Shown: positions 1 to 64,000 of the stretch, one piece after another
Layout of the letters: the number at the start of each line of letters is the position of its first letter
Numbering within the stretch: position 1 is the stretch's first letter
NCBI RefSeq assembly: GCF_011089895.1
Contig: NZ_JAANAT010000001.1
Span: 1,364,001 to 1,428,000, forward strand
DNA length: 64,000 bases
Direction of reading: 5' to 3'
Source of the DNA: Mucilaginibacter inviolabilis
GTDB taxonomy: Bacteria; Bacteroidota; Bacteroidia; Sphingobacteriales; Sphingobacteriaceae
The notes under the pieces: generated by a model
What the model saw: the letters and a program-made list of their open reading frames with translations, nothing else
What the model was told of the DNA's origin: nothing
Database searches by the model: none
Program-made: the position numbers and the translations under genes

Positions 1-401
1 TTAAATCGTTCTTTACGTTTCGAGTAATAAAGATATCTAATGTAAAAGTTACTAAAGAACTTTAAATATTTAGCTGGATCATTTACTTTAATATAAAGTG
101 TGCGATTATCCTCATCTGCATCAATTACGTCAATATCAATCCAATAATATTTTATGTTATTGACACCATCAAAAACATAAGTCTCATTGGCCTCTAACAA
201 TGGCTTTTTTCTCAGCCCCAGCATTACAGATTTATAGTTGTTCACAAAAAGATATATCAGCATCAGGCAAAGTATGGGGCCTACGTAATAATAAAAATGA
301 TCTGACTTTCTCAAAATTTGAATAATGGCAATTGATAGGTAAACTAAAACAATCCCAAATGTACCAAGCAGATTTTTGCTAAGTCTGAAGTAATATTTCA
401 T
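1..401 (-). CDS. Partial small membrane protein, unknown function
   Basis: The start is the ATG complementary to 399-401. The frame stays open for 133 codons to the window edge, so the C-terminus is missing. Two hydrophobic segments (about residues 9-28 and 33-53) are followed by a soluble, aromatic and acidic domain containing 'VNDPAKYL'. Two N-terminal helices before a compact soluble domain recall small STM3941/PH-like bacterial membrane proteins, but the match is too loose to name it. It is divergent from the peptidase gene at 769, and a structured 367-bp gap separates the two. Confidence 0.6.
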   Translation of the reverse strand, partial: MKYYFRLSKNLLGTFGIVLVYLSIAIIQILRKSDHFYYYVGPILCLMLIYLFVNNYKSVMLGLRKKPLLEANETYVFDGVNNIKYYWIDIDVIDADEDNRTLYIKVNDPAKYLKFFSNFYIRYLYYSKRKERF

Positions 402-768
402 GGTTAATAACAAAGTAGCTAATATAACATAACAATAAGCTCATCACCAATAGCTTGTTTCACTACAGTCACCTCCATGCCCTCTGCGAGAAAACAGGGG
501 TATAAAGGTGGGTTTACACTTTAAAGGTGCTAAATTGCATAAATTACGCATAAATATTTGATTATCAATTATTTTAAATTATATTAACCATAAAAAGTGT
601 AAACCCATGTAAACCCACTTTTTGTCACAAACTGCTTTATCTGTTCAGGCATTATGCTTACAACATGCTTTAAATGCCCCCATGGATTTAAAGAACAGTA
701 ATTTTCCTGTGACTAAATTTTAATAAATGTCCTGTTTTTAGCATATTTAACTCTTAATTAAGTTTCTT
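402..768. other. Divergent intergenic region with a dispersed repeat
   Basis: No coding frame is evident here. The middle is occupied by the GTGGGTTTACA-type repeat listed separately (504-624). The last 100 bases before the peptidase start are AT-rich. They should contain its promoter, but I find no clear TAnnTTTG box. Confidence 0.5.
504..624 (-). repeat. Dispersed 120-bp palindromic repeat, copy 1
   Basis: Read on the minus strand, about 75 bp of this block matches 11349-11466 nearly base for base. The shared core is AAAAAGTGGGTTTACATGGG followed by TTTACACTTTTT, an AT-rich spacer, and AATAATTGA(T/C)AATCAAATA. Both ends carry the word GTGGGTTTACA or its complement. It is intergenic, has no coding capacity, and lies opposite in orientation to copy 2. 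Its size and end structure are MITE-like, but no target-site duplication is visible. Confidence 0.8.
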
Positions 769-3579
769 ATGCGCAAAACCTTACTCCTGTTATTTTCGAT
801 CTTTATTTTTCTTAATGTATCTGCTCAAAAGACAGAAAAAAAACCTTTAGACAATACCGTTTTTGATGGATGGCAAAGCATCAGCAACCAGCACATCAGT
901 AACAATGGCAAATGGATATTTTACGTAATAAAACCACAGCAAGGAGATGCTGAGCTGGTGATCACCAATACAGCTAATTCCACTAAAATAAGGATACCCC
1001 GTGCTGATACGGCCAGCTTCATTAACGATTCCAGGTTTGTCACTTTCCTGATCAGGCCATTTTATAAAGCCATCCGCGAGGCTAAAATCAAAAAGAAAAA
1101 ACAGGCGGAGTTTCCAAAAGATACACTGGGCATTATTACCTTGGGTTCCCAATCTATTACCAAGGTGCCTGCTATTCGGTCGTTTAAGCTTTCGGCAAAT
1201 GCACCGGTAGTAGCCTACCTGGCCGCTGCTGATACGATAAAAAAACCGCTCCCTAACGACACCTCAAAAAAAGCTGTAAGCGCAACAATTGCTCCTTCTA
1301 CACATGAAGGTTCAAATTTAACCGTAAACAAATTAGGTACCACCATAACACGTACATTCAAATATGCTACCGATTATCAATTAAGCAAAAATGGAAAGCT
1401 ATTGGCGTTTGCGGTTACCGCGCCTGCAAAACAGAAAGATGTCAAATCGGGCATGTATGTTTATGATATTGATAAAAATGTGCTTAAGGTCATAAGTACC
1501 GGTCGCGGCAATTACCGCAATATCACAATCGACGATGAAGGTAAACAGCTGGCCTTTACCGCCGAAAAAAATCCTGAAAAGGCATTAGTTAAACCCTTTA
1601 AACTGTATTATTATACAAACAGTCGTGATAGTGCGGTAATTATAGCCGAAGCTGGATCAAAAGGCCTTTCAGAACATTGGGCTGTAAGTGGTGATGGTAA
1701 GGTTTACTTTAGCAAAAGTGGCAGTAACCTGTTTTTTGGTACCGCCCCTATCCCCAAACCCGCTGATACTACTATTGTTGATTTTGAAGTGGCTAAACTG
1801 GATATCTGGAATTATAAGGACGATTATCTGCAGCCCCAACAGTTAAAAAACCTGCAAACAGAATTAAAACGTAGCTACCTGGCTGTTATAAAACCAAATG
1901 AGGCAGAGCCTAGACCATTACAATTAGGCAGTAAGGCAGTACAGGAAATACTGGTTGCCGAAAATAAAGACGCCCGTTATGTTTTGGGAGTAACTGATAC
2001 CGGGGCTCGCATACAAGCCCAATGGCAAGGCGGCACTAAACAACAAGCTATTTTGATTGATACCAAAAGCGGCAATAAACGCCTTATTAACGCGAGCGCC
2101 AGAGCACGATACCGGATATCCCCTGATGGCAAATATGTGATATGGTTTGATCTGGAGCAACAAAACTGGTTCTGCTATACCATTGCCAATGGACAAAAAA
2201 ATAACCTTACAGCTACTACTGGAACAAAAATGAGCGACGAACTAAATGATGTTCCTGATTACGCGTCGGATTATGGTCTTGCTGGTTGGTTACAGGGCGA
2301 TAAAGCTGTTTTAATATATGATCGATATGATATCTGGAAAATCGACCCCGCTACAGGTGCTGTTACTAACTTTACCAATGGTATTGGCCGCAAGAATAAA
2401 TTCATTATCCGCTATGATGCTACCGATCCGGAACAGAAGTTTATTCCGTTAAAACAGCAAATGTGGCTGCAAACCCAAAACGAGACTAATAAACAATGGG
2501 GCTATTATACTAAATATCCGGAGAGCAATTCTGTTCCGGAAAAGGCTACGATGATCCCGATGAGTTATGGCGATCTGTTAAAAGCAAAAAACGCCAATAC
2601 CTACATCTATACCAAAGCCAGCTATGAACTGCCTCCTGATTTATATGTATCGTCAGATCTGAAAAAAGAAACCAAACTAAGTGATATCAATCCACAACAG
2701 GCCAATTATAATTGGGGCACCGTATCACTAGTACATTGGACAACTCCCAAAGGATATCATTCGGAAGGTATTTTGTACAAACCTGAAGATTTTGATCCCA
2801 ATAAAAAATATCCAATGATCGTATATTTTTATGAGAAACTATCAGAAGGGCTTTATAACTATATAGCTCCAGCCCCTACTCCATCGCGATTACCAATCTC
2901 GTACTTTGTGAGCAATGGATATTTGGTTTTTGCGCCCGATATCAGCTATCAAACCGGGCATCCGGGTGCATCAGCGGTTGAATATATTAATTCGGGTGTA
3001 GAAGCGCTTAAAAAGAACACGTGGGTTGATGCGGCCCATATTGGCATCCAGGGACAAAGCTGGGGAGGCTATCAGGTGGCTTATCTCATCACACAAACTA
3101 ATATGTATGCCGCTGCCTGGGCCGGCGCACCTGTAGCCAACATGACATCGGCTTATGGTGGTATACGTTGGGAATCGGGTGTAAACAGGCAATTTCAGTA
3201 TGAAAGAACACAAAGCCGTATTGGTGCCACTTTGTGGGAAAAACCTGAGCTGTACATAGAAAATTCACCCTTATTTCAGCTCCCTAAAGTGCAAACGCCT
3301 GTAATGATCATGAGTAATGATGCCGATGGCGCCGTGCCATGGTATCAGGGTATAGAAATGTTTACCGCCTTGCGTCGCCTGGGGAAACCTGTTTGGCTTT
3401 TACAATACAATGGCGAAGCACATAACCTGGTTTTAAGACAAAACCGTAAGGACATCACCATACGTGAGCAGCAATTTTTTGACCATTTTTTAAAAGGCGC
3501 ACCTCTGCCTGTTTGGATGGCTAAAGGGGTACCTGCTGTTGACAAAGGGAAAGAGTGGGGTTTTGAATTAGTGAAGTAA
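769..3579 (+). CDS. S9 family peptidase (prolyl oligopeptidase type), exported
   Basis: A serine peptidase of the prolyl-oligopeptidase clan, expected to cleave peptides in the periplasm or at the cell surface. Residues 1-19 form a signal peptide ending in 'VSAQ'. The middle 600 residues are the beta-propeller-like part. The C-terminal alpha/beta-hydrolase carries the nucleophile in 'GQSWGGYQVAY' (Ser about 764), an acid in 'NDADGAVPW' (about 853) and the His in 'GEAHNLV' (about 885). At 936 residues it fits the large Bacteroidota S9 proteins rather than the compact DPP-IV or acylaminoacyl peptidases. It is monocistronic and ends at a strong bidirectional terminator. Substrate specificity cannot be told from the sequence. 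Confidence 0.93.
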   Translation: MRKTLLLLFSIFIFLNVSAQKTEKKPLDNTVFDGWQSISNQHISNNGKWIFYVIKPQQGDAELVITNTANSTKIRIPRADTASFINDSRFVTFLIRPFYKAIREAKIKKKKQAEFPKDTLGIITLGSQSITKVPAIRSFKLSANAPVVAYLAAADTIKKPLPNDTSKKAVSATIAPSTHEGSNLTVNKLGTTITRTFKYATDYQLSKNGKLLAFAVTAPAKQKDVKSGMYVYDIDKNVLKVISTGRGNYRNITIDDEGKQLAFTAEKNPEKALVKPFKLYYYTNSRDSAVIIAEAGSKGLSEHWAVSGDGKVYFSKSGSNLFFGTAPIPKPADTTIVDFEVAKLDIWNYKDDYLQPQQLKNLQTELKRSYLAVIKPNEAEPRPLQLGSKAVQEILVAENKDARYVLGVTDTGARIQAQWQGGTKQQAILIDTKSGNKRLINASARARYRISPDGKYVIWFDLEQQNWFCYTIANGQKNNLTATTGTKMSDELNDVPDYASDYGLAGWLQGDKAVLIYDRYDIWKIDPATGAVTNFTNGIGRKNKFIIRYDATDPEQKFIPLKQQMWLQTQNETNKQWGYYTKYPESNSVPEKATMIPMSYGDLLKAKNANTYIYTKASYELPPDLYVSSDLKKETKLSDINPQQANYNWGTVSLVHWTTPKGYHSEGILYKPEDFDPNKKYPMIVYFYEKLSEGLYNYIAPAPTPSRLPISYFVSNGYLVFAPDISYQTGHPGASAVEYINSGVEALKKNTWVDAAHIGIQGQSWGGYQVAYLITQTNMYAAAWAGAPVANMTSAYGGIRWESGVNRQFQYERTQSRIGATLWEKPELYIENSPLFQLPKVQTPVMIMSNDADGAVPWYQGIEMFTALRRLGKPVWLLQYNGEAHNLVLRQNRKDITIREQQFFDHFLKGAPLPVWMAKGVPAVDKGKEWGFELVK

Positions 3580-3609
3580 TATACAATCAAAACAAATCCA
3601 GTTTTGGAA

Positions 3610-3650
3610 TACAACAAAAAAGCCAGGTATTGCCTGGCTTTTTTGTTGTA
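3610..3650. terminator. Bidirectional terminator, 18-bp perfect stem
   Basis: Perfect 18-bp inverted repeat (3610-3627 and 3633-3650) with a 5-nt loop. Its GC core AGCCAGG/CCTGGCT is flanked by A6 and T6 runs, so it can work in both directions. It lies between the convergent S9 peptidase and E2 genes. Confidence 0.93.
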
Positions 3651-3665
3651 TGTATATCAATTAAA

Positions 3666-5153
3666 TTATATCGTTCTGTTTGGATCCCATTGCTCCAGAT
3701 AATCAGCAACACGGCGTACAAATGATCCGCCCAGGGCCCCATCAACCACACGGTGATCGTAGGATAATGACAGGAACATCATATGACGGATAGCGATCAT
3801 ATCACCTTCTTTTGTTTCGATTACAGCAGGTTTTTTCCTGATAGCGCCAACAGCTAAAATAGCTACCTGTGGCTGATTAATAATAGGCGTACCCATTACA
3901 TTACCAAATGAGCCAACGTTAGTAATAGTAAATGTACCATCCTTTACATCATCAGGCTGCAATTTGCCGATACGAGCTCTGTTAGCCAGATCATTTACCG
4001 CTTTGGTAATGCCCAACAAGTTTAACTCATCAGCCTTTTTAATCACCGGTACTATCAAATTGCCACTTGGTAAAGCAGTAGCCATGCTGATGTTAATAGC
4101 CGCTTTTTTGATGATCTGTGTACCATTTACGGTAATATTGATCATCGGGAAATCTTTGATAGCTTTTACAACAGCCTCGATAAATATAGGTGTAAAGGTT
4201 ATCTTTTCACCTTCACGTTTTTCAAAGCTACTCTTAACCTTATCGCGCCATAACACCAGGTTGGTTACATCGGCCTCCACAAATGAAGTAACATGCGGCG
4301 AAGTATGTTTACTCATCACCATATGATCGGCAATTAAACGGCGCATTCTGTCCATTTCAATAACTTCATCCGCGCCGGATACCGAAGCAACAGGCTTTGG
4401 TGCCTCTTCTGTTTTAGCTGGTTCTGCAACTGGAGTGGCAACCGGAGGAGGCGTATAAGTATTTGCGACAACCGGCGGTGCCACAGGAGCGCTAAATGTT
4501 ACCGGAGCTTGTTGCTTCAATGGTTCTTCTGCTTTTTGAGTAGCAGATGATTTCTGTTTATGTTGCAGATAGTTTAAAAGGTCATCTTTGGTTAAACGCC
4601 CGTCAGAGCCGCTTCCCGGTATCTTGTCCAGTTCATCGGTACTGATACCTTCCTGACTGGCAATATTTTTTACTAATGGCGAATAAAAACGTCCTTCACT
4701 TTTAAATGAAGGGGCATCGGTAGCAATATTCTTTTTCTCCAATTGATCCAAACCTGGTATAGCCAGAGATTCAGCTAAAACCGCGGGCTGCTCATTTTGT
4801 ACCGTTTCTGTAATGTGGCTGGCAGTTTGTGCAGGAGCCGCTTCTTCTGTAGCTTTTTGTTCTTCTACAGGTTGTACAGCTGTTGTTTTTTCAGTTTCAT
4901 TTGAAGCAGGTTCATTGGTTTCAATGATGGCGATCACAGATCCCACCTGAACAACATCATTCTCTTTGTAGAGTTGTTCAATAAGTTTACCAGCTACCGG
5001 TGATGGAACATCCGAATCAACTTTATCCGTTGCTATTTCCATTACTGCTTCATCAGCATCTATATGATCACCTGGATTTTTTGTCCATTTAATTATAGTT
5101 GCTTCTGCAACACTCTCACCCATTTTTGGCAATAATAGTTGGTATTTGGCCAT
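3666..5153 (-). CDS. Dihydrolipoamide acyltransferase (E2) of a 2-oxo acid dehydrogenase
   Basis: Core E2 subunit that moves an acyl group from lipoamide to CoA in a 2-oxo acid dehydrogenase complex. One lipoyl domain is present (residues 1-76), with the lipoylation Lys in 'ATDKVDSD' at residue 44. A Pro/Ala/Glu-rich linker leads to the peripheral-subunit-binding domain (about 157-195, ending in 'DGRLTKDDLL'). A second linker leads to the catalytic domain with 'SYDHRVVDG' (His about 467, Asp about 471). The DKVDS lipoyl motif favours a branched-chain or oxoglutarate-type E2 over pyruvate E2, but the substrate is inferred. No E1 or E3 gene is adjacent. Confidence 0.93.
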   Translation of the reverse strand: MAKYQLLLPKMGESVAEATIIKWTKNPGDHIDADEAVMEIATDKVDSDVPSPVAGKLIEQLYKENDVVQVGSVIAIIETNEPASNETEKTTAVQPVEEQKATEEAAPAQTASHITETVQNEQPAVLAESLAIPGLDQLEKKNIATDAPSFKSEGRFYSPLVKNIASQEGISTDELDKIPGSGSDGRLTKDDLLNYLQHKQKSSATQKAEEPLKQQAPVTFSAPVAPPVVANTYTPPPVATPVAEPAKTEEAPKPVASVSGADEVIEMDRMRRLIADHMVMSKHTSPHVTSFVEADVTNLVLWRDKVKSSFEKREGEKITFTPIFIEAVVKAIKDFPMINITVNGTQIIKKAAINISMATALPSGNLIVPVIKKADELNLLGITKAVNDLANRARIGKLQPDDVKDGTFTITNVGSFGNVMGTPIINQPQVAILAVGAIRKKPAVIETKEGDMIAIRHMMFLSLSYDHRVVDGALGGSFVRRVADYLEQWDPNRTI

Positions 5154-5208
5154 TCTAAAATTATAGTTTCTCTCCCAAAATTAGGAATTTCGATCAGTAC
5201 TTTACAAT

Positions 5209-6444
5209 TTATGTGAGTAAAGTATTCAACATTGTTAACGCCGTTACAGCACTCCTTTCAATGTTTTGACGGCGTTTATTACCGAATGTGTATTTCTTTA
5301 TTAACATTTTTTGATTGCCTGCAACCGCAATCCACACAGTACCAACAGGTTTAGTATCAGTACCTCCGTCTGGACCTGCAATACCAGTTATAGCTATAGC
5401 AAAATCCGATTTGAAATTCTTTAAAGCGCCTTCTACCATTTCTTTTACGGTTTGCTCACTTACAGCACCAAAATTGTCCAACGTTTCTTGTTTTACGCCT
5501 AAAATACTTTCTTTTAGCTCATAAGCATAAGTAACACCGCCGCCTAAAAATACAGATGAACATCCGGGATGCTGGGTAAACAAATGTGAAAGATAACCGC
5601 CTGTACAACTTTCAGCAACAGATAAAGTAAGTCCTTGAGCTTCCATTTTATTGAGTATTGCTTTTTCAAGAGCAATATCCTCATCTATTACAAAAGCAGC
5701 CCCTATACGCTCAATTATCTTTTGGGCAAATTGATCTACTTGCTCCTGTAAATCTGTTTCCTGATCAGCAAACGCACTTAAGCGTAAACGCACCATGCCC
5801 AACTTGGGCAAATAGGCTAGTTTAATGTGAGCGGGAAGACTATCTTCAATATCGGCTATACGTTCGGCTAAAAAGGATTCTCCTTCTCCTGCAGTCAAAA
5901 TGGTTTTATGAATGATAACGGGTAGCTTGAACAGTTCTTTAATTTGAGGTAGTACCCGCTCTGTCATCATGTACATCATCTCAAAAGGTACTCCCGGCAT
6001 AGATATGTAGGTAACTTTATTTTCATAAAACCACATGCCCGGCGCTGTGCCATTTTGATTAAAGATCACTTTGCAGTTAGCTGGTACGTAAGCCTGTAAA
6101 CGATTCACCTCAAGTAAGGGGCGATTATAACGGGCAAAAATACCTTTTACATGTTCAAGGGTTTCTGCATCTTCCACCAGTTCAACACCAAAATATTCTG
6201 CTAATGTTTTTTTAGTAATGTCATCCTTGGTTGGCCCCAAGCCTCCGGTAATAAAAACAATATCCACTCGATTGGTAGCCTCGGCCAGGGCTTTCAGGAT
6301 ATGTTCACGATCATCAGATATCGAGGATATTTGTTTTACACGGATGCCAATTTGATTTAGCTCGGTGGCCATCCAGGCCGAATTGGTATCAACAATTTGA
6401 CCTATAAGTATTTCGTCGCCTATGGTTATAATTTCTGCCAGCAT
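5209..6444 (-). CDS. cinA: CinA family protein, nicotinamide-nucleotide amidase
   Basis: A two-domain CinA of 411 residues. The N-terminal MoCF-like domain opens with 'AEIITIGDEILIGQIVDTNS' and contains 'FITGGLGPTKDDITKK'. The C-terminal PncC-type domain carries 'VAESCTGG' and 'ITGIAGPDGGT'. Family members deamidate nicotinamide mononucleotide to nicotinate mononucleotide in the pyridine nucleotide salvage cycle, and the N-terminal domain has ADP-ribose pyrophosphatase activity in characterised homologues. The start codon lies 5 bp from the stop of lptD, so the two are probably co-transcribed, with cinA second. Confidence 0.95.
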   Translation of the reverse strand: MLAEIITIGDEILIGQIVDTNSAWMATELNQIGIRVKQISSISDDREHILKALAEATNRVDIVFITGGLGPTKDDITKKTLAEYFGVELVEDAETLEHVKGIFARYNRPLLEVNRLQAYVPANCKVIFNQNGTAPGMWFYENKVTYISMPGVPFEMMYMMTERVLPQIKELFKLPVIIHKTILTAGEGESFLAERIADIEDSLPAHIKLAYLPKLGMVRLRLSAFADQETDLQEQVDQFAQKIIERIGAAFVIDEDIALEKAILNKMEAQGLTLSVAESCTGGYLSHLFTQHPGCSSVFLGGGVTYAYELKESILGVKQETLDNFGAVSEQTVKEMVEGALKNFKSDFAIAITGIAGPDGGTDTKPVGTVWIAVAGNQKMLIKKYTFGNKRRQNIERSAVTALTMLNTLLT

Positions 6445-6449
6445 TTTAA

Positions 6450-9302
6450 TTAGTAAAAGGTTCCACTATTGGTATAATCATTTCGCTTGCTCAGTTTCAG
6501 ATCCTGCAATATAGTTGATTTTACCTTCAGCGTAACATTATATGATTTCAAATAACCAAAAGGTATCCATTGAATGGAAAGATCCCAGCAATGCAGATCG
6601 CGATAAATCGAAAATGAAGTTGCGCTCCCTAATTTCCCAGCTTTGATATCATAGTTAGTTGAATATTGCACTTTCCACTTAGGCGAAACATTGACATCCC
6701 CGCTTATCTGTACTGTATTGCTCGTTGTGACTGTATTTAATGAATTAGTATAGCTATAGCTGTAATTAAAGTTAATATTCCAGGGCACATTAAAATCAAC
6801 GTAAGCATTCGGGTCGCTATTTACCAAAGCCAAACGCTGGGATTGGGTTGGCGTAAGGTTAGCCAGACCGTTTACCGCTCCCGGGGTACCGCGCGCCGCC
6901 GCTTTGGTTGAATTTAAACTACCACTCATAGATATACCTATATTTGATAATTGAGGAAACTTGCCATCTTGCCAGGTATAACGATTGATCGGAACAGCGT
7001 ATCGTTTGATAGTGTTGTTTTCTATAGAATCCCGAATAGATGTCACATATGGGTTAAAGCTCCCCTGAAAGCTAATGCTCAACTTTTGATTAAAAATGGC
7101 GGTATGCCCCGAAAACGTAATGGGTGAAAGCTTCATAGAATCGGCGGCAAAATTGTAGAAGGTTGAAAAAGATAAACCCTGCAAAATAGTTATCTTACGA
7201 TCTGTACCCGATGTATCTGTACTTTTTGCCTTTACTTTGGCTTCAATCGTATTATCTACGCTAAAATTAAGTCCGGCTTGCTTACCTGGCGAAGGGCCTC
7301 CATAAACAGCTCCATCAAAAATAGAATATTTCTGGGAGGCATATGGATAAGGTATGGTAGCATTACTTACCGCAGTTTTATAATATCCAAAACTTGGATC
7401 AGAAAAATCCGGGCGGTAACCAAAGCTTATAGAAGGTGTCATTACGTGTCTGATCGCTTTCAGATTTCCATGTTTAAAATTTACCTGACCGTACAATTTA
7501 GTAGATAAGCCGGTACTGACACTATATTCTCCGGCGCGTTTAAAACCAGGTACAGTATCTGTGATCAACTGATCGGAGTTACTGGTACTTCCGCGTTCAA
7601 ATCTTTTAGTTATACTTTGAAAATACCAACGCTCGGTATAGTTAATGCTGCTGTTAAACTGGAAGTATTTCAACACATTAAGACCTAAACTCACAGGTAT
7701 CTGATGCTGGAAACCATTTTGTAAACGTTTTGAAAGCGTTTCACTTTTAAAAAGCTCGGCCTCCGGTATGTTATTTACCTTATTGGTGGCCGTCATGTTA
7801 TAGCTTACTGTAATTTTCTGATACCATTTTTGCTCGCCTACCCTATCTTTAGAATCAAATGGATTTATGGACGACATACCAAAGGCCACCGTTGGTAATT
7901 CTATAGTAATGGTTTTATTGGCGATATCCTGGCTATGCGACAAACCAACACTTAAATTGAATGGTGTACCAGCCCATGTTTTACCATAAGATATACTTGA
8001 GCGTAAGCTGCTTGTAGCTATAGTATTTACATTGACCGTTCCCCTGGTATTTCTGAAAAAGCCCGAAGTACCGGCATTTACCGAGGCGCTAAAGGTAGAG
8101 CCGGGGTTAGCGTTAGGGTCTTGGGAGTGCGTCCAGTCAATATGAACGTCTTTTGTAGCCGGATCACCGGGTAAGCCATAATTATGCGATCCAAAGCTTA
8201 ACGCAAGGTTACCAGTATATTTATATCTTTTTAAATAACGCATCACGCTATTTAACTCATATGATCCTTTTGAATATACGGTAGCTGTAGTAGTAAGGTC
8301 AATATAATCATTAAAACCTAAGTAGTATCCAAAATTGGAGAGTTTAAACCCAAGCTGTTGATCCTCGCCAAAAGTGGGTAGTATAACACCTGATGTTCGT
8401 TGATTTGGTTTCGGGAAAAAACCAAACGGAATAGCTAATGGTAAAGGAATTCCTTCAATTTCAAGATAGGCAGGCCCTGAGATGATCCTATTTTTTTCAC
8501 CAATACCCCGGGTTATCACGATTCCAAAGTGGGTTTCCGGGTATGGGAGATCGCAAGTACTGAATATTACATTGCGATAAGCCACTTCAGTTTCGTTCAG
8601 TTTTTTTGCCTGTCCGCCGGATATAAAATTACCCTCTTGTTCTGACGCCGGGTTATATAGTTTTCCCTTTTTAGTTTCATAGTTAAACAACAGCGAATCG
8701 GAAGATACTGGTTTCTCAGTTTTTTGCTTCGATATTGGCCGGCCTATATAACGGTGTGTACGAGGGTCTATACTTCCGCGAGCGAATATGATGTGATTTT
8801 TCTGATCAACACGGATAAAATCAGCATCGAGTTCAAAGTCTTCATAAGTAACACGCGCACGTCCGTATAAATACAAAATATTATGCTCGTTATCTACATG
8901 AGTAGAATCTTCGGCCACAGCCTTTACTTCTGATTGTATATCACCTTTCTTTTGTGTGGTATCAGTTTGGGCAGTTGTTTTCTTTGTCGCGGGAGTGGCT
9001 CCATTTTTTTTGCCCTTAACAGCTTTTCCGTTTTTAATGGTGTCGCGTTTTATAATCGTATCGGTAGCAGGAACTATATTATAATTATTATTTAAACCTG
9101 TGTTTTCAACACCAAGGGTGCTTATATTTTGTTTAGTTTTCTTAATCCTAAGCAGTTTCTTGTCCCGAACAGAATCAAGTTTTATAATAGTATCTCTAAC
9201 AGGTTTGCTGCTATGGCCTTTATACGTATTTTTGCTTTCGGCAGAAAGTACACTCACCGTTAAAATAATTGCAAGCAGAAAAAAGAAGGTTGTGAATTTC
9301 AA
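6450..9302 (-). CDS. lptD: LptD-like LPS-assembly outer-membrane protein
   Basis: Outer-membrane protein of the LPS transport machinery, 950 residues. It has a signal peptide (residues 1-22) and a low-complexity Lys/Thr linker. An OstA-type beta domain follows ('LYLYGRARVTYEDFELDADF', about 145-165). The long C-terminal region contains the LptD-type stretch 'FGFFPKPNQRTSGVILPTFG' and many alternating aromatic beta strands, and it ends in Phe-Tyr as expected for a BamA-folded barrel. In the cell it would insert LPS into the outer leaflet. Bacteroidota versions are annotated as putative LptD because they diverge from the Escherichia coli protein. It is divergent from the amidase gene, 52 bp away. 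Confidence 0.9.
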   Translation of the reverse strand: MKFTTFFFLLAIILTVSVLSAESKNTYKGHSSKPVRDTIIKLDSVRDKKLLRIKKTKQNISTLGVENTGLNNNYNIVPATDTIIKRDTIKNGKAVKGKKNGATPATKKTTAQTDTTQKKGDIQSEVKAVAEDSTHVDNEHNILYLYGRARVTYEDFELDADFIRVDQKNHIIFARGSIDPRTHRYIGRPISKQKTEKPVSSDSLLFNYETKKGKLYNPASEQEGNFISGGQAKKLNETEVAYRNVIFSTCDLPYPETHFGIVITRGIGEKNRIISGPAYLEIEGIPLPLAIPFGFFPKPNQRTSGVILPTFGEDQQLGFKLSNFGYYLGFNDYIDLTTTATVYSKGSYELNSVMRYLKRYKYTGNLALSFGSHNYGLPGDPATKDVHIDWTHSQDPNANPGSTFSASVNAGTSGFFRNTRGTVNVNTIATSSLRSSISYGKTWAGTPFNLSVGLSHSQDIANKTITIELPTVAFGMSSINPFDSKDRVGEQKWYQKITVSYNMTATNKVNNIPEAELFKSETLSKRLQNGFQHQIPVSLGLNVLKYFQFNSSINYTERWYFQSITKRFERGSTSNSDQLITDTVPGFKRAGEYSVSTGLSTKLYGQVNFKHGNLKAIRHVMTPSISFGYRPDFSDPSFGYYKTAVSNATIPYPYASQKYSIFDGAVYGGPSPGKQAGLNFSVDNTIEAKVKAKSTDTSGTDRKITILQGLSFSTFYNFAADSMKLSPITFSGHTAIFNQKLSISFQGSFNPYVTSIRDSIENNTIKRYAVPINRYTWQDGKFPQLSNIGISMSGSLNSTKAAARGTPGAVNGLANLTPTQSQRLALVNSDPNAYVDFNVPWNINFNYSYSYTNSLNTVTTSNTVQISGDVNVSPKWKVQYSTNYDIKAGKLGSATSFSIYRDLHCWDLSIQWIPFGYLKSYNVTLKVKSTILQDLKLSKRNDYTNSGTFY

Positions 9303-9354
9303 AATTGATTATGAATAGTATTTTTGCAGATAAAGTTAACAGCGTTCAAAAATA

Positions 9355-10266
9355 ATGAAAAATAGGGCATTGAAAAGATTGATTTATAGTTTATCGGTAT
9401 TGCTGGCATTCCTTTCATATTTTCCGGTCACATCTTATGGTTCCATAAAAAAAGATACAGTTATAAATAACACTGGTTTCAAGATCAAAACTATTATTAT
9501 TGATGCCGGTCACGGAGGTAAACCATCCAGTAATGTGGGTCACTTTTCACATGGCGCATCAGGCGAATATTCTACTGAAAGGAATGTAACGCTTGCGATT
9601 GCGTTAAAATTGCAAAAAGCGGTAGAAAAAGATATACCGGGTGTAAAAGGGGTGCTTACCCGCAGCACCGAAGATGATGTTTCATTTGAACGGCGTGCCG
9701 AAATTGCCAATGAAAATAAAGGGGACGTTTTTATTTCGATACACTGTAATTCTTTATCGGATAGACGCGTAAGCAGAAGAGTAGGTACCAAACATCATAA
9801 ACCGGTTTATAAAACAAGTTTGGTTCCCGATCGTTCAGGTAAAGGAGTGTTACTATTGGTTTATGCATTAAAACGCACAAGAGAGGCCGAAAATGAGATT
9901 AAAAAAAACCAGGTTGAAGGCGACTCTGAGCTTGATGGAGGAGCTTTAGATCCCAACGATCCCATAACTATTATTTTAACAAACGAGTATAAAAGAAAAT
10001 TCAGGCAGCAAAGTATAAATCTGGCAACATTACTTAATAAAGAGTTTGTTGAAACAGACGGAAGGCCAAGTGAAGGTATAAGAGATCAGAGCATTTATGT
10101 ATTGTGTCATAGTTCTATGCCATCTGTTTTGGTAGAAACAGGATATATTAATAATCCTGATGATGAGGCTTATTTAAATTCAGAGGATGGACAAAATACC
10201 ATTGTCAATTCGATTGTAAGGGCTTTAACAAATTTTAAAAATGAGGTTGAGCAGGTTTCAAAGTAA
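9355..10266 (+). CDS. N-acetylmuramoyl-L-alanine amidase (amidase_3)
   Basis: Zinc amidase that cuts the amide between MurNAc and L-Ala of peptidoglycan in the periplasm. A signal peptide covers about residues 1-29. The metal site is visible as 'IIIDAGHGG' (His53), 'STERNVTLA' (Glu75) and 'FISIHCNS' (His130). The catalytic Glu is in 'VLVETGYINNPDDE' near the C-terminus. At 303 residues it is a single-domain AmiC-like enzyme with no SPOR or LysM domain. mlaD follows 87 bp downstream on the same strand. A TATTTTTG box at 9319-9326 could serve as its -7 element, but I see no matching -33 box. Confidence 0.93.
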   Translation: MKNRALKRLIYSLSVLLAFLSYFPVTSYGSIKKDTVINNTGFKIKTIIIDAGHGGKPSSNVGHFSHGASGEYSTERNVTLAIALKLQKAVEKDIPGVKGVLTRSTEDDVSFERRAEIANENKGDVFISIHCNSLSDRRVSRRVGTKHHKPVYKTSLVPDRSGKGVLLLVYALKRTREAENEIKKNQVEGDSELDGGALDPNDPITIILTNEYKRKFRQQSINLATLLNKEFVETDGRPSEGIRDQSIYVLCHSSMPSVLVETGYINNPDDEAYLNSEDGQNTIVNSIVRALTNFKNEVEQVSK

Positions 10267-10353
10267 TATAGTTTAGCTTTACCTGTTATATAAAATCAAG
10301 CAACATCAACAATTCAAAACAAAAAAATAATTTAACCCGAAAACCACTACTTA

Positions 10354-11298
10354 ATGAAAATTTCAAACGAAACAAAAATAGGTGCCCTTACAGCCATAGC
10401 CATTACTATATTGATATTAGGATATAGCTTTTTGCGCGGTAATGATGTTTTTTCGGGTTCCAATAAATATTATGCCGTTTACAGAAGCGTGGAAGGCCTT
10501 GCTTTAGCAAAACCGGTATTGGTTAACGGGTTTCAGATAGGACGTGTATCAAGCATGAAATTACAGCCCGATGGACATACTATTGTAGAGTTTAAGATTG
10601 ATCCGGATTATGTTATACCCAATAACACCCTGGCTAAACTATCAAGTACCGATCTTTTAGGCAGTAAGGCTATTGTTTTTGAACTGGGTAACAGTAAAGT
10701 AGCTGCTGAAGATAAAGACACTCTGAAAGCCGATATACAAGGAAGTTTGGCCGAAAGTTTACAACCCATCCAGAAAAAAGCCGAAATGCTGATATCAAAA
10801 ATGGATTCATCATTGGCAGCTATCAATAAAATACTGAACCCTAACTTTCAGAAAAATGTTGACCGGAGCTTTATGAGTATTGCCAATTCGCTGCAAACAT
10901 TAGAGGGTACTACTAAAAAAATAGATAATCTGGTAGCTTCTCAATCAGGACACATCAATGGTATTTTAACTAATGCAGAAGTAGTATCCGGCAGTCTGAA
11001 AACGAGCACATCTCACCTGAACGGCATGACTGCTAACTTTGAAAAGGTGAGTAATGATATCGCATCAGCAAACATCAAACAAACTTTAGACAATGCCAAT
11101 AAAGCCATGGCAGATCTGCAGGCTACTATTGCCAAAATCAATAATGGCCAAGGTTCATTAGGCTTATTGATGAATGATGATAAGATGTACAAAAATCTTA
11201 CTGATGCATCAAATAACCTGAATAACCTGTTCATCGACCTGAAAGCGCATCCAAAACGATATGTAAGCTTCTCAGTTTTTGGAGGTAAAAAAGACTGA
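10354..11298 (+). CDS. MlaD/MCE domain lipid-transport protein
   Basis: Inner-membrane-anchored MCE protein, expected to carry phospholipids across the periplasm as the substrate-binding part of an Mla-type ABC system. One N-terminal membrane helix (about residues 8-26) is followed by the MCE domain (about 38-115, 'VEGLALAKPVLVNGFQIGRV', 'SSTDLLGSKAI'). A long helical, coiled-coil-rich tail (about 125-290) is typical of MlaD and Mce proteins that build tubes. No MlaE or MlaF gene is adjacent. The C-terminus reads through to a nested repeat and terminator cluster. Confidence 0.88.
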   Translation: MKISNETKIGALTAIAITILILGYSFLRGNDVFSGSNKYYAVYRSVEGLALAKPVLVNGFQIGRVSSMKLQPDGHTIVEFKIDPDYVIPNNTLAKLSSTDLLGSKAIVFELGNSKVAAEDKDTLKADIQGSLAESLQPIQKKAEMLISKMDSSLAAINKILNPNFQKNVDRSFMSIANSLQTLEGTTKKIDNLVASQSGHINGILTNAEVVSGSLKTSTSHLNGMTANFEKVSNDIASANIKQTLDNANKAMADLQATIAKINNGQGSLGLLMNDDKMYKNLTDASNNLNNLFIDLKAHPKRYVSFSVFGGKKD

Positions 11299-11348
11299 TC
11301 TTTAGAATCAAGAAATTAGCGTCAAGAATCAAGACGGAAAATATGCAT

Positions 11349-11466
11349 CAAAAAGTGGGTTTACATGGGTTTACACTTTTTACGGTTTATATTGATATAA
11401 ATAATTGACAATCAAATAGATATGTCATTTTTCAAGTTAAAAAGTGGGTTTACATGTAAACCCACT
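11349..11466 (+). repeat. Dispersed 120-bp palindromic repeat, copy 2
   Basis: Matches copy 1 (504-624) in the opposite orientation over its first 75 bp. Its right end holds a perfect 22-bp palindrome, GTGGGTTTACATGTAAACCCAC at 11444-11465. It is non-coding and lies between convergent genes. Confidence 0.8.
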
Positions 11467-11470
11467 AAAC

Positions 11471-11503
11471 AAAAAAAGCAAACGATGTTCGTTTGCTTTT
11501 TTT
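11471..11503. terminator. Bidirectional terminator between mlaD and rnz
   Basis: The stem AGCAAACGA/TCGTTTGCT around a 3-nt loop is preceded by A7 and followed by T7, which fits rho-independent termination on both strands of this convergent gap. Confidence 0.9.
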
Positions 11504-11543
11504 GGTATAGACAGTTTTGATTCTTGACTCTAATCTCTTGGCT

Positions 11544-12458
11544 CTATTCTATAGCGAATGTTTTTCCTTCAATAGCCAATTCGGTCTCTGGAAAAACACT
11601 TCTGGCTTCATCGAGCAATTCATTCAGGGTTTTATACCTGGCCGAAAAATGGCCAATCAACAATTTCCGGGCATGGGTTTTTAGCGCTATCTCTCCTGCC
11701 TGCAAAGCTGTGGTATGATGCGTATCTTTCGCCCTGTCCAACATATCATTTAAAAACGTAGCCTCGTGATAAAGCAACGTAACATTACTGATCTGTTCAA
11801 AATACTGCTCGTTATAAATTGTATCTGAGCAATAGGCATATGATTTTGGTATTTGGGAGTCTATAGTTAAAGTATCATTTTTGTACACCTCCCCACTTGC
11901 TGATGTATAATCACTTCCTCTTTTTAAAGCGGTGTAATACTCCACCGGAACATTCAGGTTTTCCAGTTTCTCCTTTATCAACTTACGCAAACGTTTCTTT
12001 TCTTTGAAAAGGAAGCCAGTACAGGCAATACGATGATCAAGCGGAATTGTTTCTACGATAACATCACTATTATTGACAATTACTTCGGCATTTTGGGCAT
12101 CGATAGCAGTAAACTCCAGCGGAAACTGTAGCGTTGTTTCCGAATATTTAAACTGCAGGTCTATAATCTCTTTCAAGTGAGCCGGCCCAAAAAGATAAAG
12201 CGCTTTTTTACGGCCATTAAGATGCATAGACGATAATAAACCTATCAGCCCCAAATAATGATCGCCATGAAGATGACTGATGAATATATGATCGATACGG
12301 CTCGCCTTAACATCAAAACGCAGCATTTGCTGCTGGGTACCTTCGCCGCAATCAATTAAATACAGGCGCTCATTGATATTAAGCGCCTGTGCTGTAGGAT
12401 TTCTGTTAAAAATGGGTGTCGCGGAACTACTCCCCAGTATTGTTACCTCAAATTTCAT
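11544..12458 (-). CDS. rnz: Ribonuclease Z (tRNase Z)
   Basis: Metallo-beta-lactamase-fold endonuclease that removes 3' trailers from tRNA precursors in the cytoplasm. The zinc site is in 'SHLHGDHYLG' (His62, His64, Asp66, His67). Other ligands are in 'LDHRIACTGF', 'YCSDTIY' and 'IGHFSARY'. At 304 residues it is the short bacterial form. This host does not encode CCA in the tRNA-Ser seen later in the window, so 3' processing by RNase Z is expected to matter here. A STAS-domain gene lies 22 bp upstream in the same direction. Confidence 0.95.
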   Translation of the reverse strand: MKFEVTILGSSSATPIFNRNPTAQALNINERLYLIDCGEGTQQQMLRFDVKASRIDHIFISHLHGDHYLGLIGLLSSMHLNGRKKALYLFGPAHLKEIIDLQFKYSETTLQFPLEFTAIDAQNAEVIVNNSDVIVETIPLDHRIACTGFLFKEKKRLRKLIKEKLENLNVPVEYYTALKRGSDYTSASGEVYKNDTLTIDSQIPKSYAYCSDTIYNEQYFEQISNVTLLYHEATFLNDMLDRAKDTHHTTALQAGEIALKTHARKLLIGHFSARYKTLNELLDEARSVFPETELAIEGKTFAIE

Positions 12459-12480
12459 ATAGGGTAAACAACCATAAGGC

Positions 12481-12858
12481 CTATCTTGCTTCTTTTTTCA
12501 GCTCTTTTTCAATCTCTTCCATGAAAATAAGATCGATACCTTCTTCGGCTGTAGGTACAATGTTCAGTACATTATCCAATTGTGATATGGTTACTAAGCG
12601 GGCCACTGCATCATTTAAACCTGCCAGGATAAATAACCCAGTAGCATTTTTACATAAACGGTGCCCTACCAGTAAACTGCTTAAACCAGAAGAATCTGCA
12701 AATTTTACCTGTGAAAGATCAAGAATTATATTTCGCTGACCTTCAGTATTGATCAATATCAACTCAGACTTTAATTGAGGTGTAACCAACGAGTTCAATT
12801 TCGACTCATTAAGTTTCACTAAGATATATTTCTCGTGCTTATCGACAGTAAATTTCAT
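12481..12858 (-). CDS. STAS domain protein (anti-sigma factor antagonist-like)
   Basis: A single STAS domain of 125 residues. The phosphoacceptor motif 'KFADSSGLSSLL' is intact (Ser56/57). Family members (SpoIIAA, RsbV) bind anti-sigma kinases and release sigma factors according to Ser phosphorylation. In Bacteroidota these stand-alone proteins often have no mapped partner, and none is visible nearby. The C-terminus is a Lys/Glu-rich helix. It sits between purC and rnz on the same strand. Confidence 0.88.
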   Translation of the reverse strand: MKFTVDKHEKYILVKLNESKLNSLVTPQLKSELILINTEGQRNIILDLSQVKFADSSGLSSLLVGHRLCKNATGLFILAGLNDAVARLVTISQLDNVLNIVPTAEEGIDLIFMEEIEKELKKEAR

Positions 12859-12911
12859 TCTTATTAATAATTAGAAAGCTAAGATATGATAATTTTACGT
12901 GTAATTAAAAA

Positions 12912-13856
12912 CTACAAATTTGTTAATGCGGCTTTGATGCTGTTTTCAACCCGGTTGAGTACACTCTCGTTATCAGGTTTTACAAATACTTCGCCGATAA
13001 TTTGCTCATATAACTCGATATAACGTTCGGAGATCGACTGTACAATTTCCGGGGTCATCACCGGCACTACCTGGCCATCTTTACCCTGGAAACCGTTTTC
13101 AATTAACCATTTCCTTACAAACTCTTTCGAAAGTTGTTTTTGCGCCTCCCCTTTCTGCTGGCGCTCTTCATAACCTTCTTTATAAAAGTATCTTGATGAG
13201 TCGGGAGTATGTATCTCATCAATCAGATATATCTGATCCCCAACCTTACCAAATTCATACTTGGTATCAACCAGGATCAAGCCTTGTTTGGCTGCTATTT
13301 GAGTGCCGCGTTTGTACAAAGCTTTGGTGTAAGCTTCCAATTTAGCGTAATCATCAGCAGATACAATATTTTGTTTCAATATCTCGGCTTTTGATATATC
13401 CTCGTCGTGCCCAACAGATGCCTTGGTAGTGGGTGTTATGATAGGCTCTGGTAATATATCGTTCTCTTTTAAACCTTCGGGTAAGCTTTCTCCGCAAACT
13501 TGTCTTTTACCAGCACTATATTCCCGCCAGGCATGACCGGCTAAATAACCACGGATCACCATTTCTACCTTAAAAGGCTCACAAATGCGACCAATAGTAA
13601 CGCTCGGATCTGGTACAGATATTACCCAGTTTGGTACAATATCAGCAGTAGCCTCTAAAAAACGGGCCGCTATTTGGTTAAGTACTTGTCCTTTATAAGG
13701 GATAGCTTCTGGCAGCACCACATCAAAAGCAGAGATGCGGTCGGTAACCACCATGGCCAGGTATTTATTATCAATCGTATAAACATCACGTACCTTGCCT
13801 TTGTAGTAGTTAGTTTGGCCTGGTAAATTAAAATGTGTTTCTTTTATCGCGTTCAT
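12912..13856 (-). CDS. purC: Phosphoribosylaminoimidazole-succinocarboxamide synthase
   Basis: SAICAR synthase of de novo purine synthesis: ATP-dependent joining of aspartate to CAIR. It has the family's opening motif '[20 protein letters not shown]', then '[13 protein letters not shown]' and '[13 protein letters not shown]'. '[10 protein letters not shown]' and '[12 protein letters not shown]' lie in the ATP-grasp part. At 314 residues it belongs to the longer type (about 300) rather than the 240-residue E. coli type. No other pur gene is nearby. A word palindrome fills the gap immediately upstream of the start codon. Confidence 0.96.
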
Positions 13857-13860
13857 TCTT

Positions 13861-13938
13861 TTTAGTTCATGGTTGATAGTTTATAGTTCATGGATGATTT
13901 GCAAGAATACTATGAACCATCAACCATGAACTATGAAC
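13861..13938. repeat. Word palindrome 2: TAGTTCATGGTTGATAG inverted repeat
   Basis: The left arm 13861-13889 and the right arm 13910-13938 pair over most of their length. Both are made of the words GTTCATGG and TTGATAG. The element fills the gap between phoH (stop at 13944) and purC (start at 13856), 4 bp from the purC start codon, so it would form a hairpin in the purC leader if the two genes are co-transcribed. Confidence 0.8.
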
Positions 13939-13943
13939 CTTCC

Positions 13944-14903
13944 CTATTGTATATCCCCGTAAGCTTCCAGTATTTTACGTACCAGTTTGTGCCTTACCAC
14001 ATCTTCGCCGCTCAGGTAAACAATTTCAATTCCTTTTATATCAGTTAATATGCGCAACGCGGTATGCAAACCTGACTGCTGTTTTTTGGGTAAATCAATC
14101 TGGGTAACATCACCGGTAACAATAAACTTGGCCGATGGGCCCATACGGGTCAAAAACATTTTGAGCTGCATATCAGTAGCGTTCTGTGCCTCATCTAATA
14201 TCACAAAACAATTATCCAATGTACGACCGCGCATAAATGCCAGCGGAGCTATCTCAATGGTGCGATTCTCCAGGTAAAACTTCAGTTTTTCTGCAGGGAT
14301 CATATCATCAAGCGCATCATACAAAGGCCTCAGGTACGGATCTATCTTTTCTTTCAGGTCGCCCGGTAAAAATCCAAGATTCTCCCCTGCTTCAACCGCC
14401 GGCCTGGTTAAAATTATCCGTTTGATCTCCTTGTTCTTGAGCGCCCTTACCGCTAAAGCAACAGCGGTGTATGTTTTACCGGTACCCGCTGGCCCTATGG
14501 CAAAGAGTATATCGCTTTTGTTGATACAATCAACCATTTTGCGCTGGTTGGCCGTGCGTGCCTTCACCATAACCCCGTTTGGCCCAAACACAATTACTTC
14601 GCCGCTGGCAAATTTATCTGCTGAGGGATCAGCTGATGGTGCATTTGTATTTTTTGAGCCCAGGATACGCTCCAGGTCGGTAATATTCAGGTTTTCGAAC
14701 TTCTCTACGTGTTGTAGCAGGTGATCGAATTTTTCCTGAAAAATATTCAGTTCGTGATCATCACCCAGAATTTTAACTTCGCTGCCACGCGCAACTATTT
14801 TAAGCTTAGGATATTGTTTCTTAATGATCTCAAAATGATCATTATTTGGCCCCCACAATACTGCCGGATTTACATTTTCAATTGATAGCTTTAGCTCGTT
14901 CAA
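13944..14903 (-). CDS. PhoH family ATPase/RNA-binding protein
   Basis: P-loop protein of the PhoH/PhoL family, 319 residues. Walker A is 'GPAGTGKTYTAVALA' (about 138-152) and Walker B is 'CFVILDEAQNAT'. The 120 residues before the P-loop match the usual PhoL N-terminal domain. 'GRTLDNCF' and 'GDVTQIDLP' are family signatures. Family members have been linked to RNA metabolism and ribosome maturation, and the exact substrate is not established. It lies upstream of purC on the same strand and is divergent from the SAM hydrolase gene. Confidence 0.93.
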   Translation of the reverse strand: MNELKLSIENVNPAVLWGPNNDHFEIIKKQYPKLKIVARGSEVKILGDDHELNIFQEKFDHLLQHVEKFENLNITDLERILGSKNTNAPSADPSADKFASGEVIVFGPNGVMVKARTANQRKMVDCINKSDILFAIGPAGTGKTYTAVALAVRALKNKEIKRIILTRPAVEAGENLGFLPGDLKEKIDPYLRPLYDALDDMIPAEKLKFYLENRTIEIAPLAFMRGRTLDNCFVILDEAQNATDMQLKMFLTRMGPSAKFIVTGDVTQIDLPKKQQSGLHTALRILTDIKGIEIVYLSGEDVVRHKLVRKILEAYGDIQ

Positions 14904-15003
14904 TACTAATTTGATTTTTAGTTACGGATTTTTATGAATTAAAAATTGAATATTTGTAGCTTCAAATGCTACTACAAGATTAGCAATAAATATTATAAAA
15001 TTA

Positions 15004-15780
15004 ATGGCAATAATAACATTAACTACTGATTTGGGCGATAAAGATATTTACCAGGCTGCTTTGAAGGGCAGCATCTACAAATTGTTGCCCACAGTGAATA
15101 TTGTTGACATTACCAATAACGTTGCCGCGTTTGATGTACAGCAAGCGGCCTTTATACTAAAAAACAGTTTTTATTACTTTCCTGATGGTACCGTACACCT
15201 CATTGGTATTGATACGGTGTATAACGACCACACCAAATTTCTGGCCGTAAAGTATAAAAATCATTACTTCGTGGGTGCCGATAATGGCATTTTTTCGCTG
15301 ATGTTTAAAGAAACTCCGGAGGAGATTGTGGAAATAAACATTATGCAGGATCTTAAGTTCTTACATTTTCCGTTAGCAGATATTTTTGTAAAAGCGGCCT
15401 GTCATCTGGCTAAGGGTGGTAAGCTTAATGAGATAGGCATCCCTATACAGGATATTGAAAATAAAATGAACCTGCAGCCCGTTATCGAAAAAAACCTGAT
15501 CAAAGGTGTAGTGATCTATATCGATTCGTTTCAGAACGTAATTACCAACATTACCAAGGAGTTTTTCAATAGCGTACAACAGGGTCGTAAATTCGTATTA
15601 AATTTTAAACGTAACGAAACTATCAATCATCTGAGCTGGCATTATAACGAAGTTCCTGTTGGAGAAAAATTGTGTCTTTTTGGTATAAGCGATCATTTGG
15701 AGATAGCAATTAACAAAGGTAACGCCAGTGGCCTTTTAGGTTTAAATTTGAATGATAAGGTAATCATTGAGTTTCAGTAG
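15004..15780 (+). CDS. SAM hydroxide adenosyltransferase (DUF62 family)
   Basis: Member of the chlorinase/fluorinase fold family. Its common prokaryotic version hydrolyses S-adenosylmethionine to adenosine and methionine. The opening 'IITLTTDLGDKDIYQAALKG' holds the conserved Asp9. 'VHLIGIDTVYND' and 'YFVGADNGIFSL' are the SAM-contact segments of the N-terminal domain. The C-terminal beta domain includes 'GVVIYIDSFQNVITNI'. At 258 residues it has the usual length. Use of halide cannot be excluded by eye, but the non-halogenating form is by far the most likely. Confidence 0.88.
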   Translation: MAIITLTTDLGDKDIYQAALKGSIYKLLPTVNIVDITNNVAAFDVQQAAFILKNSFYYFPDGTVHLIGIDTVYNDHTKFLAVKYKNHYFVGADNGIFSLMFKETPEEIVEINIMQDLKFLHFPLADIFVKAACHLAKGGKLNEIGIPIQDIENKMNLQPVIEKNLIKGVVIYIDSFQNVITNITKEFFNSVQQGRKFVLNFKRNETINHLSWHYNEVPVGEKLCLFGISDHLEIAINKGNASGLLGLNLNDKVIIEFQ

Positions 15781-15785
15781 CAGCA

Positions 15786-15843
15786 TGAAACCATCATGAG
15801 CTATCGCTCACACCAAAATGTATAAACATCTCATGATAGCTTC
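15786..15843. terminator. Hairpin after the SAM hydrolase gene
   Basis: The arms 15786-15799 and 15830-15843 pair over 12 of 14 bases (core CATCATGAG/CTCATGAT). The loop is long and there is no clear T-run, so it is a weak terminator or a processing hairpin. Confidence 0.4.
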
Positions 15844-15870
15844 ATCTCCATTAAAAATCAAATTATACAG

Positions 15871-16389
15871 ATGAAAAAATTCTTACTGATTGGTATTATC
15901 CTCTTTTTATTTAATGACTTATACGCGCAAACTGACGCACAGGTAAGTGCCGATTCCGTAGCTTATCAGTTGCAGCGTAAAAAAATAAACAGTATGCTGG
16001 ATGCCCGTAAAGTACGCTTTGGGCAATACGGTCAAAGCCTCAATGAGCATACCGGGATATTCGGTTTTCAAACTAAAGGCGATATCCGCCGGTCGAACGA
16101 TATTTTGATGGATATTGTTAAAACCGACGATAACATTTATAAAGAGCTTAAGATCCTGCTGGAATACAGAGCATTTCAGCAACGGCAGATTCAGAGCCAC
16201 TCCAAAGAAGCCGAAACTATTAACCAGAATTATGTCAATCTGATCAGCAAGTTAAGGCAGCAAAATGCAACATTAAAGGCAGATAATCAGCGAGCTGCCA
16301 CTATGCAGCGCATCTATATTTTGATCATTGTTCTCATGATTGCGTCAATTTTATTTCTGATAAGCAGAAAAAGTAAAGTTAAGGTGTAA
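15871..16389 (+). CDS. Exported coiled-coil protein with C-terminal membrane anchor
   Basis: I do not recognise this 172-residue protein. A signal peptide (about residues 1-19, ending 'LYAQ') is followed by a helical, Gln/Lys/Asp-rich region with heptad character. A C-terminal membrane span follows (about 148-166, 'IYILIIVLMIASILFLI') and then a basic tail 'SRKSKVKV'. It would be a periplasmic coiled coil held in the inner membrane. It precedes the ABC transporter by 28 bp and is probably in the same operon, so it might assist that transporter, but this is inference. Confidence 0.75.
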   Translation: MKKFLLIGIILFLFNDLYAQTDAQVSADSVAYQLQRKKINSMLDARKVRFGQYGQSLNEHTGIFGFQTKGDIRRSNDILMDIVKTDDNIYKELKILLEYRAFQQRQIQSHSKEAETINQNYVNLISKLRQQNATLKADNQRAATMQRIYILIIVLMIASILFLISRKSKVKV

Positions 16390-16417
16390 TTTTGCGATCT
16401 TAACTATAAACGTATAC

Positions 16418-18250
16418 ATGGCAAGAGGACGGCTGAATAGTGGCGCTAAAGCAGAAGCAGAATTACCCAAAGCAAAAATAAACAGGCAGAGCATACAGAA
16501 CATCCGTAAGCTGCTCAATTACATTAAACCTTACCGGGGCAAATTTATAGCCGGACTGATATTTTTGTTTATATCCAGCTTGGTTGGGCTTGCTTTTCCT
16601 AAAATATTAGGGGCATTGATAGATGCCGCACAAGGCAAATTTCCCAACAGTTATTTACCCCATAGCCTTAATGCTATTGCCATTGCTGGCTTTCTGTTAT
16701 TATTTGGGCAGGCCTTTGTTTCCTTTTTCAGGGTGGTTTGGTTTGTTCAGGTAGCCGAGAAATCGCTGGCAGATATCCGTCGGGACACTTATTTTAAGCT
16801 GATCACCTTGCCGATGAACTTTTTTGCCAACCGCCGTGTTGGTGAGCTGAACAGTCGCATATCAGCCGATCTGTCACAGATACAAGATACCCTTACTACT
16901 ACTTTTGCCGAGATCATCAGGCAACTGGTAATCATGGTAGGCAGCGTTATTTTGCTGGCTGTGGTATCCATAAAATTAACCCTGGCTTTATTGGCTATCC
17001 TTCCCTTCCTGGTAGGTTTCGCCGTATTTTTTGGGAGATATATCCGCAAACTATCCCGCCAGGCACAGGACAGGCTGGCCGAATCCAATACCATTGTCGA
17101 AGAAACCCTGCAAGGTATTGCCAATGTTAAAGCTTTTGTAAACGAGGCCTACGAAGCCACCCGCTATGATAAAATTCTGCGCATGGTAGTGAACATAGCT
17201 GTAAAAGGCGCCAAATTCCGCGGCATATTTGCATCGTTCATCGTATTTTGCCTGTTTGGGACCTTTGTGGGTGTGATATGGTACGGTTCGGTACTGGTGA
17301 GTAATCACGAGATACTGGTAGGCGATCTGACTACTTTTATCATGTACTCCATATTTGTAGGCGCTGCCATGGGTACTTTCCCCGATCTGTATGCTAATCT
17401 GCAAAAAGCTGTTGGAGCAAGCGAGCGTGTGTTGGAAATACTGGCCGAACAAGGCGAAGACATACATATGGTTGAAAATAACAACCAGGTAGATCAAAAA
17501 ATCAAAGGCAACCTGGCTTTTGACAAGGTGGTGTTCGCCTATCCTTCCCGGTCTGAACTTACTGTTTTAAAAGGCATTTCGTTTGATGCAGCTGCAGGGC
17601 AAAAAGTGGCTATTGTTGGGCCAAGCGGTTCTGGTAAATCAACCATGGCATCGCTTATCCTTCAATTCTATCATCCTCAAAATGGCAATATTCTGTTTGA
17701 TGGTCGCCCAGCTTCAGATTTTTCCATTACCGATATCCGTAACCAGGTAGCTATTGTACCGCAGGATGTAATGCTTTTTGGCGGAACTATATCCGAGAAC
17801 ATTGCCTATGGCCGGTTGAGTGCATCGAAAGAAGATATTATACAAGCTGCTAAACGCGCCAATGCGCACCAGTTCATTACTTCCTTCCCCGAAGGTTATG
17901 AAACTGTTGTGGGCGAACGTGGAGTTAAACTGTCTGGTGGTCAGCGCCAGCGTATCGCTATAGCCCGGGCATTGCTTAAAAATCCTTCTATATTGATATT
18001 GGATGAGGCTACTTCATCATTGGACTCTGAATCAGAACGCCTGGTACAGGAAGCCCTGGAAGAGTTGATGAAAGATCGTACATCCATCATCATAGCACAC
18101 CGTTTGTCGACCATTCGCGAGGCTGATAAAATCATCGTGCTGGAAAAGGGCGAGATCATTGAATGCGGTAACCACCTGGAATTGATCAGCAATGAACAGG
18201 GTCTTTACCGCTATTTGAACCAGTTACAATTTGATGCGCAGAATGGCTAA
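16418..18250 (+). CDS. ABC transporter, fused permease and ATPase (exporter type)
   Basis: Half-size type IV ABC exporter of 610 residues, acting as a dimer in the inner membrane. The N-terminal transmembrane domain (about 40-330) has six predicted spans. The ATPase domain has Walker A 'GPSGSGKST', the signature 'LSGGQRQRIAIARALL', Walker B 'ILILDEATSSLD' and the His switch 'IAHRLSTI'. The architecture matches MsbA, multidrug and TAP-like exporters, and the substrate is not predictable. The start ATG at 16418 lies 28 bp after the coiled-coil protein gene. Confidence 0.93.
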   Translation: MARGRLNSGAKAEAELPKAKINRQSIQNIRKLLNYIKPYRGKFIAGLIFLFISSLVGLAFPKILGALIDAAQGKFPNSYLPHSLNAIAIAGFLLLFGQAFVSFFRVVWFVQVAEKSLADIRRDTYFKLITLPMNFFANRRVGELNSRISADLSQIQDTLTTTFAEIIRQLVIMVGSVILLAVVSIKLTLALLAILPFLVGFAVFFGRYIRKLSRQAQDRLAESNTIVEETLQGIANVKAFVNEAYEATRYDKILRMVVNIAVKGAKFRGIFASFIVFCLFGTFVGVIWYGSVLVSNHEILVGDLTTFIMYSIFVGAAMGTFPDLYANLQKAVGASERVLEILAEQGEDIHMVENNNQVDQKIKGNLAFDKVVFAYPSRSELTVLKGISFDAAAGQKVAIVGPSGSGKSTMASLILQFYHPQNGNILFDGRPASDFSITDIRNQVAIVPQDVMLFGGTISENIAYGRLSASKEDIIQAAKRANAHQFITSFPEGYETVVGERGVKLSGGQRQRIAIARALLKNPSILILDEATSSLDSESERLVQEALEELMKDRTSIIIAHRLSTIREADKIIVLEKGEIIECGNHLELISNEQGLYRYLNQLQFDAQNG

Positions 18251-18251
18251 T

Positions 18252-18366
18252 GTTGGCGTTTTACGTTGGGTGTTTTACGTAATACGTTAAACTTTCTGAA
18301 ATAATTTTTTCAATTATTTATATTACCCCCCGAACAACGTAAAACGTCATACGTATAACGCATAAC
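18252..18366. repeat. Word palindrome 3: GTTTTACGT inverted repeat
   Basis: The left arm (about 18254-18292) and the right arm (about 18332-18366) are both made of repeats of the word GTTTTACGT or ATACGT and are inverted relative to each other. The element fills the whole gap between the ABC transporter stop (18250) and the beta-CASP nuclease start (18374). Confidence 0.78.
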
Positions 18367-18373
18367 ATAAAAA

Positions 18374-19774
18374 ATGAAATTAACCATACACGGGGCGGCC
18401 CGTCAGGTAACCGGCAGCATGCATTTGCTGGAGGTTGACCGATATAAGATTTTAGTGGATTGCGGGTTAGATTACGAGAAAGACCGCAGCATACAGGATA
18501 ACGAGAACTTTCCTTTCCGCCCGGAAGAAATCGATGTGGTGATACTAACGCATGCGCATATCGATCATTCCGGCAATCTGCCCACGCTCATCAGAATGGG
18601 TTTTAACGGGCAAATCCTATGCACCCCACCTACTGCCGACTTAACCGAGCTCCTGCTACTCGATTCGGTTAGTATCTTCATGAATAAGGCTAACAAAGGC
18701 CATAGAAAGCGTGGTAAAGGCAAATTCAATACCGGCGGAGGCCCACAGCCACTTTACCTGCAAAAACACGTGATGGATACGGTAGACCGTTTTGTGACCA
18801 TCGGCTTTAACCGTCCCTTCCGTATCAATGGCAATATTGAACTCACTTTTATACCGGTTGGGCATTTACTGGGTGCTGCATCCGCAGTGCTGCGTGTTAC
18901 CGAAAACGGCGAAGAAAAATCCATCGCCTTTACCGGTGATATAGGCCGCAAAAACTACCCGGTATTAAATGATCCACAGGAATTGCCTCCGGTTGATTAC
19001 CTGGTTACGGAATCAACCTATGGAGGCCGCTATCACACTAAAGATAAATCCGTTGAACAAACCCTGATAGAGGTTATTGATAAAGCCTGTGTTAAAGAAC
19101 AAGGACGGTTAATTATACCCGCGTTTAGTATCGGTCGTACCCAATCATTGGTTTATTCGCTTAACAAGATCTTCAGCGAAGGCTTGCTACCACCAGTTAA
19201 GGTGTTTGTCGACAGCCCTATGGCTACCATGGCCACAGGCATTTTCAGGAAGTACCACAGCCTGGTGAACCAGGACGCCCAGGATTTTTACAAGGATAAA
19301 GGCGACGAATTTGAGTTTGAAAACCTTACCTATGTAGAGAATCTAAAGGATAGCCGCCAGATATCCAATTATTACGAGCCCTGCATCATCATCTCTTCGG
19401 CGGGAATGCTGGAAGGTGGCCGTATCCAGGATCACCTGTTTTATAATATTCAGAATTACTACTGTACCATTCTTTTTATAGGCTATTGTGCCAAAGGCAC
19501 TCTAGGTCACCGTTTACTGCGTGGCGACTCCATAGTACACATCAAAGACCGTGAACTGGCCGTTTATGCTACCATCAAACAAACCGACGTACTGAGCGCC
19601 CACGGCGATCATAACGACCTGATGGAGAATGTAAAACATCAGGATAAGTCAAAGCTCAAAAACGTGTTCCTGGTACATGGCGAAACCGAAAGCATGCAAC
19701 TACTGGCCAACGACCTGGAGCAGAATGGCTATACGGTTACTATACCAGAGAAAGATATAGCGTATCAGCTATAA
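18374..19774 (+). CDS. Beta-CASP metallo-beta-lactamase nuclease
   Basis: Predicted RNA exonuclease/endonuclease of the KH-less bacterial CPSF-73 type, 466 residues. Motif 2 is 'LTHAHIDHSGNLP' (His60, His62, Asp64, His65). The later metal ligands lie in 'PVGHLLGAAS' and 'AFTGDIGR'. The beta-CASP insert contains 'VFVDSPMA' and 'IISSAGMLEGGR', and the C-terminal RMMBL domain has 'DVLSAHGDHNDL'. It should act on RNA in the cytoplasm. It overlaps the convergent GNAT gene by 10 bp. Confidence 0.92.
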   Translation: MKLTIHGAARQVTGSMHLLEVDRYKILVDCGLDYEKDRSIQDNENFPFRPEEIDVVILTHAHIDHSGNLPTLIRMGFNGQILCTPPTADLTELLLLDSVSIFMNKANKGHRKRGKGKFNTGGGPQPLYLQKHVMDTVDRFVTIGFNRPFRINGNIELTFIPVGHLLGAASAVLRVTENGEEKSIAFTGDIGRKNYPVLNDPQELPPVDYLVTESTYGGRYHTKDKSVEQTLIEVIDKACVKEQGRLIIPAFSIGRTQSLVYSLNKIFSEGLLPPVKVFVDSPMATMATGIFRKYHSLVNQDAQDFYKDKGDEFEFENLTYVENLKDSRQISNYYEPCIIISSAGMLEGGRIQDHLFYNIQNYYCTILFIGYCAKGTLGHRLLRGDSIVHIKDRELAVYATIKQTDVLSAHGDHNDLMENVKHQDKSKLKNVFLVHGETESMQLLANDLEQNGYTVTIPEKDIAYQL

Positions 19775-20310
19775 GCGGGGTTAGCCAGTAGATAATGATA
19801 AAATGACCTATGGCCACCATGCTCTGTTTGGGCGAGTGTAAAGCCCAGTTTTTCAATAACATGTACAGATACCGCATTTTCGATATCAATGGTGGTAACA
19901 ATCCGTTTTAGGTGATGATCATTAAAACCAAAGCGAATCAAAGCAAGCCCCGCTTCGGTGGCATAACCTTTTCGCCAGTGTTGATGAGCTATGTAAAGGC
20001 CCATGGAGGCATCACCCTCTATGATTTCACCCGCCTCATTATAGTGCGGATACAAACCACACCTGCCAACGTATTGATTGTTTGATTTTAATGTGGTAGC
20101 CCACATAGCCCAGAAACCATCATGGGGCTGCATGGGGCCATTAATAAACCTGTCTTCGGCTTCCACCCGGGTACGGGGTTTTCCGCCAACATATCGCCGT
20201 ACTTCAGGATCCTGCTCCATGGCGCAAAAATCGTCCATGTCATCAAGAGTATGCAGCCGGAAGAGCAGCCTTTCCGATTCCAGAATTATTTTTCCAGTAT
20301 TGAGTTTCAT
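19765..20310 (-). CDS. GNAT family N-acetyltransferase (RimJ/RimL-like)
   Basis: GNAT acyltransferase of 181 residues using acetyl-CoA. The RimL-type opening 'LESERLLFRLHTLDDMDDF' is present. The acetyl-CoA binding segment is 'HWRKGYATEAGLALIRFGF', followed by 'ATEAG..., NAVSVHVIEKLGF'. These proteins usually acetylate ribosomal-protein N-termini or small amines, and the target here is unknown. Its 3' end overlaps the nuclease gene tail to tail. Confidence 0.88.
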   Translation of the reverse strand: MKLNTGKIILESERLLFRLHTLDDMDDFCAMEQDPEVRRYVGGKPRTRVEAEDRFINGPMQPHDGFWAMWATTLKSNNQYVGRCGLYPHYNEAGEIIEGDASMGLYIAHQHWRKGYATEAGLALIRFGFNDHHLKRIVTTIDIENAVSVHVIEKLGFTLAQTEHGGHRSFYHYLLANPAYS

Positions 20311-20567
20311 TTCATGATCCCAAGGAATACCCTAAGATACAAATCCCTTCTGAAAACTTTTTAAACCTTTAATTTTAACATTTTTCTGCCCAAAATCAGA
20401 TCAAAAACGCTCGAAAATTACTTTAAAACACCCCATTTTAACACTTTTTAACAAATTTCAACGCGCTTTTGAGCAGTTTTTAAAACTTTAAAAAGTATTA
20501 AATATTTGACCATCAAATAACTACATAAAAAAAGTTAATTTTTGGCTTGATTTTGACCTTAACCAAA
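20311..20567. other. AT-rich intergenic stretch without a gene
   Basis: No coding frame is evident. The block 20440-20540 is rich in TTTTTAA-type runs and contains TTTGACCATCAAATA. This faintly resembles the AATTGACAATCAAATA segment of the 120-bp dispersed repeat, so it may be a decayed copy, but the rest does not align. Confidence 0.4.
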
Positions 20568-20603
20568 CAGCCCGGGCCTCTTAAAAAAGAGACCCGGGCT
20601 GTT
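20566..20603. terminator. GC-rich terminator hairpin downstream of the GH30 gene
   Basis: The arms 20568-20582 and 20587-20601 pair at 14 of 15 positions (CAGCCCGGG/CCCGGGCTG core) around an A4 loop. It is the strongest hairpin between the convergent-facing ends here and probably terminates the GH30 transcript. Confidence 0.8.
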
Positions 20604-20652
20604 GTTATATGTAAATATAATCAATTGAATTATTTAAAACAAATCGGCAAAG

Positions 20653-22158
20653 CTACTGACCTTTAACCCCAGTGAAAGTTGTTACACTCAGAGCTGGTAC
20701 CGTAACGCTGATGCTTCCGTCGGGGTTGGCAGTTACAGGAATGCCTTGTAGCCAATGAGCATGGTTATTGCTATCGGCAGTGAGATATGAGTTTAACGTA
20801 GCCGCGGTAAACCCTTGTAATTGAAGGGTACAAACGGCAGATTGATTACCCGTATTAACCGCAACAATACTAAACTTACCGCTTGAAGGATCTTTAAAGG
20901 CTGATACTTTCAATGAAGAATCATTCTGCACGTTGGCATCAAAACGAACATAGCCAGGGCGTACATATCTTGAAAACTGCCCCATAACATCATAAGTTTT
21001 GGCAATATCCAATGAACCATCACTATTTTTATTGATCAACGCCTCATTATCCTGTCCGGCTAGCATGCCCAACCAGTATACAAAGGCGTTTACATTACAG
21101 GTTGTCAGGAAGTTATGCATGCTGGTGGCTAATTTCAAGCCCTCTCCCATGGTATTGTCATAAGCTACACCTGCATCAGATGTTTCGGTGAGCCATACCG
21201 GTTTACCACCAGTACTAAAGGTCCAGGCTGAAGGGGTTTGATTCAGACCCTTTTTACCAAGAATGGCATCTACCACTCCTACATAACCATGGCCGGCCAA
21301 AATATCGACATTGCTTTTATCCATTCCCGACAAAAAGCCATTGGCTGTATCCCAGGCCGCGTTTTCAGAAGCAATGATCTTAACCGAATTGAGACCCTTT
21401 TCATTTAATGCCGGGCGGAGATTATTGGAAACAAACTGACCAAGATGTGCCGCATCCCAATATGATGCAGCCCAGGATGAGAAAATATTCTCGGGCTCAT
21501 TGGTTGGCGATACTGCAGAAAAATTAACACCTTCACTTTGAAAAGCTTTTGCAAAGCCTGCTATATATCTTGCAAAATCGGTAGAACTGGTGTTGAAGTT
21601 AAGCCCGTTAAACCACTGTGCGTTTACACTGTTCGGATTAGTTTTCATGGCCAATGGCGGCGTCCACGCGCTGGCAAACATTACCGGCACCTGGTACTTG
21701 CTCTTTACCGTTTTCATGATCCATAATTGCGCCAACTGTTCTTTCTGATCATCCGTTAAGGAAGTATAGGCGCTGCTGGTTACATCTACGTTAATATCTG
21801 CTCCGCTGGGTTTTATAGTTACCACTCCGCTGGATTTATCAAAAGGATAGGTATACAGGATCTCTCCGCGGATGATATTGAGCTGTAAACCCTGATTGCC
21901 CCAGAGGTACGCCATAATAGTATCCCGTTTGGCCGATTCAAAAAAGGGAGTAACTCGTCCGCCGAAGCAGCCAAAACCATCAATGGTTTGGTAGGTTTTA
22001 TCCCAGTTAAATGTAATACTGGCCGATGTAGTGCCAGCTGTAACAAGTGACTTACTTTTCGAAGTCTTCACTTCCTCCAGTGTGCCTTTTTTACAGCTCC
22101 CGGCTAAAATAGCAGCGAGCATAGCCAGTCCCGCGATTTGTAATTTGTTGTTTTTCAT
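20653..22158 (-). CDS. Glycoside hydrolase family 30 lipoprotein
   Basis: Retaining glycosidase of the GH30 clan, with an (alpha/beta)8 barrel plus a side beta domain, acting in the periplasm or at the cell surface. A lipoprotein signal ends in 'AAILAGSC' with Cys22 as lipid site. The acid/base Glu is in 'SPTNEPEN' (about 220) and the nucleophile Glu in 'VWLTETSDAG' (about 323). The C-terminal beta domain closes with 'PALSVTTFTG'. 'TIDGFGCFGG' near residue 60 is the usual GH30 opening. Family activities include glucuronoxylanase, beta-glucosylceramidase and beta-1,6-glucanase, and I cannot choose among them. It is isolated, with no SusCD pair, so not a classical polysaccharide utilisation locus. 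Confidence 0.9.
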   Translation of the reverse strand: MKNNKLQIAGLAMLAAILAGSCKKGTLEEVKTSKSKSLVTAGTTSASITFNWDKTYQTIDGFGCFGGRVTPFFESAKRDTIMAYLWGNQGLQLNIIRGEILYTYPFDKSSGVVTIKPSGADINVDVTSSAYTSLTDDQKEQLAQLWIMKTVKSKYQVPVMFASAWTPPLAMKTNPNSVNAQWFNGLNFNTSSTDFARYIAGFAKAFQSEGVNFSAVSPTNEPENIFSSWAASYWDAAHLGQFVSNNLRPALNEKGLNSVKIIASENAAWDTANGFLSGMDKSNVDILAGHGYVGVVDAILGKKGLNQTPSAWTFSTGGKPVWLTETSDAGVAYDNTMGEGLKLATSMHNFLTTCNVNAFVYWLGMLAGQDNEALINKNSDGSLDIAKTYDVMGQFSRYVRPGYVRFDANVQNDSSLKVSAFKDPSSGKFSIVAVNTGNQSAVCTLQLQGFTAATLNSYLTADSNNHAHWLQGIPVTANPDGSISVTVPALSVTTFTGVKGQ

Positions 22159-22676
22159 AGGTGGTTGGATTTTAATTTGTTTATTTTATATAATCATGAT
22201 TGGTAAGCATATTTAGGGTGATACCTCCCACGGAGGCGATATTTTAATTCGGATAGATTATGGTTTAAATTGGGGATAGTGTTTAGTATATATACAATTA
22301 TAATCACTATTTATAAACACTATGTAAACTAATATTAAACTTACTCAACAAAAATTCAACCGAGGCAATCAGCTATTTTTGTTATTAAACAATCATATAT
22401 AAAGTTGGAAAGGAGGTTATATTACTTAAAAGCAATGAAGCTGGGGTTTAAATTTACGTTGCGTTACGGTTAAACCTACAGCAAGCTATCAAACAATGAA
22501 TCAGATGTTTATAAATACTAAATAAACCAATCACAATGTTATTGATATACATAACCACACTTACGAAGTTTTGAAAACTTAGTAAGTCTTAAATAATGTC
22601 AATCCAACCATGTCAATTACGAGCGCAGCAAGGCAATCCGTAATAGCCCATCAAATAGTTTTATGCAAAAAGGGGT
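22159..22676. other. Upstream region of the GH30 gene, no gene seen
   Basis: No coding frame is evident. A 12-bp inverted repeat (22275-22287 and 22312-22324, core ATAGTGTTTA/TAAACACTAT) lies about 120 bp upstream of the GH30 start and could be an operator or a hairpin. The rest is AT-rich. Confidence 0.4.
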
Positions 22677-22749
22677 GTCATGCTGAGCTCCGTCGAAGCA
22701 TGGTGGGCAGGGCCTCTGCGCTCTACCCTTCGACGGAGCTCAGGGTGAC
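22677..22749. repeat. GTCAT...GTGAC palindromic repeat, CTCCGTCGAAG type
   Basis: A 73-bp imperfect palindrome beginning GTCATGCTGAGCTCCGTCGA and ending with the complement (TCGACGGAGCTCAGGGTGAC). Its outer words match the GTCATCCTGAG family at 27 kb, but the inner stem differs. It is intergenic and non-coding. Confidence 0.8.
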
Positions 22750-23001
22750 AGCCCCCTTTAGTTCATTATTTATTCGCCATGCCTTTTCATGTGTTATTAC
22801 TCTCGCAAGTAAAGGTTCGTGAGGATATTGCTTCGCCGTTCTTCTTTACAGCAATCACATATTTGTTTGCGTCTACTTAATGAGATGTTATTGAATCCGT
22901 CGATACATGATGATAATAACAGCCAGTGACTTAAACTATTGCGGCTTAAGGTATTTTATGATGAGACCAGGGAAACGTCACAAATATTGAATGACAGAGT
23001 A
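22750..23001. other. Intergenic stretch without a gene
   Basis: Neither strand has a credible frame or a strong hairpin. It lies between the palindromic repeat and the 3' end of the secreted-protein gene at 23002. Confidence 0.4.
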
Positions 23002-23652
23002 TTATAATTTTCTATCATTTTGATTATTATTATCGTTTTTTTGAGGAATGGCAATTGTTACGGTTCCATAAGGACTGGTGTATGTAGTACCATCAGCACT
23101 TAAAAGAGTTACAGTTAAAGCAGGAAATGTCCATGTGGCGCTAAAACAATTACGTGTTGCACCGAAGCCGTTTTGTAATTGGTATCGTTTAATAGATACA
23201 TCGTTTCCGTATTTTTGCTTCAATTGTTCCAAATCGCTGTTTGCCTCGTCGGATCGGATCTTGAAGGTTATGCCTATTAACTTAGAATCCAGAATACCGG
23301 CTGTGAAAGAGATCACCGGGCAGATGGCTGGTATTTTATTTTTTGCAAAATAGATGTCGATAAAGCCATTGGTTACTTCTGGCAGCGATTTTGTTTTTTT
23401 GGGGTCGTATTTATTTAAATCTCCTCGTTCAAAACAATCTACGGCGCTTAGTGGAGGGTAAGTGTATTCGTAGTATTCCTTTTTATTAAACCGGGTACCT
23501 CCAAGATAAGCTTTAATTTCACAGGAGCATTCCGGAACATGCAATGGCTCTCCCAATTTATATCCGAATACCGTCATGTCAGGCTGAGTGGTTTGTGCAT
23601 TGGCCCAAACAGGCGCCAAAAATAAAATGATATACAAAAAGGCTTTAGGCAT
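23002..23652 (-). CDS. Exported protein of unknown function
   Basis: A 216-residue protein that I do not recognise. I chose the ATG at 23652 because it opens directly into a signal peptide ending 'VWANAQ'; the upstream extension starts with TTG. The mature part has two Cys near the N-terminus in 'PECSCEIKAY' and a third in 'AVDCFERGD'. It ends in a short Asn-rich tail. A TATATTTG box at 23671-23678 (minus strand), with TTG 23 nt upstream, may be its promoter. It is monocistronic. Confidence 0.75.
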   Translation of the reverse strand: MPKAFLYIILFLAPVWANAQTTQPDMTVFGYKLGEPLHVPECSCEIKAYLGGTRFNKKEYYEYTYPPLSAVDCFERGDLNKYDPKKTKSLPEVTNGFIDIYFAKNKIPAICPVISFTAGILDSKLIGITFKIRSDEANSDLEQLKQKYGNDVSIKRYQLQNGFGATRNCFSATWTFPALTVTLLSADGTTYTSPYGTVTIAIPQKNDNNNQNDRKL

Positions 23653-23916
23653 AACGTAGGCTTTAAATAACAAATATAATATACTTTAATATTTTTGCGG
23701 CCAACTTAAAATAATTTCAAGATGAATTATTGTTCGATAAAGAAATCTTATAAAAAGTTATTCTAACTAGCAGCTTCTCTTTTACATACACAAAATCGAC
23801 TTCGCTAAACAGATAAACGAAACAATGTCTTGACTATGCTTCAAAGGCTCTCTCCGGGATGATCTTCCAAACACTGATGATGAGGATACAGGTAGCGGCG
23901 ATTGAGCTATATAACA
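23653..23916. other. Intergenic stretch upstream of the secreted-protein gene
   Basis: No coding frame is evident on either strand. It contains the candidate minus-strand promoter of the 23002 gene at 23671-23704. Otherwise I see nothing in it. Confidence 0.4.
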
Positions 23917-23951
23917 AAATAGCCAGGATCATTTACAGATCCCGGCTATTT
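23917..23951 (-). terminator. Terminator of the serC-serA operon
   Basis: The arms 23917-23930 and 23938-23951 pair at 13 of 14 positions (AAATAGCC.GGATC). In the minus direction the hairpin is followed by an AT-rich tract, 30 bp past the serA stop. Confidence 0.82.
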
Positions 23952-23980
23952 GCGTTAAACAGTAAACCTCGTATTTACTT

Positions 23981-24931
23981 TTACTTTTTGAAATGATCAA
24001 TGATCAGATTGGCCAATTCAACACCTATACGTTCCTGGGCCTCGTTCGTGGCGGCGCCAATATGCGGGGTAAGTGAAATTTTAGGGTGTTTTAATATTTC
24101 TTCGCGCGGAGTTGGTTCGTTATCAAACACGTCTAATGCTGCGAATGAAACTTGTCCGCTGTTTAAGGCGTCAATCAGGGCCAATTCGTCAATCAAGCCG
24201 CCGCGTGAAATGTTCACCAGGCCTACGCCTTTTTTGGTTTGAGCCAGTTCTTCGGCGCCTAAAAGAGCTTTGTCGATGAATGGAGTGTGCAGGGTAATAA
24301 AGTCGGCTGTTTTAATCACTTCATCAAGCGTAGCTTTCTTAACAGATACTTTTACAGTTGTACCGCCGCCCAAAACAATATCCAGCTCTGGGTTAAAATC
24401 AAAAAGATCATAAGCCAACACATCCATACCAACGCCGATAGCAATTTTTGCTACTTCGCGACCGATACGACCAAAACCTACAATACCTAATGTTTTACCG
24501 CGTAGCTCGATACCTTTAGCATAAGCTTTTTTCAGGTCGTTAAATTTGGTACCGCCTTCAACCGGCATTTTGCGGTTGCTATCATGTAAAAAGCGTACAG
24601 CGCCAAATAAGCTGGCAAATACCAGTTCGGCAACTGATAAGGAAGAAGAAGCCGGCGTGTTATAAACGCTTAAACCTTTTTCCCTGGCGTATTCTACATC
24701 GATATTATCCATACCAACACCACCGCGACCAATTACTTTCAGGTTAGGAGTTGCGTCAATTAAAGCCTTGCGAACTTTTGTTGCGCTGCGCACGGTGATG
24801 GCATCGTACTCTTTTAATTTTTCAGGCAATTCATCCTGAGGTATATTGTTGGTATCAACAAAAAATCCGGCATCTTCCAACAATTTCTTTCCAATTGGAT
24901 CTATACCATCGTTAGCTAATATTTTGATCAT
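23981..24931 (-). CDS. serA: D-3-phosphoglycerate dehydrogenase
   Basis: NAD-dependent oxidation of 3-phosphoglycerate, the first step of serine synthesis. The Rossmann motif is 'TLGIVGFGRIGREVAK' (about 150-165). 'TLHTPFIDKALL', 'LVNISRGGLIDE' (Arg) and 'LTPHIGAATNEAQ' (His of the catalytic pair, about 290) follow. At 316 residues it is the short form without the C-terminal ACT domain, so feedback inhibition by serine through ACT is not expected. It follows serC on the same strand, consistent with a serine biosynthesis operon. Confidence 0.94.
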   Translation of the reverse strand: MIKILANDGIDPIGKKLLEDAGFFVDTNNIPQDELPEKLKEYDAITVRSATKVRKALIDATPNLKVIGRGGVGMDNIDVEYAREKGLSVYNTPASSSLSVAELVFASLFGAVRFLHDSNRKMPVEGGTKFNDLKKAYAKGIELRGKTLGIVGFGRIGREVAKIAIGVGMDVLAYDLFDFNPELDIVLGGGTTVKVSVKKATLDEVIKTADFITLHTPFIDKALLGAEELAQTKKGVGLVNISRGGLIDELALIDALNSGQVSFAALDVFDNEPTPREEILKHPKISLTPHIGAATNEAQERIGVELANLIIDHFKK

Positions 24932-24939
24932 GTCTTTTG

Positions 24940-25020
24940 TGTGAGTGGTGAGCAGTGAGTGGTGAATGGTTAAATGACGGCAAACTACTCACCATTCTCC
25001 ATTCTCCACTCACCATTCAC
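24940..25020. repeat. Word palindrome 4: GTGAGTGGTGAATGG inverted repeat
   Basis: The left arm 24940-24970 is made of GTGAGTGGTGA words and the right arm 24984-25020 of the complementary TCACCATTC words. It fills the gap between serC (stop at 25025) and serA (start at 24931), so it would fold as a hairpin inside the serC-serA transcript. Confidence 0.8.
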
Positions 25021-25024
25021 TAAA

Positions 25025-26092
25025 TTATTTATTACTTTCTGCAAACTCGTTCATTACATCAACCAGCACTAAAATGCTGCTTAATGGTAAGGCATTATAG
25101 ATGGAGGCACGGAAACCGCCTACGCTGCGGTGACCTTTGATGCCTACTATACCTCTTTCGTCGCACAGTTTCAGGAAAGGTTTTTCCAGCTCTGGGTTCT
25201 CCATTACAAAACATACGTTCATGTTCGAGCGATCTTCCGGAGCTGCTACCGCCTTAAACAACGGGTTAGCATCGATAGCATCATATAATACGCGTGCTTT
25301 GGTAATATTTTCCTGCTCAATGGCAGCTACACCACCTTTGGCTTTTAACCATCTTAAGGTTAACATAGAAACATAGATAGCGAAGCATGGAGGCGTATTG
25401 TACATAGAACCACCTTCAATTTGTGTCTGGTAGTTAAACATAGACGGGATCTTACGATCAACTTTGCCTAAAATATCATCTTTTACGATCACCAGGGTTA
25501 CACCTGCAGGACCCATGTTTTTCTGAGCACCGGCGTAGATCAAACCAAAATCGGCAACATTAACTTTGCGGCTGAAGATATCTGACGACATATCACAAAC
25601 CACCGGTATTGGCGATTTAGGGAACTCCTGTAATTGTGTACCATAAATGGTATTATTAGAAGTAATGTGGAAATAAGCGGCATCCGCAGGGATGGTATAA
25701 TCCTTAGGGATGTAAGTAAAGTTGCTCTCTTTTGAAGAAGCTACAATTTCAACCTCGCCAAAGTATTTAGCTTCTTTTAAAGCTTTGTTCGCCCAAACAC
25801 CTGTTTCCAGGTAAGCGGCTTTACCGGTTGATGGCAACAGGTTATATGGCGCCAAAGCAAACTGGGTGCTGGCACCGCCCTGTAAAAACAGAACCGAATA
25901 ACCCTCAGGAACGCTGAATAACTCTTTCACCAAACTAACAGCTTCATCTAAAACTGCTTCAAATTCTTTTGAACGGTGTGAGATCTCCAATAATGACAAT
26001 CCTATACCATTTAAATCAATTACTGCCTCAGCAGCTTGTTTTAAAACTTCCTGAGGTAAAATGCCGGGTCCGGCACCAAAATTATGTTTCAT
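25025..26092 (-). CDS. serC: Phosphoserine aminotransferase
   Basis: PLP-dependent transamination of 3-phosphohydroxypyruvate, the second step of serine synthesis. The start '[17 protein letters not shown]' is the classic SerC opening. The PLP Lys is in '[13 protein letters not shown]' (about 190). '[12 protein letters not shown]' binds the cofactor phosphate, and '[18 protein letters not shown]' near the C-terminus binds the substrate. At 355 residues it is full length. It is upstream of serA in the same direction. The 184-bp gap to rpe is AT-rich and may hold its promoter. Confidence 0.96.
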
Positions 26093-26276
26093 ATAGTTAA
26101 CAAATTGTAGGTTCTGAATACACGATTAGGAACTTCGTATTTAGTTGGGCCGAAGTTAATTAATTTGACAAAATATATAGAGATTATTTGCATTTTTTGA
26201 AAAAATATACAATTAATCAACAAAAGGCCCTTTGATTGCAAATTTGTAATTTATCCTACGGAGTTCGTAGAATTTA

Positions 26277-26945
26277 TTACGATTGTAATAACTTTTCGGG
26301 ATATTTAAGGTGAGATATGGCAGCCGATGGGTCGGCCGACGAAAACACAGAACTGCCTGCAACCAGCGCGTTGGCACCGGCATCAACCAATTTCTGGATG
26401 TTGTGCTGATCAACACCGCCGTCAACCTCAATAAACAGGTTTGGATTTTTGTCGCGGCTCAGCGCTTTCAGGTCGTGCAGTTTTTTGTAAGTATTGTCGA
26501 TAAATTTCTGTCCGCCAAAACCAGGGTTAACAGACATGATGAGTACCAGGTCCAGATCGGCAATGATGTCTTGTAGCAAAGTAACCGGTGTATGCGGATT
26601 AAGGGCCACTCCTGCCCTGCAACCCAGCTCTTTAATAGCCTGAATGGTGCGATGCAAATGCGGACAAGCTTCATAATGTACCGTCATGCCATCAGCACCG
26701 GCATCTTTAAAGGCTTTCAGGTACCGGTCGGGCTCTACGATCATCAAGTGAACATCAAGCGGTTTGGTAGCGTGTTTTTTGGTGGCGCTAACCACCGGGA
26801 AACCAAATGATATGTTGGGCACAAACATACCATCCATAATATCAACATGCACCCAATCTGCATCGCTTTTATTGATCATTTCCAGATCGCGTTGCAGGTT
26901 GGCAAAATCGGCAGCTAAAATTGATGGTGCTATCAAATGGTTCAT
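26277..26945 (-). CDS. rpe: Ribulose-phosphate 3-epimerase
   Basis: TIM-barrel epimerase interconverting ribulose 5-phosphate and xylulose 5-phosphate in the pentose phosphate pathway. The ATG at 26945 is preferred because it gives the normal 'MNHLIAPSILAADFANLQ' opening; the upstream extension uses TTG. The metal and acid residues lie in 'WVHVDIMDGMFVPN', 'DVHLMI', 'VNPGFGGQKF' and 'EVDGGV'. At 222 residues it is full length. A block of palindromic repeats follows upstream. Confidence 0.95.
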   Translation of the reverse strand: MNHLIAPSILAADFANLQRDLEMINKSDADWVHVDIMDGMFVPNISFGFPVVSATKKHATKPLDVHLMIVEPDRYLKAFKDAGADGMTVHYEACPHLHRTIQAIKELGCRAGVALNPHTPVTLLQDIIADLDLVLIMSVNPGFGGQKFIDNTYKKLHDLKALSRDKNPNLFIEVDGGVDQHNIQKLVDAGANALVAGSSVFSSADPSAAISHLKYPEKLLQS

Positions 26946-27032
26946 ATGCAAATATAATAATCCCCGCGGCCCTCAGAAGGCAGAGTTATAAAATTTATGT
27001 AAAGTTTTTTGGGAGGAGGATTTCTACCTTCT

Positions 27033-27123
27033 GTCATCCTGAGCGTAGCGAAGGATCTATTAACGAACTATGCAAACTGCAATAAAAGACGTAGAATAGA
27101 TTCTTCGCTATGCTCAGAATGAC
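27033..27123. repeat. GTCATCCTGAG...CTCAGAATGAC palindrome, copy A
   Basis: A 91-bp imperfect palindrome. The left half carries GTCATCCTGAGCGTAGCGAA then GGATCTATT, and the right half carries AGATTCTTCGC then TATGCTCAGAATGAC. It lies 144 bp downstream of the GIY-YIG gene stop. Confidence 0.85.
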
Positions 27124-27158
27124 AAGAATATTTTTTTAGATCATAATCTGAAAAGTTT

Positions 27159-27246
27159 GTCATCCTGAGGAACGAAGGATCTATTACTGAACTATGCTAA
27201 CTATAGGAAAAGTAAAGAGTAGATTCTTCACTACGTTTAGAATGAC
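27159..27246. repeat. GTCATCCTGAG...TTAGAATGAC palindrome, copy B
   Basis: An 88-bp copy of the same family as copy A, in the same orientation. It ends 20 bp from the stop codon of the GIY-YIG gene. The inner loop differs from copy A at several positions. Confidence 0.85.
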
Positions 27247-27266
27247 CAGACACTTTTGGTTATAGT

Positions 27267-27590
27267 TTAGCCAGTAAATACTGGAGGCCATTCCATAATT
27301 TCCTTATTCAGAAAATCCCAACTTTGGTTTTCCACCTCAATTAGTTTTACCTTTTTCTCCCTCGTCCAGCCTGTAATCTCCTTTTTACGTTCAATAGCAT
27401 GATTTATAAATTGGTGCCGCTCAAACCATACGAGATAATAACATTTATACTTTGAGGTGAAACTTTCAGCTTGTCTAACACCAAAATAATGCTCGTACAA
27501 TCTTTGATTTAAATCGTTAGTTACACCAGTGTATAATACCGTTTTATTATAATTTGTAAGGATATAGGTAAAAAAGTTATACTGGCTCAT
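27267..27590 (-). CDS. GIY-YIG endonuclease domain protein
   Basis: A 107-residue single GIY-YIG domain. The two signature strands are 'FTYILTN' and 'VLYTGVTNDLNQRLYEH', with the catalytic Arg in the latter. 'YYLVWFE' and 'AIERKKEITGW' complete the fold, the latter carrying the Glu expected to hold the metal. Stand-alone proteins of this size are grouped with UvrC/Slx1-like nucleases, and their cellular role is not established. The gene is bracketed on both sides by copies of the GTCATCCTGAG palindrome (A and B downstream, a half copy and copy D upstream), which may bear on its function. Confidence 0.88.
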   Translation of the reverse strand: MSQYNFFTYILTNYNKTVLYTGVTNDLNQRLYEHYFGVRQAESFTSKYKCYYLVWFERHQFINHAIERKKEITGWTREKKVKLIEVENQSWDFLNKEIMEWPPVFTG

Positions 27591-27643
27591 CTTATAGATG
27601 AATATACAAATTTACACCTATTTAAAGGAATATGGCGTAGAAT

Positions 27644-27669
27644 AGATTCTTCGCTACACTCAGAATGAC
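27644..27669. repeat. Half copy of the GTCAT palindrome (right half only), copy C
   Basis: Only the right half of the family, AGATTCTTCGC followed by TACACTCAGAATGAC, is present. It begins 54 bp upstream of the GIY-YIG start codon. No left half precedes it, which suggests truncation. Confidence 0.75.
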
Positions 27670-27696
27670 AAAAATATTTTATACTTAAAAAAGCTT

Positions 27697-27786
27697 GTCA
27701 TCCTGAGGAACGAAGGATCTATTAACGAGCTATACAAGCCGGAAGAAAGGGCGTATAATAGATTCTTCGCTGTCGCTCAGAATGAC
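27697..27786. repeat. GTCATCCTGAG...CTCAGAATGAC palindrome, copy D
   Basis: A 90-bp full copy of the family, in the same orientation as copies A and B, upstream of the GIY-YIG gene. The left half lacks the CGTAG insert seen in copy A, as does copy B. Confidence 0.85.
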
Positions 27787-27856
27787 AAAAGAAGGTAAGA
27801 AAAAGATGTGTAAAAGGATTTGCTTTATCACTCCCCCCTTCAGGGAGCTGGGAGCC

Positions 27857-28129
27857 TTAATCGCAGTTAAGCAACAGGTCGTAGTACTTTTTCATGAGTA
27901 TAGTATCGTAGTTGACCAGGGAGCTGTAAGCTTCGGATACCAGTTCGTTCAGGATAGATGAGCCTAGCTGGCCGCCTCCGTTGGGTATGGAGTCGTAATA
28001 TACAATGAGATCTTTTACCCTGATGATCTCATATAACAACAACTGCACAAGATCGGTCTGTGTTCCCGACTGTATCCCATGCGGATTGTTATTTAGAAAA
28101 TCTAAAGGATCATTAGTAGAAGAAGTCAT
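27857..28129 (-). CDS. Small acidic protein of unknown function
   Basis: A 90-residue protein that I do not recognise. I chose the ATG at 28129 over the TTG at 28141 because it is preceded by the purine-rich GAGAGAAAAC. It appears mostly helical, with 'LDFLNNNPHGI' near the start and two Cys-free helices. It ends in 'KKYYDLLLNCD'. There is no membrane segment or signal peptide. It lies between the repeat cluster and the pnp terminators, with no functional context. Confidence 0.6.
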   Translation of the reverse strand: MTSSTNDPLDFLNNNPHGIQSGTQTDLVQLLLYEIIRVKDLIVYYDSIPNGGGQLGSSILNELVSEAYSSLVNYDTILMKKYYDLLLNCD

Positions 28130-28200
28130 GTTTTCTCTCAAGCAGGATCGGACTTTATGGTTTTGTCAAACTATCTCTCAATTTTACTAAAGTTCAAATA

Positions 28201-28251
28201 AGCCTGTTTTGTTTTAATTTTTTTTCAAAAAAAACATTCACAAAACAGGCT
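28201..28251. terminator. Second hairpin downstream of pnp
   Basis: The perfect 11-bp arms AGCCTGTTTTG (28201-28211) and CAAAACAGGCT (28241-28251) enclose an A/T-rich loop. With the hairpin at 28258-28282 it makes a tandem stop for the minus-strand pnp transcript. Confidence 0.6.
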
Positions 28252-28257
28252 AAATAA

Positions 28258-28282
28258 CAAAACCCTCGTTACGAGGGTTTTG
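28258..28282 (-). terminator. Terminator of pnp
   Basis: Perfect arms CAAAACCCTCGT and ACGAGGGTTTTG around a single-base centre, 18 bp after the pnp stop. In the minus direction they run into TTTTGTTATTT. Confidence 0.88.
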
Positions 28283-28300
28283 TATACTAAAATTCAATAA

Positions 28301-30433
28301 TTAATTGGCTTTAGGCGCTTCTGGTTTTGGTAATAAAACTTTTCTTGAAAGTTTTAATTTACCTTGCTTATCTACATCAAGCAATTTAACCCTTACCTCG
28401 TCGCCAATCTGGAATATACCATCCATCGTTTCGATACGGCGGTGATCAATTTCAGAAATGTGCAACAGACCATCTTTACCAGGCATAATTTCAACAAATG
28501 CACCAAATGGCATAATTGATTTTACTTTACCTTCATATATCTCGCCTACTTCTGGTTTTGAAGCAATAGCGCGGATACGTGACAGAGCGGCATCGATAGA
28601 AGCCTTGTTATCGGCAAATACCTGAACAATACCCTGGTTGTCTTTTTCTTCGATAGAAATGGTTGCACCTGTTTCGCGCTGCATTTCCTGGATGATTTTA
28701 CCACCGGGCCCGATAACTGCACCAATAAATTCTTTGTCGATTTTAATGGTAACAATACGCGGAGCGTGTGGTTTGTAATCTTCACGTGGCTGAGTAATGG
28801 TTTTAGCCATTTCGCCAAGGATATGTAAACGACCATCTTTAGCCTGGTTTAAAGCGTTGGTTAACACTTCGTATGAAAGGCCATTGATCTTTAAGTCCAT
28901 CTGTACAGCAACGATACCATTTTTGGTGCCGGTTACTTTAAAGTCCATATCACCTAAGTGGTCTTCATCACCCAAAATATCAGAAAGGATAGCATATTTA
29001 GTACCCATTTCGTTGGTGATCAATCCCATCGCGATACCAGATACAGGCTCTTTAATTTTCACACCGGCATCCATCAGCGCCAATGTACCGGCACAAACTG
29101 TTGCCATTGACGACGAACCATTTGACTCCAGGATATCAGATACGATACGGATAGTGTATGGGTTTTCGTCTTCAGAAGGCAATACTTGTTTTAATGAACG
29201 CATAGCCAGGTTACCGTGACCAATTTCGCGGCGACCAGCACCACGGTTAGGACGAACCTCACCGGTTGAGAAGCCTGGGAAATTGTAGTGTAACAGGAAT
29301 TTCTGGTAACCGTTAATGAACGCACCATCAATCATTTGCTCATCATCTTTAGCACCCAGGGTAACGGTGGTTAATGATTGGGTTTCGCCACGGGTAAATA
29401 CAGCCGAACCGTGAGCAGATGGTAAATAACCAACTTCGCTCCATATCGGGCGGATCTGGGTAGTTGTACGACCGTCTAAACGTTTACCTTCGTCTAATAC
29501 CAGATTACGGATAGCATCATACTCTACATCATGATAATATTTTTTAGCCAGGAACTTGGTCACGTCATCTATCTCACCTAAGGTTTCGATATACGCGTCA
29601 CGAACTTCTTTAAATTTAACACCACGCTCGTCTTTTGCAGATGCAGAAGAAGCGATAGCGTAAACCTGGTCATAAGTAGCAGCGTAGATGGCTTTTTTCA
29701 AGTCTTCGTTGCTGTGCTCGTGGCTGTAAGTACGTTTTACAGTTTTACCAACTTCGGCAGTTAATTCTTTTTGAGCTAAACACTGTAATTTAATAGCAGT
29801 GTGCGCAAATTTGATAGCTTCAACCAATTCGGCTTCCTGAATTTCTTTTGATTCACCTTCAACCATGTTGATGTCATGCTCAGAACCTGCAACGATGAAT
29901 TCTAAAGTCGCGTTTTCCAGCTGGCTCAGGGTTGGGTTAATTACTAACTGGCCATCAATTTTAGCTACACGAACTTCAGAGATAGGGCCATTGAAAGGGA
30001 TATCAGAAACAGATAAAGCTGCTGATGCTGCCAAACCAGCTAATGCATCGGGCATAATATCTTTATCAGCAGATATTAAAGTGATCATCACTTGGGTATC
30101 CGCATGATAATCTTCGGGGAACAATGGACGCAAAGCACGGTCAACCAAACGGGAGATCAAAACCTCATAGTCTGATAAACGAGCCTCACGGCGTAAAAAA
30201 CCACCTGGTATACGACCAGTGGCAGCGTATTTTTCCTGGTAATCAACAGAAAGGGGTAAAAAATCAACTCCCTCTTTCGCTTCCGGTGATGATACTACAG
30301 TAGCTAATAACATGGTATCACCCATTTTAATTACTACCGAGCCATCGGCTTGTTTGGCCAGTTTTCCGGTTTCGATCTCAATGGTGCGGCCGTCACCTAA
30401 ATCAATAACCTTTTTAATTACGTTTAAACTCAT
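28301..30433 (-). CDS. pnp: Polynucleotide phosphorylase
   Basis: 3'-5' phosphorolytic exoribonuclease and RNA polymerase of the degradosome type, 710 residues. Two RNase PH domains are present ('[16 protein letters not shown]' and, in the second, '[12 protein letters not shown]'). The KH domain has the '[15 protein letters not shown]' loop (about 570), and the S1 domain ends '[14 protein letters not shown]'. It lies downstream of rpsO on the same strand, the gene order widely seen in bacteria. Here a strong terminator sits between the two, so read-through or a separate promoter is needed. Confidence 0.97.
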
Positions 30434-30510
30434 CTTGTTTTTGTTGTGATGCGCTTTTCATCTTTCGGAACGCATCGGTTTTTATGTGTGTATAATATTT
30501 GTTCAAAAGT

Positions 30511-30545
30511 AAAAAAGCCATCCGAATATTACGGACGGCTTTTTA
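30511..30545 (-). terminator. Terminator between rpsO and pnp
   Basis: The stem AAAAAGCC.TCCG/CGGACGGCTTTTT with a 7-nt loop runs into a T-run in the minus direction. It starts 18 bp after the rpsO stop and would limit co-transcription with pnp. Confidence 0.88.
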
Positions 30546-30562
30546 TGAAAAACTTGAAAAAC

Positions 30563-30841
30563 TTATTTGATGATATCCCTAAGCTGTAACGCTTTGATGA
30601 TAGCACGATACCTTTCAATATCCTTATTGTAAAGGTATGCCAGCAATGCACGGCGTTTACCTACCAATTTTTGAAGTGATAATTGAGTAGAGAAGTCTTT
30701 TTTGTTATTTTTTAAGTGCCCGGTTAAGTGAGCAATACGGGTGGTGAATAAGGCTACCTGTCCTTCTGCAGAACCTGTGTCTGTAGCTGATTTACCGTGT
30801 TTTGCAAAGATCTCTGCCTTTGCTTCTTTACCTAAATACAT
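30563..30841 (-). CDS. rpsO: 30S ribosomal protein S15
   Basis: Primary rRNA-binding protein of the 30S central domain. I place the start at the ATG at 30841, giving 'MYLGKEAKAEIFAKHG' and 92 residues, close to the usual 89. The longer frame upstream starts from a non-standard position. The S15 signature 'TGSAEGQVALFTTRIAHLTGHL' and the C-terminal 'RRALLAYLYNKDIERY' are clear. It is followed by a terminator and then pnp. Confidence 0.96.
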   Translation of the reverse strand: MYLGKEAKAEIFAKHGKSATDTGSAEGQVALFTTRIAHLTGHLKNNKKDFSTQLSLQKLVGKRRALLAYLYNKDIERYRAIIKALQLRDIIK

Positions 30842-30886
30842 TACTTGAATAATATTAAAGCGTGAATGATTAATTAATTGTGGGTG

Positions 30887-30894
30887 CAAAGATA
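30887..30894 (-). promoter_or_regulatory. Candidate -7 box of rpsO
   Basis: TATCTTTG on the minus strand fits the Bacteroidota TAnnTTTG -7 consensus and lies 45 bp upstream of the rpsO start. The TTTG words upstream are spaced either 11 or 25 nt away, not the ideal 19-21, so the -33 box is uncertain. Confidence 0.5.
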
Positions 30895-30911
30895 GGTATT
30901 TAATTCAAAAG

Positions 30912-30980
30912 TAAAAATTCAAAAATCAAAAGGCTGCCTTTATATTTTTCCGGGTAAAGCTTTTGATTTTTGAATTTTAA
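30912..30980. repeat. Word palindrome 5: TTCAAAAATCAAAAG inverted repeat
   Basis: The arms 30912-30932 and 30960-30980 pair at 20 of 21 positions and are built of AAATTCAAAAATCAAAAG words. It lies directly upstream of the candidate rpsO -7 box, so the hairpin overlaps the region where the -33 box should be. Confidence 0.82.
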
Positions 30981-30984
30981 CTTA

Positions 30985-31075
30985 CCAAGTACGTTGCCTT
31001 CGGCCCGGGCTTTCCGCTCATACGCCTGCAGGCCTTAGGCGTCAGGCCGGTATCCGCTACAATCCCTAACGCAAG
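30985..31075. repeat. GC-rich palindromic block
   Basis: A 90-bp block much richer in G and C than its surroundings, with short nested palindromes (CCTGCAGG, GCCTTAGGCGTCAGGC, GGCCCGGGC). It is non-coding. It looks like a fragment of a dispersed palindromic repeat of a further type, but no second copy is in the window. Confidence 0.45.
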
Positions 31076-31091
31076 AGAATATGCCCCTTTG

Positions 31092-32045
31092 TCAGATCAA
31101 ATAGTCGCCAGCCTTACCGTATTTTTCTAATTGCCTGATGCCAGTGCTCGAAATATGTTCAAATTCCATATCGCAAAAGATAGCTGCTACGCTTATGTTT
31201 TTACCGCTCAGCTCCTGCATATACCGGTATTGGTTAAGCTCATATTGTAGATCAGATCCATTTCGCAGTCCGCGTATAATGGTAACATCATAACCCAGGC
31301 TATCTGTAAAATCGGTGAGTAAACCTTCGTAGGTGGCTTGCTGCCTGTATTTTAAAACATCGGGCAGATCATAGGTTGATTTTTCCTTACCCGGGTTAAT
31401 ACCACGGGCAATGATCACTTTGTCAAATATCTGCTCGGCCTTTTGCAGGATGTTATAATGCCCTTTGTGAAAAGGATTAAAACTGCCGGGATAAACGGCG
31501 ATACGGGGCTGACGGTTGTTCACATAATCGATCAGGTAACTCAAGGCCGGGTTATTGACCATGGCTTGCAGGTTCTGTAGTACCTCTACCCTTTTTTGCC
31601 GATAAATGACATGATCAACAAATTGAAATTCTTTAAATATCTGTTGCTCATAAACCAGCAACTTGTCAAATGATTGATGGAGGATATTCAGATCAACGTC
31701 GCAAAATATGCGCGACAGTTCTGTTTTGGGTTGATGGGACTTAGTATCCAGTATAATCTGGGTTACTTCATCTTTTAGTGCCTGATCACCGGCAAATACC
31801 TCGTTAAAATAAGCTGCGGAATCCTCCTCGTTGGTTGCCGAGCGAGGATCGTAAATAATATCATGAAACACCGTGGCCAACAGCAAAATATCATTATCGC
31901 CAAGACCCTTGAGTTCCAACTGATTGTAAATATCATCCAAATGTTCCAATGTATGATAAAACCGGTGCGGCTCCTGATAGTGTTTTAATATATCTTTGCC
32001 AAGCCCCAGGCTAAGCAGTTTGTCTGTTTTATCTGTAATTTTCAT
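31092..32045 (-). CDS. HD-domain phosphohydrolase fused to CoaD-like adenylyltransferase
   Basis: Two enzymes in one 317-residue chain. Residues 1-175 are an HD-type domain ('HTLEHLDDIY' with His31/His35, 'TVFHDIIYDP' with His61-Asp62, 'FCDVDLNIL' with Asp116/118). Residues 180-317 are a nucleotidyltransferase with 'AVYPGSFNPFHKGHYNIL' (HxGH at 193-196), 'IIRGLRNGSDLQYELNQYRY' and 'EHISSTGIR', all as in pantetheine-phosphate adenylyltransferase (CoaD). The C-terminal half would make dephospho-CoA from phosphopantetheine and ATP. The role of the HD half is unknown. The start is the ATG at 32045; the 3-codon extension uses TTG. CoaD normally stands alone at about 155-165 residues. Confidence 0.85.
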   Translation of the reverse strand: MKITDKTDKLLSLGLGKDILKHYQEPHRFYHTLEHLDDIYNQLELKGLGDNDILLLATVFHDIIYDPRSATNEEDSAAYFNEVFAGDQALKDEVTQIILDTKSHQPKTELSRIFCDVDLNILHQSFDKLLVYEQQIFKEFQFVDHVIYRQKRVEVLQNLQAMVNNPALSYLIDYVNNRQPRIAVYPGSFNPFHKGHYNILQKAEQIFDKVIIARGINPGKEKSTYDLPDVLKYRQQATYEGLLTDFTDSLGYDVTIIRGLRNGSDLQYELNQYRYMQELSGKNISVAAIFCDMEFEHISSTGIRQLEKYGKAGDYLI

Positions 32046-32094
32046 TGTGCGCAAATGATGGGTAATTTTACAAACAAATAATCAATAATTAAAA

Positions 32095-32514
32095 ATGAGC
32101 CAAGCCCAATACAGCACCTTTGAAACCGAACTCCGTGTACGCCCCGACGATATCGACATGTTTCAACATGTGCATAACAGCAAATACTTTGATTATGTGC
32201 TGGCTGCCCGGTACGATCAGATGGAACGCTGCTATGGTATGGCCATGGAAAAATTCATGGAACGCGGCTTTGGTTGGGTAATACGCATTGCCCATGTGGA
32301 TTATAAACGCCCCCTGGCTATGGGTGACTATTTTGTGGTAAAAACAGGCATCGAATCCATTAACGAAAAAGGCTGCCGGGTACAATTCAGCATCACCAAT
32401 AAAGGCACCGGTAAAATAAGCTGCGACGGCTATTTTGATTATGTGATGATCGATATGGCTACCGGTAGAGGAGCCAAGATCCCGCAGGATGTGATTGAAC
32501 ACTATTTGATATAA
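32095..32514 (+). CDS. Acyl-CoA thioesterase, hotdog fold (4HBT type)
   Basis: Thioesterase of 139 residues with the 4-hydroxybenzoyl-CoA thioesterase-type signature 'RPDDIDMFQHVHNSKYFDYV' (catalytic Asp). It would hydrolyse an acyl-CoA in the cytoplasm, and the acyl chain is not predictable. It is divergent from the HD-CoaD gene by 49 bp, which suggests but does not show a link to CoA metabolism. It converges with the membrane protein gene, leaving only 8 bp. Confidence 0.88.
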   Translation: MSQAQYSTFETELRVRPDDIDMFQHVHNSKYFDYVLAARYDQMERCYGMAMEKFMERGFGWVIRIAHVDYKRPLAMGDYFVVKTGIESINEKGCRVQFSITNKGTGKISCDGYFDYVMIDMATGRGAKIPQDVIEHYLI

Positions 32515-32522
32515 GTTTAATG

Positions 32523-33635
32523 TCAAACCTTCTCGCTTACGACTCCTTCATGCTTATAATAGTTATTGTAGAAAAACAGGTAAGCTGTAATCAGGTTCAG
32601 CGGTATCAGCAGCCAAAGTAAGTGGAACATAATTATCCAAAACAGTACTATAAATAATCCGAGGATCCATTGCAGGTACTTATCCATATTTAGCCCAAAC
32701 CAGTATAGCAGGCTATGAAATAACATGGCTATGCTTAACCCGGCCAGCAATAACTCAACCGCCATTAACGGGCGAAACCTGCAGAAAAGCCAAACACTTT
32801 CGGGCAGCAATAAAAAGAAATAAACCCCGCTAAAATTTAAGAATAATTTGAATCGGCCAATCGGTAAATTACGTGTAAAGCTTAGCTTAGTTTCCTCAAA
32901 ACGGCGCTCTTCAAATATCAGCACCACATGAGCCGTGATTACAGCCAATATGGCTATGCCCGCCACTCTTATATCAGTACTTACATCGGCAAACAAATAA
33001 AATACCCCGCTAATAATAAGCCATGACAAGCCCTTAGTGATAAAGTATGGTACTTTTTTATCGTCAAATATGTGATACACGTACAAGCTGAAATAAGGTT
33101 TGCGCCATTTGCTGCTCCATCTGAGTAAAAGCGATTGTTTACTACCATCAATCAGTCCATTTATTAAACGTGCATATATCAAGGCACTACACCAGATCAT
33201 AGCCGTTAAAAACAATACGATTACCACTGGCAGTATATAAAAATGATGCGCCATCCCTACCCCAACGGCCAGCAAGGCGTAAATAATAACAGGCGCTAAA
33301 ATGGCAGCCTGTGTATAACACCAACTTTTATGTTGTTCAGCAGGGCTCAGTGCAGTACTGCTGTAAAACAGAAATTGTTTATCTGGTGCAAAAAGTTGTG
33401 TACCTACATAATGCCAGCTTTTGAAAATATAGATAAGCCAACCTCCTATCACTAAAGCCAGCATAACCGGGCTACTGGTCATGGCCAACATTAAGGATTC
33501 GTGATAACTGATCAGCATATTGCCGGGTACCGTACCCACCATAATAAAAAACACAAAAAACAATATCCCTGCATGTACCTGGTAAAAGCCGCCGGCAAAT
33601 ATTTTGAGCAATACTTTGGTCAATGGCTGCTGCAT
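32523..33635 (-). CDS. ABC transporter membrane subunit (putative)
   Basis: A 370-residue integral membrane protein with about ten hydrophobic segments, no signal peptide and no recognised domain. The start codon overlaps the stop of the ABC ATPase gene (TGATG), so the two are translationally coupled. It is the likely permease partner of that ATPase. The pair resembles ABC-2-type export systems of unknown cargo. It converges with the thioesterase gene. Confidence 0.7.
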   Translation of the reverse strand: MQQPLTKVLLKIFAGGFYQVHAGILFFVFFIMVGTVPGNMLISYHESLMLAMTSSPVMLALVIGGWLIYIFKSWHYVGTQLFAPDKQFLFYSSTALSPAEQHKSWCYTQAAILAPVIIYALLAVGVGMAHHFYILPVVIVLFLTAMIWCSALIYARLINGLIDGSKQSLLLRWSSKWRKPYFSLYVYHIFDDKKVPYFITKGLSWLIISGVFYLFADVSTDIRVAGIAILAVITAHVVLIFEERRFEETKLSFTRNLPIGRFKLFLNFSGVYFFLLLPESVWLFCRFRPLMAVELLLAGLSIAMLFHSLLYWFGLNMDKYLQWILGLFIVLFWIIMFHLLWLLIPLNLITAYLFFYNNYYKHEGVVSEKV

Positions 33636-34270
33636 CAGGCAATAAATTTGAGGGTTTGGTTTTCGACCAGTAATTCGTGCGCTATGGGTAGTTCGGCATG
33701 CTCCAGCGCCTGGTGCGATGATAGCAGGAAACTTGTACCATCCTGATTGTAACGTTCGGCTATCCAGCTATTCAATACTTTTAAAGATGCGGTATCGATG
33801 GTGATCAGCGGTTCATCTAGTAGAATCAGTTTTGGTTTTCCCATAAAAGCCAGTACCAGCGATAGCTTTTTGAGCATTCCGCTGGAGTACGTACCAACCG
33901 GTCGGTTTATATAAGCCTGCATTTGCATGGTATCGATGTAATGCTGCTCCTGCCCTGCCGGCGCGTCTTTGGCTTGTGCAAACAGGGCGATCATTTCCTT
34001 ACCCGTTAAAAACTCCGGGAATATGGGCTCTGCTTCGGCAAAGTTTACCTGTTTCCGGTACTCCACGGGTTGCTTTTTGATGCTGATACTGTTGTCCAGC
34101 AAAATATCGCCCTCAAAAGATAATATACCGGCTATGGATTTGAGTAAGGTACTTTTGCCCGAACCGTTTACACCCTTTATCCAGTAAATACCCGGCTCGA
34201 TGACGAGTTCATCAACCTTCAGTGCAGGAAAACCTCCATATAGTTTTTTGAAATTTTGGAACTTTAACAT
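33635..34270 (-). CDS. ABC transporter ATP-binding protein
   Basis: ATPase subunit of 211 residues. Walker A is 'GVNGSGKSTLLKS', the signature is 'GTYSSGMLKKLSLVLAF' and Walker B is 'LILLDEPLIT'. The signature reads SSGM rather than the canonical LSGGQ, a common variant in ABC-2 and gliding or heme-export type ATPases. It is coupled by a 1-base overlap to the membrane protein downstream and preceded by a terminator that isolates it from ddl. Confidence 0.9.
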   Translation of the reverse strand: MLKFQNFKKLYGGFPALKVDELVIEPGIYWIKGVNGSGKSTLLKSIAGILSFEGDILLDNSISIKKQPVEYRKQVNFAEAEPIFPEFLTGKEMIALFAQAKDAPAGQEQHYIDTMQMQAYINRPVGTYSSGMLKKLSLVLAFMGKPKLILLDEPLITIDTASLKVLNSWIAERYNQDGTSFLLSSHQALEHAELPIAHELLVENQTLKFIA

Positions 34271-34304
34271 TGATGGTTGGATAATAAAAGAGAGACCATT
34301 GTTA

Positions 34305-34332
34305 CAAAAAAGAGACGCTAATATGCGTCTCT
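34305..34332 (-). terminator. Terminator of ddl
   Basis: The arms AGAGACGC (34311-34318) and GCGTCTCT (34325-34332) run into T6 on the minus strand. It lies 57 bp after the ddl stop and 35 bp before the ABC ATPase start. Confidence 0.88.
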
Positions 34333-34388
34333 ACAATTATTCATTTAAATAGTAAATCCGAAATCGAACATCCCAATTCCGAAATCCC

Positions 34389-35372
34389 TTATATCGCTCC
34401 TTCTATTAAAGCGCTGTAAAACTCACCCAGGTCCATGCCTGCAGCCCTTACCTGTTGCGGAATCAGGCTAGCAGCTGATTGTCCTGGCGTAGTATTTACT
34501 TCGATAAAATAAAAATCGTTTGATCCTTCCAGCAGAATAAAATCTATCCGCACCATGCCTTTGCAATTCAACCGGCTGTATACTTCGGTCACAATACCGG
34601 CTATCCGTTCGTTTTGCTCCGTGGTTAGGTCGGCCGGGGTTACCTCCTCTGTTACACCTGCGGTATATTTGGCTTCATAGTCAAAAAAGTCTTTAGAGGT
34701 AATTATCTCGGTAGCGGGCAAAACGGTTATTTTCCCATGCAGGCGGGCTATACCAATGCTAAATTCCCGCCCTTTAATAAATTCTTCTACCAATATCTGC
34801 TGATCTTCGTGGAAAGCCTTTTTTAATGCATCGGGCAAACCGGCTACATTATAAACCTTGCTCATACCTACGCTGCTGCCGCCGTTATTAGGTTTGATGA
34901 ACAGCGGAAATTTCAGTGTTGCGGCAATAATAGCCACATCATGCATATCCTTTTCAAACAAGCGCATCGAATGAGCAGTATGCAAACCATGTATACCGTT
35001 TACCAGAGTTTTGGTGTAGGCCTTATTCATAGTAATGGCCGATGTAGTGGCATCGCAGGTATTATATGGAATGCCCAGCATATCCAAATAACCCTGTAAC
35101 TTACCATCTTCGCCGGGGGTGCCGTGTATGGTAATAAACGCGAAATCAAATTTTATCTTTTCACCATTCAGTGTGATAGTAAAATCATTTTTGTCTACAT
35201 CAACCAGACCGTTCTCCGATTCATAAAACCATCTGTCGCGCTTAATTAATAAGGTGTATACCTTATATTTTTCGGCAGGTAAAGTGTTCGCTATATTCCT
35301 GGCACTGTTGATAGATACTTCATATTCACCGGTAAAGCCACCGGCCAAAAGGGCTACATTTTTAGTTGTCAT
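34389..35372 (-). CDS. ddl: D-alanine--D-alanine ligase
   Basis: ATP-grasp ligase making D-Ala-D-Ala for peptidoglycan precursors in the cytoplasm, 327 residues. 'VALLAGGFTGEYEVSINSA' is the family opening. 'PLFIKPNNGGSSVGMSKV' binds ATP phosphate, and 'DFYFIEVNTTPGQSAASLIP' carries metal ligands and the closing loop. It is divergent from the PASTA-protein gene cluster that also holds mltG, so both sides of this locus serve the cell wall. It has its own terminator. Confidence 0.96.
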   Translation of the reverse strand: MTTKNVALLAGGFTGEYEVSINSARNIANTLPAEKYKVYTLLIKRDRWFYESENGLVDVDKNDFTITLNGEKIKFDFAFITIHGTPGEDGKLQGYLDMLGIPYNTCDATTSAITMNKAYTKTLVNGIHGLHTAHSMRLFEKDMHDVAIIAATLKFPLFIKPNNGGSSVGMSKVYNVAGLPDALKKAFHEDQQILVEEFIKGREFSIGIARLHGKITVLPATEIITSKDFFDYEAKYTAGVTEEVTPADLTTEQNERIAGIVTEVYSRLNCKGMVRIDFILLEGSNDFYFIEVNTTPGQSAASLIPQQVRAAGMDLGEFYSALIEGAI

Positions 35373-35652
35373 ATTTGTTGTTTTAGGGGAAAACTTAAAA
35401 GACTGTAAGTCTGTTTTAAAAGTATTAAAGGTGATGTAAAGGGCAAAAAATCAGTCAGGGCCGAAATTAAAATCTTTAAATTGAATAATTAAATAATGAA
35501 CCATAAATTTTACAAAAATCATTATATTCCGTGACTGATCATCTGCATCCGTAAGACTTTCGGACTTTACAACCTTCCCTACTTTCGGAGTTTATACATA
35601 GCCAAATCCGAAATTATTACTATGTTTGATGCTTAATTTGAAGCAAATACCA
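35373..35652. other. Divergent region between ddl and the PASTA gene
   Basis: No coding frame is evident. It holds iterated words such as GACTGTAAGTCTG (near 35400) and TAAGACTTTCGGACTTT (near 35550-35595) that form a loose inverted repeat, a decayed example of the word palindromes seen elsewhere. TATGTTTG at 35621-35628 fits the -7 consensus for the PASTA gene. A transcript starting just past it would exclude the in-frame ATG at 35629. Confidence 0.45.
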
Positions 35653-36444
35653 ATGAGCAAATTTGGGGCTTATTTAAAAACAAAATCATTTCGCAATAAC
35701 ATCATTATGGCTATTATTTCGGTAATAGTCATTGTTTTAATAGCTTTTTACAGCCTCGGATACTATACTCACCACGGAGCCGGCATACCTGTACCAAAAC
35801 TCAAGGGATTGCTGATAGATAGAGCCACAGCCACCTTAAAAGAGCAGGGTTTTGATTATAAGATCGACTCCGTTTATGTGCAGGACGTAGCCCCGGGAAC
35901 CATTGTAGAGCAAGACCCTGACGCAGGCACCAACGTAAAGGAAGGCCGCGTTATTTACCTCACCATGGTAACCCTGCAGGCACCTAATATTTCGCTGCCC
36001 GATCTGGAACAAAGCAGTTACCGTGAAGCAGTAGCAACCCTGTCAAACTATGGTTTAAAAATTGGCGATACTACCTATCGCTCAGATATTGCGCGAGATC
36101 GTATCCTGGAAGTTCGTTTTGGTGGTCAGGTGATCAAAGCTGGTACTAAAATACCAAAAGGCTCACGCATTGACCTGGTTTTAGGTGATGGTGAAGGCGC
36201 CAGCGAAGTGGAGATCCCAGAACTGGTTAAACTTGATCTGGATGCAGCGCGTTTTGCCATTAAAGGTGCGGGGCTTACTATAGGTACCATTACCTACCAG
36301 GGAAGCATTACCGACTCAACCAATGTGGTTGTAGTATCACAATATCCTATGAAAACCGATTCGTCCAGTAAGGCCAGCATAGGTACACGCATCAATTTAA
36401 CCGTAACACAAGGCACAAAAGCACCCGATGCCCCAACAAATTAA
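35653..36444 (+). CDS. PASTA domain membrane protein
   Basis: A 263-residue protein with one N-terminal membrane helix (about residues 13-36) and three PASTA repeats facing the periplasm ('GLLIDRATATLKEQGF', 'DLEQSSYREAVATLSNYGL', 'LVKLDLDAARFAIKGAGL'). PASTA domains bind peptidoglycan or beta-lactam-like ligands. There is no kinase or transpeptidase domain here. I placed the start at 35653 (MSKFGAYLKTK) because a TATGTTTG -7-like box at 35621 leaves the earlier ATG outside the transcript. It overlaps the rhodanese gene by 17 bp. Confidence 0.88.
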   Translation: MSKFGAYLKTKSFRNNIIMAIISVIVIVLIAFYSLGYYTHHGAGIPVPKLKGLLIDRATATLKEQGFDYKIDSVYVQDVAPGTIVEQDPDAGTNVKEGRVIYLTMVTLQAPNISLPDLEQSSYREAVATLSNYGLKIGDTTYRSDIARDRILEVRFGGQVIKAGTKIPKGSRIDLVLGDGEGASEVEIPELVKLDLDAARFAIKGAGLTIGTITYQGSITDSTNVVVVSQYPMKTDSSSKASIGTRINLTVTQGTKAPDAPTN

Positions 36445-36733
36445 TGCTACCGAGTTACTGGCCCGCTTAAACAATGGCGAGCACCTGAACCTGGTTGATG
36501 TACGCGGGGTAATGGAATACCACACCTATAATATAGGTGGACTCAATATTCCCCTACCACAACTAGAGCAAAGCATTAATGACTGGGACTACAACAAAAC
36601 AGACGAGATCATCGTTATCTGCAAAGTTGGTTTGCGCAGTAAAACGGCACAAACTATATTGCAGCAAAATGGTTATCTTGATGTTAAAAATTTAAGCGGC
36701 GGATTGATAGCCCTCCAAAAACTAAAAAAGTAA
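36428..36733 (+). CDS. Rhodanese-like domain protein
   Basis: A single rhodanese domain of 101 residues. The active-site loop 'VICKVGLRSKTA' has the persulfide-forming Cys at about residue 79. 'LVDVRGVMEYHTYNIGG' is the usual CH2A-type motif. It would transfer sulfane sulfur in the cytoplasm to an unknown acceptor. The start ATG lies 17 bp inside the PASTA gene, so translation is coupled, but no functional link between the two is evident. Confidence 0.9.
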   Translation: MPQQINATELLARLNNGEHLNLVDVRGVMEYHTYNIGGLNIPLPQLEQSINDWDYNKTDEIIVICKVGLRSKTAQTILQQNGYLDVKNLSGGLIALQKLKK

Positions 36734-36841
36734 GAATCAAGATACAAGAGTCAGGAATTAAGAAAATCAATTTGTTTTCAATAGAAATATTACAATCAGA
36801 AAGTTTTTTTATCTTGATTCCTGACTCTTGTATCTTGACTC
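36734..36841. repeat. Word palindrome 6: TCAAGATACAAGAGTCAGG inverted repeat
   Basis: The left arm 36734-36763 and the right arm 36811-36841 pair at about 28 of 30 positions. The arms use the words TCAAGATACAAG and AGTCAGGAAT. A further TATCTTGACTC follows at 36849. It begins immediately after the rhodanese stop codon and fills the gap to mltG. Confidence 0.85.
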
Positions 36842-36878
36842 TATAATTATATCTTGACTCAATAAAAATCTATTTATC

Positions 36879-37931
36879 ATGACTGAACAAAAAGCACCGT
36901 CAAAGGGTATACTCAAAAAATTCATCATAGCCCTGGTGCTCCTTATTATTGTAGTACTGGCTTTTGGAGCATATTATTACTCCAAATATTTTGGCCCCAA
37001 CGTTACAGGCAAACAGGAATACCTGTATATACATACCGGCGCCACTTATGATCAGGTGTTAAAAACCATACAAGATCAGGATATGGTAAAAGATACAGCC
37101 TCATTTAACTGGGCCGCTGTGCATATGAACTACCCTAAACGGGTAAAACCAGGCCGCTACCACTTGCATCAAGGTATGGGCAACCGCAAGCTCATTAATA
37201 TGTTGGCATCGGGTACGCAGGAACCTGTTCAGTTGGAGTTTCATGGTTTAAGGCAAAAAGAGCAGTTTGCAGGTTTTGTATCAAAAAAGATCGAGCCGGA
37301 TTCAACCGCTATCATCAACCTGCTGGATTCTGCCAGCTATGTGTCTAAATATGGCTTTACTACCGATAACGTGTACACCATGTTTATGCCCAACTCCTAC
37401 CAATTATATTGGAATACATCAGCCGATAAATTCTTTGAAAAGATGTACGCCAATTATGAAAAGTTTTGGACTCCGGAACGTAAGCAACAGGCCGCAGCAC
37501 TTAATTTAACGCTGCCCCAGGTATCTATTTTAGCCTCTATTGTTGATGCCGAAGCTTTGCATGATGACGAAATGCCCGCTGTGGCTGGTTTGTATTTGAA
37601 CAGACTAAAAAAAGGCATGAAACTGGAGGCCGACCCTACTGTTATATTCGCTTTAAATGATTTTACTATTAAACGGGTGCTTAACAGGTACCTGTCATAC
37701 AATTCACCATATAATACCTACCTGCATACAGGTTTGCCTCCGGGCCCTATTATGATGCCATCGGTTGCAGCAGTAAAATCGGTATTGAACTATCAGAAAA
37801 GCGATTATATTTATATGTGTGCCAAGGCCGATTTTTCAGGTTACCATGCCTTTGCTACTAATGTGGCCGATCATTTGGTAAACGCACATAAATTTCAGCA
37901 AGCCCTTAACGAGCGAAACATCAAGCGCTAA
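36879..37931 (+). CDS. mltG: Endolytic transglycosylase MltG
   Basis: Inner-membrane lytic transglycosylase that cuts nascent glycan strands, 350 residues. One N-terminal membrane helix (about 11-30) is followed by a LysM-like segment and the YceG catalytic domain. The active-site segment reads 'ASIVDAEALHDDEMPAVAGL', followed by 'YLNRLKKGMKLEADPTVIFA' and 'YNTYLHTGLPPGPI'. Compared with the usual EKE motif, the first Glu is Asp and the second Glu is kept. It is followed after 2 bp by a thioesterase gene in the same direction. Confidence 0.94.
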   Translation: MTEQKAPSKGILKKFIIALVLLIIVVLAFGAYYYSKYFGPNVTGKQEYLYIHTGATYDQVLKTIQDQDMVKDTASFNWAAVHMNYPKRVKPGRYHLHQGMGNRKLINMLASGTQEPVQLEFHGLRQKEQFAGFVSKKIEPDSTAIINLLDSASYVSKYGFTTDNVYTMFMPNSYQLYWNTSADKFFEKMYANYEKFWTPERKQQAAALNLTLPQVSILASIVDAEALHDDEMPAVAGLYLNRLKKGMKLEADPTVIFALNDFTIKRVLNRYLSYNSPYNTYLHTGLPPGPIMMPSVAAVKSVLNYQKSDYIYMCAKADFSGYHAFATNVADHLVNAHKFQQALNERNIKR

Positions 37932-37933
37932 TA

Positions 37934-38341
37934 ATGTTTGAACATACTACTAAAATACGTGTCAGGTATGGCGAAACCGACCAGATGGGCTATATGTATT
38001 ATGGCAACTATGCCGAGTTTTATGAGGTTGGCCGTGTAGAAATGCTGCGCAGCCTGGGTTTAACCTATCGGGGTATGGAAGAATCAGGTATTATGATGCC
38101 CGTGTTGGAGCTTAAATGCAAGTACCTGAAACCAGCCCTGTATGATGAAGAAATCAGCATAAGGGTGATCATGGACAAAATGCCGGGTATCCGCATTCAT
38201 TTCCGCTACGAGCTAAGTAACCCAAAAGGCGAGCTGATAAACCAAGGCGAAACGCTATTGGTGTTCATCAATATGAAAACAAACCGCCCCTGCCTGCCAC
38301 CCCAGGATTTCATTGATAAATTAGTACCGTTTTTTAAGTAG
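37934..38341 (+). CDS. Acyl-CoA thioesterase (YbgC/FcbC type)
   Basis: Hotdog-fold thioesterase of 135 residues. The YbgC signature 'RYGETDQMGYMYYGNYAEF' carries the catalytic Asp. YbgC in gammaproteobacteria belongs to the Tol-Pal operon and acts on acyl-CoA. Here it sits between mltG and a YihY/BrkB membrane protein, with gaps of 2 and 10 bp, so the three form one operon. The acyl substrate is unknown. Confidence 0.9.
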   Translation: MFEHTTKIRVRYGETDQMGYMYYGNYAEFYEVGRVEMLRSLGLTYRGMEESGIMMPVLELKCKYLKPALYDEEISIRVIMDKMPGIRIHFRYELSNPKGELINQGETLLVFINMKTNRPCLPPQDFIDKLVPFFK

Positions 38342-38351
38342 ATTTGGTTTA

Positions 38352-39326
38352 ATGAGATGGCTGCATCACTTTTTGCTCCGGTTTGGTTTTTACAGATACG
38401 TTGTTGACTGGACAAAAGTTATCATCCTGCCTGGTTTTCGCCCCCTGCCCTTATATACTGTAGTTGTTTTTTTTATTAAGGAGATCACCAACAGCTCACT
38501 GGTTAACCGGGCATCGTCATTAGCATACAGTTTTATGCTGGCCATTTTCCCGGCTACCATATTTTTGTTTACGCTGATACCTTATATCCCTATTCATAAT
38601 TTTCAAAGGGAGTTGCTGCGTATATTGGCCAGCATCATGCCAACTAACGCCTACCTTGCCTTTAACGATACTATTATTGATATCATTAAGAATCAAAACG
38701 GCAAGTTACTGTCCTTTGGTTTTCTTTCTACCATATATTTCTCCACTAACGGTGTAATTAACCTCATGAAGGCCTTTAATAAGTCATCGTTGATAACAGA
38801 CAGGCGTAGCTGGATAAAAAGGCGTGGTGTGGCTCTGGGATTAACGATGGCCATTAGTTTAGCCCTTATTATTGCCATAGGCATTATGATAGCCGGACAA
38901 GGCCTTATTAGTTCTATAAGGCACCACCTGGATAGCAAAAGTCATTTCTGGATCTATCCTATCCTGCTGCTTCGTTGGATAGTGATCATCGTGATATTTT
39001 TTGTTACGGTATCGTTTCTATACCGCTATGCCCCGGCTCACAAAAAAAAGTGGAAGTTTATTAACCCTGGATCAATTTTAGCTACCGGGCTTGCGATATT
39101 AACTTCCTTAGGTTTTTCATACTATATCAACAATTTCTCGTCATATAACAAAGTCTACGGATCTATCGGAACACTGATTGTGGTGATGTTATGGATGTAC
39201 CTCAATTCGCTAATTTTACTCATCGGATTTGAATTAAATGCCAGTATTGAGCTTTCAAAACGCAACATTCGCATCGTAAAACCCCGTTATAATAGCTTCA
39301 GGAGCAAAAAAACAGGCAATTTATAA
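38352..39326 (+). CDS. YihY/virulence factor BrkB family membrane protein
   Basis: Inner-membrane protein of 324 residues with about six membrane segments. 'SSLAYSFMLAIFPATIFLFT' is the conserved first span region, and 'KKWKFINPGSILATGLAI' and 'YGSIGTLIVVMLWMYLNSL' are family hallmarks near the C-terminus. Proteins of this family (older name RNase BN, now discounted) have no firmly assigned activity. It is last in the PASTA-rhodanese-mltG-thioesterase run, upstream of the tRNA-Ser gene. Confidence 0.9.
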   Translation: MRWLHHFLLRFGFYRYVVDWTKVIILPGFRPLPLYTVVVFFIKEITNSSLVNRASSLAYSFMLAIFPATIFLFTLIPYIPIHNFQRELLRILASIMPTNAYLAFNDTIIDIIKNQNGKLLSFGFLSTIYFSTNGVINLMKAFNKSSLITDRRSWIKRRGVALGLTMAISLALIIAIGIMIAGQGLISSIRHHLDSKSHFWIYPILLLRWIVIIVIFFVTVSFLYRYAPAHKKKWKFINPGSILATGLAILTSLGFSYYINNFSSYNKVYGSIGTLIVVMLWMYLNSLILLIGFELNASIELSKRNIRIVKPRYNSFRSKKTGNL

Positions 39327-39406
39327 GCAAATTCTAAAATTAATAAACTGGCTATCAAAAGCTTATTAAGGATATGTAAATAAAATGAAAAAAAATCGTT
39401 TTCAGA

Positions 39407-39437
39407 TTTGGCAATCCGCTTCAGATTTGTACTTTTG
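39407..39437 (+). promoter_or_regulatory. Consensus Bacteroidota promoter of tRNA-Ser
   Basis: TTTG at 39407-39410, a 19-nt spacer, then TACTTTTG at 39430-39437 match the -33 TTTG / -7 TAnnTTTG consensus exactly. The tRNA begins 6 nt after the -7 box. Confidence 0.9.
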
Positions 39438-39442
39438 TCGCC

Positions 39443-39529
39443 GGAGAGCTGGCAGAGTGGTCGATTGCGGCAGTCTTGAAAACTGTTGAACTGTGAAAGG
39501 TTCCTGGGGTTCGAATCCCTAGCTCTCCG
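39443..39529 (+). tRNA. tRNA-Ser (anticodon UGA)
   Basis: An 87-nt class II tRNA. The acceptor stem GGAGAGC (39443-39449) pairs with GCTCTCC (39522-39528), with G as discriminator. The anticodon loop CTTGAAA gives UGA. A long variable arm and the T loop GGTTCGAATCC are clear. CCA is not encoded. The 3' half abuts an integrase gene, making it the likely insertion target of the mobile element. Confidence 0.97.
39505..39529. other. Putative attachment site: 3' part of tRNA-Ser
   Basis: Tyrosine integrases of this type often recombine at the T arm and acceptor end of a tRNA gene, and the element's copy would restore the tRNA. The integrase starts 260 bp away and the element lies on this side, so the core should be within these bases. 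The direct repeat at the other end is outside the window, so the position is inferred. Confidence 0.35.
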
Positions 39530-39552
39530 CTGATTACATTAACAAAAGTGTC

Positions 39553-39590
39553 AAAAGCCCCTTAATTGCAAAATTAAGGGGCTTTTTCTT
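39553..39590 (+). terminator. Terminator after tRNA-Ser
   Basis: Perfect 15-bp arms AAAAGCCCCTTAATT and AATTAAGGGGCTTTT around GCAA, followed by TCTTTT. If the element starts at the tRNA end, this terminator belongs to the element. Confidence 0.92.
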
Positions 39591-39638
39591 TTACACGACC
39601 TATCAAAACTCGCATATAATCGCAAAACTCTATTGCGT

Positions 39639-39692
39639 CATTCGTAGCGTCCTCTCAAAAAAGCACAAAAAAACAAAAAGACGCTACGAATG
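39639..39692. repeat. 13-bp perfect inverted repeat near the integrase
   Basis: CATTCGTAGCGTC (39639-39651) and GACGCTACGAATG (39680-39692) are perfect inverted repeats separated by 28 bp, 45 bp upstream of the integrase promoter. This is a candidate arm-type binding site for the integrase or Xis protein, or a regulator site. There is no T-run to suggest termination. Confidence 0.7.
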
Positions 39693-39736
39693 GCTTATAA
39701 CCATTTGAATTACAGCATGTTCGACAGGTGTACATC

Positions 39737-39767
39737 TTGTGAAAAAAGTGGCTAAAACGTATTTTTG
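39737..39767 (+). promoter_or_regulatory. Promoter of the integrase gene
   Basis: TTG at 39737-39739, a 20-nt spacer and TATTTTTG at 39760-39767 fit the -33/-7 pattern. Transcription would start near 39774, so the ATG at 39789 is the first usable start. Confidence 0.75.
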
Positions 39768-39788
39768 TTTAACTTTTATTTATGTTTT

Positions 39789-41072
39789 ATGTTAGAAAAA
39801 ACGTTTGGGTTATTGTTCTTTTTAAAGCAGCCCAAAAACAAAGGAGAAGACAACAGATTTATCTACCTGAAAATCACGGTGGATGGTAAAGCAGTAGAGC
39901 TTTCCACCAAGCGAAGGTGTGAACAATCGAGGTGGAATGCCCGCGCAGGCCGGGCCGTTGGGACAAAGGAAGCCACCAAAGAATTAAACCAATATCTCGA
40001 TTCTTTTGAACAGCAGGTATTTCAGGTGAAGCGATTTCTGAATGACTCTGAGCGCAATGTCAGTGCACAAGGTATCAAAGATATCTTAACTGGTAATGTT
40101 GAAAAACCCAAAATGATTCTCGAAATATTCAGGCAGCATAATGATCAGATGGAGGCACTTGAAGGTATAGACTTTGCTACCGGAACAATTGAACGTTATA
40201 ACATCTCTTTGGATCACACCAGGGCTTTCATAAAGTGGCATTACAAAGTAGAAGATAAACCGATAAAGGAGCTGGATTATGAATTTATTTCACAGTACGC
40301 CTTCTGGTTAAAAACAGAGCGAAAATGTAATCATAATTCAACGATGAAATATTTGGCAAACTTCAAAAAGGTCGTTTTAATCTGTGTGAAAAACAGGTGG
40401 CTGCCTGGTGATCCGTTTGCGAATTTCAAGTTGACGAAAAAGCCGGTAGAAAAAACAGCATTAACAGAATCGGAACTAAAGCGGATAATAGAGAGGGAAT
40501 TTATTTCGGAAAGGTTGGATATTGTCAGAGATGTCTTTGTGTTCTGTTGTTACACAGGCCTTGCTTACGCAGATGTAAGGAATCTGAAGAGATCAGATGT
40601 AAAAAAAGGCGTTGACAATAAGGAGTGGATATTTATTAAGCGGCAAAAGACAAACTCTCCGTCGAATCTGCCATTGTTAGCTCAGGCCAGGCGGATCGTC
40701 TCCAATTATAGCAAACATCCTAAATGCGCAGACTCGGGACTGGTATTGCCGGTGCTGACAAATCAAAAAATGAACGCCTATTTAAAAGAGATAGCTGACT
40801 TATGCGGAATAAAAATGGATCTTACTTTCCATATAGCCCGGCATACTTTCGCTACAACCGTCACACTCAATAATGGCGTCCCCATAGAGTCGGTTTCTAA
40901 GATGCTTGGCCACGCGTCCATAAAGCAAACTCAGCATTATGCTAAAACGCAGGAATTCAAAGTAGGTAAAGATATGCTCGAACTGGAGAAAAATCTGTTT
41001 GAGAAAAGTCTGTTGAATGTTTCGGGTATAAAAAAATCAAATAGCAGGCGATCAAAGAAGCTTACCATCTAA
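39789..41072 (+). CDS. int: Tyrosine recombinase (ICE integrase)
   Basis: Site-specific recombinase of 427 residues. An N-terminal arm-binding domain ('KGEDNRFIYLKITVDGKAVE') is followed by a SAM-like core-binding domain (about 105-195). The catalytic domain carries Arg264 in 'YADVRNL', His348 and Arg351 in 'HIARHTF', His375 in 'MLGHAS' and the nucleophile Tyr384 in 'QTQHYAK'. This is the complete R-H-R-H-Y set. The start ATG at 39789 is preferred over the upstream TTG because the mapped promoter lies there. It integrates and excises the element, probably at the adjacent tRNA-Ser. Confidence 0.95.
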   Translation: MLEKTFGLLFFLKQPKNKGEDNRFIYLKITVDGKAVELSTKRRCEQSRWNARAGRAVGTKEATKELNQYLDSFEQQVFQVKRFLNDSERNVSAQGIKDILTGNVEKPKMILEIFRQHNDQMEALEGIDFATGTIERYNISLDHTRAFIKWHYKVEDKPIKELDYEFISQYAFWLKTERKCNHNSTMKYLANFKKVVLICVKNRWLPGDPFANFKLTKKPVEKTALTESELKRIIEREFISERLDIVRDVFVFCCYTGLAYADVRNLKRSDVKKGVDNKEWIFIKRQKTNSPSNLPLLAQARRIVSNYSKHPKCADSGLVLPVLTNQKMNAYLKEIADLCGIKMDLTFHIARHTFATTVTLNNGVPIESVSKMLGHASIKQTQHYAKTQEFKVGKDMLELEKNLFEKSLLNVSGIKKSNSRRSKKLTI

Positions 41073-41114
41073 CACTAACGCATCCGTTCCCCGGAAACAA
41101 ATGCACCTCCAAAT

Positions 41115-41160
41115 AAAGATAAACAAAAGTTGGCAAATAACCAACTTTTGTTTATCTTTG
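41115..41160 (+). promoter_or_regulatory. higBA promoter inside a perfect 19-bp palindromic operator
   Basis: The arms 41115-41133 and 41141-41159 are perfect inverted repeats with a 7-bp spacer. The -33 TTG (41130-41132) is in the left arm and the -7 TATCTTTG (41153-41160) in the right arm, 20 nt apart. A HigA dimer bound here would cover the promoter, as in autoregulated toxin-antitoxin operons. It also lies 43 bp past the integrase stop and may act as a hairpin there. Confidence 0.75.
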
Positions 41161-41243
41161 ATTATATCATTCCGGGAAGGTCCCGGTTGCGACTGAATGT
41201 AGTAATGCAAAATTGTAAATGTAAAAATGTAAGGAGATCGCCG

Positions 41244-41330
41244 ATGACAAACAAAACACTGAGAAACGATGATCATCATCTATCAAAAGAAATTACAGGA
41301 GTTTGCGAAAAAACACGCAGACGCCGCTAA
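41244..41330 (+). CDS. Possible leader peptide overlapping the higB start
   Basis: A 28-residue frame ([13 protein letters not shown]..., ending in four Arg) begins 7 nt after AAGGAG, a strong ribosome site that is rare in this phylum. It overlaps the first 62 bases of higB in another frame. It may be a leader peptide that controls higB translation by coupling. No similarity to known proteins is recognised. Confidence 0.3.
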
Positions 41331-41562
41331 CAGTATTACTACCTGGAGAAAGGTAGTAGAGCAAGCTAACTGGGGAAAGGGTACTGATATTCTAGCTGAT
41401 TTCCCAAAAGCAAAACTTATACCCGCAAAACGGGCCCGTTTCAAAATTACCGGTAATAAATACCGCTTGATCATTGAACTGGACTATGCAGACAAGATCG
41501 TTGAAATCCGATTTATAGGCACCCATTCAGAATATGATGAAATTGATGCGAGTACCATTTAG
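41269..41562 (+). CDS. higB: HigB-type toxin (ribosome-dependent mRNA interferase family)
   Basis: A 97-residue RelE/HigB-fold protein. '[20 protein letters not shown]' and '[30 protein letters not shown]' are HigB family signatures. Family members cut mRNA on the ribosome until bound by HigA. Toxin precedes antitoxin, the usual HigBA order, with 18 bp between the genes. The start has no Shine-Dalgarno of its own; the strong AAGGAG lies ahead of the short overlapping frame at 41244. The pair should help keep the element in the host. Confidence 0.9.
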
Positions 41563-41580
41563 AGGTTAAATTCTTAAAAC

Positions 41581-41955
41581 ATGACCAAAAAGCATTGGTT
41601 TTTACTAGAAACCGAACGACAGTATGACGATGCTGTTGCCAGGTATGAAACAATCAAGTATGCAACAGCGGGAGAAGATCATCAGGAAAAACTCCTGCTG
41701 GCACACTTGATTGAAAGATATGAAAATAAACATTGGGATTTACCAGAGGTTGATCCCGTTGAAATGATCAAGATACGTATGGAAGATTTCGGCTATCGCG
41801 CGGCTGATCTTGCCGCAGTATATGGGGACAAAGGAACGGTGAGTAAAGTATTAAATTATAAACAGCCTTTGTCACTTACTATGATCAGGAAATTTAGTGA
41901 ACTATTACGGTTACCCATTTCTGCCTTAACGAAGGAATATGACCTTAGTCATTAA
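41581..41955 (+). CDS. higA: HigA-type antitoxin, HTH DNA-binding protein
   Basis: A 124-residue antitoxin. An N-terminal helical part is followed by an HTH_3-type domain ('DFGYRAADLAAVYGDKGTVS', then 'KVLNYKQPLSLTMIRKFSELL'). It would neutralise HigB and repress the palindromic promoter at 41115-41160 as a dimer. It is the last gene of the plus-strand module and converges with the minus-strand transfer region. Confidence 0.9.
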   Translation: MTKKHWFLLETERQYDDAVARYETIKYATAGEDHQEKLLLAHLIERYENKHWDLPEVDPVEMIKIRMEDFGYRAADLAAVYGDKGTVSKVLNYKQPLSLTMIRKFSELLRLPISALTKEYDLSH

Positions 41956-42004
41956 CAAGATTTCTACGTGCCTGGATAATATGTTCAAGCCCCTTTTTTT
42001 ATAC

Positions 42005-42298
42005 TTATTGTACCCCGCATATGATTTCTATTTTACTCCCCGAGTAACAGTCGTAAGTGGGAATGTATTTTACGTATCCTAATTCAGTTAACTGATTCAT
42101 GCATTTATGATAGGTACTTGTACTCTTGATATGCGCTTTGGCCATTAATAGCTTTCTGGTCACTTTGACTTGCTTTTGAAAACCTGATTCCAGCCATAAA
42201 TTGAGCAAACAGGTGTATATACTCATATGCCAAACGCTTACATTGGGGTCATTTGCAATTTTTGAATACAGTTTTGATAAAGTGGAAAGTTCTGACAT
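42005..42298 (-). CDS. Small winged-helix-like protein of unknown role
   Basis: A 97-residue protein with a helix-turn-helix look: 'LWLESGFQKQVKVTRKLLMA' then 'STSTYHKCMNQLTELGYVKY', the pattern of a winged helix that reads DNA. It carries three Cys and no signal. It starts 3 bp after the HTH/excisionase-like gene stop, so the two are co-transcribed. It is probably a regulator or replication-linked factor of the element, and the exact role is unknown. Confidence 0.65.
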   Translation of the reverse strand: MSELSTLSKLYSKIANDPNVSVWHMSIYTCLLNLWLESGFQKQVKVTRKLLMAKAHIKSTSTYHKCMNQLTELGYVKYIPTYDCYSGSKIEIICGVQ

Positions 42299-42301
42299 TG
42301 T

Positions 42302-42565
42302 TTATTTGGTATTGCCACTGATCATATTTTCTACGTCAGTTAATTTATAAAAGTGGATCCCTCCCACTTTTTGTGATTTAAGCTTTCCGCTGACCCTTAG
42401 ATTCTGAACGGTACCCGTGGATATTTTAAGCATACGACGGACATCGCAGCACCGAAGCCAGACTTTTTGCTCTTCGGGCTTTGCGGAAAGTAAAAGTTTA
42501 ATATCGTTTATTAAGGTCTGACGAAATGTTTCCAGATCTTCCTTGGTGATGAGCTCGACAGGCAT
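42302..42565 (-). CDS. HTH excisionase-like DNA-binding protein
   Basis: An 87-residue protein with a MerR/Xis-type winged helix: 'LRCCDVRRMLKISTGTVQNL' then 'RVSGKLKSQKVGGIHFYKLT'. Proteins of this form in Bacteroidota elements act as excisionase or regulators of excision and transfer. Next to the structured region 42624-42713 it could bind those repeats. Excision activity is inferred from size and position only. Confidence 0.8.
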   Translation of the reverse strand: MPVELITKEDLETFRQTLINDIKLLLSAKPEEQKVWLRCCDVRRMLKISTGTVQNLRVSGKLKSQKVGGIHFYKLTDVENMISGNTK

Positions 42566-42812
42566 GAAAGTCCTTAGAAAATGACTTCTATGCGAACCTG
42601 TAATATCTAAGTTCGCGCATAATAACTACTATCGTTCCGTGCGGAACGATAGTAGTTCCCGGGTTGCCTGCTCCATCATACTTTGGGAAGTATGTGCATT
42701 CCGCAGGCAATCCGATAGGTATATAAAAACGGGTAAAGTAAACGCAGGCTATGGCATTGCCAAATTAAGCGCGGGTAAACCCAGGAAATACAGAACCGTA
42801 AATCCCTTGATC
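42566..42812. other. Structured non-coding region upstream of the HTH operon
   Basis: No coding frame is credible here. The left half holds the palindromes 42624-42713 listed separately. The right half lies downstream of the 322-residue gene and contains no terminator I can see. Confidence 0.5.
42624..42713. repeat. Clustered palindromes: perfect 16-bp hairpin plus nested stem
   Basis: AACTACTATCGTTCCG (42624-42639), a 2-nt TG spacer and its exact complement (42642-42657) form a near-perfect cruciform. Immediately beyond, GGGTTGCCTGC (42661-42671) pairs with GCAGGCAATCC (42703-42713). That stem encloses a CATACTT-TGGG-AAGTATG hairpin (42677-42694). None is followed by a T-run in the minus direction. 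This suggests a protein-binding or DNA-processing site, or a structured leader of the HTH operon, rather than a terminator. Confidence 0.75.
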
Positions 42813-43781
42813 TTACACTGTTTCGTGCCGTCCCCATCCGCCAAATGTGGAGTGATCGCATACTTCGGCACCTGCATAAAGGCATTTTAGCAAATACTGG
42901 TCTATATTTAATCCAATGGCATAGTACGACAGGTTACCGTCCATGCGACACTCCAGGGAATGCAAAAGATCTATTCGTTTGTCGTTTACATAATAATTAC
43001 CCTGCAACGCATCACAATAAGGACATGACGAAGCGCAGTAATTCTCTTGAATAGTGTTGCTGAATCTGAAACTAACGGGCGTAATGGTTTCATCATTTTG
43101 CCGAAGAACATCAACAAAATTCCCGATCAGGTTAGCGGTATCGCCTTTGATATGGTACAGGCTTAACATATCATTATAATATCGCCAGTCTACGTTATCC
43201 CAATTCTCTAGTTGCCTGTCGGGAAAAACAATACCTGTTACCGTTTTCATCTCCTGTTTGCACTTCCAGCAGTGATCACGCATAATCTCCAGGTTCACTT
43301 GCTTAAATCCCTCTTTAGGTCCCTGGTAACTGAGCGTACCCTCCCAGAGGCTTCCAAAAACAACATGCAAACTTTCATAATTAATACCATCAAAAGTAGT
43401 TTGATTCTGTTTATCGCCACAACAGGTAATCCACATAAAATCCGGGCTGTGAACTTGCAGCTTTTCAGATATGAAAACGCCGGTGTTCCCCAATTGCAAG
43501 GCGGCAGCTTCTTCGCTAATGACCATTAACAAACATCCTTCGGATAAAATATAGTCTCTTAGTTTCAGCAGAGCGCTTTCCTGTGCGACATCCAGATTCA
43601 AAGACAAGGGTAAAATTAAAATATTGGCCAGTTTTTGTTCACCTTTAATTGTTGTCAGAAAGGCGTGGCTTATTTTACAGGGCTCATCACCCAGCTGTTT
43701 GTCGGCAGAAACCCGTTGCCAATTGGCGGGCTGCGATTTTTGCAGCTCATTTTCTACAAAAAGATAAAATTCACCTGTCAT
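42813..43781 (-). CDS. Cysteine-rich protein of unknown function
   Basis: I do not recognise this 322-residue protein. Cys pairs suggest one or two zinc sites: 'DHCWKCKQEMKTV' (about 168) and 'NYCASSCPYCDALQGNYY' (about 255), with further Cys in 'TCCGDKQ', 'LECRMDG' and 'KCLYAGAEVC'. The first resembles the 'HCWKCK' segment of competence CoiA-like proteins, but the rest does not allow a call. The N-terminal half looks like a soluble alpha/beta domain. No signal peptide is seen. It lies among element accessory genes. Confidence 0.7.
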   Translation of the reverse strand: MTGEFYLFVENELQKSQPANWQRVSADKQLGDEPCKISHAFLTTIKGEQKLANILILPLSLNLDVAQESALLKLRDYILSEGCLLMVISEEAAALQLGNTGVFISEKLQVHSPDFMWITCCGDKQNQTTFDGINYESLHVVFGSLWEGTLSYQGPKEGFKQVNLEIMRDHCWKCKQEMKTVTGIVFPDRQLENWDNVDWRYYNDMLSLYHIKGDTANLIGNFVDVLRQNDETITPVSFRFSNTIQENYCASSCPYCDALQGNYYVNDKRIDLLHSLECRMDGNLSYYAIGLNIDQYLLKCLYAGAEVCDHSTFGGWGRHETV

Positions 43782-43939
43782 AACCTATGAGTTCGGTGAA
43801 ACGGATAGTTGGTTTTAAAAAAATGGCAAAAAAGAAAGTCCCTAAACGCTCGCCGCCGGGACCTTCAACCTAAACCTTATCACAATAGCGGGCAGATAGC
43901 CCACTAAGATTTTGCAAAATAGCAATAAATATTTACCTG

Positions 43940-44242
43940 TCAATAATGGCGATTAAACGAAGAGTTGCGCATATACTCATTAAACCTGCGCTGATATTCC
44001 CTTTCTTCATTTATTCTGCGGTTGATAACCGAACATCTCCAGAAACATAAGCCCCAGGCCAAAAAAGCTACCGATAAACAGGTAAATGTTTCCTTTTGTC
44101 GTTCGGTGATGAATTCTTTATTTTTTTTAGTTTCCCTTATAATCACTGTAGATGGTTTAATTTGTTTCCCTCCCAATGCTCCGAAGAAGGCAAAAGTGGA
44201 AATTAGGAAGGCGAGTAAAACATTGCGGACTATAGCTTTCAT
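43940..44242 (-). CDS. Small membrane protein of unknown function
   Basis: A 100-residue protein with two hydrophobic segments (about 5-24 and 54-70) and a basic Arg/Asn-rich C-terminal tail. The first segment could also be a signal anchor. It sits 57 bp after the PH-domain gene in the same direction. No family is recognised. Confidence 0.6.
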   Translation of the reverse strand: MKAIVRNVLLAFLISTFAFFGALGGKQIKPSTVIIRETKKNKEFITERQKETFTCLSVAFLAWGLCFWRCSVINRRINEEREYQRRFNEYMRNSSFNRHY

Positions 44243-44298
44243 AATGATTTCTATTTATAAAATTACTAATTTAATTAGCAAACAGCAAGCACTTTTTT

Positions 44299-44757
44299 TT
44301 AATTTAGTTCATAGATATTATTGTTGTGGCGGGCTTCCTGTACCCTATCGCGAAGAGTATCAACAATATCAGATTCCGGAATTCCCTGCAGATTGATGAT
44401 CTGATTGGAGTGATCGGTGCTTATTAACGTCAGGTTCATCAATTTAAATAGTTGAAGTATGAAAGATTGGGTAATAATGAAATCTTTTACTCTGAACATC
44501 TCCACTTGATCGATTCGCTTAAAGAAAATCCCACGAGTTATACGTATATATTCCGTCGTAATGAAGTATTGAAAACTGCGGATATATAATATGCGGTACC
44601 ATGCTGCACCGCATACCGCAAGACTGAATAAAATAAAGTACGGCGATAACCACCAGGACAATAAAAGAAAAGTAATGGCCAGCAAGATCAGCGGCAAGAC
44701 TTTTAAAAAAGCAAACAACACCGCCGGCTTTAGTACAATATCATCGTTCAGCATCAT
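44299..44757 (-). CDS. PH domain (bPH2) membrane protein
   Basis: A 152-residue protein. Two adjacent membrane helices (about 15-35 and 40-58) are followed by a bPH2/YdbT-type domain ('FITTEYIRITRGIFFKRIDQ', 'VEMFRVKDFII', ending 'LQGIPESDIVDTLRDRVQEA'). Such proteins are widespread and of unclear role. Here it is translationally coupled to the Toprim-like gene, overlapping its 3' end by 17 bp, within the element. Confidence 0.82.
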   Translation of the reverse strand: MMLNDDIVLKPAVLFAFLKVLPLILLAITFLLLSWWLSPYFILFSLAVCGAAWYRILYIRSFQYFITTEYIRITRGIFFKRIDQVEMFRVKDFIITQSFILQLFKLMNLTLISTDHSNQIINLQGIPESDIVDTLRDRVQEARHNNNIYELN

Positions 44758-45343
44758 ATTTTAATTGATCTAAAAATGTTAATGATTGGATTGGTTTACG
44801 TGTGCGGATACGATCGCGGATATGGAAGGCCTGTTTATAACGATTCAGGCTGACCTCTCCATATTTAGAAATAACGAGCTTGCCTTTATGATCTATGATC
44901 ACTTGCCGGCTCTGGCCAGTATGATAAATATGAATTGTCGTATTCCGGATGCCGGCCGCCACTTTGATATCGGTCAGGTGGCCTATCTCATCTTTACCGA
45001 ATAGCAGTGTAAATCTTCGCTTAGGAAATGTTTGCCTGAGCCAATCTACCTGGCCTTGCTGTAATTGGTTACCGATGGCGACAAACGCCAATTGTTGCAG
45101 GTTAGCATAACGTGCACGGTTGATCGCGATAAAGGCCATGGCTTCCATTGCCGAATAGGACACAATCACCTCATTCGCTGTTTCATTCCCGGCTACCCAT
45201 AGATTTTCGGTCGTAGGAATTTTATGGAACCCTTCTCCGTAATGCTCCCGGGTATCGCCATAATGAAACAACAGTTCGCCACCGATATTAAAAAAGGCCT
45301 GGATCTCCGGAGAAACGCCAAGCCTTGTTAACAGTGCGTTCAT
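44741..45343 (-). CDS. Toprim-like domain protein
   Basis: A 200-residue protein with a Toprim-like core: an acidic loop 'VSYSAMEAMAFIAIN' in the position where Toprim proteins have the catalytic Glu, then 'RRFTLLFGKDEIGHLTDIKV'. Stand-alone Toprim-like proteins of conjugative elements are thought to be primase- or DNA-processing-related. The start overlaps the DUF3945 gene stop by one base, so translation is coupled. Activity is not demonstrated by sequence alone. Confidence 0.6.
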   Translation of the reverse strand: MNALLTRLGVSPEIQAFFNIGGELLFHYGDTREHYGEGFHKIPTTENLWVAGNETANEVIVSYSAMEAMAFIAINRARYANLQQLAFVAIGNQLQQGQVDWLRQTFPKRRFTLLFGKDEIGHLTDIKVAAGIRNTTIHIYHTGQSRQVIIDHKGKLVISKYGEVSLNRYKQAFHIRDRIRTRKPIQSLTFLDQLKYDAER

Positions 45344-46119
45344 CAGCGTGATCTCCCGCTTCGGGTATAGGACCGGGAAACCTCATTTGGATTAGAGGGC
45401 CGTTGGTTTTCGATGTCCTTAATGGCATTGTGATAACCAGGGCTCAATTTCTCAGCCATTTTTGGGTCATGCTTTTTGTTAAATAAAGCATTCAAACCTT
45501 TGTAGACCATATATGATAAACCGCCATCGATCAGAATAGATGCCACGAGCGCCAGTTTATTTGAGCGAATGCCATGATGGTCAACACCGGAATAGCTGAA
45601 TCTGGTCCCATCGGCAATTTCGACTTCCTTACCTTTACGGTAATTTTCTTTTTGAGCGGGTGTCAGGAACTCATTATTAACCATATCCGGTACCAGTATC
45701 TTTTCGGTATCTGATACAATGTATTCCCTTGTTTCGGCATCGTATTCGATTAACATTTCCTTTTTATTACCCTTTTTATCGGTTGTGATTTTGAGGATGC
45801 TGACTACCTCCCCTTTCTGCAACTGTTGTGCTTCGTTGTCATCCAGGAATTCGGGGGTAACCGCTCTATGGTAAATGGGATGAATGAGCAGGTCGAGTTT
45901 GCCACTTTCATTGGGCATAAGGGAAATCTTGGCATTAAGGGATTTAATCTTGATATTTTCTGCTTCAAGATTATGCAATTCCATTAAGCTGGTACGACGA
46001 CCCGAAAGCAAAGCCTTCAGATCGTCTACATTTAACAGGAGCTGACCGCCCGCGGCCAACCCGATGGTTTCCAGATCCTTGATCGGGAGGTCACCTTCAC
46101 GATTATTAACCAGGTTCAT
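45343..46119 (-). CDS. DUF4099/DUF3945-type conjugative element protein
   Basis: A 258-residue protein. The N-terminal 'DLPIKDLETIGLAAGGQLLL' followed by 'LLSGRRTS' fits DUF4099. 'LTPAQKENYRKGKEVEIADG' and the preceding Lys-rich beta strands fit DUF3945. These domains recur in Bacteroidota mobilisation regions and their function is unknown. The C-terminus is basic and disordered ('SRSYTRSGRSR'). It abuts the ArdC-like gene, with stop and start adjacent. Confidence 0.78.
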   Translation of the reverse strand: MNLVNNREGDLPIKDLETIGLAAGGQLLLNVDDLKALLSGRRTSLMELHNLEAENIKIKSLNAKISLMPNESGKLDLLIHPIYHRAVTPEFLDDNEAQQLQKGEVVSILKITTDKKGNKKEMLIEYDAETREYIVSDTEKILVPDMVNNEFLTPAQKENYRKGKEVEIADGTRFSYSGVDHHGIRSNKLALVASILIDGGLSYMVYKGLNALFNKKHDPKMAEKLSPGYHNAIKDIENQRPSNPNEVSRSYTRSGRSR

Positions 46120-47295
46120 TTATCTTTCCATTTGATAGTCTTGTTCCCGTTCAACCGATTGACCTTTACCCTCGTCTAATTCCCTTTCCGGTCCTCTTGG
46201 ATTGGCTTTTGCCTCCAACAGTGACTTATAAAGGCCATAGTCTGGTTTCAACACCTTGCGGGTACCGTCGGCGTCTTCTACTTTGATGCTTTTAGTTTTG
46301 TAGGTTTCCAGCACTTTGTAGGTAGTATCGAGATAGGCGATCTCGTCTCCCTTTTTAAAACCGACTTCTGCACTTTGCTTTTGTTCACGCTTCTGGTCAA
46401 CACCCAATAAGAGATTGGCGATCTTCTGCGCGTCCCTGGAAGCTTTTGCGACCTCAAAAGGTTCGTCTTTTAAGATCTTGGCGAAGTTGCTCATATAGGC
46501 AGCCTGCTGACCGAAGTTGTGACCGATCTTCAATTCACCGCCGATCAGGATGCCGGCAATTGCTGCCCGCATTTCTTCACGTGCATAATCCTGCGAACCA
46601 AATTTGCCTTCCATAGGGCGGTTTAGCCTACTTTCATGACCTGACCAGTGCGCCAACTGATGAATGGCCGCCTGATAATATTTGGTCTCGTTTTCGAAAG
46701 TTTCCTTTTCGGGCATAAAGATGGCATCGCGTTGCTTATCGTAATAAGCTTCCTGACCGCCGTGGATGATGACCGCTTTGCTATCTTCAATCAATTTATC
46801 CGCGCGTTCAACCGGCGACAAAGCTTGACCTTCTTCCTGTTTCGCGAGGAATTCCTGCAATGGCATGATATCCTTCATCTGTTCCGCATTAAACAGGAAA
46901 GCCTTGCCTTGCTGCGGCTTTTCAAATTCAACGGTTTTTGTTTGGGTAACTCCGTTGTCGTCTTTGATGGTTTTACCTTCAGCGGTGCGGATGGCCTGTA
47001 TATCGCTTGTTTTTGGAAACTCGATCAGGGTGCCTTTTTCACCCTCTTTTACCCAGTTACCGGCGTACCGTGCGGCATCTGCCGACATCCAGCGCGGGTC
47101 GTCACGCCGCTGCATCCCAAGGGCCAGCGCGTTCATGGCACTGTAGCCTTTTCCCGTGGTCGGATTAATGGCTTTTACGAAGGCAGGCATGCCATTCTCT
47201 TTTACCGGTTTCTGAAATAAGGAGTTACCCTCTTTAATTTCCGCTATTAGCTTATCTGAAAGCTGAATGGGAAGTGCTTTGAAGTTTTTGCTCAT
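46120..47295 (-). CDS. ArdC-like antirestriction protein with altered zinc motif
   Basis: A 391-residue protein with an ArdC N-terminal ssDNA-binding domain (about 8-95, 'NPTTGKGYSAMNALALGM') and a zincin-like domain (about 150-260). ArdC proteins protect incoming ssDNA or plasmid DNA from host restriction. The metal motif, normally HExxH, reads 'HQLAHWSGHESRLNR' (His212, His216), with Gln213 in place of the catalytic Glu. A downstream 'YAREEMRAAIAG' keeps the third ligand region. Metal could still bind while peptidase activity is probably lost. The start overlaps the M23 gene by 44 bp. Confidence 0.88.
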   Translation of the reverse strand: MSKNFKALPIQLSDKLIAEIKEGNSLFQKPVKENGMPAFVKAINPTTGKGYSAMNALALGMQRRDDPRWMSADAARYAGNWVKEGEKGTLIEFPKTSDIQAIRTAEGKTIKDDNGVTQTKTVEFEKPQQGKAFLFNAEQMKDIMPLQEFLAKQEEGQALSPVERADKLIEDSKAVIIHGGQEAYYDKQRDAIFMPEKETFENETKYYQAAIHQLAHWSGHESRLNRPMEGKFGSQDYAREEMRAAIAGILIGGELKIGHNFGQQAAYMSNFAKILKDEPFEVAKASRDAQKIANLLLGVDQKREQKQSAEVGFKKGDEIAYLDTTYKVLETYKTKSIKVEDADGTRKVLKPDYGLYKSLLEAKANPRGPERELDEGKGQSVEREQDYQMER

Positions 47296-47716
47296 TTTCT
47301 TGTTTAATTAGCAGTTCATATAAAAATTTAATTGGATTGATGTATTTGTATTTATAGCAGATACTGAAATGCAGGTGTTCGCCAGTCACACGACCTGTCG
47401 CACCTGTGATACCGATGGGTTCGCCCGCTGTCACGCTATCTTGAGCCCCTACCAAAACCCTGCTTAAATGGCCGTAGATCGATTCTACATTTCCATGTCC
47501 CAGGCGAATGTTTATACCGAGGCCGTCATCGTAGCCTGTTGATTTCACTACTCCATTTAAGATGGCATACACAGTGTCGCGGCGGGCCTTAAAATCTGCA
47601 CCGGCGTGGAGGGCATATTTGCCGGTAACCGGGTGAATCCGGTAACCGAAATCAGAATTTATTTTGAGGTGTTTGAGGGGAAGGCAGACCAGGCAAATGC
47701 TGATCAGCATCTTCAT
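47252..47716 (-). CDS. M23 (LytM-type) peptidoglycan endopeptidase
   Basis: A 154-residue single LytM domain with a short hydrophobic N-terminus (about 2-14) that could be a signal sequence. The zinc ligands are in 'YALHAGADF' (His38, Asp42) and 'GEHLHFSICY' (about 113). 'SDFGYRIHPVTGK' is the typical M23 entry. In a conjugative element it would open the cell wall for the transfer channel. Its start overlaps the stop of the 136-residue gene (ATGA) and its 3' end overlaps the ArdC-like gene. Confidence 0.9.
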   Translation of the reverse strand: MKMLISICLVCLPLKHLKINSDFGYRIHPVTGKYALHAGADFKARRDTVYAILNGVVKSTGYDDGLGINIRLGHGNVESIYGHLSRVLVGAQDSVTAGEPIGITGATGRVTGEHLHFSICYKYKYINPIKFLYELLIKQENEQKLQSTSHSAFR

Positions 47717-48123
47717 CGGTCAACAGTTTGGGCCAGCTCCTGTTCTTGTGTCGGATTAATGGATTCCAACACATTATCCCGCACACCGGGATTGTCTTTC
47801 GCAATGGCCAGTGCTGAAAATATGGCCTGGGACGTTCCTCTGTCCTGCAGCAACATGATCTTATACATAGCCTTAAAATCATCAAGGGGCATGGACGAGC
47901 CATTTTTTGTCAGATCATCTAAAACCTGTTGCTTGTCTTTGAGCTTCAGCACCTGTTCGGCAGGGTAAATGGCTTCGTTTCCTTCCAGGAAACGCACATA
48001 ATTTTCAGATGCTGATCTTGCATAGGTCACCACTCCGATCTGTCCTCGTTTCGTCTCGGGATTATTTTCCAAATCCGGCAACACCAAAACAAGGGTCCCG
48101 TTTAAACTTTCATTGTTTTTCAT
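47713..48123 (-). CDS. Element protein of unknown function, paralogue 1
   Basis: I do not recognise this 136-residue protein. It shares the layout of the neighbour at 48179: an opening 'LNGTLVLVLPDLE', 'GQIGVVTYARS' and 'EQVLKLKDKQQVLDDL' in the first half. The second half has 'LDDFKAMYKIMLLQDRGTSQ' and a 'VDR' end. The pair looks like a tandem duplication. No membrane segment or signal is seen. It lies between the coupling protein and the M23 peptidase. Confidence 0.7.
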   Translation of the reverse strand: MKNNESLNGTLVLVLPDLENNPETKRGQIGVVTYARSASENYVRFLEGNEAIYPAEQVLKLKDKQQVLDDLTKNGSSMPLDDFKAMYKIMLLQDRGTSQAIFSALAIAKDNPGVRDNVLESINPTQEQELAQTVDR

Positions 48124-48178
48124 GCTGTTTAATTATTAATTCTGTTGATTTTCGGGTGAACGCATTTCTTAGTTGTGC

Positions 48179-48595
48179 TTATCTATCCACCCCTTTGTTT
48201 TGCTGAAGGCCGAGAATTTTATCAAGCGGTATCACACTGGCCACCCGGATATTTTCGTTCTTTTCAACCAGTTCCATTGCAGTTCGCATTTGTTTCGCGG
48301 TACCACGATCCACTAAAAGGGCAATGGCCCTCAGATCTTTAAAATCAAACGTGGAGATGTCAGCCGAATGATTCTGTAGATATTCGTAAATCTCATCAGG
48401 CTCCCGCAGTACCATGAGGGCATCCGCGCTGTGGAGGCGTGGCTCGGCCCCATCACCATATTTAACATAGAAATCATCATGGGCCGGGTTAGCTTTTATG
48501 ATCTCTCCTATTACCCCCTCTTTGTCAGCATGTAACTCCCACATTTCGGGATGTAGCATGACCACTGTTCCTTTTAAATTTTGTTCATCTATCAT
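48179..48595 (-). CDS. Element protein of unknown function, paralogue 2
   Basis: A 138-residue relative of the neighbour at 47713. It has 'NLKGTVVMLHPEMW', 'GVIGEIIKANPAHDDFYVKY', 'DFKDLRAIALLVDRGTAKQM' and the same 'GVDR'-type end. A beta-rich first half and a helical second half are inferred for both. Its start overlaps the coupling protein stop by 11 bp, so it is translated with it. Confidence 0.7.
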   Translation of the reverse strand: MIDEQNLKGTVVMLHPEMWELHADKEGVIGEIIKANPAHDDFYVKYGDGAEPRLHSADALMVLREPDEIYEYLQNHSADISTFDFKDLRAIALLVDRGTAKQMRTAMELVEKNENIRVASVIPLDKILGLQQNKGVDR

Positions 48596-50591
48596 TTTTC
48601 AAACTTATTTTAGCTGTTTCCGGTAAAGCGGGGGGCTTGAATGCGAGTACCATTTCCTGTATTTCCCGGCTGATATGGTTAAAATTCTGGCGAAGCTTTT
48701 CCTCCATCTGGCCGCCAAAATCATAGAAAGTGGGTAGTGGCTTATAACTCTTCTCTTCCCGCCGGATCTCCTCCATGTCCAGGTTTATCCGGCAATTGAC
48801 GGCCGAAGTTTCAAATTGCCCGGTGAACTTTTCCTGGGCATCGGCAGCGATCACCCCTACCATTTCGCCAGAATTGAGCGAAGCGATTTTGCCTGCGGGT
48901 ATCAATACTTCCAGTTTTTCATTCAGAGAAGTGGAGGTTTTATTACGGTCGATGGACAAACCCTCTCCTATTTGTTTGGATTTACCAAAGAGCCTTTCCA
49001 GCCACTCCAATGTTTCCTTGTTCCGCACAGAACCTGATAGCACGGTACCAACCACTGAGGTAATTGTGGCGGCTGTATCCTTGCCGTACTGTTGATTGAA
49101 TTGCGGCAATTCTTGCAATCCCATCAGCACAGCGACCTTATTTGACCGGGCAGTTGCAATTAGATTTTCAACCCGGTGAACGAATAAGGTGGGTACCTCA
49201 TCCACGATCAATGCAGAGGGCAGGTTCCCCTTGGTGTTAATAAGCTTGGTGAGCCGGTTGATGATGATCGAATAGCAGGCCGAATTGATATTTTGAGTAT
49301 TAGGGTCATTGGCCAGTACAAGCATACCCGGGTTTTCCCTGTCCGATATTTTAAGATCGAAGTCATTGCCGGAAAAGACCCAAAACGTTTCTTTGGTTGC
49401 CAAACGGCTGATAAAAATCTTCAGCGTACCGATCTGTCCCTCCAACTGGTTAAATGCCTTGGCATCGAATGCTGTCATGAATGGTGATAACAGTGATCGC
49501 AGTTCTGGTTCAGAGGTCAAAGCATTGAATATTTCCTCATAAGAGCGGTTTAGCAAAGCCAAAACGTGCGGAAAGCTGGAATAGATACCACCCTTGTATT
49601 TACTCATGAAATACACACAGGATGCTAAAAAATTAATAGCGGACTGCGTAAAAAACTGGTCACTCCCACCCGACCGGTCACCTTTTTTTAAGGCTTCCAC
49701 CAATGCCTCGGCCGTTTCAGCCGCATCGGCCAGGGATTTGATGTAATCTGCTCGCCAGGGGTTGATCCTGCGGCTCTTTTCAATATCATTAAGGTTAATG
49801 ACATGAAAGGCATAGCCTTTCAGCTTGCCATTCTGCTTGGCCAGGAGGTAATGATAATAAGCGATATGGCCGAGGTCAGGAAACTTGAAATCGTACAGGC
49901 AAACCGCAAACTCTTTGGCAATTAATTGCCTGATAAACGGATTTACAATCGAGAAACTCTTCCCGGAGCCAGGGGTACCGATCACCATCGTCCCCCTGAA
50001 AACGTTGCAGATATTGATCCATCCGTTCCGTACTTTCCCCTTATAGTAAAAAAGCATGGGGATGTTCACAGAGTACGGGGTGTCTACCCTTTTCACCGGC
50101 TGCATAAAGCTTTCAGCTTCGGTATTCCAGATATCCTTGCCTAAACCAGACCTGATCATCTTGGAGATGTTGTCCATCGACACACTTAAGAGGAGCGCCC
50201 CGAAAAAAGAGCAAACCATATACAGCAGGTCATACCAGGTCGTGTAGGCAAACGCGACATGGGAGGCCCGGCCCTGAAAGATGAGGCTGCCAAAGAACAA
50301 AAACAGACCGGCTGCAAGGGGATAGACGATGTGCTTTTTAGGGTCAAGATCTTTTTCCTTTTTTGCCAGCGTACCAATGCTGACCAGGCAGATCAGGCCC
50401 AACGTAGCCAGCTTACTATAGACCAGTTTCGAGTAAATAATCAGGTGACTGATCTTATCCAGCGGGGTAAAAAAAATGCCCCAGAAAGGAGCATCGTGAT
50501 AAATAAAAATGGCGGCTTCCAAGCCTATGGATATGTAAATGGCACACTGCAAAAAACCGTGAAGCTTTTGCTGTTCACGCGTTTCCTCCAT
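48585..50591 (-). CDS. Type IV coupling protein (VirD4/TraG-like)
   Basis: Conjugative coupling ATPase that docks the relaxosome to the transfer channel, 668 residues. Four N-terminal membrane helices (about 15-140) are followed by the ATPase: Walker A 'VIGTPGSGKSFSIV' (about 203-215) and Walker B 'SALIVDEVPTLFV' (about 460). 'TAFDAKAFNQLEGQIGTLKI' and 'LMGLQELPQFNQQYGKDTAA' are the TraG/TraD C-terminal motifs. The start lies 20 bp after a terminator hairpin, so it may have its own control. Escherichia coli TraD and Bacteroides coupling proteins are the nearest named types. Confidence 0.92.
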   Translation of the reverse strand: MEETREQQKLHGFLQCAIYISIGLEAAIFIYHDAPFWGIFFTPLDKISHLIIYSKLVYSKLATLGLICLVSIGTLAKKEKDLDPKKHIVYPLAAGLFLFFGSLIFQGRASHVAFAYTTWYDLLYMVCSFFGALLLSVSMDNISKMIRSGLGKDIWNTEAESFMQPVKRVDTPYSVNIPMLFYYKGKVRNGWINICNVFRGTMVIGTPGSGKSFSIVNPFIRQLIAKEFAVCLYDFKFPDLGHIAYYHYLLAKQNGKLKGYAFHVINLNDIEKSRRINPWRADYIKSLADAAETAEALVEALKKGDRSGGSDQFFTQSAINFLASCVYFMSKYKGGIYSSFPHVLALLNRSYEEIFNALTSEPELRSLLSPFMTAFDAKAFNQLEGQIGTLKIFISRLATKETFWVFSGNDFDLKISDRENPGMLVLANDPNTQNINSACYSIIINRLTKLINTKGNLPSALIVDEVPTLFVHRVENLIATARSNKVAVLMGLQELPQFNQQYGKDTAATITSVVGTVLSGSVRNKETLEWLERLFGKSKQIGEGLSIDRNKTSTSLNEKLEVLIPAGKIASLNSGEMVGVIAADAQEKFTGQFETSAVNCRINLDMEEIRREEKSYKPLPTFYDFGGQMEEKLRQNFNHISREIQEMVLAFKPPALPETAKISLKNDR

Positions 50592-50611
50592 AATAAAAAC
50601 GGGGTAAAATG

Positions 50612-50641
50612 AAAAAAGCCACCGGCTTTTGCGGGTGGCTT
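50612..50641 (-). terminator. Terminator or attenuator directly before the coupling protein
   Basis: The arms AAGCCACC (50616-50623) and GGTGGCTT (50634-50641) run into T6 in the minus direction, 20 bp before the coupling-protein start codon. Sequence between the 223-residue gene and this hairpin is short, so the hairpin must cut transcription of the coupling protein unless a promoter lies inside it. Confidence 0.82.
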
Positions 50642-50659
50642 ATTGCTGAATGGATTGAC

Positions 50660-51331
50660 TTAGCGGTTTAGACTTTGCCCGCTGTCCTGTCCATTTTCTG
50701 AAGCCTGATTGGACGTATGATGCGACTTGTTGTATTCATGCAATAAAAAAGCTGTATGGTGACCGTCCGGAACCTCTGCAAAAACGATGTGTTCAGGAAG
50801 TTTGGCCGGTGGATGGTAGGGATCAAGCTCATGCGGGAAAGGCACCTGGAGCACCGTTGTATCGATGTAAACACCAGTTTTGCCATTATGCTTAAAAACG
50901 TCTGCAAACTTGATCTGGTTCCAGTAGTTTTCGGTATCCCGAAACGTGTTGCGCTTTTCGTCAATAAAAAAATCCTTTCCTGCAATTTGAACAACCGGTA
51001 AATCACTAGGGTAATGCTCCCTCCAACCGGTGCGGAATTCATCCATCCAGGCATTCTTACCCAACGGATCGAGGGCATCAAAGGGGTAAAGCCAAAATAA
51101 CTTTACCCTATCAGGCAATATTCCGACCAAAGGCCCACCAAAAGCATTTTTAGTAAGGGGATCATACCAAAGCTCTACATGGTCATCCAGGCACATGAGG
51201 TCATACATAGTGATCTGGTTATCCGGATTCGCAACTTCAACGAGTGCCATCAGGTACCCATTCACATAAAAAGAAGTCCCTTCTAGTTCAACCACCGGTA
51301 AGGGCCCATTATAGTCATCTGTTTTTTTCAT
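50660..51331 (-). CDS. Protein with two copies of a LPVV domain, unknown function
   Basis: I do not recognise this 223-residue protein as a named family. Two similar blocks begin 'LPVVELEGTSFYVNG' (residue 11) and 'LPVVQIAGKDFFIDE' (residue 111), exactly 100 residues apart. Each leads into an Asn-Asp-Gln-Ile-type strand, so the protein is an internal duplication. A His/Asn/Ser-rich tail closes it. It has no signal. It lies between the MTase-helicase and the coupling protein, 12 bp from the former. Confidence 0.75.
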   Translation of the reverse strand: MKKTDDYNGPLPVVELEGTSFYVNGYLMALVEVANPDNQITMYDLMCLDDHVELWYDPLTKNAFGGPLVGILPDRVKLFWLYPFDALDPLGKNAWMDEFRTGWREHYPSDLPVVQIAGKDFFIDEKRNTFRDTENYWNQIKFADVFKHNGKTGVYIDTTVLQVPFPHELDPYHPPAKLPEHIVFAEVPDGHHTAFLLHEYNKSHHTSNQASENGQDSGQSLNR

Positions 51332-51343
51332 TTTGTTGAATTA

Positions 51344-54300
51344 TCAGCGTTGTATGAACACCGGCGGTTCTACATCGACGGCTGTTTCCTCTTTAATAAT
51401 CGCTTGCTCCGCCTGGTCCTGCTTTTCACTTTCCGCAATTTTCTGACTGATCTCCAGTTCCAGCCTGTCCAGTTCACGCTTTAATGAAGCCAGCTCATAC
51501 TCCTGTTCAAATGGTCGCTGTGTGAGTTCCTGTATCTCCGGGATCTGTTTATTGATACCGGTCAGTTCTTTTTCATAGCGTTCAGCCATACCAATCACCC
51601 GGTCGATAGCATTTAAAAAGTACCGGGCAGCGAGTTTTGGGTTGTCAATATTCGGTGCTCCCCCATTCTGCATATATTTAATGCCGGTAGTCCGGCTTTC
51701 AGCATAAAGGGAAGTAACATGGTCGATCCTGCTGGAAAATTCACTCTCAACCGTTTGCAACTTCCGCCTGATATACAGATCAAAACCATACAACTCGCCC
51801 AAATGCAAATCAGGTTTGTTAAAATCTTTGGGATACCAGTTTTTGTATAGATCAATCAATTTCTGACCGATAGCAACTGTATCAGCCTCAGACGTATCAT
51901 TCAATCGCAATAGATTAAGCTTGATCCCATCAGCGTCATATTTCAAGACCTGTTTGTAGGCGATTTCATCGGTACGCACCATATCCAGTGTGCCCTGAGT
52001 ATCCCTGCTTTTCTTTTCCAAATCTTCCAGCAAATACCTGCTGCGGGCAACTTCTTTAAAGTGAGCAGCTTTATAGCCTTCCAATTCTGCAACCTTCTTT
52101 TCAATACGGGTCTTTTCCAATAAAGAGGTATCACCTGATAATATGGCGATGTATTCCGAAAAGCTCATGCCACTTTGTTCGTCCATTGCACCTTCATCCA
52201 GGGTACGTACAGCCAGCTCATTATTTTTCATCTGGCTGATGAAGATCTGCTTGTTCTTCAGCAGGTTGAACTTATAGTTATCCAGAGATTGCTCCACGGC
52301 ATATATAAAATTCCTGACCTTGTTGTTATAAAACTTTTTGGCGAGCCAGTTACCCTGTCTTGCGCCACGGCCATCACGCTGTTCCAGTTCCGAAGGTTTC
52401 CAGGGAATATCCAGGTGGTGCATGGCAACGATCCGTTCCTGTACATTTAAACCTGTTCCTGCCTTTTCGGTACTACCGATGAGAATCCGGATCTCCCCGG
52501 CATTCATTTTCTTAAACAGCTCTTTGCGCTGTTTATCCGTTGACCAGTTATGAATAAAGGTGATCTGGCTTATCGGAATATTGAAATCAGTTACCAGTTT
52601 ATCCCGCAGAGCATCATAGACATTGAATTCACCGGGTTTAGGCGTGCCGATGTCGCTGAAAATGATCTGGGTGCCCCTATGCGGGGTGCTTTCATGGTAG
52701 ATCTCCGCTACGTTCCGTGCGCAAACATTGACCTTGTTACCGGGGTGGTCGCCGAACTTTTCAGAATCGACCAGACGCATATCCACCGCCATTTTTTTGG
52801 CGTAGTTGGTAGCAATCAGCATCCGGCCCTTATCCTCATCTTTGGTCAGCGGCCGCCTTCCGATCAGCGTGGCATCCCCTGTTTTGGCAAATTGCATCAA
52901 CCGTTTGATAAACTCCTGCTGGTCTGGTGTCGGTTTAATATTGACCAGGGTTTCATCAATGTCAGGCTTATCCAGATTGATATGTTTAGCAGTTTTATAA
53001 TCGGTGATCTGGTTATAAAACAGGGCCAGTTCAGGTACTTTGATAAAGTGACGAAAACGTTCTTTCGCCCTGATCTCGTTAGTGACCGTAAATTCAAAGT
53101 CAACTGTTTTCCGTGCATATACTGCCGCCCAGGCATCAAAATTGGAGATCTTTTGCCTTTCCAGTTCCCGAGGCCGAAGATATTTGAAGATAAGGTACAT
53201 CTCCGTCAGGCTATTGGAAATCGGTGTTCCTGAAAGGAATGTGGCGCAAAGGTCGGCATCACTCCTTTCCTGCAAGGTCCGGATGGCGAAAAGCATATTG
53301 AGCGCTTTCTGGCTGCCCAGCATATTACCCAGGCCAGCTACCTTCGTATGCCTGGTCGTGAAAGTCAGGTTCTTGAACTTATGGGATTCATCAATAAATA
53401 AATGATCTATATTCAGCTCGCTGAAATTAATACCCGTGTCTTTTCGCTGTTCAATGGCATCCATAATGCCTTTCAGCCTGGCTTCAAGATTATCCTTACG
53501 AATCTCTAACCCTTTCAACATTTCACGGGTGATCTCCTCACCGGAATCCTGAAAACTCAATAAATCCTGTTCAATGTTATCCAGTTCAATTTCAAGGATC
53601 TGACGTTGAATTTCCGGTGATTGCGGGATTTTGCCGAACTGATCATGTGTTAAAATGATGCAATCCCAATTGTTATTCTTTATCTCGTGAAAAATCCGTT
53701 TACGCTTGGCCGGTTCAAAATCATTTTCGCCCGGTGCCAAAAGTTTCGCTTTAGGATAGGCCAGCCGGAAAGTATCAGTAATCTGCTGCACATTGGCTTT
53801 TAAGGCCAGAATCATTGGCTTATGAACAATACCCAGCCGCTTCATTTCCATAGCGGCCAGGATCATGGTCAGCGTTTTACCTAAGCCCACTTCATGATCA
53901 ATCAACCCGCCATTGTTTTGAATGACCCGCCATGCTGCATTACTTTGCGAGGAATAGACACCCGGAATACGCAGCGCTTTAAGATCAAGGCCTGGAAAAG
54001 TCAGATGGCTGCCGTCAAACTCCCGAAGGGTGTAGCAATTGTAAGTATCGTTGTATAGCTTTTCTAAGCGCTGTTTATCCTCGTTTGGCAGTTCCAGCAA
54101 CCAAAGCAGGTAGCGTGACCGGATGTTATCAATTTTCCGGTGTGCATTCTGGATCGCTTCGGTATCGGGTACCCGGACGACCTTCCCATATTGCTCTACT
54201 GGATAGGTGAAATGCGGGTTGGTATTCAGCAGTGCATATTCCAGTAAAGTACGCCCGGTGATCTTATTGCTTTCTTTGGGTGTTACCGAGAATTCTTCAT

Positions 54301-56806
54301 TGGTGATAGTATTACCTTTTTTCTCATAACTTACCTTATAGGTATCTATGGAATTATAAAAATCAACCCTGGTATCCAGCTTAAATAAATCCGTGGCAAA
54401 ACGCTGGTAATATTCAACGGGCACCCATCGTTCCCCAAGATTAAAGTCCAACAATTCAAAAGGGATTTTCTCGGGCTGTACCCGCCGGATAGCGGCAAGG
54501 CTTCGTGCAAATTGCAGGTTTTCAGGTTCGGCTTCAGCCAGTTTTTCAGCGAGCTTTAACTTTTCTACCACATTACCGGACAGGTAATTATCGCTCGTTT
54601 CCCACTTGAGTGTTTGGGGATTTAATATGATCTGCTTATCCAGCTGAAGGATGACCCCATCTTCTGTTAAACCGGTGACCAGGCCAATAATCGAAAGGTC
54701 TACCCTCCCGGTATCATTCAAGCAACGCGCCAGGGCTTCAGCAGGGTCATCCGTTTTCAGCATATCTTTTTGCTGAAAAAGCGGCCCGTAAAATATATCT
54801 GAACGGACAAATTTGTCCTGATCCTTAATTTCAAGGGAGGATATGATCTTAAAGCCTAAAGCAACATCGCTAAAAATGCGGTTACGGTTGACATTTTTAT
54901 TGAGTTCGCCATATTTGGCTGCAAATGCCTCATAATAAAAGTTTAGGGACTTGCGTAATTCCGGGAACTGGATACTGTGCTCATTCTCAAGACCTGAAAG
55001 CTCCATGTAAATATCCCGCAGCTCCAGGTAATCCTCGTAAAAAGCCAGTTCCGGTTGTGGGTCAAGCGGCTCAAATTTCGCCTCAAAATTGTAGGGCTCC
55101 CCGATCAGGCCAAGTTTGCCATTAAAAATGACCAGCGTATCCTTTGTATAAAAAGGTTTCAGGTCAGTAAAAGCCTTTGGCTTATCCGGTAGTAATTTAA
55201 AAGCAGGCTCTAATGAGGTGTCGCCTTCATACCGGTAATCATACCCGAAATGCTTCAATTTCGCTGAAAGCGCATCCAGTTCATGTCCGAGATTAGCGCC
55301 GGATAGCCACTTTCCGGGAAAAGAGATCTCCGAAAGGTTACTGTACAACTTATAGGTATAGCGGTTACTCGCCTTTGCCCGGGCAGTCAGCAATACAATG
55401 CTGTCATGCATCGGTTTTGCTGTTGTACGAATGGTACTGATCAGCCGTGCCGTGCCCCCATCAACAAATTGCAGGTCGAGATCGTCCAGGTAAGCCAGTG
55501 CCTTGTTGTCCCCGTCAACTTTTACGGGAGCATCAAACAGGCCCAACTGGCCAGAACTCATCCCTGGCTTATCTTCTTTTTTTTCCAGTTCAGGAACGGG
55601 TAAAAAAGTAAACTGGCTGAGTTGGCCCTGCTTTTTGTCAAAAGAGATTGCTTCCCATTTGGCCCGGTCAAAGTTATTATTAAAACCGGCGATCAGCTGT
55701 TTTTTGAGCAAGGGTAGAATATCTTGCATCTCGCCGTTCTGCCATGCCAACCGTGAGGCTTTGCCTCTTGCATTGGTGCCCTCAATGATTTCATCGGCAT
55801 ATACCAGTTCATTTTTATCGGCTAACCAGGCATTCAGGTAGTATCGACCAAAAGTATTTTCACGTTCTACAGTTTCGATCAACTGGCTTTCCGTTTCGGA
55901 AAGCGTTTCTTTGGTATCATTTTTCTGTACCAGGATCAGGTGCATACCTACTTCCACGTTGGCGTTTTCCTTCATGAGGTTGGCCGGCAATACGGCAACT
56001 GATAATAGGTCAGCTGAAGTAAACAGGTATTTCCTGGCCGTGGCATTAGAGGGGTTATTCAGGAAAGCATCGGTAACGATATAAGCCAAAATGCCCCCGT
56101 CTTTGATCTTATCCAGCCCTTTAGCGAAGAAGTAGGTATGCACTTTGGTGGAGATCCCGCTTTTGTTATAGGCGGGGTCATGTACTGCAATCTTGCCAAA
56201 TGGGATATTGCTGATGACGATATCCGATTGCGCCTTTTCGGCCGCTGCCGTTTCCTCCAGCTTTTTGATCTGTACATCTATTGGAACGCCATAGGCCGAA
56301 CAAATCGCTTTGAGCACCTTACCTGTCAGGATATCTTTCTCAACAGCCGCTATCTGCTCTATATCACCGAAGGCTTTTATCGCTTCTCCGATAAAAACAC
56401 CGGCTCCTGCGCTTGGCTCATATAAACGTTTCGGCAAAATATCGCATTCTGCCATCGCTGCATAAATGATCTGCGGGATAAAATCCGGGGTATAGTAGGC
56501 TGTTGAGGAACTACTTTTTAAGGCATCAATAGCTGCCTTATACTCCTTGTTTGTTAATTTTTCCTGAAGCAGGTTATGTAACTCCACAACCTGGGGATAA
56601 AGCTTCAGGTCGGCCTTTGAAGCGCCGAACCGTGGCCATTCAGCTAATTCGCCGGGTGGAAATAATACTGCCTTGAGGCCACCAAATCCGGCGTAATTTT
56701 TTAACGTTTCCAATTCTGTTTCAGAAAGCTGCTGGCCAGTGAAGTCCAGCGCGATTCGGATGGCCGCGATATTGTCTGCCATCTTTTTGACCGGATTAAA
56801 TGCCAT
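51344..56806 (-). CDS. Giant N6-adenine methyltransferase-SNF2 helicase (DarB-like)
   Basis: A 1820-residue fusion. The N-terminal methyltransferase has motif I '[15 protein letters not shown]' (about 130) and motif IV '[12 protein letters not shown]' (about 198; the usual NPPF/Y is NIPF). After a long linker comes an SNF2-type helicase: '[17 protein letters not shown]' (about 970), '[11 protein letters not shown]' (about 1137), '[15 protein letters not shown]' and '[12 protein letters not shown]' (about 1480). A coiled coil closes it. Phage P1 DarB has the same methyltransferase-helicase plan and protects incoming DNA from type I restriction. The same role is inferred for this element. Confidence 0.88.
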
Positions 56807-56807
56807 A

Positions 56808-57023
56808 TTACACCTCTTGTAAATAGTCTGCTATAATTCCGATCACTTCATATTTTAAAAAGCGGTCGTCCTCGTCCAGGCCCCTGATCAGGGGTGCGCA
56901 TATTTCGAGGATATTGGTAAGCTCGTAGTGGAGTATCCCCTGGTTAGAAAAGCGCAGATAGGTTGCCAGAAATTCTTCTTCCAGGACAAGCTTTACATAA
57001 TCGTAGGCTATGGAATCAGTCAT
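56808..57023 (-). CDS. Small acidic helical protein, unknown function
   Basis: A 71-residue acidic, helical protein. Two or three helices are suggested by '[18 protein letters not shown]' and '[15 protein letters not shown]'. It has no known domain. It lies between traN and the MTase-helicase gene, whose start codon is 1 bp downstream of this stop, so the two are coupled. Its conserved position would suggest a helper of either neighbour, but this is inference. Confidence 0.65.
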
Positions 57024-57038
57024 AAGAAAAGAATAAGG

Positions 57039-57833
57039 TTAATTGGTGAGCGTATCCGCATCCAGGATATCCTGGTAGGATATACTTAACGTAACAATAC
57101 GGCCGGAAAGCTGCTTTTCGCTGAGTTCTGCACGAAGCACTTTATTTCCGGGGAAAGACATTTTCTTAAAGACAAATACGTTCCGGTAACTTTTTGAAAA
57201 AGCAGGTGGGCTAAACAGCACAAACTCCGGTTTGATCTCCACGGACTGGTTATTGGCTGCCTTCGTTACCTTTCTATCATCTACTTTAAATCGAAAATCT
57301 GCGATATCATATTTCAAATTAGTTTTATTGCGATAAGAAATATCCAGAAAAATATAATCGCCAATGGTGCAGACATGGTTCAATTGCCCCTTAATACCGA
57401 ACGCATTTACTTTTTCGATCCGTTTATCCTTTTTTTTAGCCACCAGGCTGAGCGCTAAACTTCTTAACTGATTTTGTGAAAGCCCGATACCGGAAATATC
57501 CAGGGGGTGCATTGCTGCAGGTGTTATTTCTATTTCGGTTGGGACGCCGGGATAACCGGGCATTAACCTATACTGTGCAATGAATTTTTCACCGGCTATG
57601 GTGATTACCGAACCAAGAAAGGATTTGAGGGTGTCACGCAGTTTTAAACGTAATACGTTTTTGAGCGGCAAATCACCGATCAGGTCTTTCGTGGAAATAT
57701 CTACGTACTGGATCGGTTCCGGTGAGATAAAATGAATGGTCAGGTTATCGGGCAGGTAAATTACCGGCAATTTATCCTGCGCGTAAAGAGCGGGGGCAAT
57801 AAGCACCCATACAATGAATAGTATCCGTTTCAT
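57039..57833 (-). CDS. traN: Conjugative transposon protein TraN
   Basis: A T4SS channel component of 264 residues. I set the start at the ATG at 57833, giving a signal peptide 'MKRILFIVWVLIAPALYAQ'; the longer frame overlaps traM and lacks one. 'LPVIYLPDNLTIHFISPEPI' and 'YVDISTKDLIGDLPLKNVLR' open the mature domain as in Bacteroides TraN, a VirB9-like outer part of the channel. It follows traM by 1 bp. Confidence 0.88.
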   Translation of the reverse strand: MKRILFIVWVLIAPALYAQDKLPVIYLPDNLTIHFISPEPIQYVDISTKDLIGDLPLKNVLRLKLRDTLKSFLGSVITIAGEKFIAQYRLMPGYPGVPTEIEITPAAMHPLDISGIGLSQNQLRSLALSLVAKKKDKRIEKVNAFGIKGQLNHVCTIGDYIFLDISYRNKTNLKYDIADFRFKVDDRKVTKAANNQSVEIKPEFVLFSPPAFSKSYRNVFVFKKMSFPGNKVLRAELSEKQLSGRIVTLSISYQDILDADTLTN

Positions 57834-57834
57834 A

Positions 57835-59061
57835 TTAGTTTTTTTGTGTGGGTTGTTGCTTGTCCCCTGAATCCAGGAGGCTTTCACGTTTCTGTGTGTT
57901 TTGCAAGGCATCGGTGTCGATGATATATAGGTAAGAGTTATATTTAAGCTTTGCCTTGTTCTTGCGGATCAGGTCGGCAATAGCCGAGGATGTGGACTGA
58001 AACATCTTACTGAGCGAGCTCATGACGAACTGGGTATTTCCGGAACCGCCATCTACGGTGACCCCTTGTACAGAGTTACTGCCCAGATCTTTGGTAAAAT
58101 CGCGAAATGCAGACGAGGGGACATAAAGGCCAGGAAGCCCATCCATATCATAAACATCCAGTTTAACCGGAAGGATCTTACCATCATATAGAATAGATGT
58201 AATGGAAAGCGTAACCCGCTGCTCTGAAAACCCATTGATCAGTGCATACAGAAAGGTACCTTTTTTGATGAGGTTATTACCGGCTTTGATATCTTCCAGC
58301 AGTTTTATCCGTAAGCGAGAGCCGGCATATCCGGTTACATTTTCATCAATTACGGCACTGATAAATGCAGGCTCCTTTTCCGGCATAACCGTATTAAAGT
58401 CGCCAGACACGGCATCAGCCTTTTTTACGGTCAGTTTAACCTGGCTCTCCTTAACCTTTGCAGCTTTATCGGCAGCCTCCTTCTTTTTCAACTCGTCTTT
58501 GTAGGTTGGGTCATTCTGCTTGTTGATACTGTCCATAATGGCCATTTGCTGCCTAAAAACGTCCATCGGGTCTTTTTCCTTTGGAGCACTTTGCTCATGA
58601 TGAGCCTGGTTTACCTGGCGGCGGCTCATTTCCTCCACCGCTTTAGCAACCTGACGGTCATGCGCAATACCCGTTTCCGTTGCCTGCCCGGCATTGGAGT
58701 TGTTACCCGAGCTGAACTTTAGTTTCATAGCCTGCTGAATGGAATCCAGTTTTCTTTTCTGCTGGTCAGAATAGTCATTATTATAGGCCGGGTCACTGGA
58801 ATTTTCTTTGGGGATTACATTTACCGCTGTCAGTCCATCGGCTTCCTTGTAAGTGTTCCTGTAGGCATCAAGCTTATCCGCCAGTTGTTTCTTGCGTACA
58901 TCGGCTGAAACTGCCCCAACCGTGCCGTTCAGGCCGATGTTTTCTTTGACCGTTGCCTTTGGCTTCGAAAAGCCGCTTTGCCAGGCATAAAAGAACAGGC
59001 ACAGAAAAGGCAACAGAATGACCGGCAGCATATACTTGGGCTGCTTAAAATCGATTTTCAT
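57835..59061 (-). CDS. traM: Conjugative transposon protein TraM
   Basis: A 408-residue VirB10-like protein spanning the periplasm. One N-terminal membrane helix (about 11-28) follows a short cytoplasmic start. A long charged, Gln/Lys/Ala-rich periplasmic linker leads to a C-terminal domain with 'GYAGSRLRIKLLEDIKAGNN' and 'LPGLYVPSSAFRDFTKDLGS' as in the TraM core. It lies between the TraL-like gene and traN, the order seen in Bacteroidota transfer regions. Confidence 0.9.
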   Translation of the reverse strand: MKIDFKQPKYMLPVILLPFLCLFFYAWQSGFSKPKATVKENIGLNGTVGAVSADVRKKQLADKLDAYRNTYKEADGLTAVNVIPKENSSDPAYNNDYSDQQKRKLDSIQQAMKLKFSSGNNSNAGQATETGIAHDRQVAKAVEEMSRRQVNQAHHEQSAPKEKDPMDVFRQQMAIMDSINKQNDPTYKDELKKKEAADKAAKVKESQVKLTVKKADAVSGDFNTVMPEKEPAFISAVIDENVTGYAGSRLRIKLLEDIKAGNNLIKKGTFLYALINGFSEQRVTLSITSILYDGKILPVKLDVYDMDGLPGLYVPSSAFRDFTKDLGSNSVQGVTVDGGSGNTQFVMSSLSKMFQSTSSAIADLIRKNKAKLKYNSYLYIIDTDALQNTQKRESLLDSGDKQQPTQKN

Positions 59062-59067
59062 AACATT

Positions 59068-59481
59068 TTATCGGAGGGATTGGTGAGTTTTGGAAAGGCG
59101 GTCAAGGGCGCTATCCAGTAAGGCGCTGTCTGCACCTGTCAATTGCTTTTTGGCAGAAATAGTGTCCACCATTTTCTTGAGGCGCAGCGTTTCCCGGATA
59201 TTGCCGGTCGCCTGCATGATCTGGTCAAAGCCCACCTCTATCGGGCTGACTTTTTTAACCGTATTTATTTTTGCCTTATCCTGGTGGTGAAAGACCGTAA
59301 ATGACAACACGAGCGATAGCGCCATCAGGAAGATCATGGCCCCAAACAGGAACTTAGGATAAGATTCCGCAAGGCGTTTCCCCATATTGCTAACCATAGT
59401 GAAATAAGGGCCAAATTCCTTGCGTATCTCGCTATACAGCGTATCCTTGGGATCTCTGTTAGAATGTATTTTTTTCCACAT
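59068..59481 (-). CDS. TraL-like small inner-membrane transfer protein
   Basis: A 137-residue protein. The start at 59481 (MWKKIHSNRD) is preferred; the longer frame extends into traK. One membrane helix (about 46-64, 'FLFGAMIFLMALSLVLSF') is followed by a helical periplasmic domain. Position between traK and traM matches TraL, but the sequence is not distinctive enough to be sure. It overlaps traK by 23 bp. Confidence 0.65.
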   Translation of the reverse strand: MWKKIHSNRDPKDTLYSEIRKEFGPYFTMVSNMGKRLAESYPKFLFGAMIFLMALSLVLSFTVFHHQDKAKINTVKKVSPIEVGFDQIMQATGNIRETLRLKKMVDTISAKKQLTGADSALLDSALDRLSKTHQSLR

Positions 59482-60073
59482 CTTGCAGGTCTTTATTTTC
59501 CAGGGTTTTCCAGTTCGTAATGAGTACGCCATGGGGGTTATTGTCGCTTCGGGGTATATCTTTCAGGTTACCTTCGGTGATCAGCGAGCGCACAACAGTG
59601 GAGCTGCGCCGGTCAATTTTTAGTTTTCCGTAATAGCGAAAATAACGCCGGGGCATGTCTACAGCAATGGAATCTGTTTGCAAGGTCAGCACGGAACTGG
59701 AGGAAAGGATCGAGTTAAAAAAACCGTTCTCTTTTAAATTATTGTATTGCTGCATCCCTGATTCGTCGACGAGGTACATGGCTTTCTTCATCTGGTACTC
59801 CATGTAATTATCATCCGGGGTCAGGGAAAAGAACAGCGAATGAAACAAGTCCACGTCAGCCCGGTATTCAGCAGGCCGGTTCATCTGTACATCCGTCTGC
59901 CGGGCCAGTATAGGGATGTTGTTATCTAGTATGTAAATGCTTTTTTGAGCATTAGATACCAGTTTGAAAGCATACAGGCTATTTATGCCTACGATGATCA
60001 GCGAGGTCAGCAGGCTACCAGCCGCGATGAATGTCGCCAGCCGTACTTTGGCTTCGATATTTTTTATGATCAT
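59459..60073 (-). CDS. traK: Conjugative transposon protein TraK
   Basis: A 204-residue VirB8-like assembly factor. One N-terminal membrane helix (about 12-35) precedes the periplasmic domain with 'YRADVDLFHSLFFSLTPDDN' and 'FFNSILSSSSVLTLQTDSI', as in Bacteroidota TraK. It is expected to nucleate the inner-membrane part of the channel. It is separated from traJ by a terminator and overlaps the TraL-like gene. Confidence 0.9.
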   Translation of the reverse strand: MIIKNIEAKVRLATFIAAGSLLTSLIIVGINSLYAFKLVSNAQKSIYILDNNIPILARQTDVQMNRPAEYRADVDLFHSLFFSLTPDDNYMEYQMKKAMYLVDESGMQQYNNLKENGFFNSILSSSSVLTLQTDSIAVDMPRRYFRYYGKLKIDRRSSTVVRSLITEGNLKDIPRSDNNPHGVLITNWKTLENKDLQDVEKNTF

Positions 60074-60086
60074 AAAAATGGTGTTA

Positions 60087-60118
60087 AATAAAAAGGCCGG
60101 CCCGCATTAACGGGTCAG
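60087..60118 (-). terminator. Terminator between traJ and traK
   Basis: A GC-rich hairpin on the minus strand (arms about GGCTGACCCG and CGGGCCGGCC, one wobble and one mismatch) runs directly into TTTTTATTT. It lies 34 bp after the traJ stop and 14 bp before the traK start. It would separate the upstream channel genes from traK-traN. Confidence 0.78.
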
Positions 60119-60151
60119 CCCAGACATCAAAAGGAGAACGAAAAGAAAGAA

Positions 60152-61309
60152 TTAAAAGAAGCTGCCGGCGGCTTTTCTCGCCATACTGGTTACCGTTCCC
60201 GCGCTGCGGGCAAAAGTAGAAGTGGCCGAACTGATGCCGGATGTGGAAATGATCCAGGTAGAGATGCTGGGTACGGTGAACATACAGATCGCACCTATCA
60301 GGAATACGATTATCACAGTGCCGAAGGACAGAATCCCGTTACCTGCAAACCAGGCCATTTTTTGAAGGTTAGTGTTCATTCCATCTGCACCGACCAGTTC
60401 CGTGTACTTACTGATCTCCGATTTTAATGCATATTCCTGCATCAATCCGCAGATGTACATGATCAGGTAAGCAATACCGCTATACAGATTAACCGAAATG
60501 AAGCGGGCTACCCAGGTGCTGAAACTATCGCGAAAAGCTGGCAGGATACTGACAGCTACCGCAAACGGGCCAAGCATGATCAGAATGGAGGAGTAAATGA
60601 TCTGTATCATAAAGATGATATAGACTGCTAAGCGCAGTATCCATATCCCCAGCAGTTCCAATAACTGTGTAAACAAAAGCTGCATCCCCACGGTGAGCCG
60701 GTTTTTTAATTCCAGCAACGGTGAAACTACGCTGCTGATCCCCTCTTTAACTGTGCTGGTCACGGAATCCCAGGCCTGGCTATACCATGTATCACTTTCC
60801 TTTTCTGCCACTTCGGTTTGTGCCTGGTAAGCATACAGGGAATTGGCTACCGCCAGCATCAGGCTGGAGCGGTTAAGGCGCAGGTTGTTGACGATGGTTT
60901 GTTCGCTGCTAAACATTTGTTCAGTTTGGTTGGCAACGATATCTGTCGGAAAAGCAATTATCTTGGTGAACGGCCCCCACCATAAGATCACCATTGCCAA
61001 ACCAAAGGGTCTTAATAATGGCATAATCTCCAACTGTTTGTCACCTGCCATCATCTCATACGACTTAATAGCGAAAAAAATGATCATAAAAATCGCCGAA
61101 AGCGCTTTGGCATCAGTAATAAACATATCAAAATGTGTCCATACCGAGTCTTTAAGACCTTTCAAAAACACCCTGACACCTTCCTCATAAACACCGTCAC
61201 CCTGTAAAAACTGTAAGGTCTTGCCATTGTCGGGCGTGCTTGTCGTTTGGGCATATACCGCCGTGATACCTAAGCATAGGAGTATTAATAAAGTTATTTT
61301 CTTCTTCAT
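60152..61309 (-). CDS. traJ: Conjugative transposon protein TraJ
   Basis: A 385-residue VirB6-like polytopic membrane protein. The start at 61309 gives a signal peptide ending 'AVYAQ' and overlaps the upstream gene by ATGA. It has about seven membrane segments, with the densest cluster between residues 215 and 360 ('FMIQIIYSSILIMLGPFAVA', 'LYSGIAYLIMYICGLMQEY'). The C-terminus is Ser/Thr/Ala-rich and ends 'KAAGSFF'. It would form part of the inner-membrane pore. Confidence 0.9.
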   Translation of the reverse strand: MKKKITLLILLCLGITAVYAQTTSTPDNGKTLQFLQGDGVYEEGVRVFLKGLKDSVWTHFDMFITDAKALSAIFMIIFFAIKSYEMMAGDKQLEIMPLLRPFGLAMVILWWGPFTKIIAFPTDIVANQTEQMFSSEQTIVNNLRLNRSSLMLAVANSLYAYQAQTEVAEKESDTWYSQAWDSVTSTVKEGISSVVSPLLELKNRLTVGMQLLFTQLLELLGIWILRLAVYIIFMIQIIYSSILIMLGPFAVAVSILPAFRDSFSTWVARFISVNLYSGIAYLIMYICGLMQEYALKSEISKYTELVGADGMNTNLQKMAWFAGNGILSFGTVIIVFLIGAICMFTVPSISTWIISTSGISSATSTFARSAGTVTSMARKAAGSFF

Positions 61310-62088
61310 TGCAGATGTTGTAAAACTTGTTTGGCGATCTGGATATCTGTCTGTGGTGTCCATTCGCTGACCGTCACCTGGTTAGTTTTTAACTTCTGCT
61401 GCTGGGCGGTCATGTTGATAGTGGCCAGTGCCGAGGAGGTTCTGATGGCCCATACTCCCGCAAGCCTGCGGTATTCCATCAGGTAACGGTGATAGGCTAG
61501 TATCCGGGCACCTCTGTTCATTGTAGTGGAGTGTGCAGCCTGGATTCTTTCTTTGAGCATATCCAGCTCATTTTTATACCAGTCATATAAGCCTTCGGAA
61601 ACCAGTTTAGCGCTGACCTGCGGCGAAAGCCCGGCCAATATGGAAGCCGTTGAGTTATTCAGCACCGGTTTGAGTTCATTGCTGTAATACAATTGCCATA
61701 AAGGATCTGCATCCGAAATCAAACCGGACTGGTTGGCTATTTCAGAAAGTGCAGTGTTACGCATGGTATCTGATTGCAATTTGTATTTATTATCCGTACT
61801 GTTCATTGCACCGACGAGTGCCAGCCGCTGGGTCTGAGGACCGGTGGCGCTTAATGGGCGCAGGTCCGTTTTATGATAGTTCTGGTGAAATAACCCCCAG
61901 GTCAGCCAGTAATATGGGTTGAGGCTAAGAAACCCCGCCTTTGGCGTAAATTTATTTTGATCCCATTGCAGGTAAACCATGCGTTCTTCCTGATAACGGA
62001 CACTTTGATCTCGTGCAGCGGACTGACCAAGGCAGTGCTGGATCAGGGTAACTAGCATAAATGATATATGAACTAAGATTTTTTTCAT
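61306..62088 (-). CDS. Exported protein of the transfer region, unknown function
   Basis: A 260-residue protein with a signal peptide (about 1-21) and a helical, Gln/Tyr-rich mature part ('FLSLNPYYWLTWGLFHQNYH'). It ends 'KQVLQHLQ'. I do not recognise it. It is coupled to traJ by an ATGA overlap and lies downstream of two related secreted proteins, so it is a candidate periplasmic component of the transfer apparatus. Confidence 0.7.
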   Translation of the reverse strand: MKKILVHISFMLVTLIQHCLGQSAARDQSVRYQEERMVYLQWDQNKFTPKAGFLSLNPYYWLTWGLFHQNYHKTDLRPLSATGPQTQRLALVGAMNSTDNKYKLQSDTMRNTALSEIANQSGLISDADPLWQLYYSNELKPVLNNSTASILAGLSPQVSAKLVSEGLYDWYKNELDMLKERIQAAHSTTMNRGARILAYHRYLMEYRRLAGVWAIRTSSALATINMTAQQQKLKTNQVTVSEWTPQTDIQIAKQVLQHLQ

Positions 62089-62120
62089 GATTTAAATTGT
62101 TTTTAAACGGCATTCAAGCT

Positions 62121-62144
62121 ATCATCCGACACTGTCGGAATGAT
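62121..62144. repeat. Hairpin between secreted transfer genes
   Basis: ATCAT-CCGACA pairs with TGTCGG-ATGAT, with a one-base bulge. The distance to the next start codon is 33 bp and there is no T-run, so it is more likely an RNA-processing or protein-binding hairpin than a terminator. Confidence 0.5.
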
Positions 62145-62146
62145 GG

Positions 62147-62821
62147 TCATTGGTATAAGTATTTAGCGTTTTGAATAATCTGGCTGACATAGGTTTTGTC
62201 CTGGCTAACCCAGCCCGCAAATGGGGTTGCTGACGCGATAATGCCACGCTGCTTCGCCCAGTACATTGACTTCCATGCACCATAGGCTAAGCCGTCCAGT
62301 ATTTGGAGTTGTGTAATTACTTTGCGCAGTAACTGGTCACGGGAATTATAATCGGCGAGTACATTATTCCCTTCTTTAAGGATATAACCGGAAACGTCAG
62401 TGACCAGCGTGAGTGATCTTGTTCGCATTTCAGCGGCAATATTGCCGGCAAATGCCAAAAGGTAAGGTTCGCTTTTCGCCATCGCCAGCGCCTGGTTGAT
62501 GTACCCGGTCATATCGGCAATGATGACGGCGATGTTTTTGACCGCAAGGCCATCTTTTAGGGTAGAGTTCACATTGGAAAGCCCTTCATAGATCATGGTT
62601 TGGGCCAATACAACAGAACCGACATTGGTATTGAGGTCATTGATATTATTATTGATATTGCTGAGATATTGCTCGTGAGTAGCTTCTGCACCGCTCCTGA
62701 CAGCTGCATTTTGCGAAACCGCAACAAGGTGCTGATAGTCGATAACATATTTTTGCGCCATTGACGAGGGGGAAAAGTAAAGCGAGAAAAGCAAAAGGAG
62801 CCCAAAGTTTCTTTTTTTCAT
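62147..62821 (-). CDS. Exported transfer-region protein, paralogue A (TraI-like)
   Basis: A 224-residue secreted protein. A signal peptide ends 'SSMAQ'. A helical body is rich in Asn/Ser/Leu, and the end is 'SQIIQNAKYLYQ'. The neighbour at 62818 shares the layout and the 'IIQNAKYL' tail. The pair probably arose by duplication and takes the place TraI occupies in Bacteroides transfer regions, but a firm family call is not possible. It overlaps the neighbour by ATGA. Confidence 0.7.
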   Translation of the reverse strand: MKKRNFGLLLLFSLYFSPSSMAQKYVIDYQHLVAVSQNAAVRSGAEATHEQYLSNINNNINDLNTNVGSVVLAQTMIYEGLSNVNSTLKDGLAVKNIAVIIADMTGYINQALAMAKSEPYLLAFAGNIAAEMRTRSLTLVTDVSGYILKEGNNVLADYNSRDQLLRKVITQLQILDGLAYGAWKSMYWAKQRGIIASATPFAGWVSQDKTYVSQIIQNAKYLYQ

Positions 62822-63486
62822 CGTTTCAGGTATTTGGCGTTCTGAATAATATCCTGTCCAATTGACTTATCCGCATCAATAAAGTTCTGAAATGGATTTG
62901 CGGCTCTTAGCAGTGAGGCCAGGCTGGAATATTGCATCATATTAAGCATGTTACCGGACAAGTCCTGGATATAACTCAATTCAGAGATCACGTAATCAAA
63001 AAGCATCTTCCGGTCGGATGCCTTCATTTGGTTGACATCACCAGTTGACAAGGACAAACCGGTTACATAGGCCACCAGGCTCCTGGCCTGTGATGTAAAC
63101 TGCAATGCCGATTGATATCCAATAGCAATTAATGCCGGATTTTTTTGTACCAACTGAACGATTTGTGCCTGGTTGCTGATGATCCGACTGACCATTGGTG
63201 TTGCGTAAATACCGATATCGGCAATATTGATCGCTGTCCCCAATGTATTGTATCGGTGTTGTAAAGTCCGGTACATGACTTTCGTTTTATCCAGTAAAGT
63301 CAAGTTAGCCTGCTCGTTAGCGACGGTCAAGGCCTGTTGGTTCTTTGCCTTTACCTGCAGCTTGTTTTCAGATTCAGATTCATCAACGAGTTGATGCAGG
63401 GCTGGAATGTCCAATATTTTTTGCTGGGCAAAAGCGGTCATCACTGTGCATGCCCATATGATTAAAATGGATGATATATTTTTCAT
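62818..63486 (-). CDS. Exported transfer-region protein, paralogue B (TraI-like)
   Basis: A 222-residue secreted protein. I chose the ATG at 63486, which begins a clear signal peptide ('MKNISSILIIWACTVMTAFA'); the longer frame has no such feature. The mature region is helical. It ends 'GQDIIQNAKYLKR', close to the tail of paralogue A. 'ALQFTSQARSLVAYVTGLSL' is the main hydrophobic stretch. It is in an operon with its paralogue and traJ. Confidence 0.7.
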   Translation of the reverse strand: MKNISSILIIWACTVMTAFAQQKILDIPALHQLVDESESENKLQVKAKNQQALTVANEQANLTLLDKTKVMYRTLQHRYNTLGTAINIADIGIYATPMVSRIISNQAQIVQLVQKNPALIAIGYQSALQFTSQARSLVAYVTGLSLSTGDVNQMKASDRKMLFDYVISELSYIQDLSGNMLNMMQYSSLASLLRAANPFQNFIDADKSIGQDIIQNAKYLKR

Positions 63487-63496
63487 AAAAATCCTG

Positions 63497-64000
63497 TTAA
63501 GTGTCATTGCGTTGAAAAACATCCCAGCCGCGGCGTAGGCAGGTGCCAAAGATCTGTACTTTGGCCCGTGTGGGATATAATGCTTCGATCATGACGTAAG
63601 CGTCATCGGGCTTTTGGCCCCTGAATTTAACTTTGCCTGTAAAGGGTGATTTTAAAGGATCTGGAAAATCAATGGCTGGTATCTTGTAGCCGTTCTTTTG
63701 AAACACCATCAGGTACTCGAAAACCTCTGTTGTGCTACCGCGTTTCCATTTTGGCCGCTTCCATATAAGGCAGCTGTCATATTGATATCCGAGTCGGCCC
63801 ATGTATTCACGGCATTCGTCAGTGAATTTTTCAGTTACCCAAACCATGATGACATGCTCCTGAGAAGCCAGTTCGGCCAAACAGGTTTCCATAAAGTTAA
63901 AGGCACGGATTGCTCGCCACATCCTGGGAGGAATACTGTCAGTCAGAATCTTATTTGATCTTTTGTACGCCCAATATTGTTTCCAGGGTGGACAAATCAG
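63497..64000 (-). CDS. MT-A70-like methyltransferase, N-terminus cut by window edge
   Basis: At least 167 residues; the frame stays open to 64000. It has the MT-A70 layout: the catalytic motif reads 'LICPPWKQYWAY' where active enzymes have DPPW, and 'EHVIMVWVTEKFTDECREYM', 'SCLIWKRPKWKRG' and 'MIEALYPTRAKVQIFGTCLR' follow the N6-adenine methyltransferase fold. Replacement of the Asp by Cys makes normal activity doubtful, as in the inactive METTL14-type partner. It precedes the secreted transfer proteins by 10 bp. Confidence 0.75.
   Translation of the reverse strand: MICPPWKQYWAYKRSNKILTDSIPPRMWRAIRAFNFMETCLAELASQEHVIMVWVTEKFTDECREYMGRLGYQYDSCLIWKRPKWKRGSTTEVFEYLMVFQKNGYKIPAIDFPDPLKSPFTGKVKFRGQKPDDAYVMIEALYPTRAKVQIFGTCLRRGWDVFQRNDT

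Follow-up and report, generated by a model that had tools for sequence, protein, structure and literature searches.

What ties a lone, small nuclease gene to the palindromes that stand on both sides of it? The question arises at one locus of the soil bacterium Mucilaginibacter inviolabilis, within a stretch of 64,000 nucleotides that was analyzed as a whole (the window). A sequence-only reading had noted a solitary 107-residue GIY-YIG gene with two full palindromes on one side and a half copy plus a full copy on the other, a layout that it likened to REP palindromes beside RAYT transposases. The gene was recovered in the open reading frame list with a Pfam match, the layout was reproduced with coordinates right to within 2 bases (Table 1), and the likeness to REP/RAYT loci was supported by the finding that GTC-tagged REPINs bracket the nuclease gene. 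With at most one mismatch, GTCATCCTGAG occurs nine times in the window, where shuffling predicts 0.66 copies and none of 100 shuffles reached as many. We consider it likely (probability about 0.72) that the locus is a REP-associated GIY-YIG cassette of the Ssn type, that is, a small nuclease gene bracketed by the hairpin for which it is or was specific and spreading by cutting that hairpin. The window copy, which carries the substitution E69K, is probably the defunct remnant of such a cassette, amid about 213 type-A hairpins.

Table 1. Features of the nuclease locus, in window coordinates
Feature	Position	Strand	Arms or basis
rpe-hp94 intergenic gap, recipient of the cassette	26952..27856	.	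gap lengths compared across relatives
REPIN a, inverted pair of type-A REP hairpins, 91 nt	27033..27123	+	arms 27033-27056 +, 27100-27123 -
REPIN b, second inverted pair, right arm diverged	27159..27246	+	arms 27159-27180 +, 27223-27246 -
GIY-YIG nuclease gene, 107 aa	27267..27590	-	ORF list and Pfam PF01541
Codon 69, AAA (Lys) instead of Glu	27384..27386	-	alignment of 113 domains
Lone REP arm ("half copy")	27646..27669	-	single-hairpin detection
REPIN c, inverted pair	27697..27786	+	arms 27697-27718 +, 27762-27786 -

Each arm of these palindromes is a hairpin of its own, with a GTC tag, a 5-bp stem beginning with A-T, and a short loop (GTC-ATCCT-GAGCGTAGCGA-AGGAT). At the sixth base, arms vary among C, T, and G, a variation that produces a mismatch in the long palindrome but is compensated inside the arm. 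Because the variable stem pair was Watson-Crick in 174 of the 189 nonredundant type-A units (CG in 67, GC in 62, and TA in 45), against about 61 expected from base make-up, the selected unit is the hairpin of about 24 nt (REP), and the palindrome is a REPIN, an inverted REP dimer. A strict search for full-length palindromes overlooked most copies, since the arms differ, and single-hairpin detection was used instead. Across the 7.15-Mb genome, the exact 11-mer GTCATCCTGAG is present in 117 copies and its reversed control in none. The full type-A hairpin was found 213 times, and hairpins of the TCGAAG, TGCGAG, and TTCGA types were found 114, 180, and 34 times, all with zero matches to the reversed-pattern controls; in total, the genome holds more than 500 GTC-tagged hairpins of several types. 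As single-stranded DNA, REPIN a was computed to fold at -25.9 kcal/mol (z = -8.5) and REPIN c with a z value of -3.3, while the diverged right arm of REPIN b reads GTTTAGAATGAC.

The single-domain protein of 107 residues matched the GIY-YIG family of Pfam (E = 9e-9; 35.9 bits, with a cut-off of 22.6). Its AlphaFold model (pLDDT 91.5) retrieved 1zg2 (UPF0213) as the best Foldseek match, followed by Slx1, and 1zg2 was also found by profile search (E = 7e-14); searches of PADLOC, PHROGs, and NCBIfam gave no matches. Alignment with relatives showed that Y9, Y20, R30, and H34 are kept, the first three being the conserved Tyr/Tyr/Arg of the GIY-YIG superfamily, and the clade is, as judged from sequence, a nuclease family. 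In fold and active-site residues it is like both UPF0213/YhbQ/YazA and Slx1, but no GTC-REPs were found within the 3.2-kb loci of the Bacillus subtilis yazA and Escherichia coli homologues examined. By established knowledge of GIY-YIG enzymes, the conserved Glu is catalytic, and residue 69 is Glu in 112 of the 113 aligned relatives but Lys in the window copy. The codon is GAA in M. lappiensis and in strain SG564, and a single G-to-A change separates it from the AAA of the window copy. With Lys in place of the catalytic Glu, the window nuclease is therefore probably inactive. Of the earlier suggestion that the nuclease may recognize or move these repeats, the relation to the repeats stands as a specific and clade-matched link, and an active enzyme in the window copy is not supported. 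In SG564, the nuclease copy is shortened near its C terminus by a frameshift, and stops were present in about 27 of the approximately 155 matches listed. Birth and decay of this kind are compatible with selfish elements.

The association with REPs extends to the other stand-alone GIY-YIG genes of the genome. Six GIY-YIG matches were found, four of them stand-alone and two of the long UvrC type; each of the stand-alone genes has REPs no farther than 300 bp away (three of the four have them on both sides), and no REPs were found near the two long genes. The repeat type differs by gene, being type A at the window gene, TCGAAG on both flanks of L058 and L059, and TGCGAG at L060, which has two REPINs on one side only. 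At positions 22677-22749 of the window there is a further REPIN, which matches in type those around L058 and L059 but stands alone, with no adjoining nuclease.

Two outcomes that would speak against a link had been named beforehand, repeats equally dense away from GIY-YIG genes and GIY-YIG genes rarely near repeats, and neither was found. Around 33 GIY-YIG genes (27 loci from other genomes plus the window's genome), hairpin units reached 2.0/kb within 600 bp, compared with 0.18/kb farther out. A unit lay within 300 bp of 27 of the 34 nuclease genes in one set (L031-L063; both sides in 18/34) and within 350 bp of 27 of the 29 in a Mucilaginibacter set (both sides in 18/29) that came from a separate search and shares a few species with the first. 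Among control genes of the same loci, 84/777 had a unit within 300 bp and 11/777 had units on both sides (Fisher P values for proximity of 6e-19 and 9e-23, respectively). In a de novo test that used no motif, repeats common to the two flanks were detected at 84 of 94 stand-alone GIY-YIG genes versus 18 of 400 controls. Two arrangements of repeats and gene came up repeatedly across the loci: at 19 loci the innermost plus and minus units flank the gene as if it lay inside one REPIN, and at 12 loci the gene is flanked by two complete REPINs. Since only 16 of 59 stand-alone genes in a phylum-wide sample were near GTC-REPs, the rule is valid for branches of the family. Some clade members (L138 and L155) had no REP by the strict test, and no GTC-REPs were found at alphaproteobacterial plasmid homologues.

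Hairpins of the sequence GTCAT[CTG]CTGA flank nucleases of the window clade, GTCATTTCGA hairpins flank those of its sister clade within the genus, and GTCATTGCGA hairpins flank those of Pedobacter relatives. When the repeat labels were mapped onto a tree of 113 domains, 20 changes were needed, versus 65.7 for shuffled labels. By the sequences compared, the hairpin stem tracks the nuclease clade, and enzyme and repeat appear to go as a pair. The same pairing was seen in repeat abundance across 100 Mucilaginibacter genomes, in which clade membership was assigned by identity to the window protein. Median numbers of type-A repeats were 29 with and 8 without a window-clade nuclease (P = 1.2e-4), and 9 versus 14 by sister-clade presence (P = 0.40), while TTCGA repeats gave medians of 25.5 versus 3 by sister-clade presence (P = 3.9e-5) and 13 versus 7 by window-clade presence (P = 0.38); these Mann-Whitney P values are optimistic and indicative, as the genomes share ancestry. 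The result is a double dissociation: the presence of either nuclease clade predicts how abundant its own repeats are, but not how abundant those of the other clade are. Some genomes (G112, G102, and G080) carry many type-A repeats yet have no window-clade nuclease. The presence in one genus of several nuclease clades with their own hairpin types and matched abundance offers ready-made enzyme/substrate pairs together with noncognate controls for work on recognition, cutting, and spread.

The history of the site was read from its neighbors, which we take to be rpe and a small conserved gene (hp94) adjoining pnp, names that we assigned from their sequences. Among the loci examined, a nuclease gene occupies the rpe-hp94 site only in the window's genome, M. 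lappiensis, and SG564 (G082), and relatives that are 64 to 77% identical lie at different sites in other species. The gap measures 103 to 283 bp and is nuclease-free in six relatives, versus 787 bp in SG564 and 908 bp in the window's genome. It is empty in four relatives, holds a solo REPIN that starts at approximately the position of the cassette start in G140, and holds a lone arm at about the same place in G112. From these comparisons, the cassette is evidently an insertion at the rpe-hp94 site, where no clean target-site duplication or exact junction was readable. In the 327 to 400 kb compared with SG564, the alignable intergenic sequence was too scant to read junctions of solo REPINs. The two genomes also differ at a shared intergenic gap, which is occupied by a type-A REPIN in SG564 (G082:C1:950259) and by a palindrome of the TGCGA type in the genome of the window (G000:C1:1269400-1269800).

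The individual repeats at the site differ in age. REPIN a has an orthologue in M. lappiensis and SG564. REPIN b is absent from both, although by rpe identity the window's genome is closest to SG564 (93% versus 91%), and on these grounds it is a recent, derived gain in the window's genome. Because REPIN b with its left spacer resembles the block found across the gene in SG564, it may have arisen by local copying from the opposite flank. The lone arm is kept in all three genomes and so is, on this distribution, ancestral rather than the fresh product of cutting that the sequence-only reading had taken it for.

How such a cassette would spread can be outlined in conditional terms, with mobility resulting from nuclease action. 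An ancestral, active nuclease would have bound the folded single-stranded REP hairpin beside its GTC tag and then cut it. REPINs would then reach new intergenic sites through repair templated by a different copy, or through strand or template switching between hairpins, and occasionally the whole REP-nuclease-REP unit would be copied in the same way. Solo REPINs would be the nonautonomous form (or an unoccupied site), and the autonomous form would carry the nuclease. Homing endonucleases are found among the GIY-YIG enzymes, as are structure-specific nucleases such as Slx1, which makes a cut-and-copy mechanism plausible. If it is true that the nuclease moves the repeats, bacteria would possess a second way to build up REPIN families, one that needs no transposase. 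We hold more tentatively, and with some doubt, a broader view in which GTC-type REPINs are unoccupied homing sites or nonautonomous forms of minimal mobile elements, each a GIY-YIG gene in a cognate hairpin pair. Such elements would spread without a transposase through cutting of folded single-stranded DNA and copying by repair, and a sister branch would do likewise with tRNA genes as its hairpin sites.

A cassette that spreads by cutting has to be weighed against a nuclease that stays in place. In this unlikely but not negligible alternative, the enzyme serves its host as a resident factor and tunes recombination, DNA uptake, or gene expression by cutting or binding REPs, and the nearby repeats are regulatory, with nothing mobilized. 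The Neisseria Ssn nuclease is said to act in natural transformation and not in transposition, and nearby REPs could regulate genes; however, the close relatives occupy different places in different species, the gene reads as an insertion at the rpe-hp94 site, nuclease genes decay frequently (the stops counted above), and REPIN copies have been gained. Much less probable is a scenario in which a RAYT (Y1) transposase moves the REPs, among which the nuclease gene happened to land as a passenger. The layout is REPtron-like and the genome has five Y1_Tnp (RAYT-type) genes, but no GTC-REP unit was found within about 1.5 kb of any of the five, whereas 4/4 lone GIY-YIG genes have REPs, and a passenger leaves both the clade-by-clade stem matching and the double dissociation unexplained. 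We give hardly any credence to a reading of the REPs as ordinary terminator or mRNA-stability hairpins of intergenic regions, of which a small gene in a roomy gap has more nearby. The repeats are indeed intergenic and fold strongly, but about 5 to 11% of the other genes at the same loci, small ones included, have them near and about 1% have them on both sides, and the excess beside nuclease genes is specific and clade-matched.

Among known systems, the closest to the proposed cassette is, by analogy, Ssn/NTS of Neisseria, where a pairing of GIY-YIG and REPs has reportedly been described. The Ssn family GIY-YIG nucleases (Neisseria, 2025) are said to cut their own dispersed repeat (NTS), which, as a further likeness, reportedly begins with GTCATTC and ends with GAATC, and to have a role in natural transformation. 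This would contradict the earlier statement that the nuclease family is not established in such a role; our literature search found no paper connecting GIY-YIG to REPs. As in that system, a small stand-alone GIY-YIG nuclease is tied to a cognate palindromic repeat that is scattered through the genome hundreds of times, and there are many homologues of different specificities. The Mucilaginibacter case differs in that the repeats are joined as REPINs, in that a single genome houses several nuclease/repeat types side by side, and in that the gene travels with the repeat on its flanks or around it. The REPIN organization and the cassette mobility are possibly the new part.

The likeness to RAYT/REP/REPIN systems (REPtrons) lies in the tagged palindromic repeats, spread through the genome as inverted pairs, that flank the gene and in the codivergence of enzyme and repeat, as is also found for TnpA-REP (PMC8266576). 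Membership in that group was rejected: the enzyme belongs to the GIY-YIG nucleases and not to the HUH Y1 transposases, the tag is TGTC (GTC) and not GTAG, and 0/5 Y1_Tnp loci have GTC-REPs. CGTC-tagged REPs, which include Neisseria dRS3 (CGTC-1), were reported by Di Nocera et al. (2013, PMC3733652) from five phyla including Bacteroidetes; they form inverted dimers and, according to that paper, seem to have no transposase dedicated to them. They are described as having a CGTC/TGTC tag, A-T as the first two stem pairs, a stem of 8 to 9 bp, a loop of 4 to 5 nt, and a CCA tail (PMC3733652). The window units read TGTC-AT...AT and thus have a CGTC-type tag and A-T first stem pairs, although one REPIN b arm is preceded by G and not T. 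Their stem has five Watson-Crick pairs, a GA/GA step at which tandem sheared G-A pairing may occur, and then one or two further pairs, and their tail is CTA where CGTC-tagged REPs have CCA. Unlike CGTC-tagged REPs as described (PMC3733652), the Mucilaginibacter repeats are linked to a GIY-YIG nuclease.

A separate stand-alone GIY-YIG branch (support 100/86) directly adjoins tRNA genes. In the phylum-wide sample, a tRNA lay within 200 bp of 18/64 GIY-YIG genes versus 2/878 control genes, always on the same strand, upstream in 14, and for many amino acids; tRNA-like copies were often present on the far side of the gene. The loci of this branch are L073, L076, L086, L087, L090, L112, L114, L115, L118, L119, L121, L123, L126, L127, and L129. 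Clusters of GIY-YIG genes were also observed. At positions 1986-4749 of L110 (G053:C34:5000-12000), eight GIY-YIG genes stand in tandem with a period of about 365 bp, each spacer carrying a repeat like a tRNA 3' end. L116 (G053:C31:264000-276000) holds three near-identical copies within 7 kb with long shared flanking repeats, in a genome with 25 GIY-YIG matches. Outside Bacteroidota, three GTCATTCTGAGTGAAACGAAGAAT hairpins bracket a GIY-YIG gene on a plasmid of the cyanobacterium Planktothrix agardhii (L231, NZ_LR882964.1, 17347-20604; Cyanobacteriota), where the gene is placed between an MmeI-type restriction enzyme and DISARM drmA.
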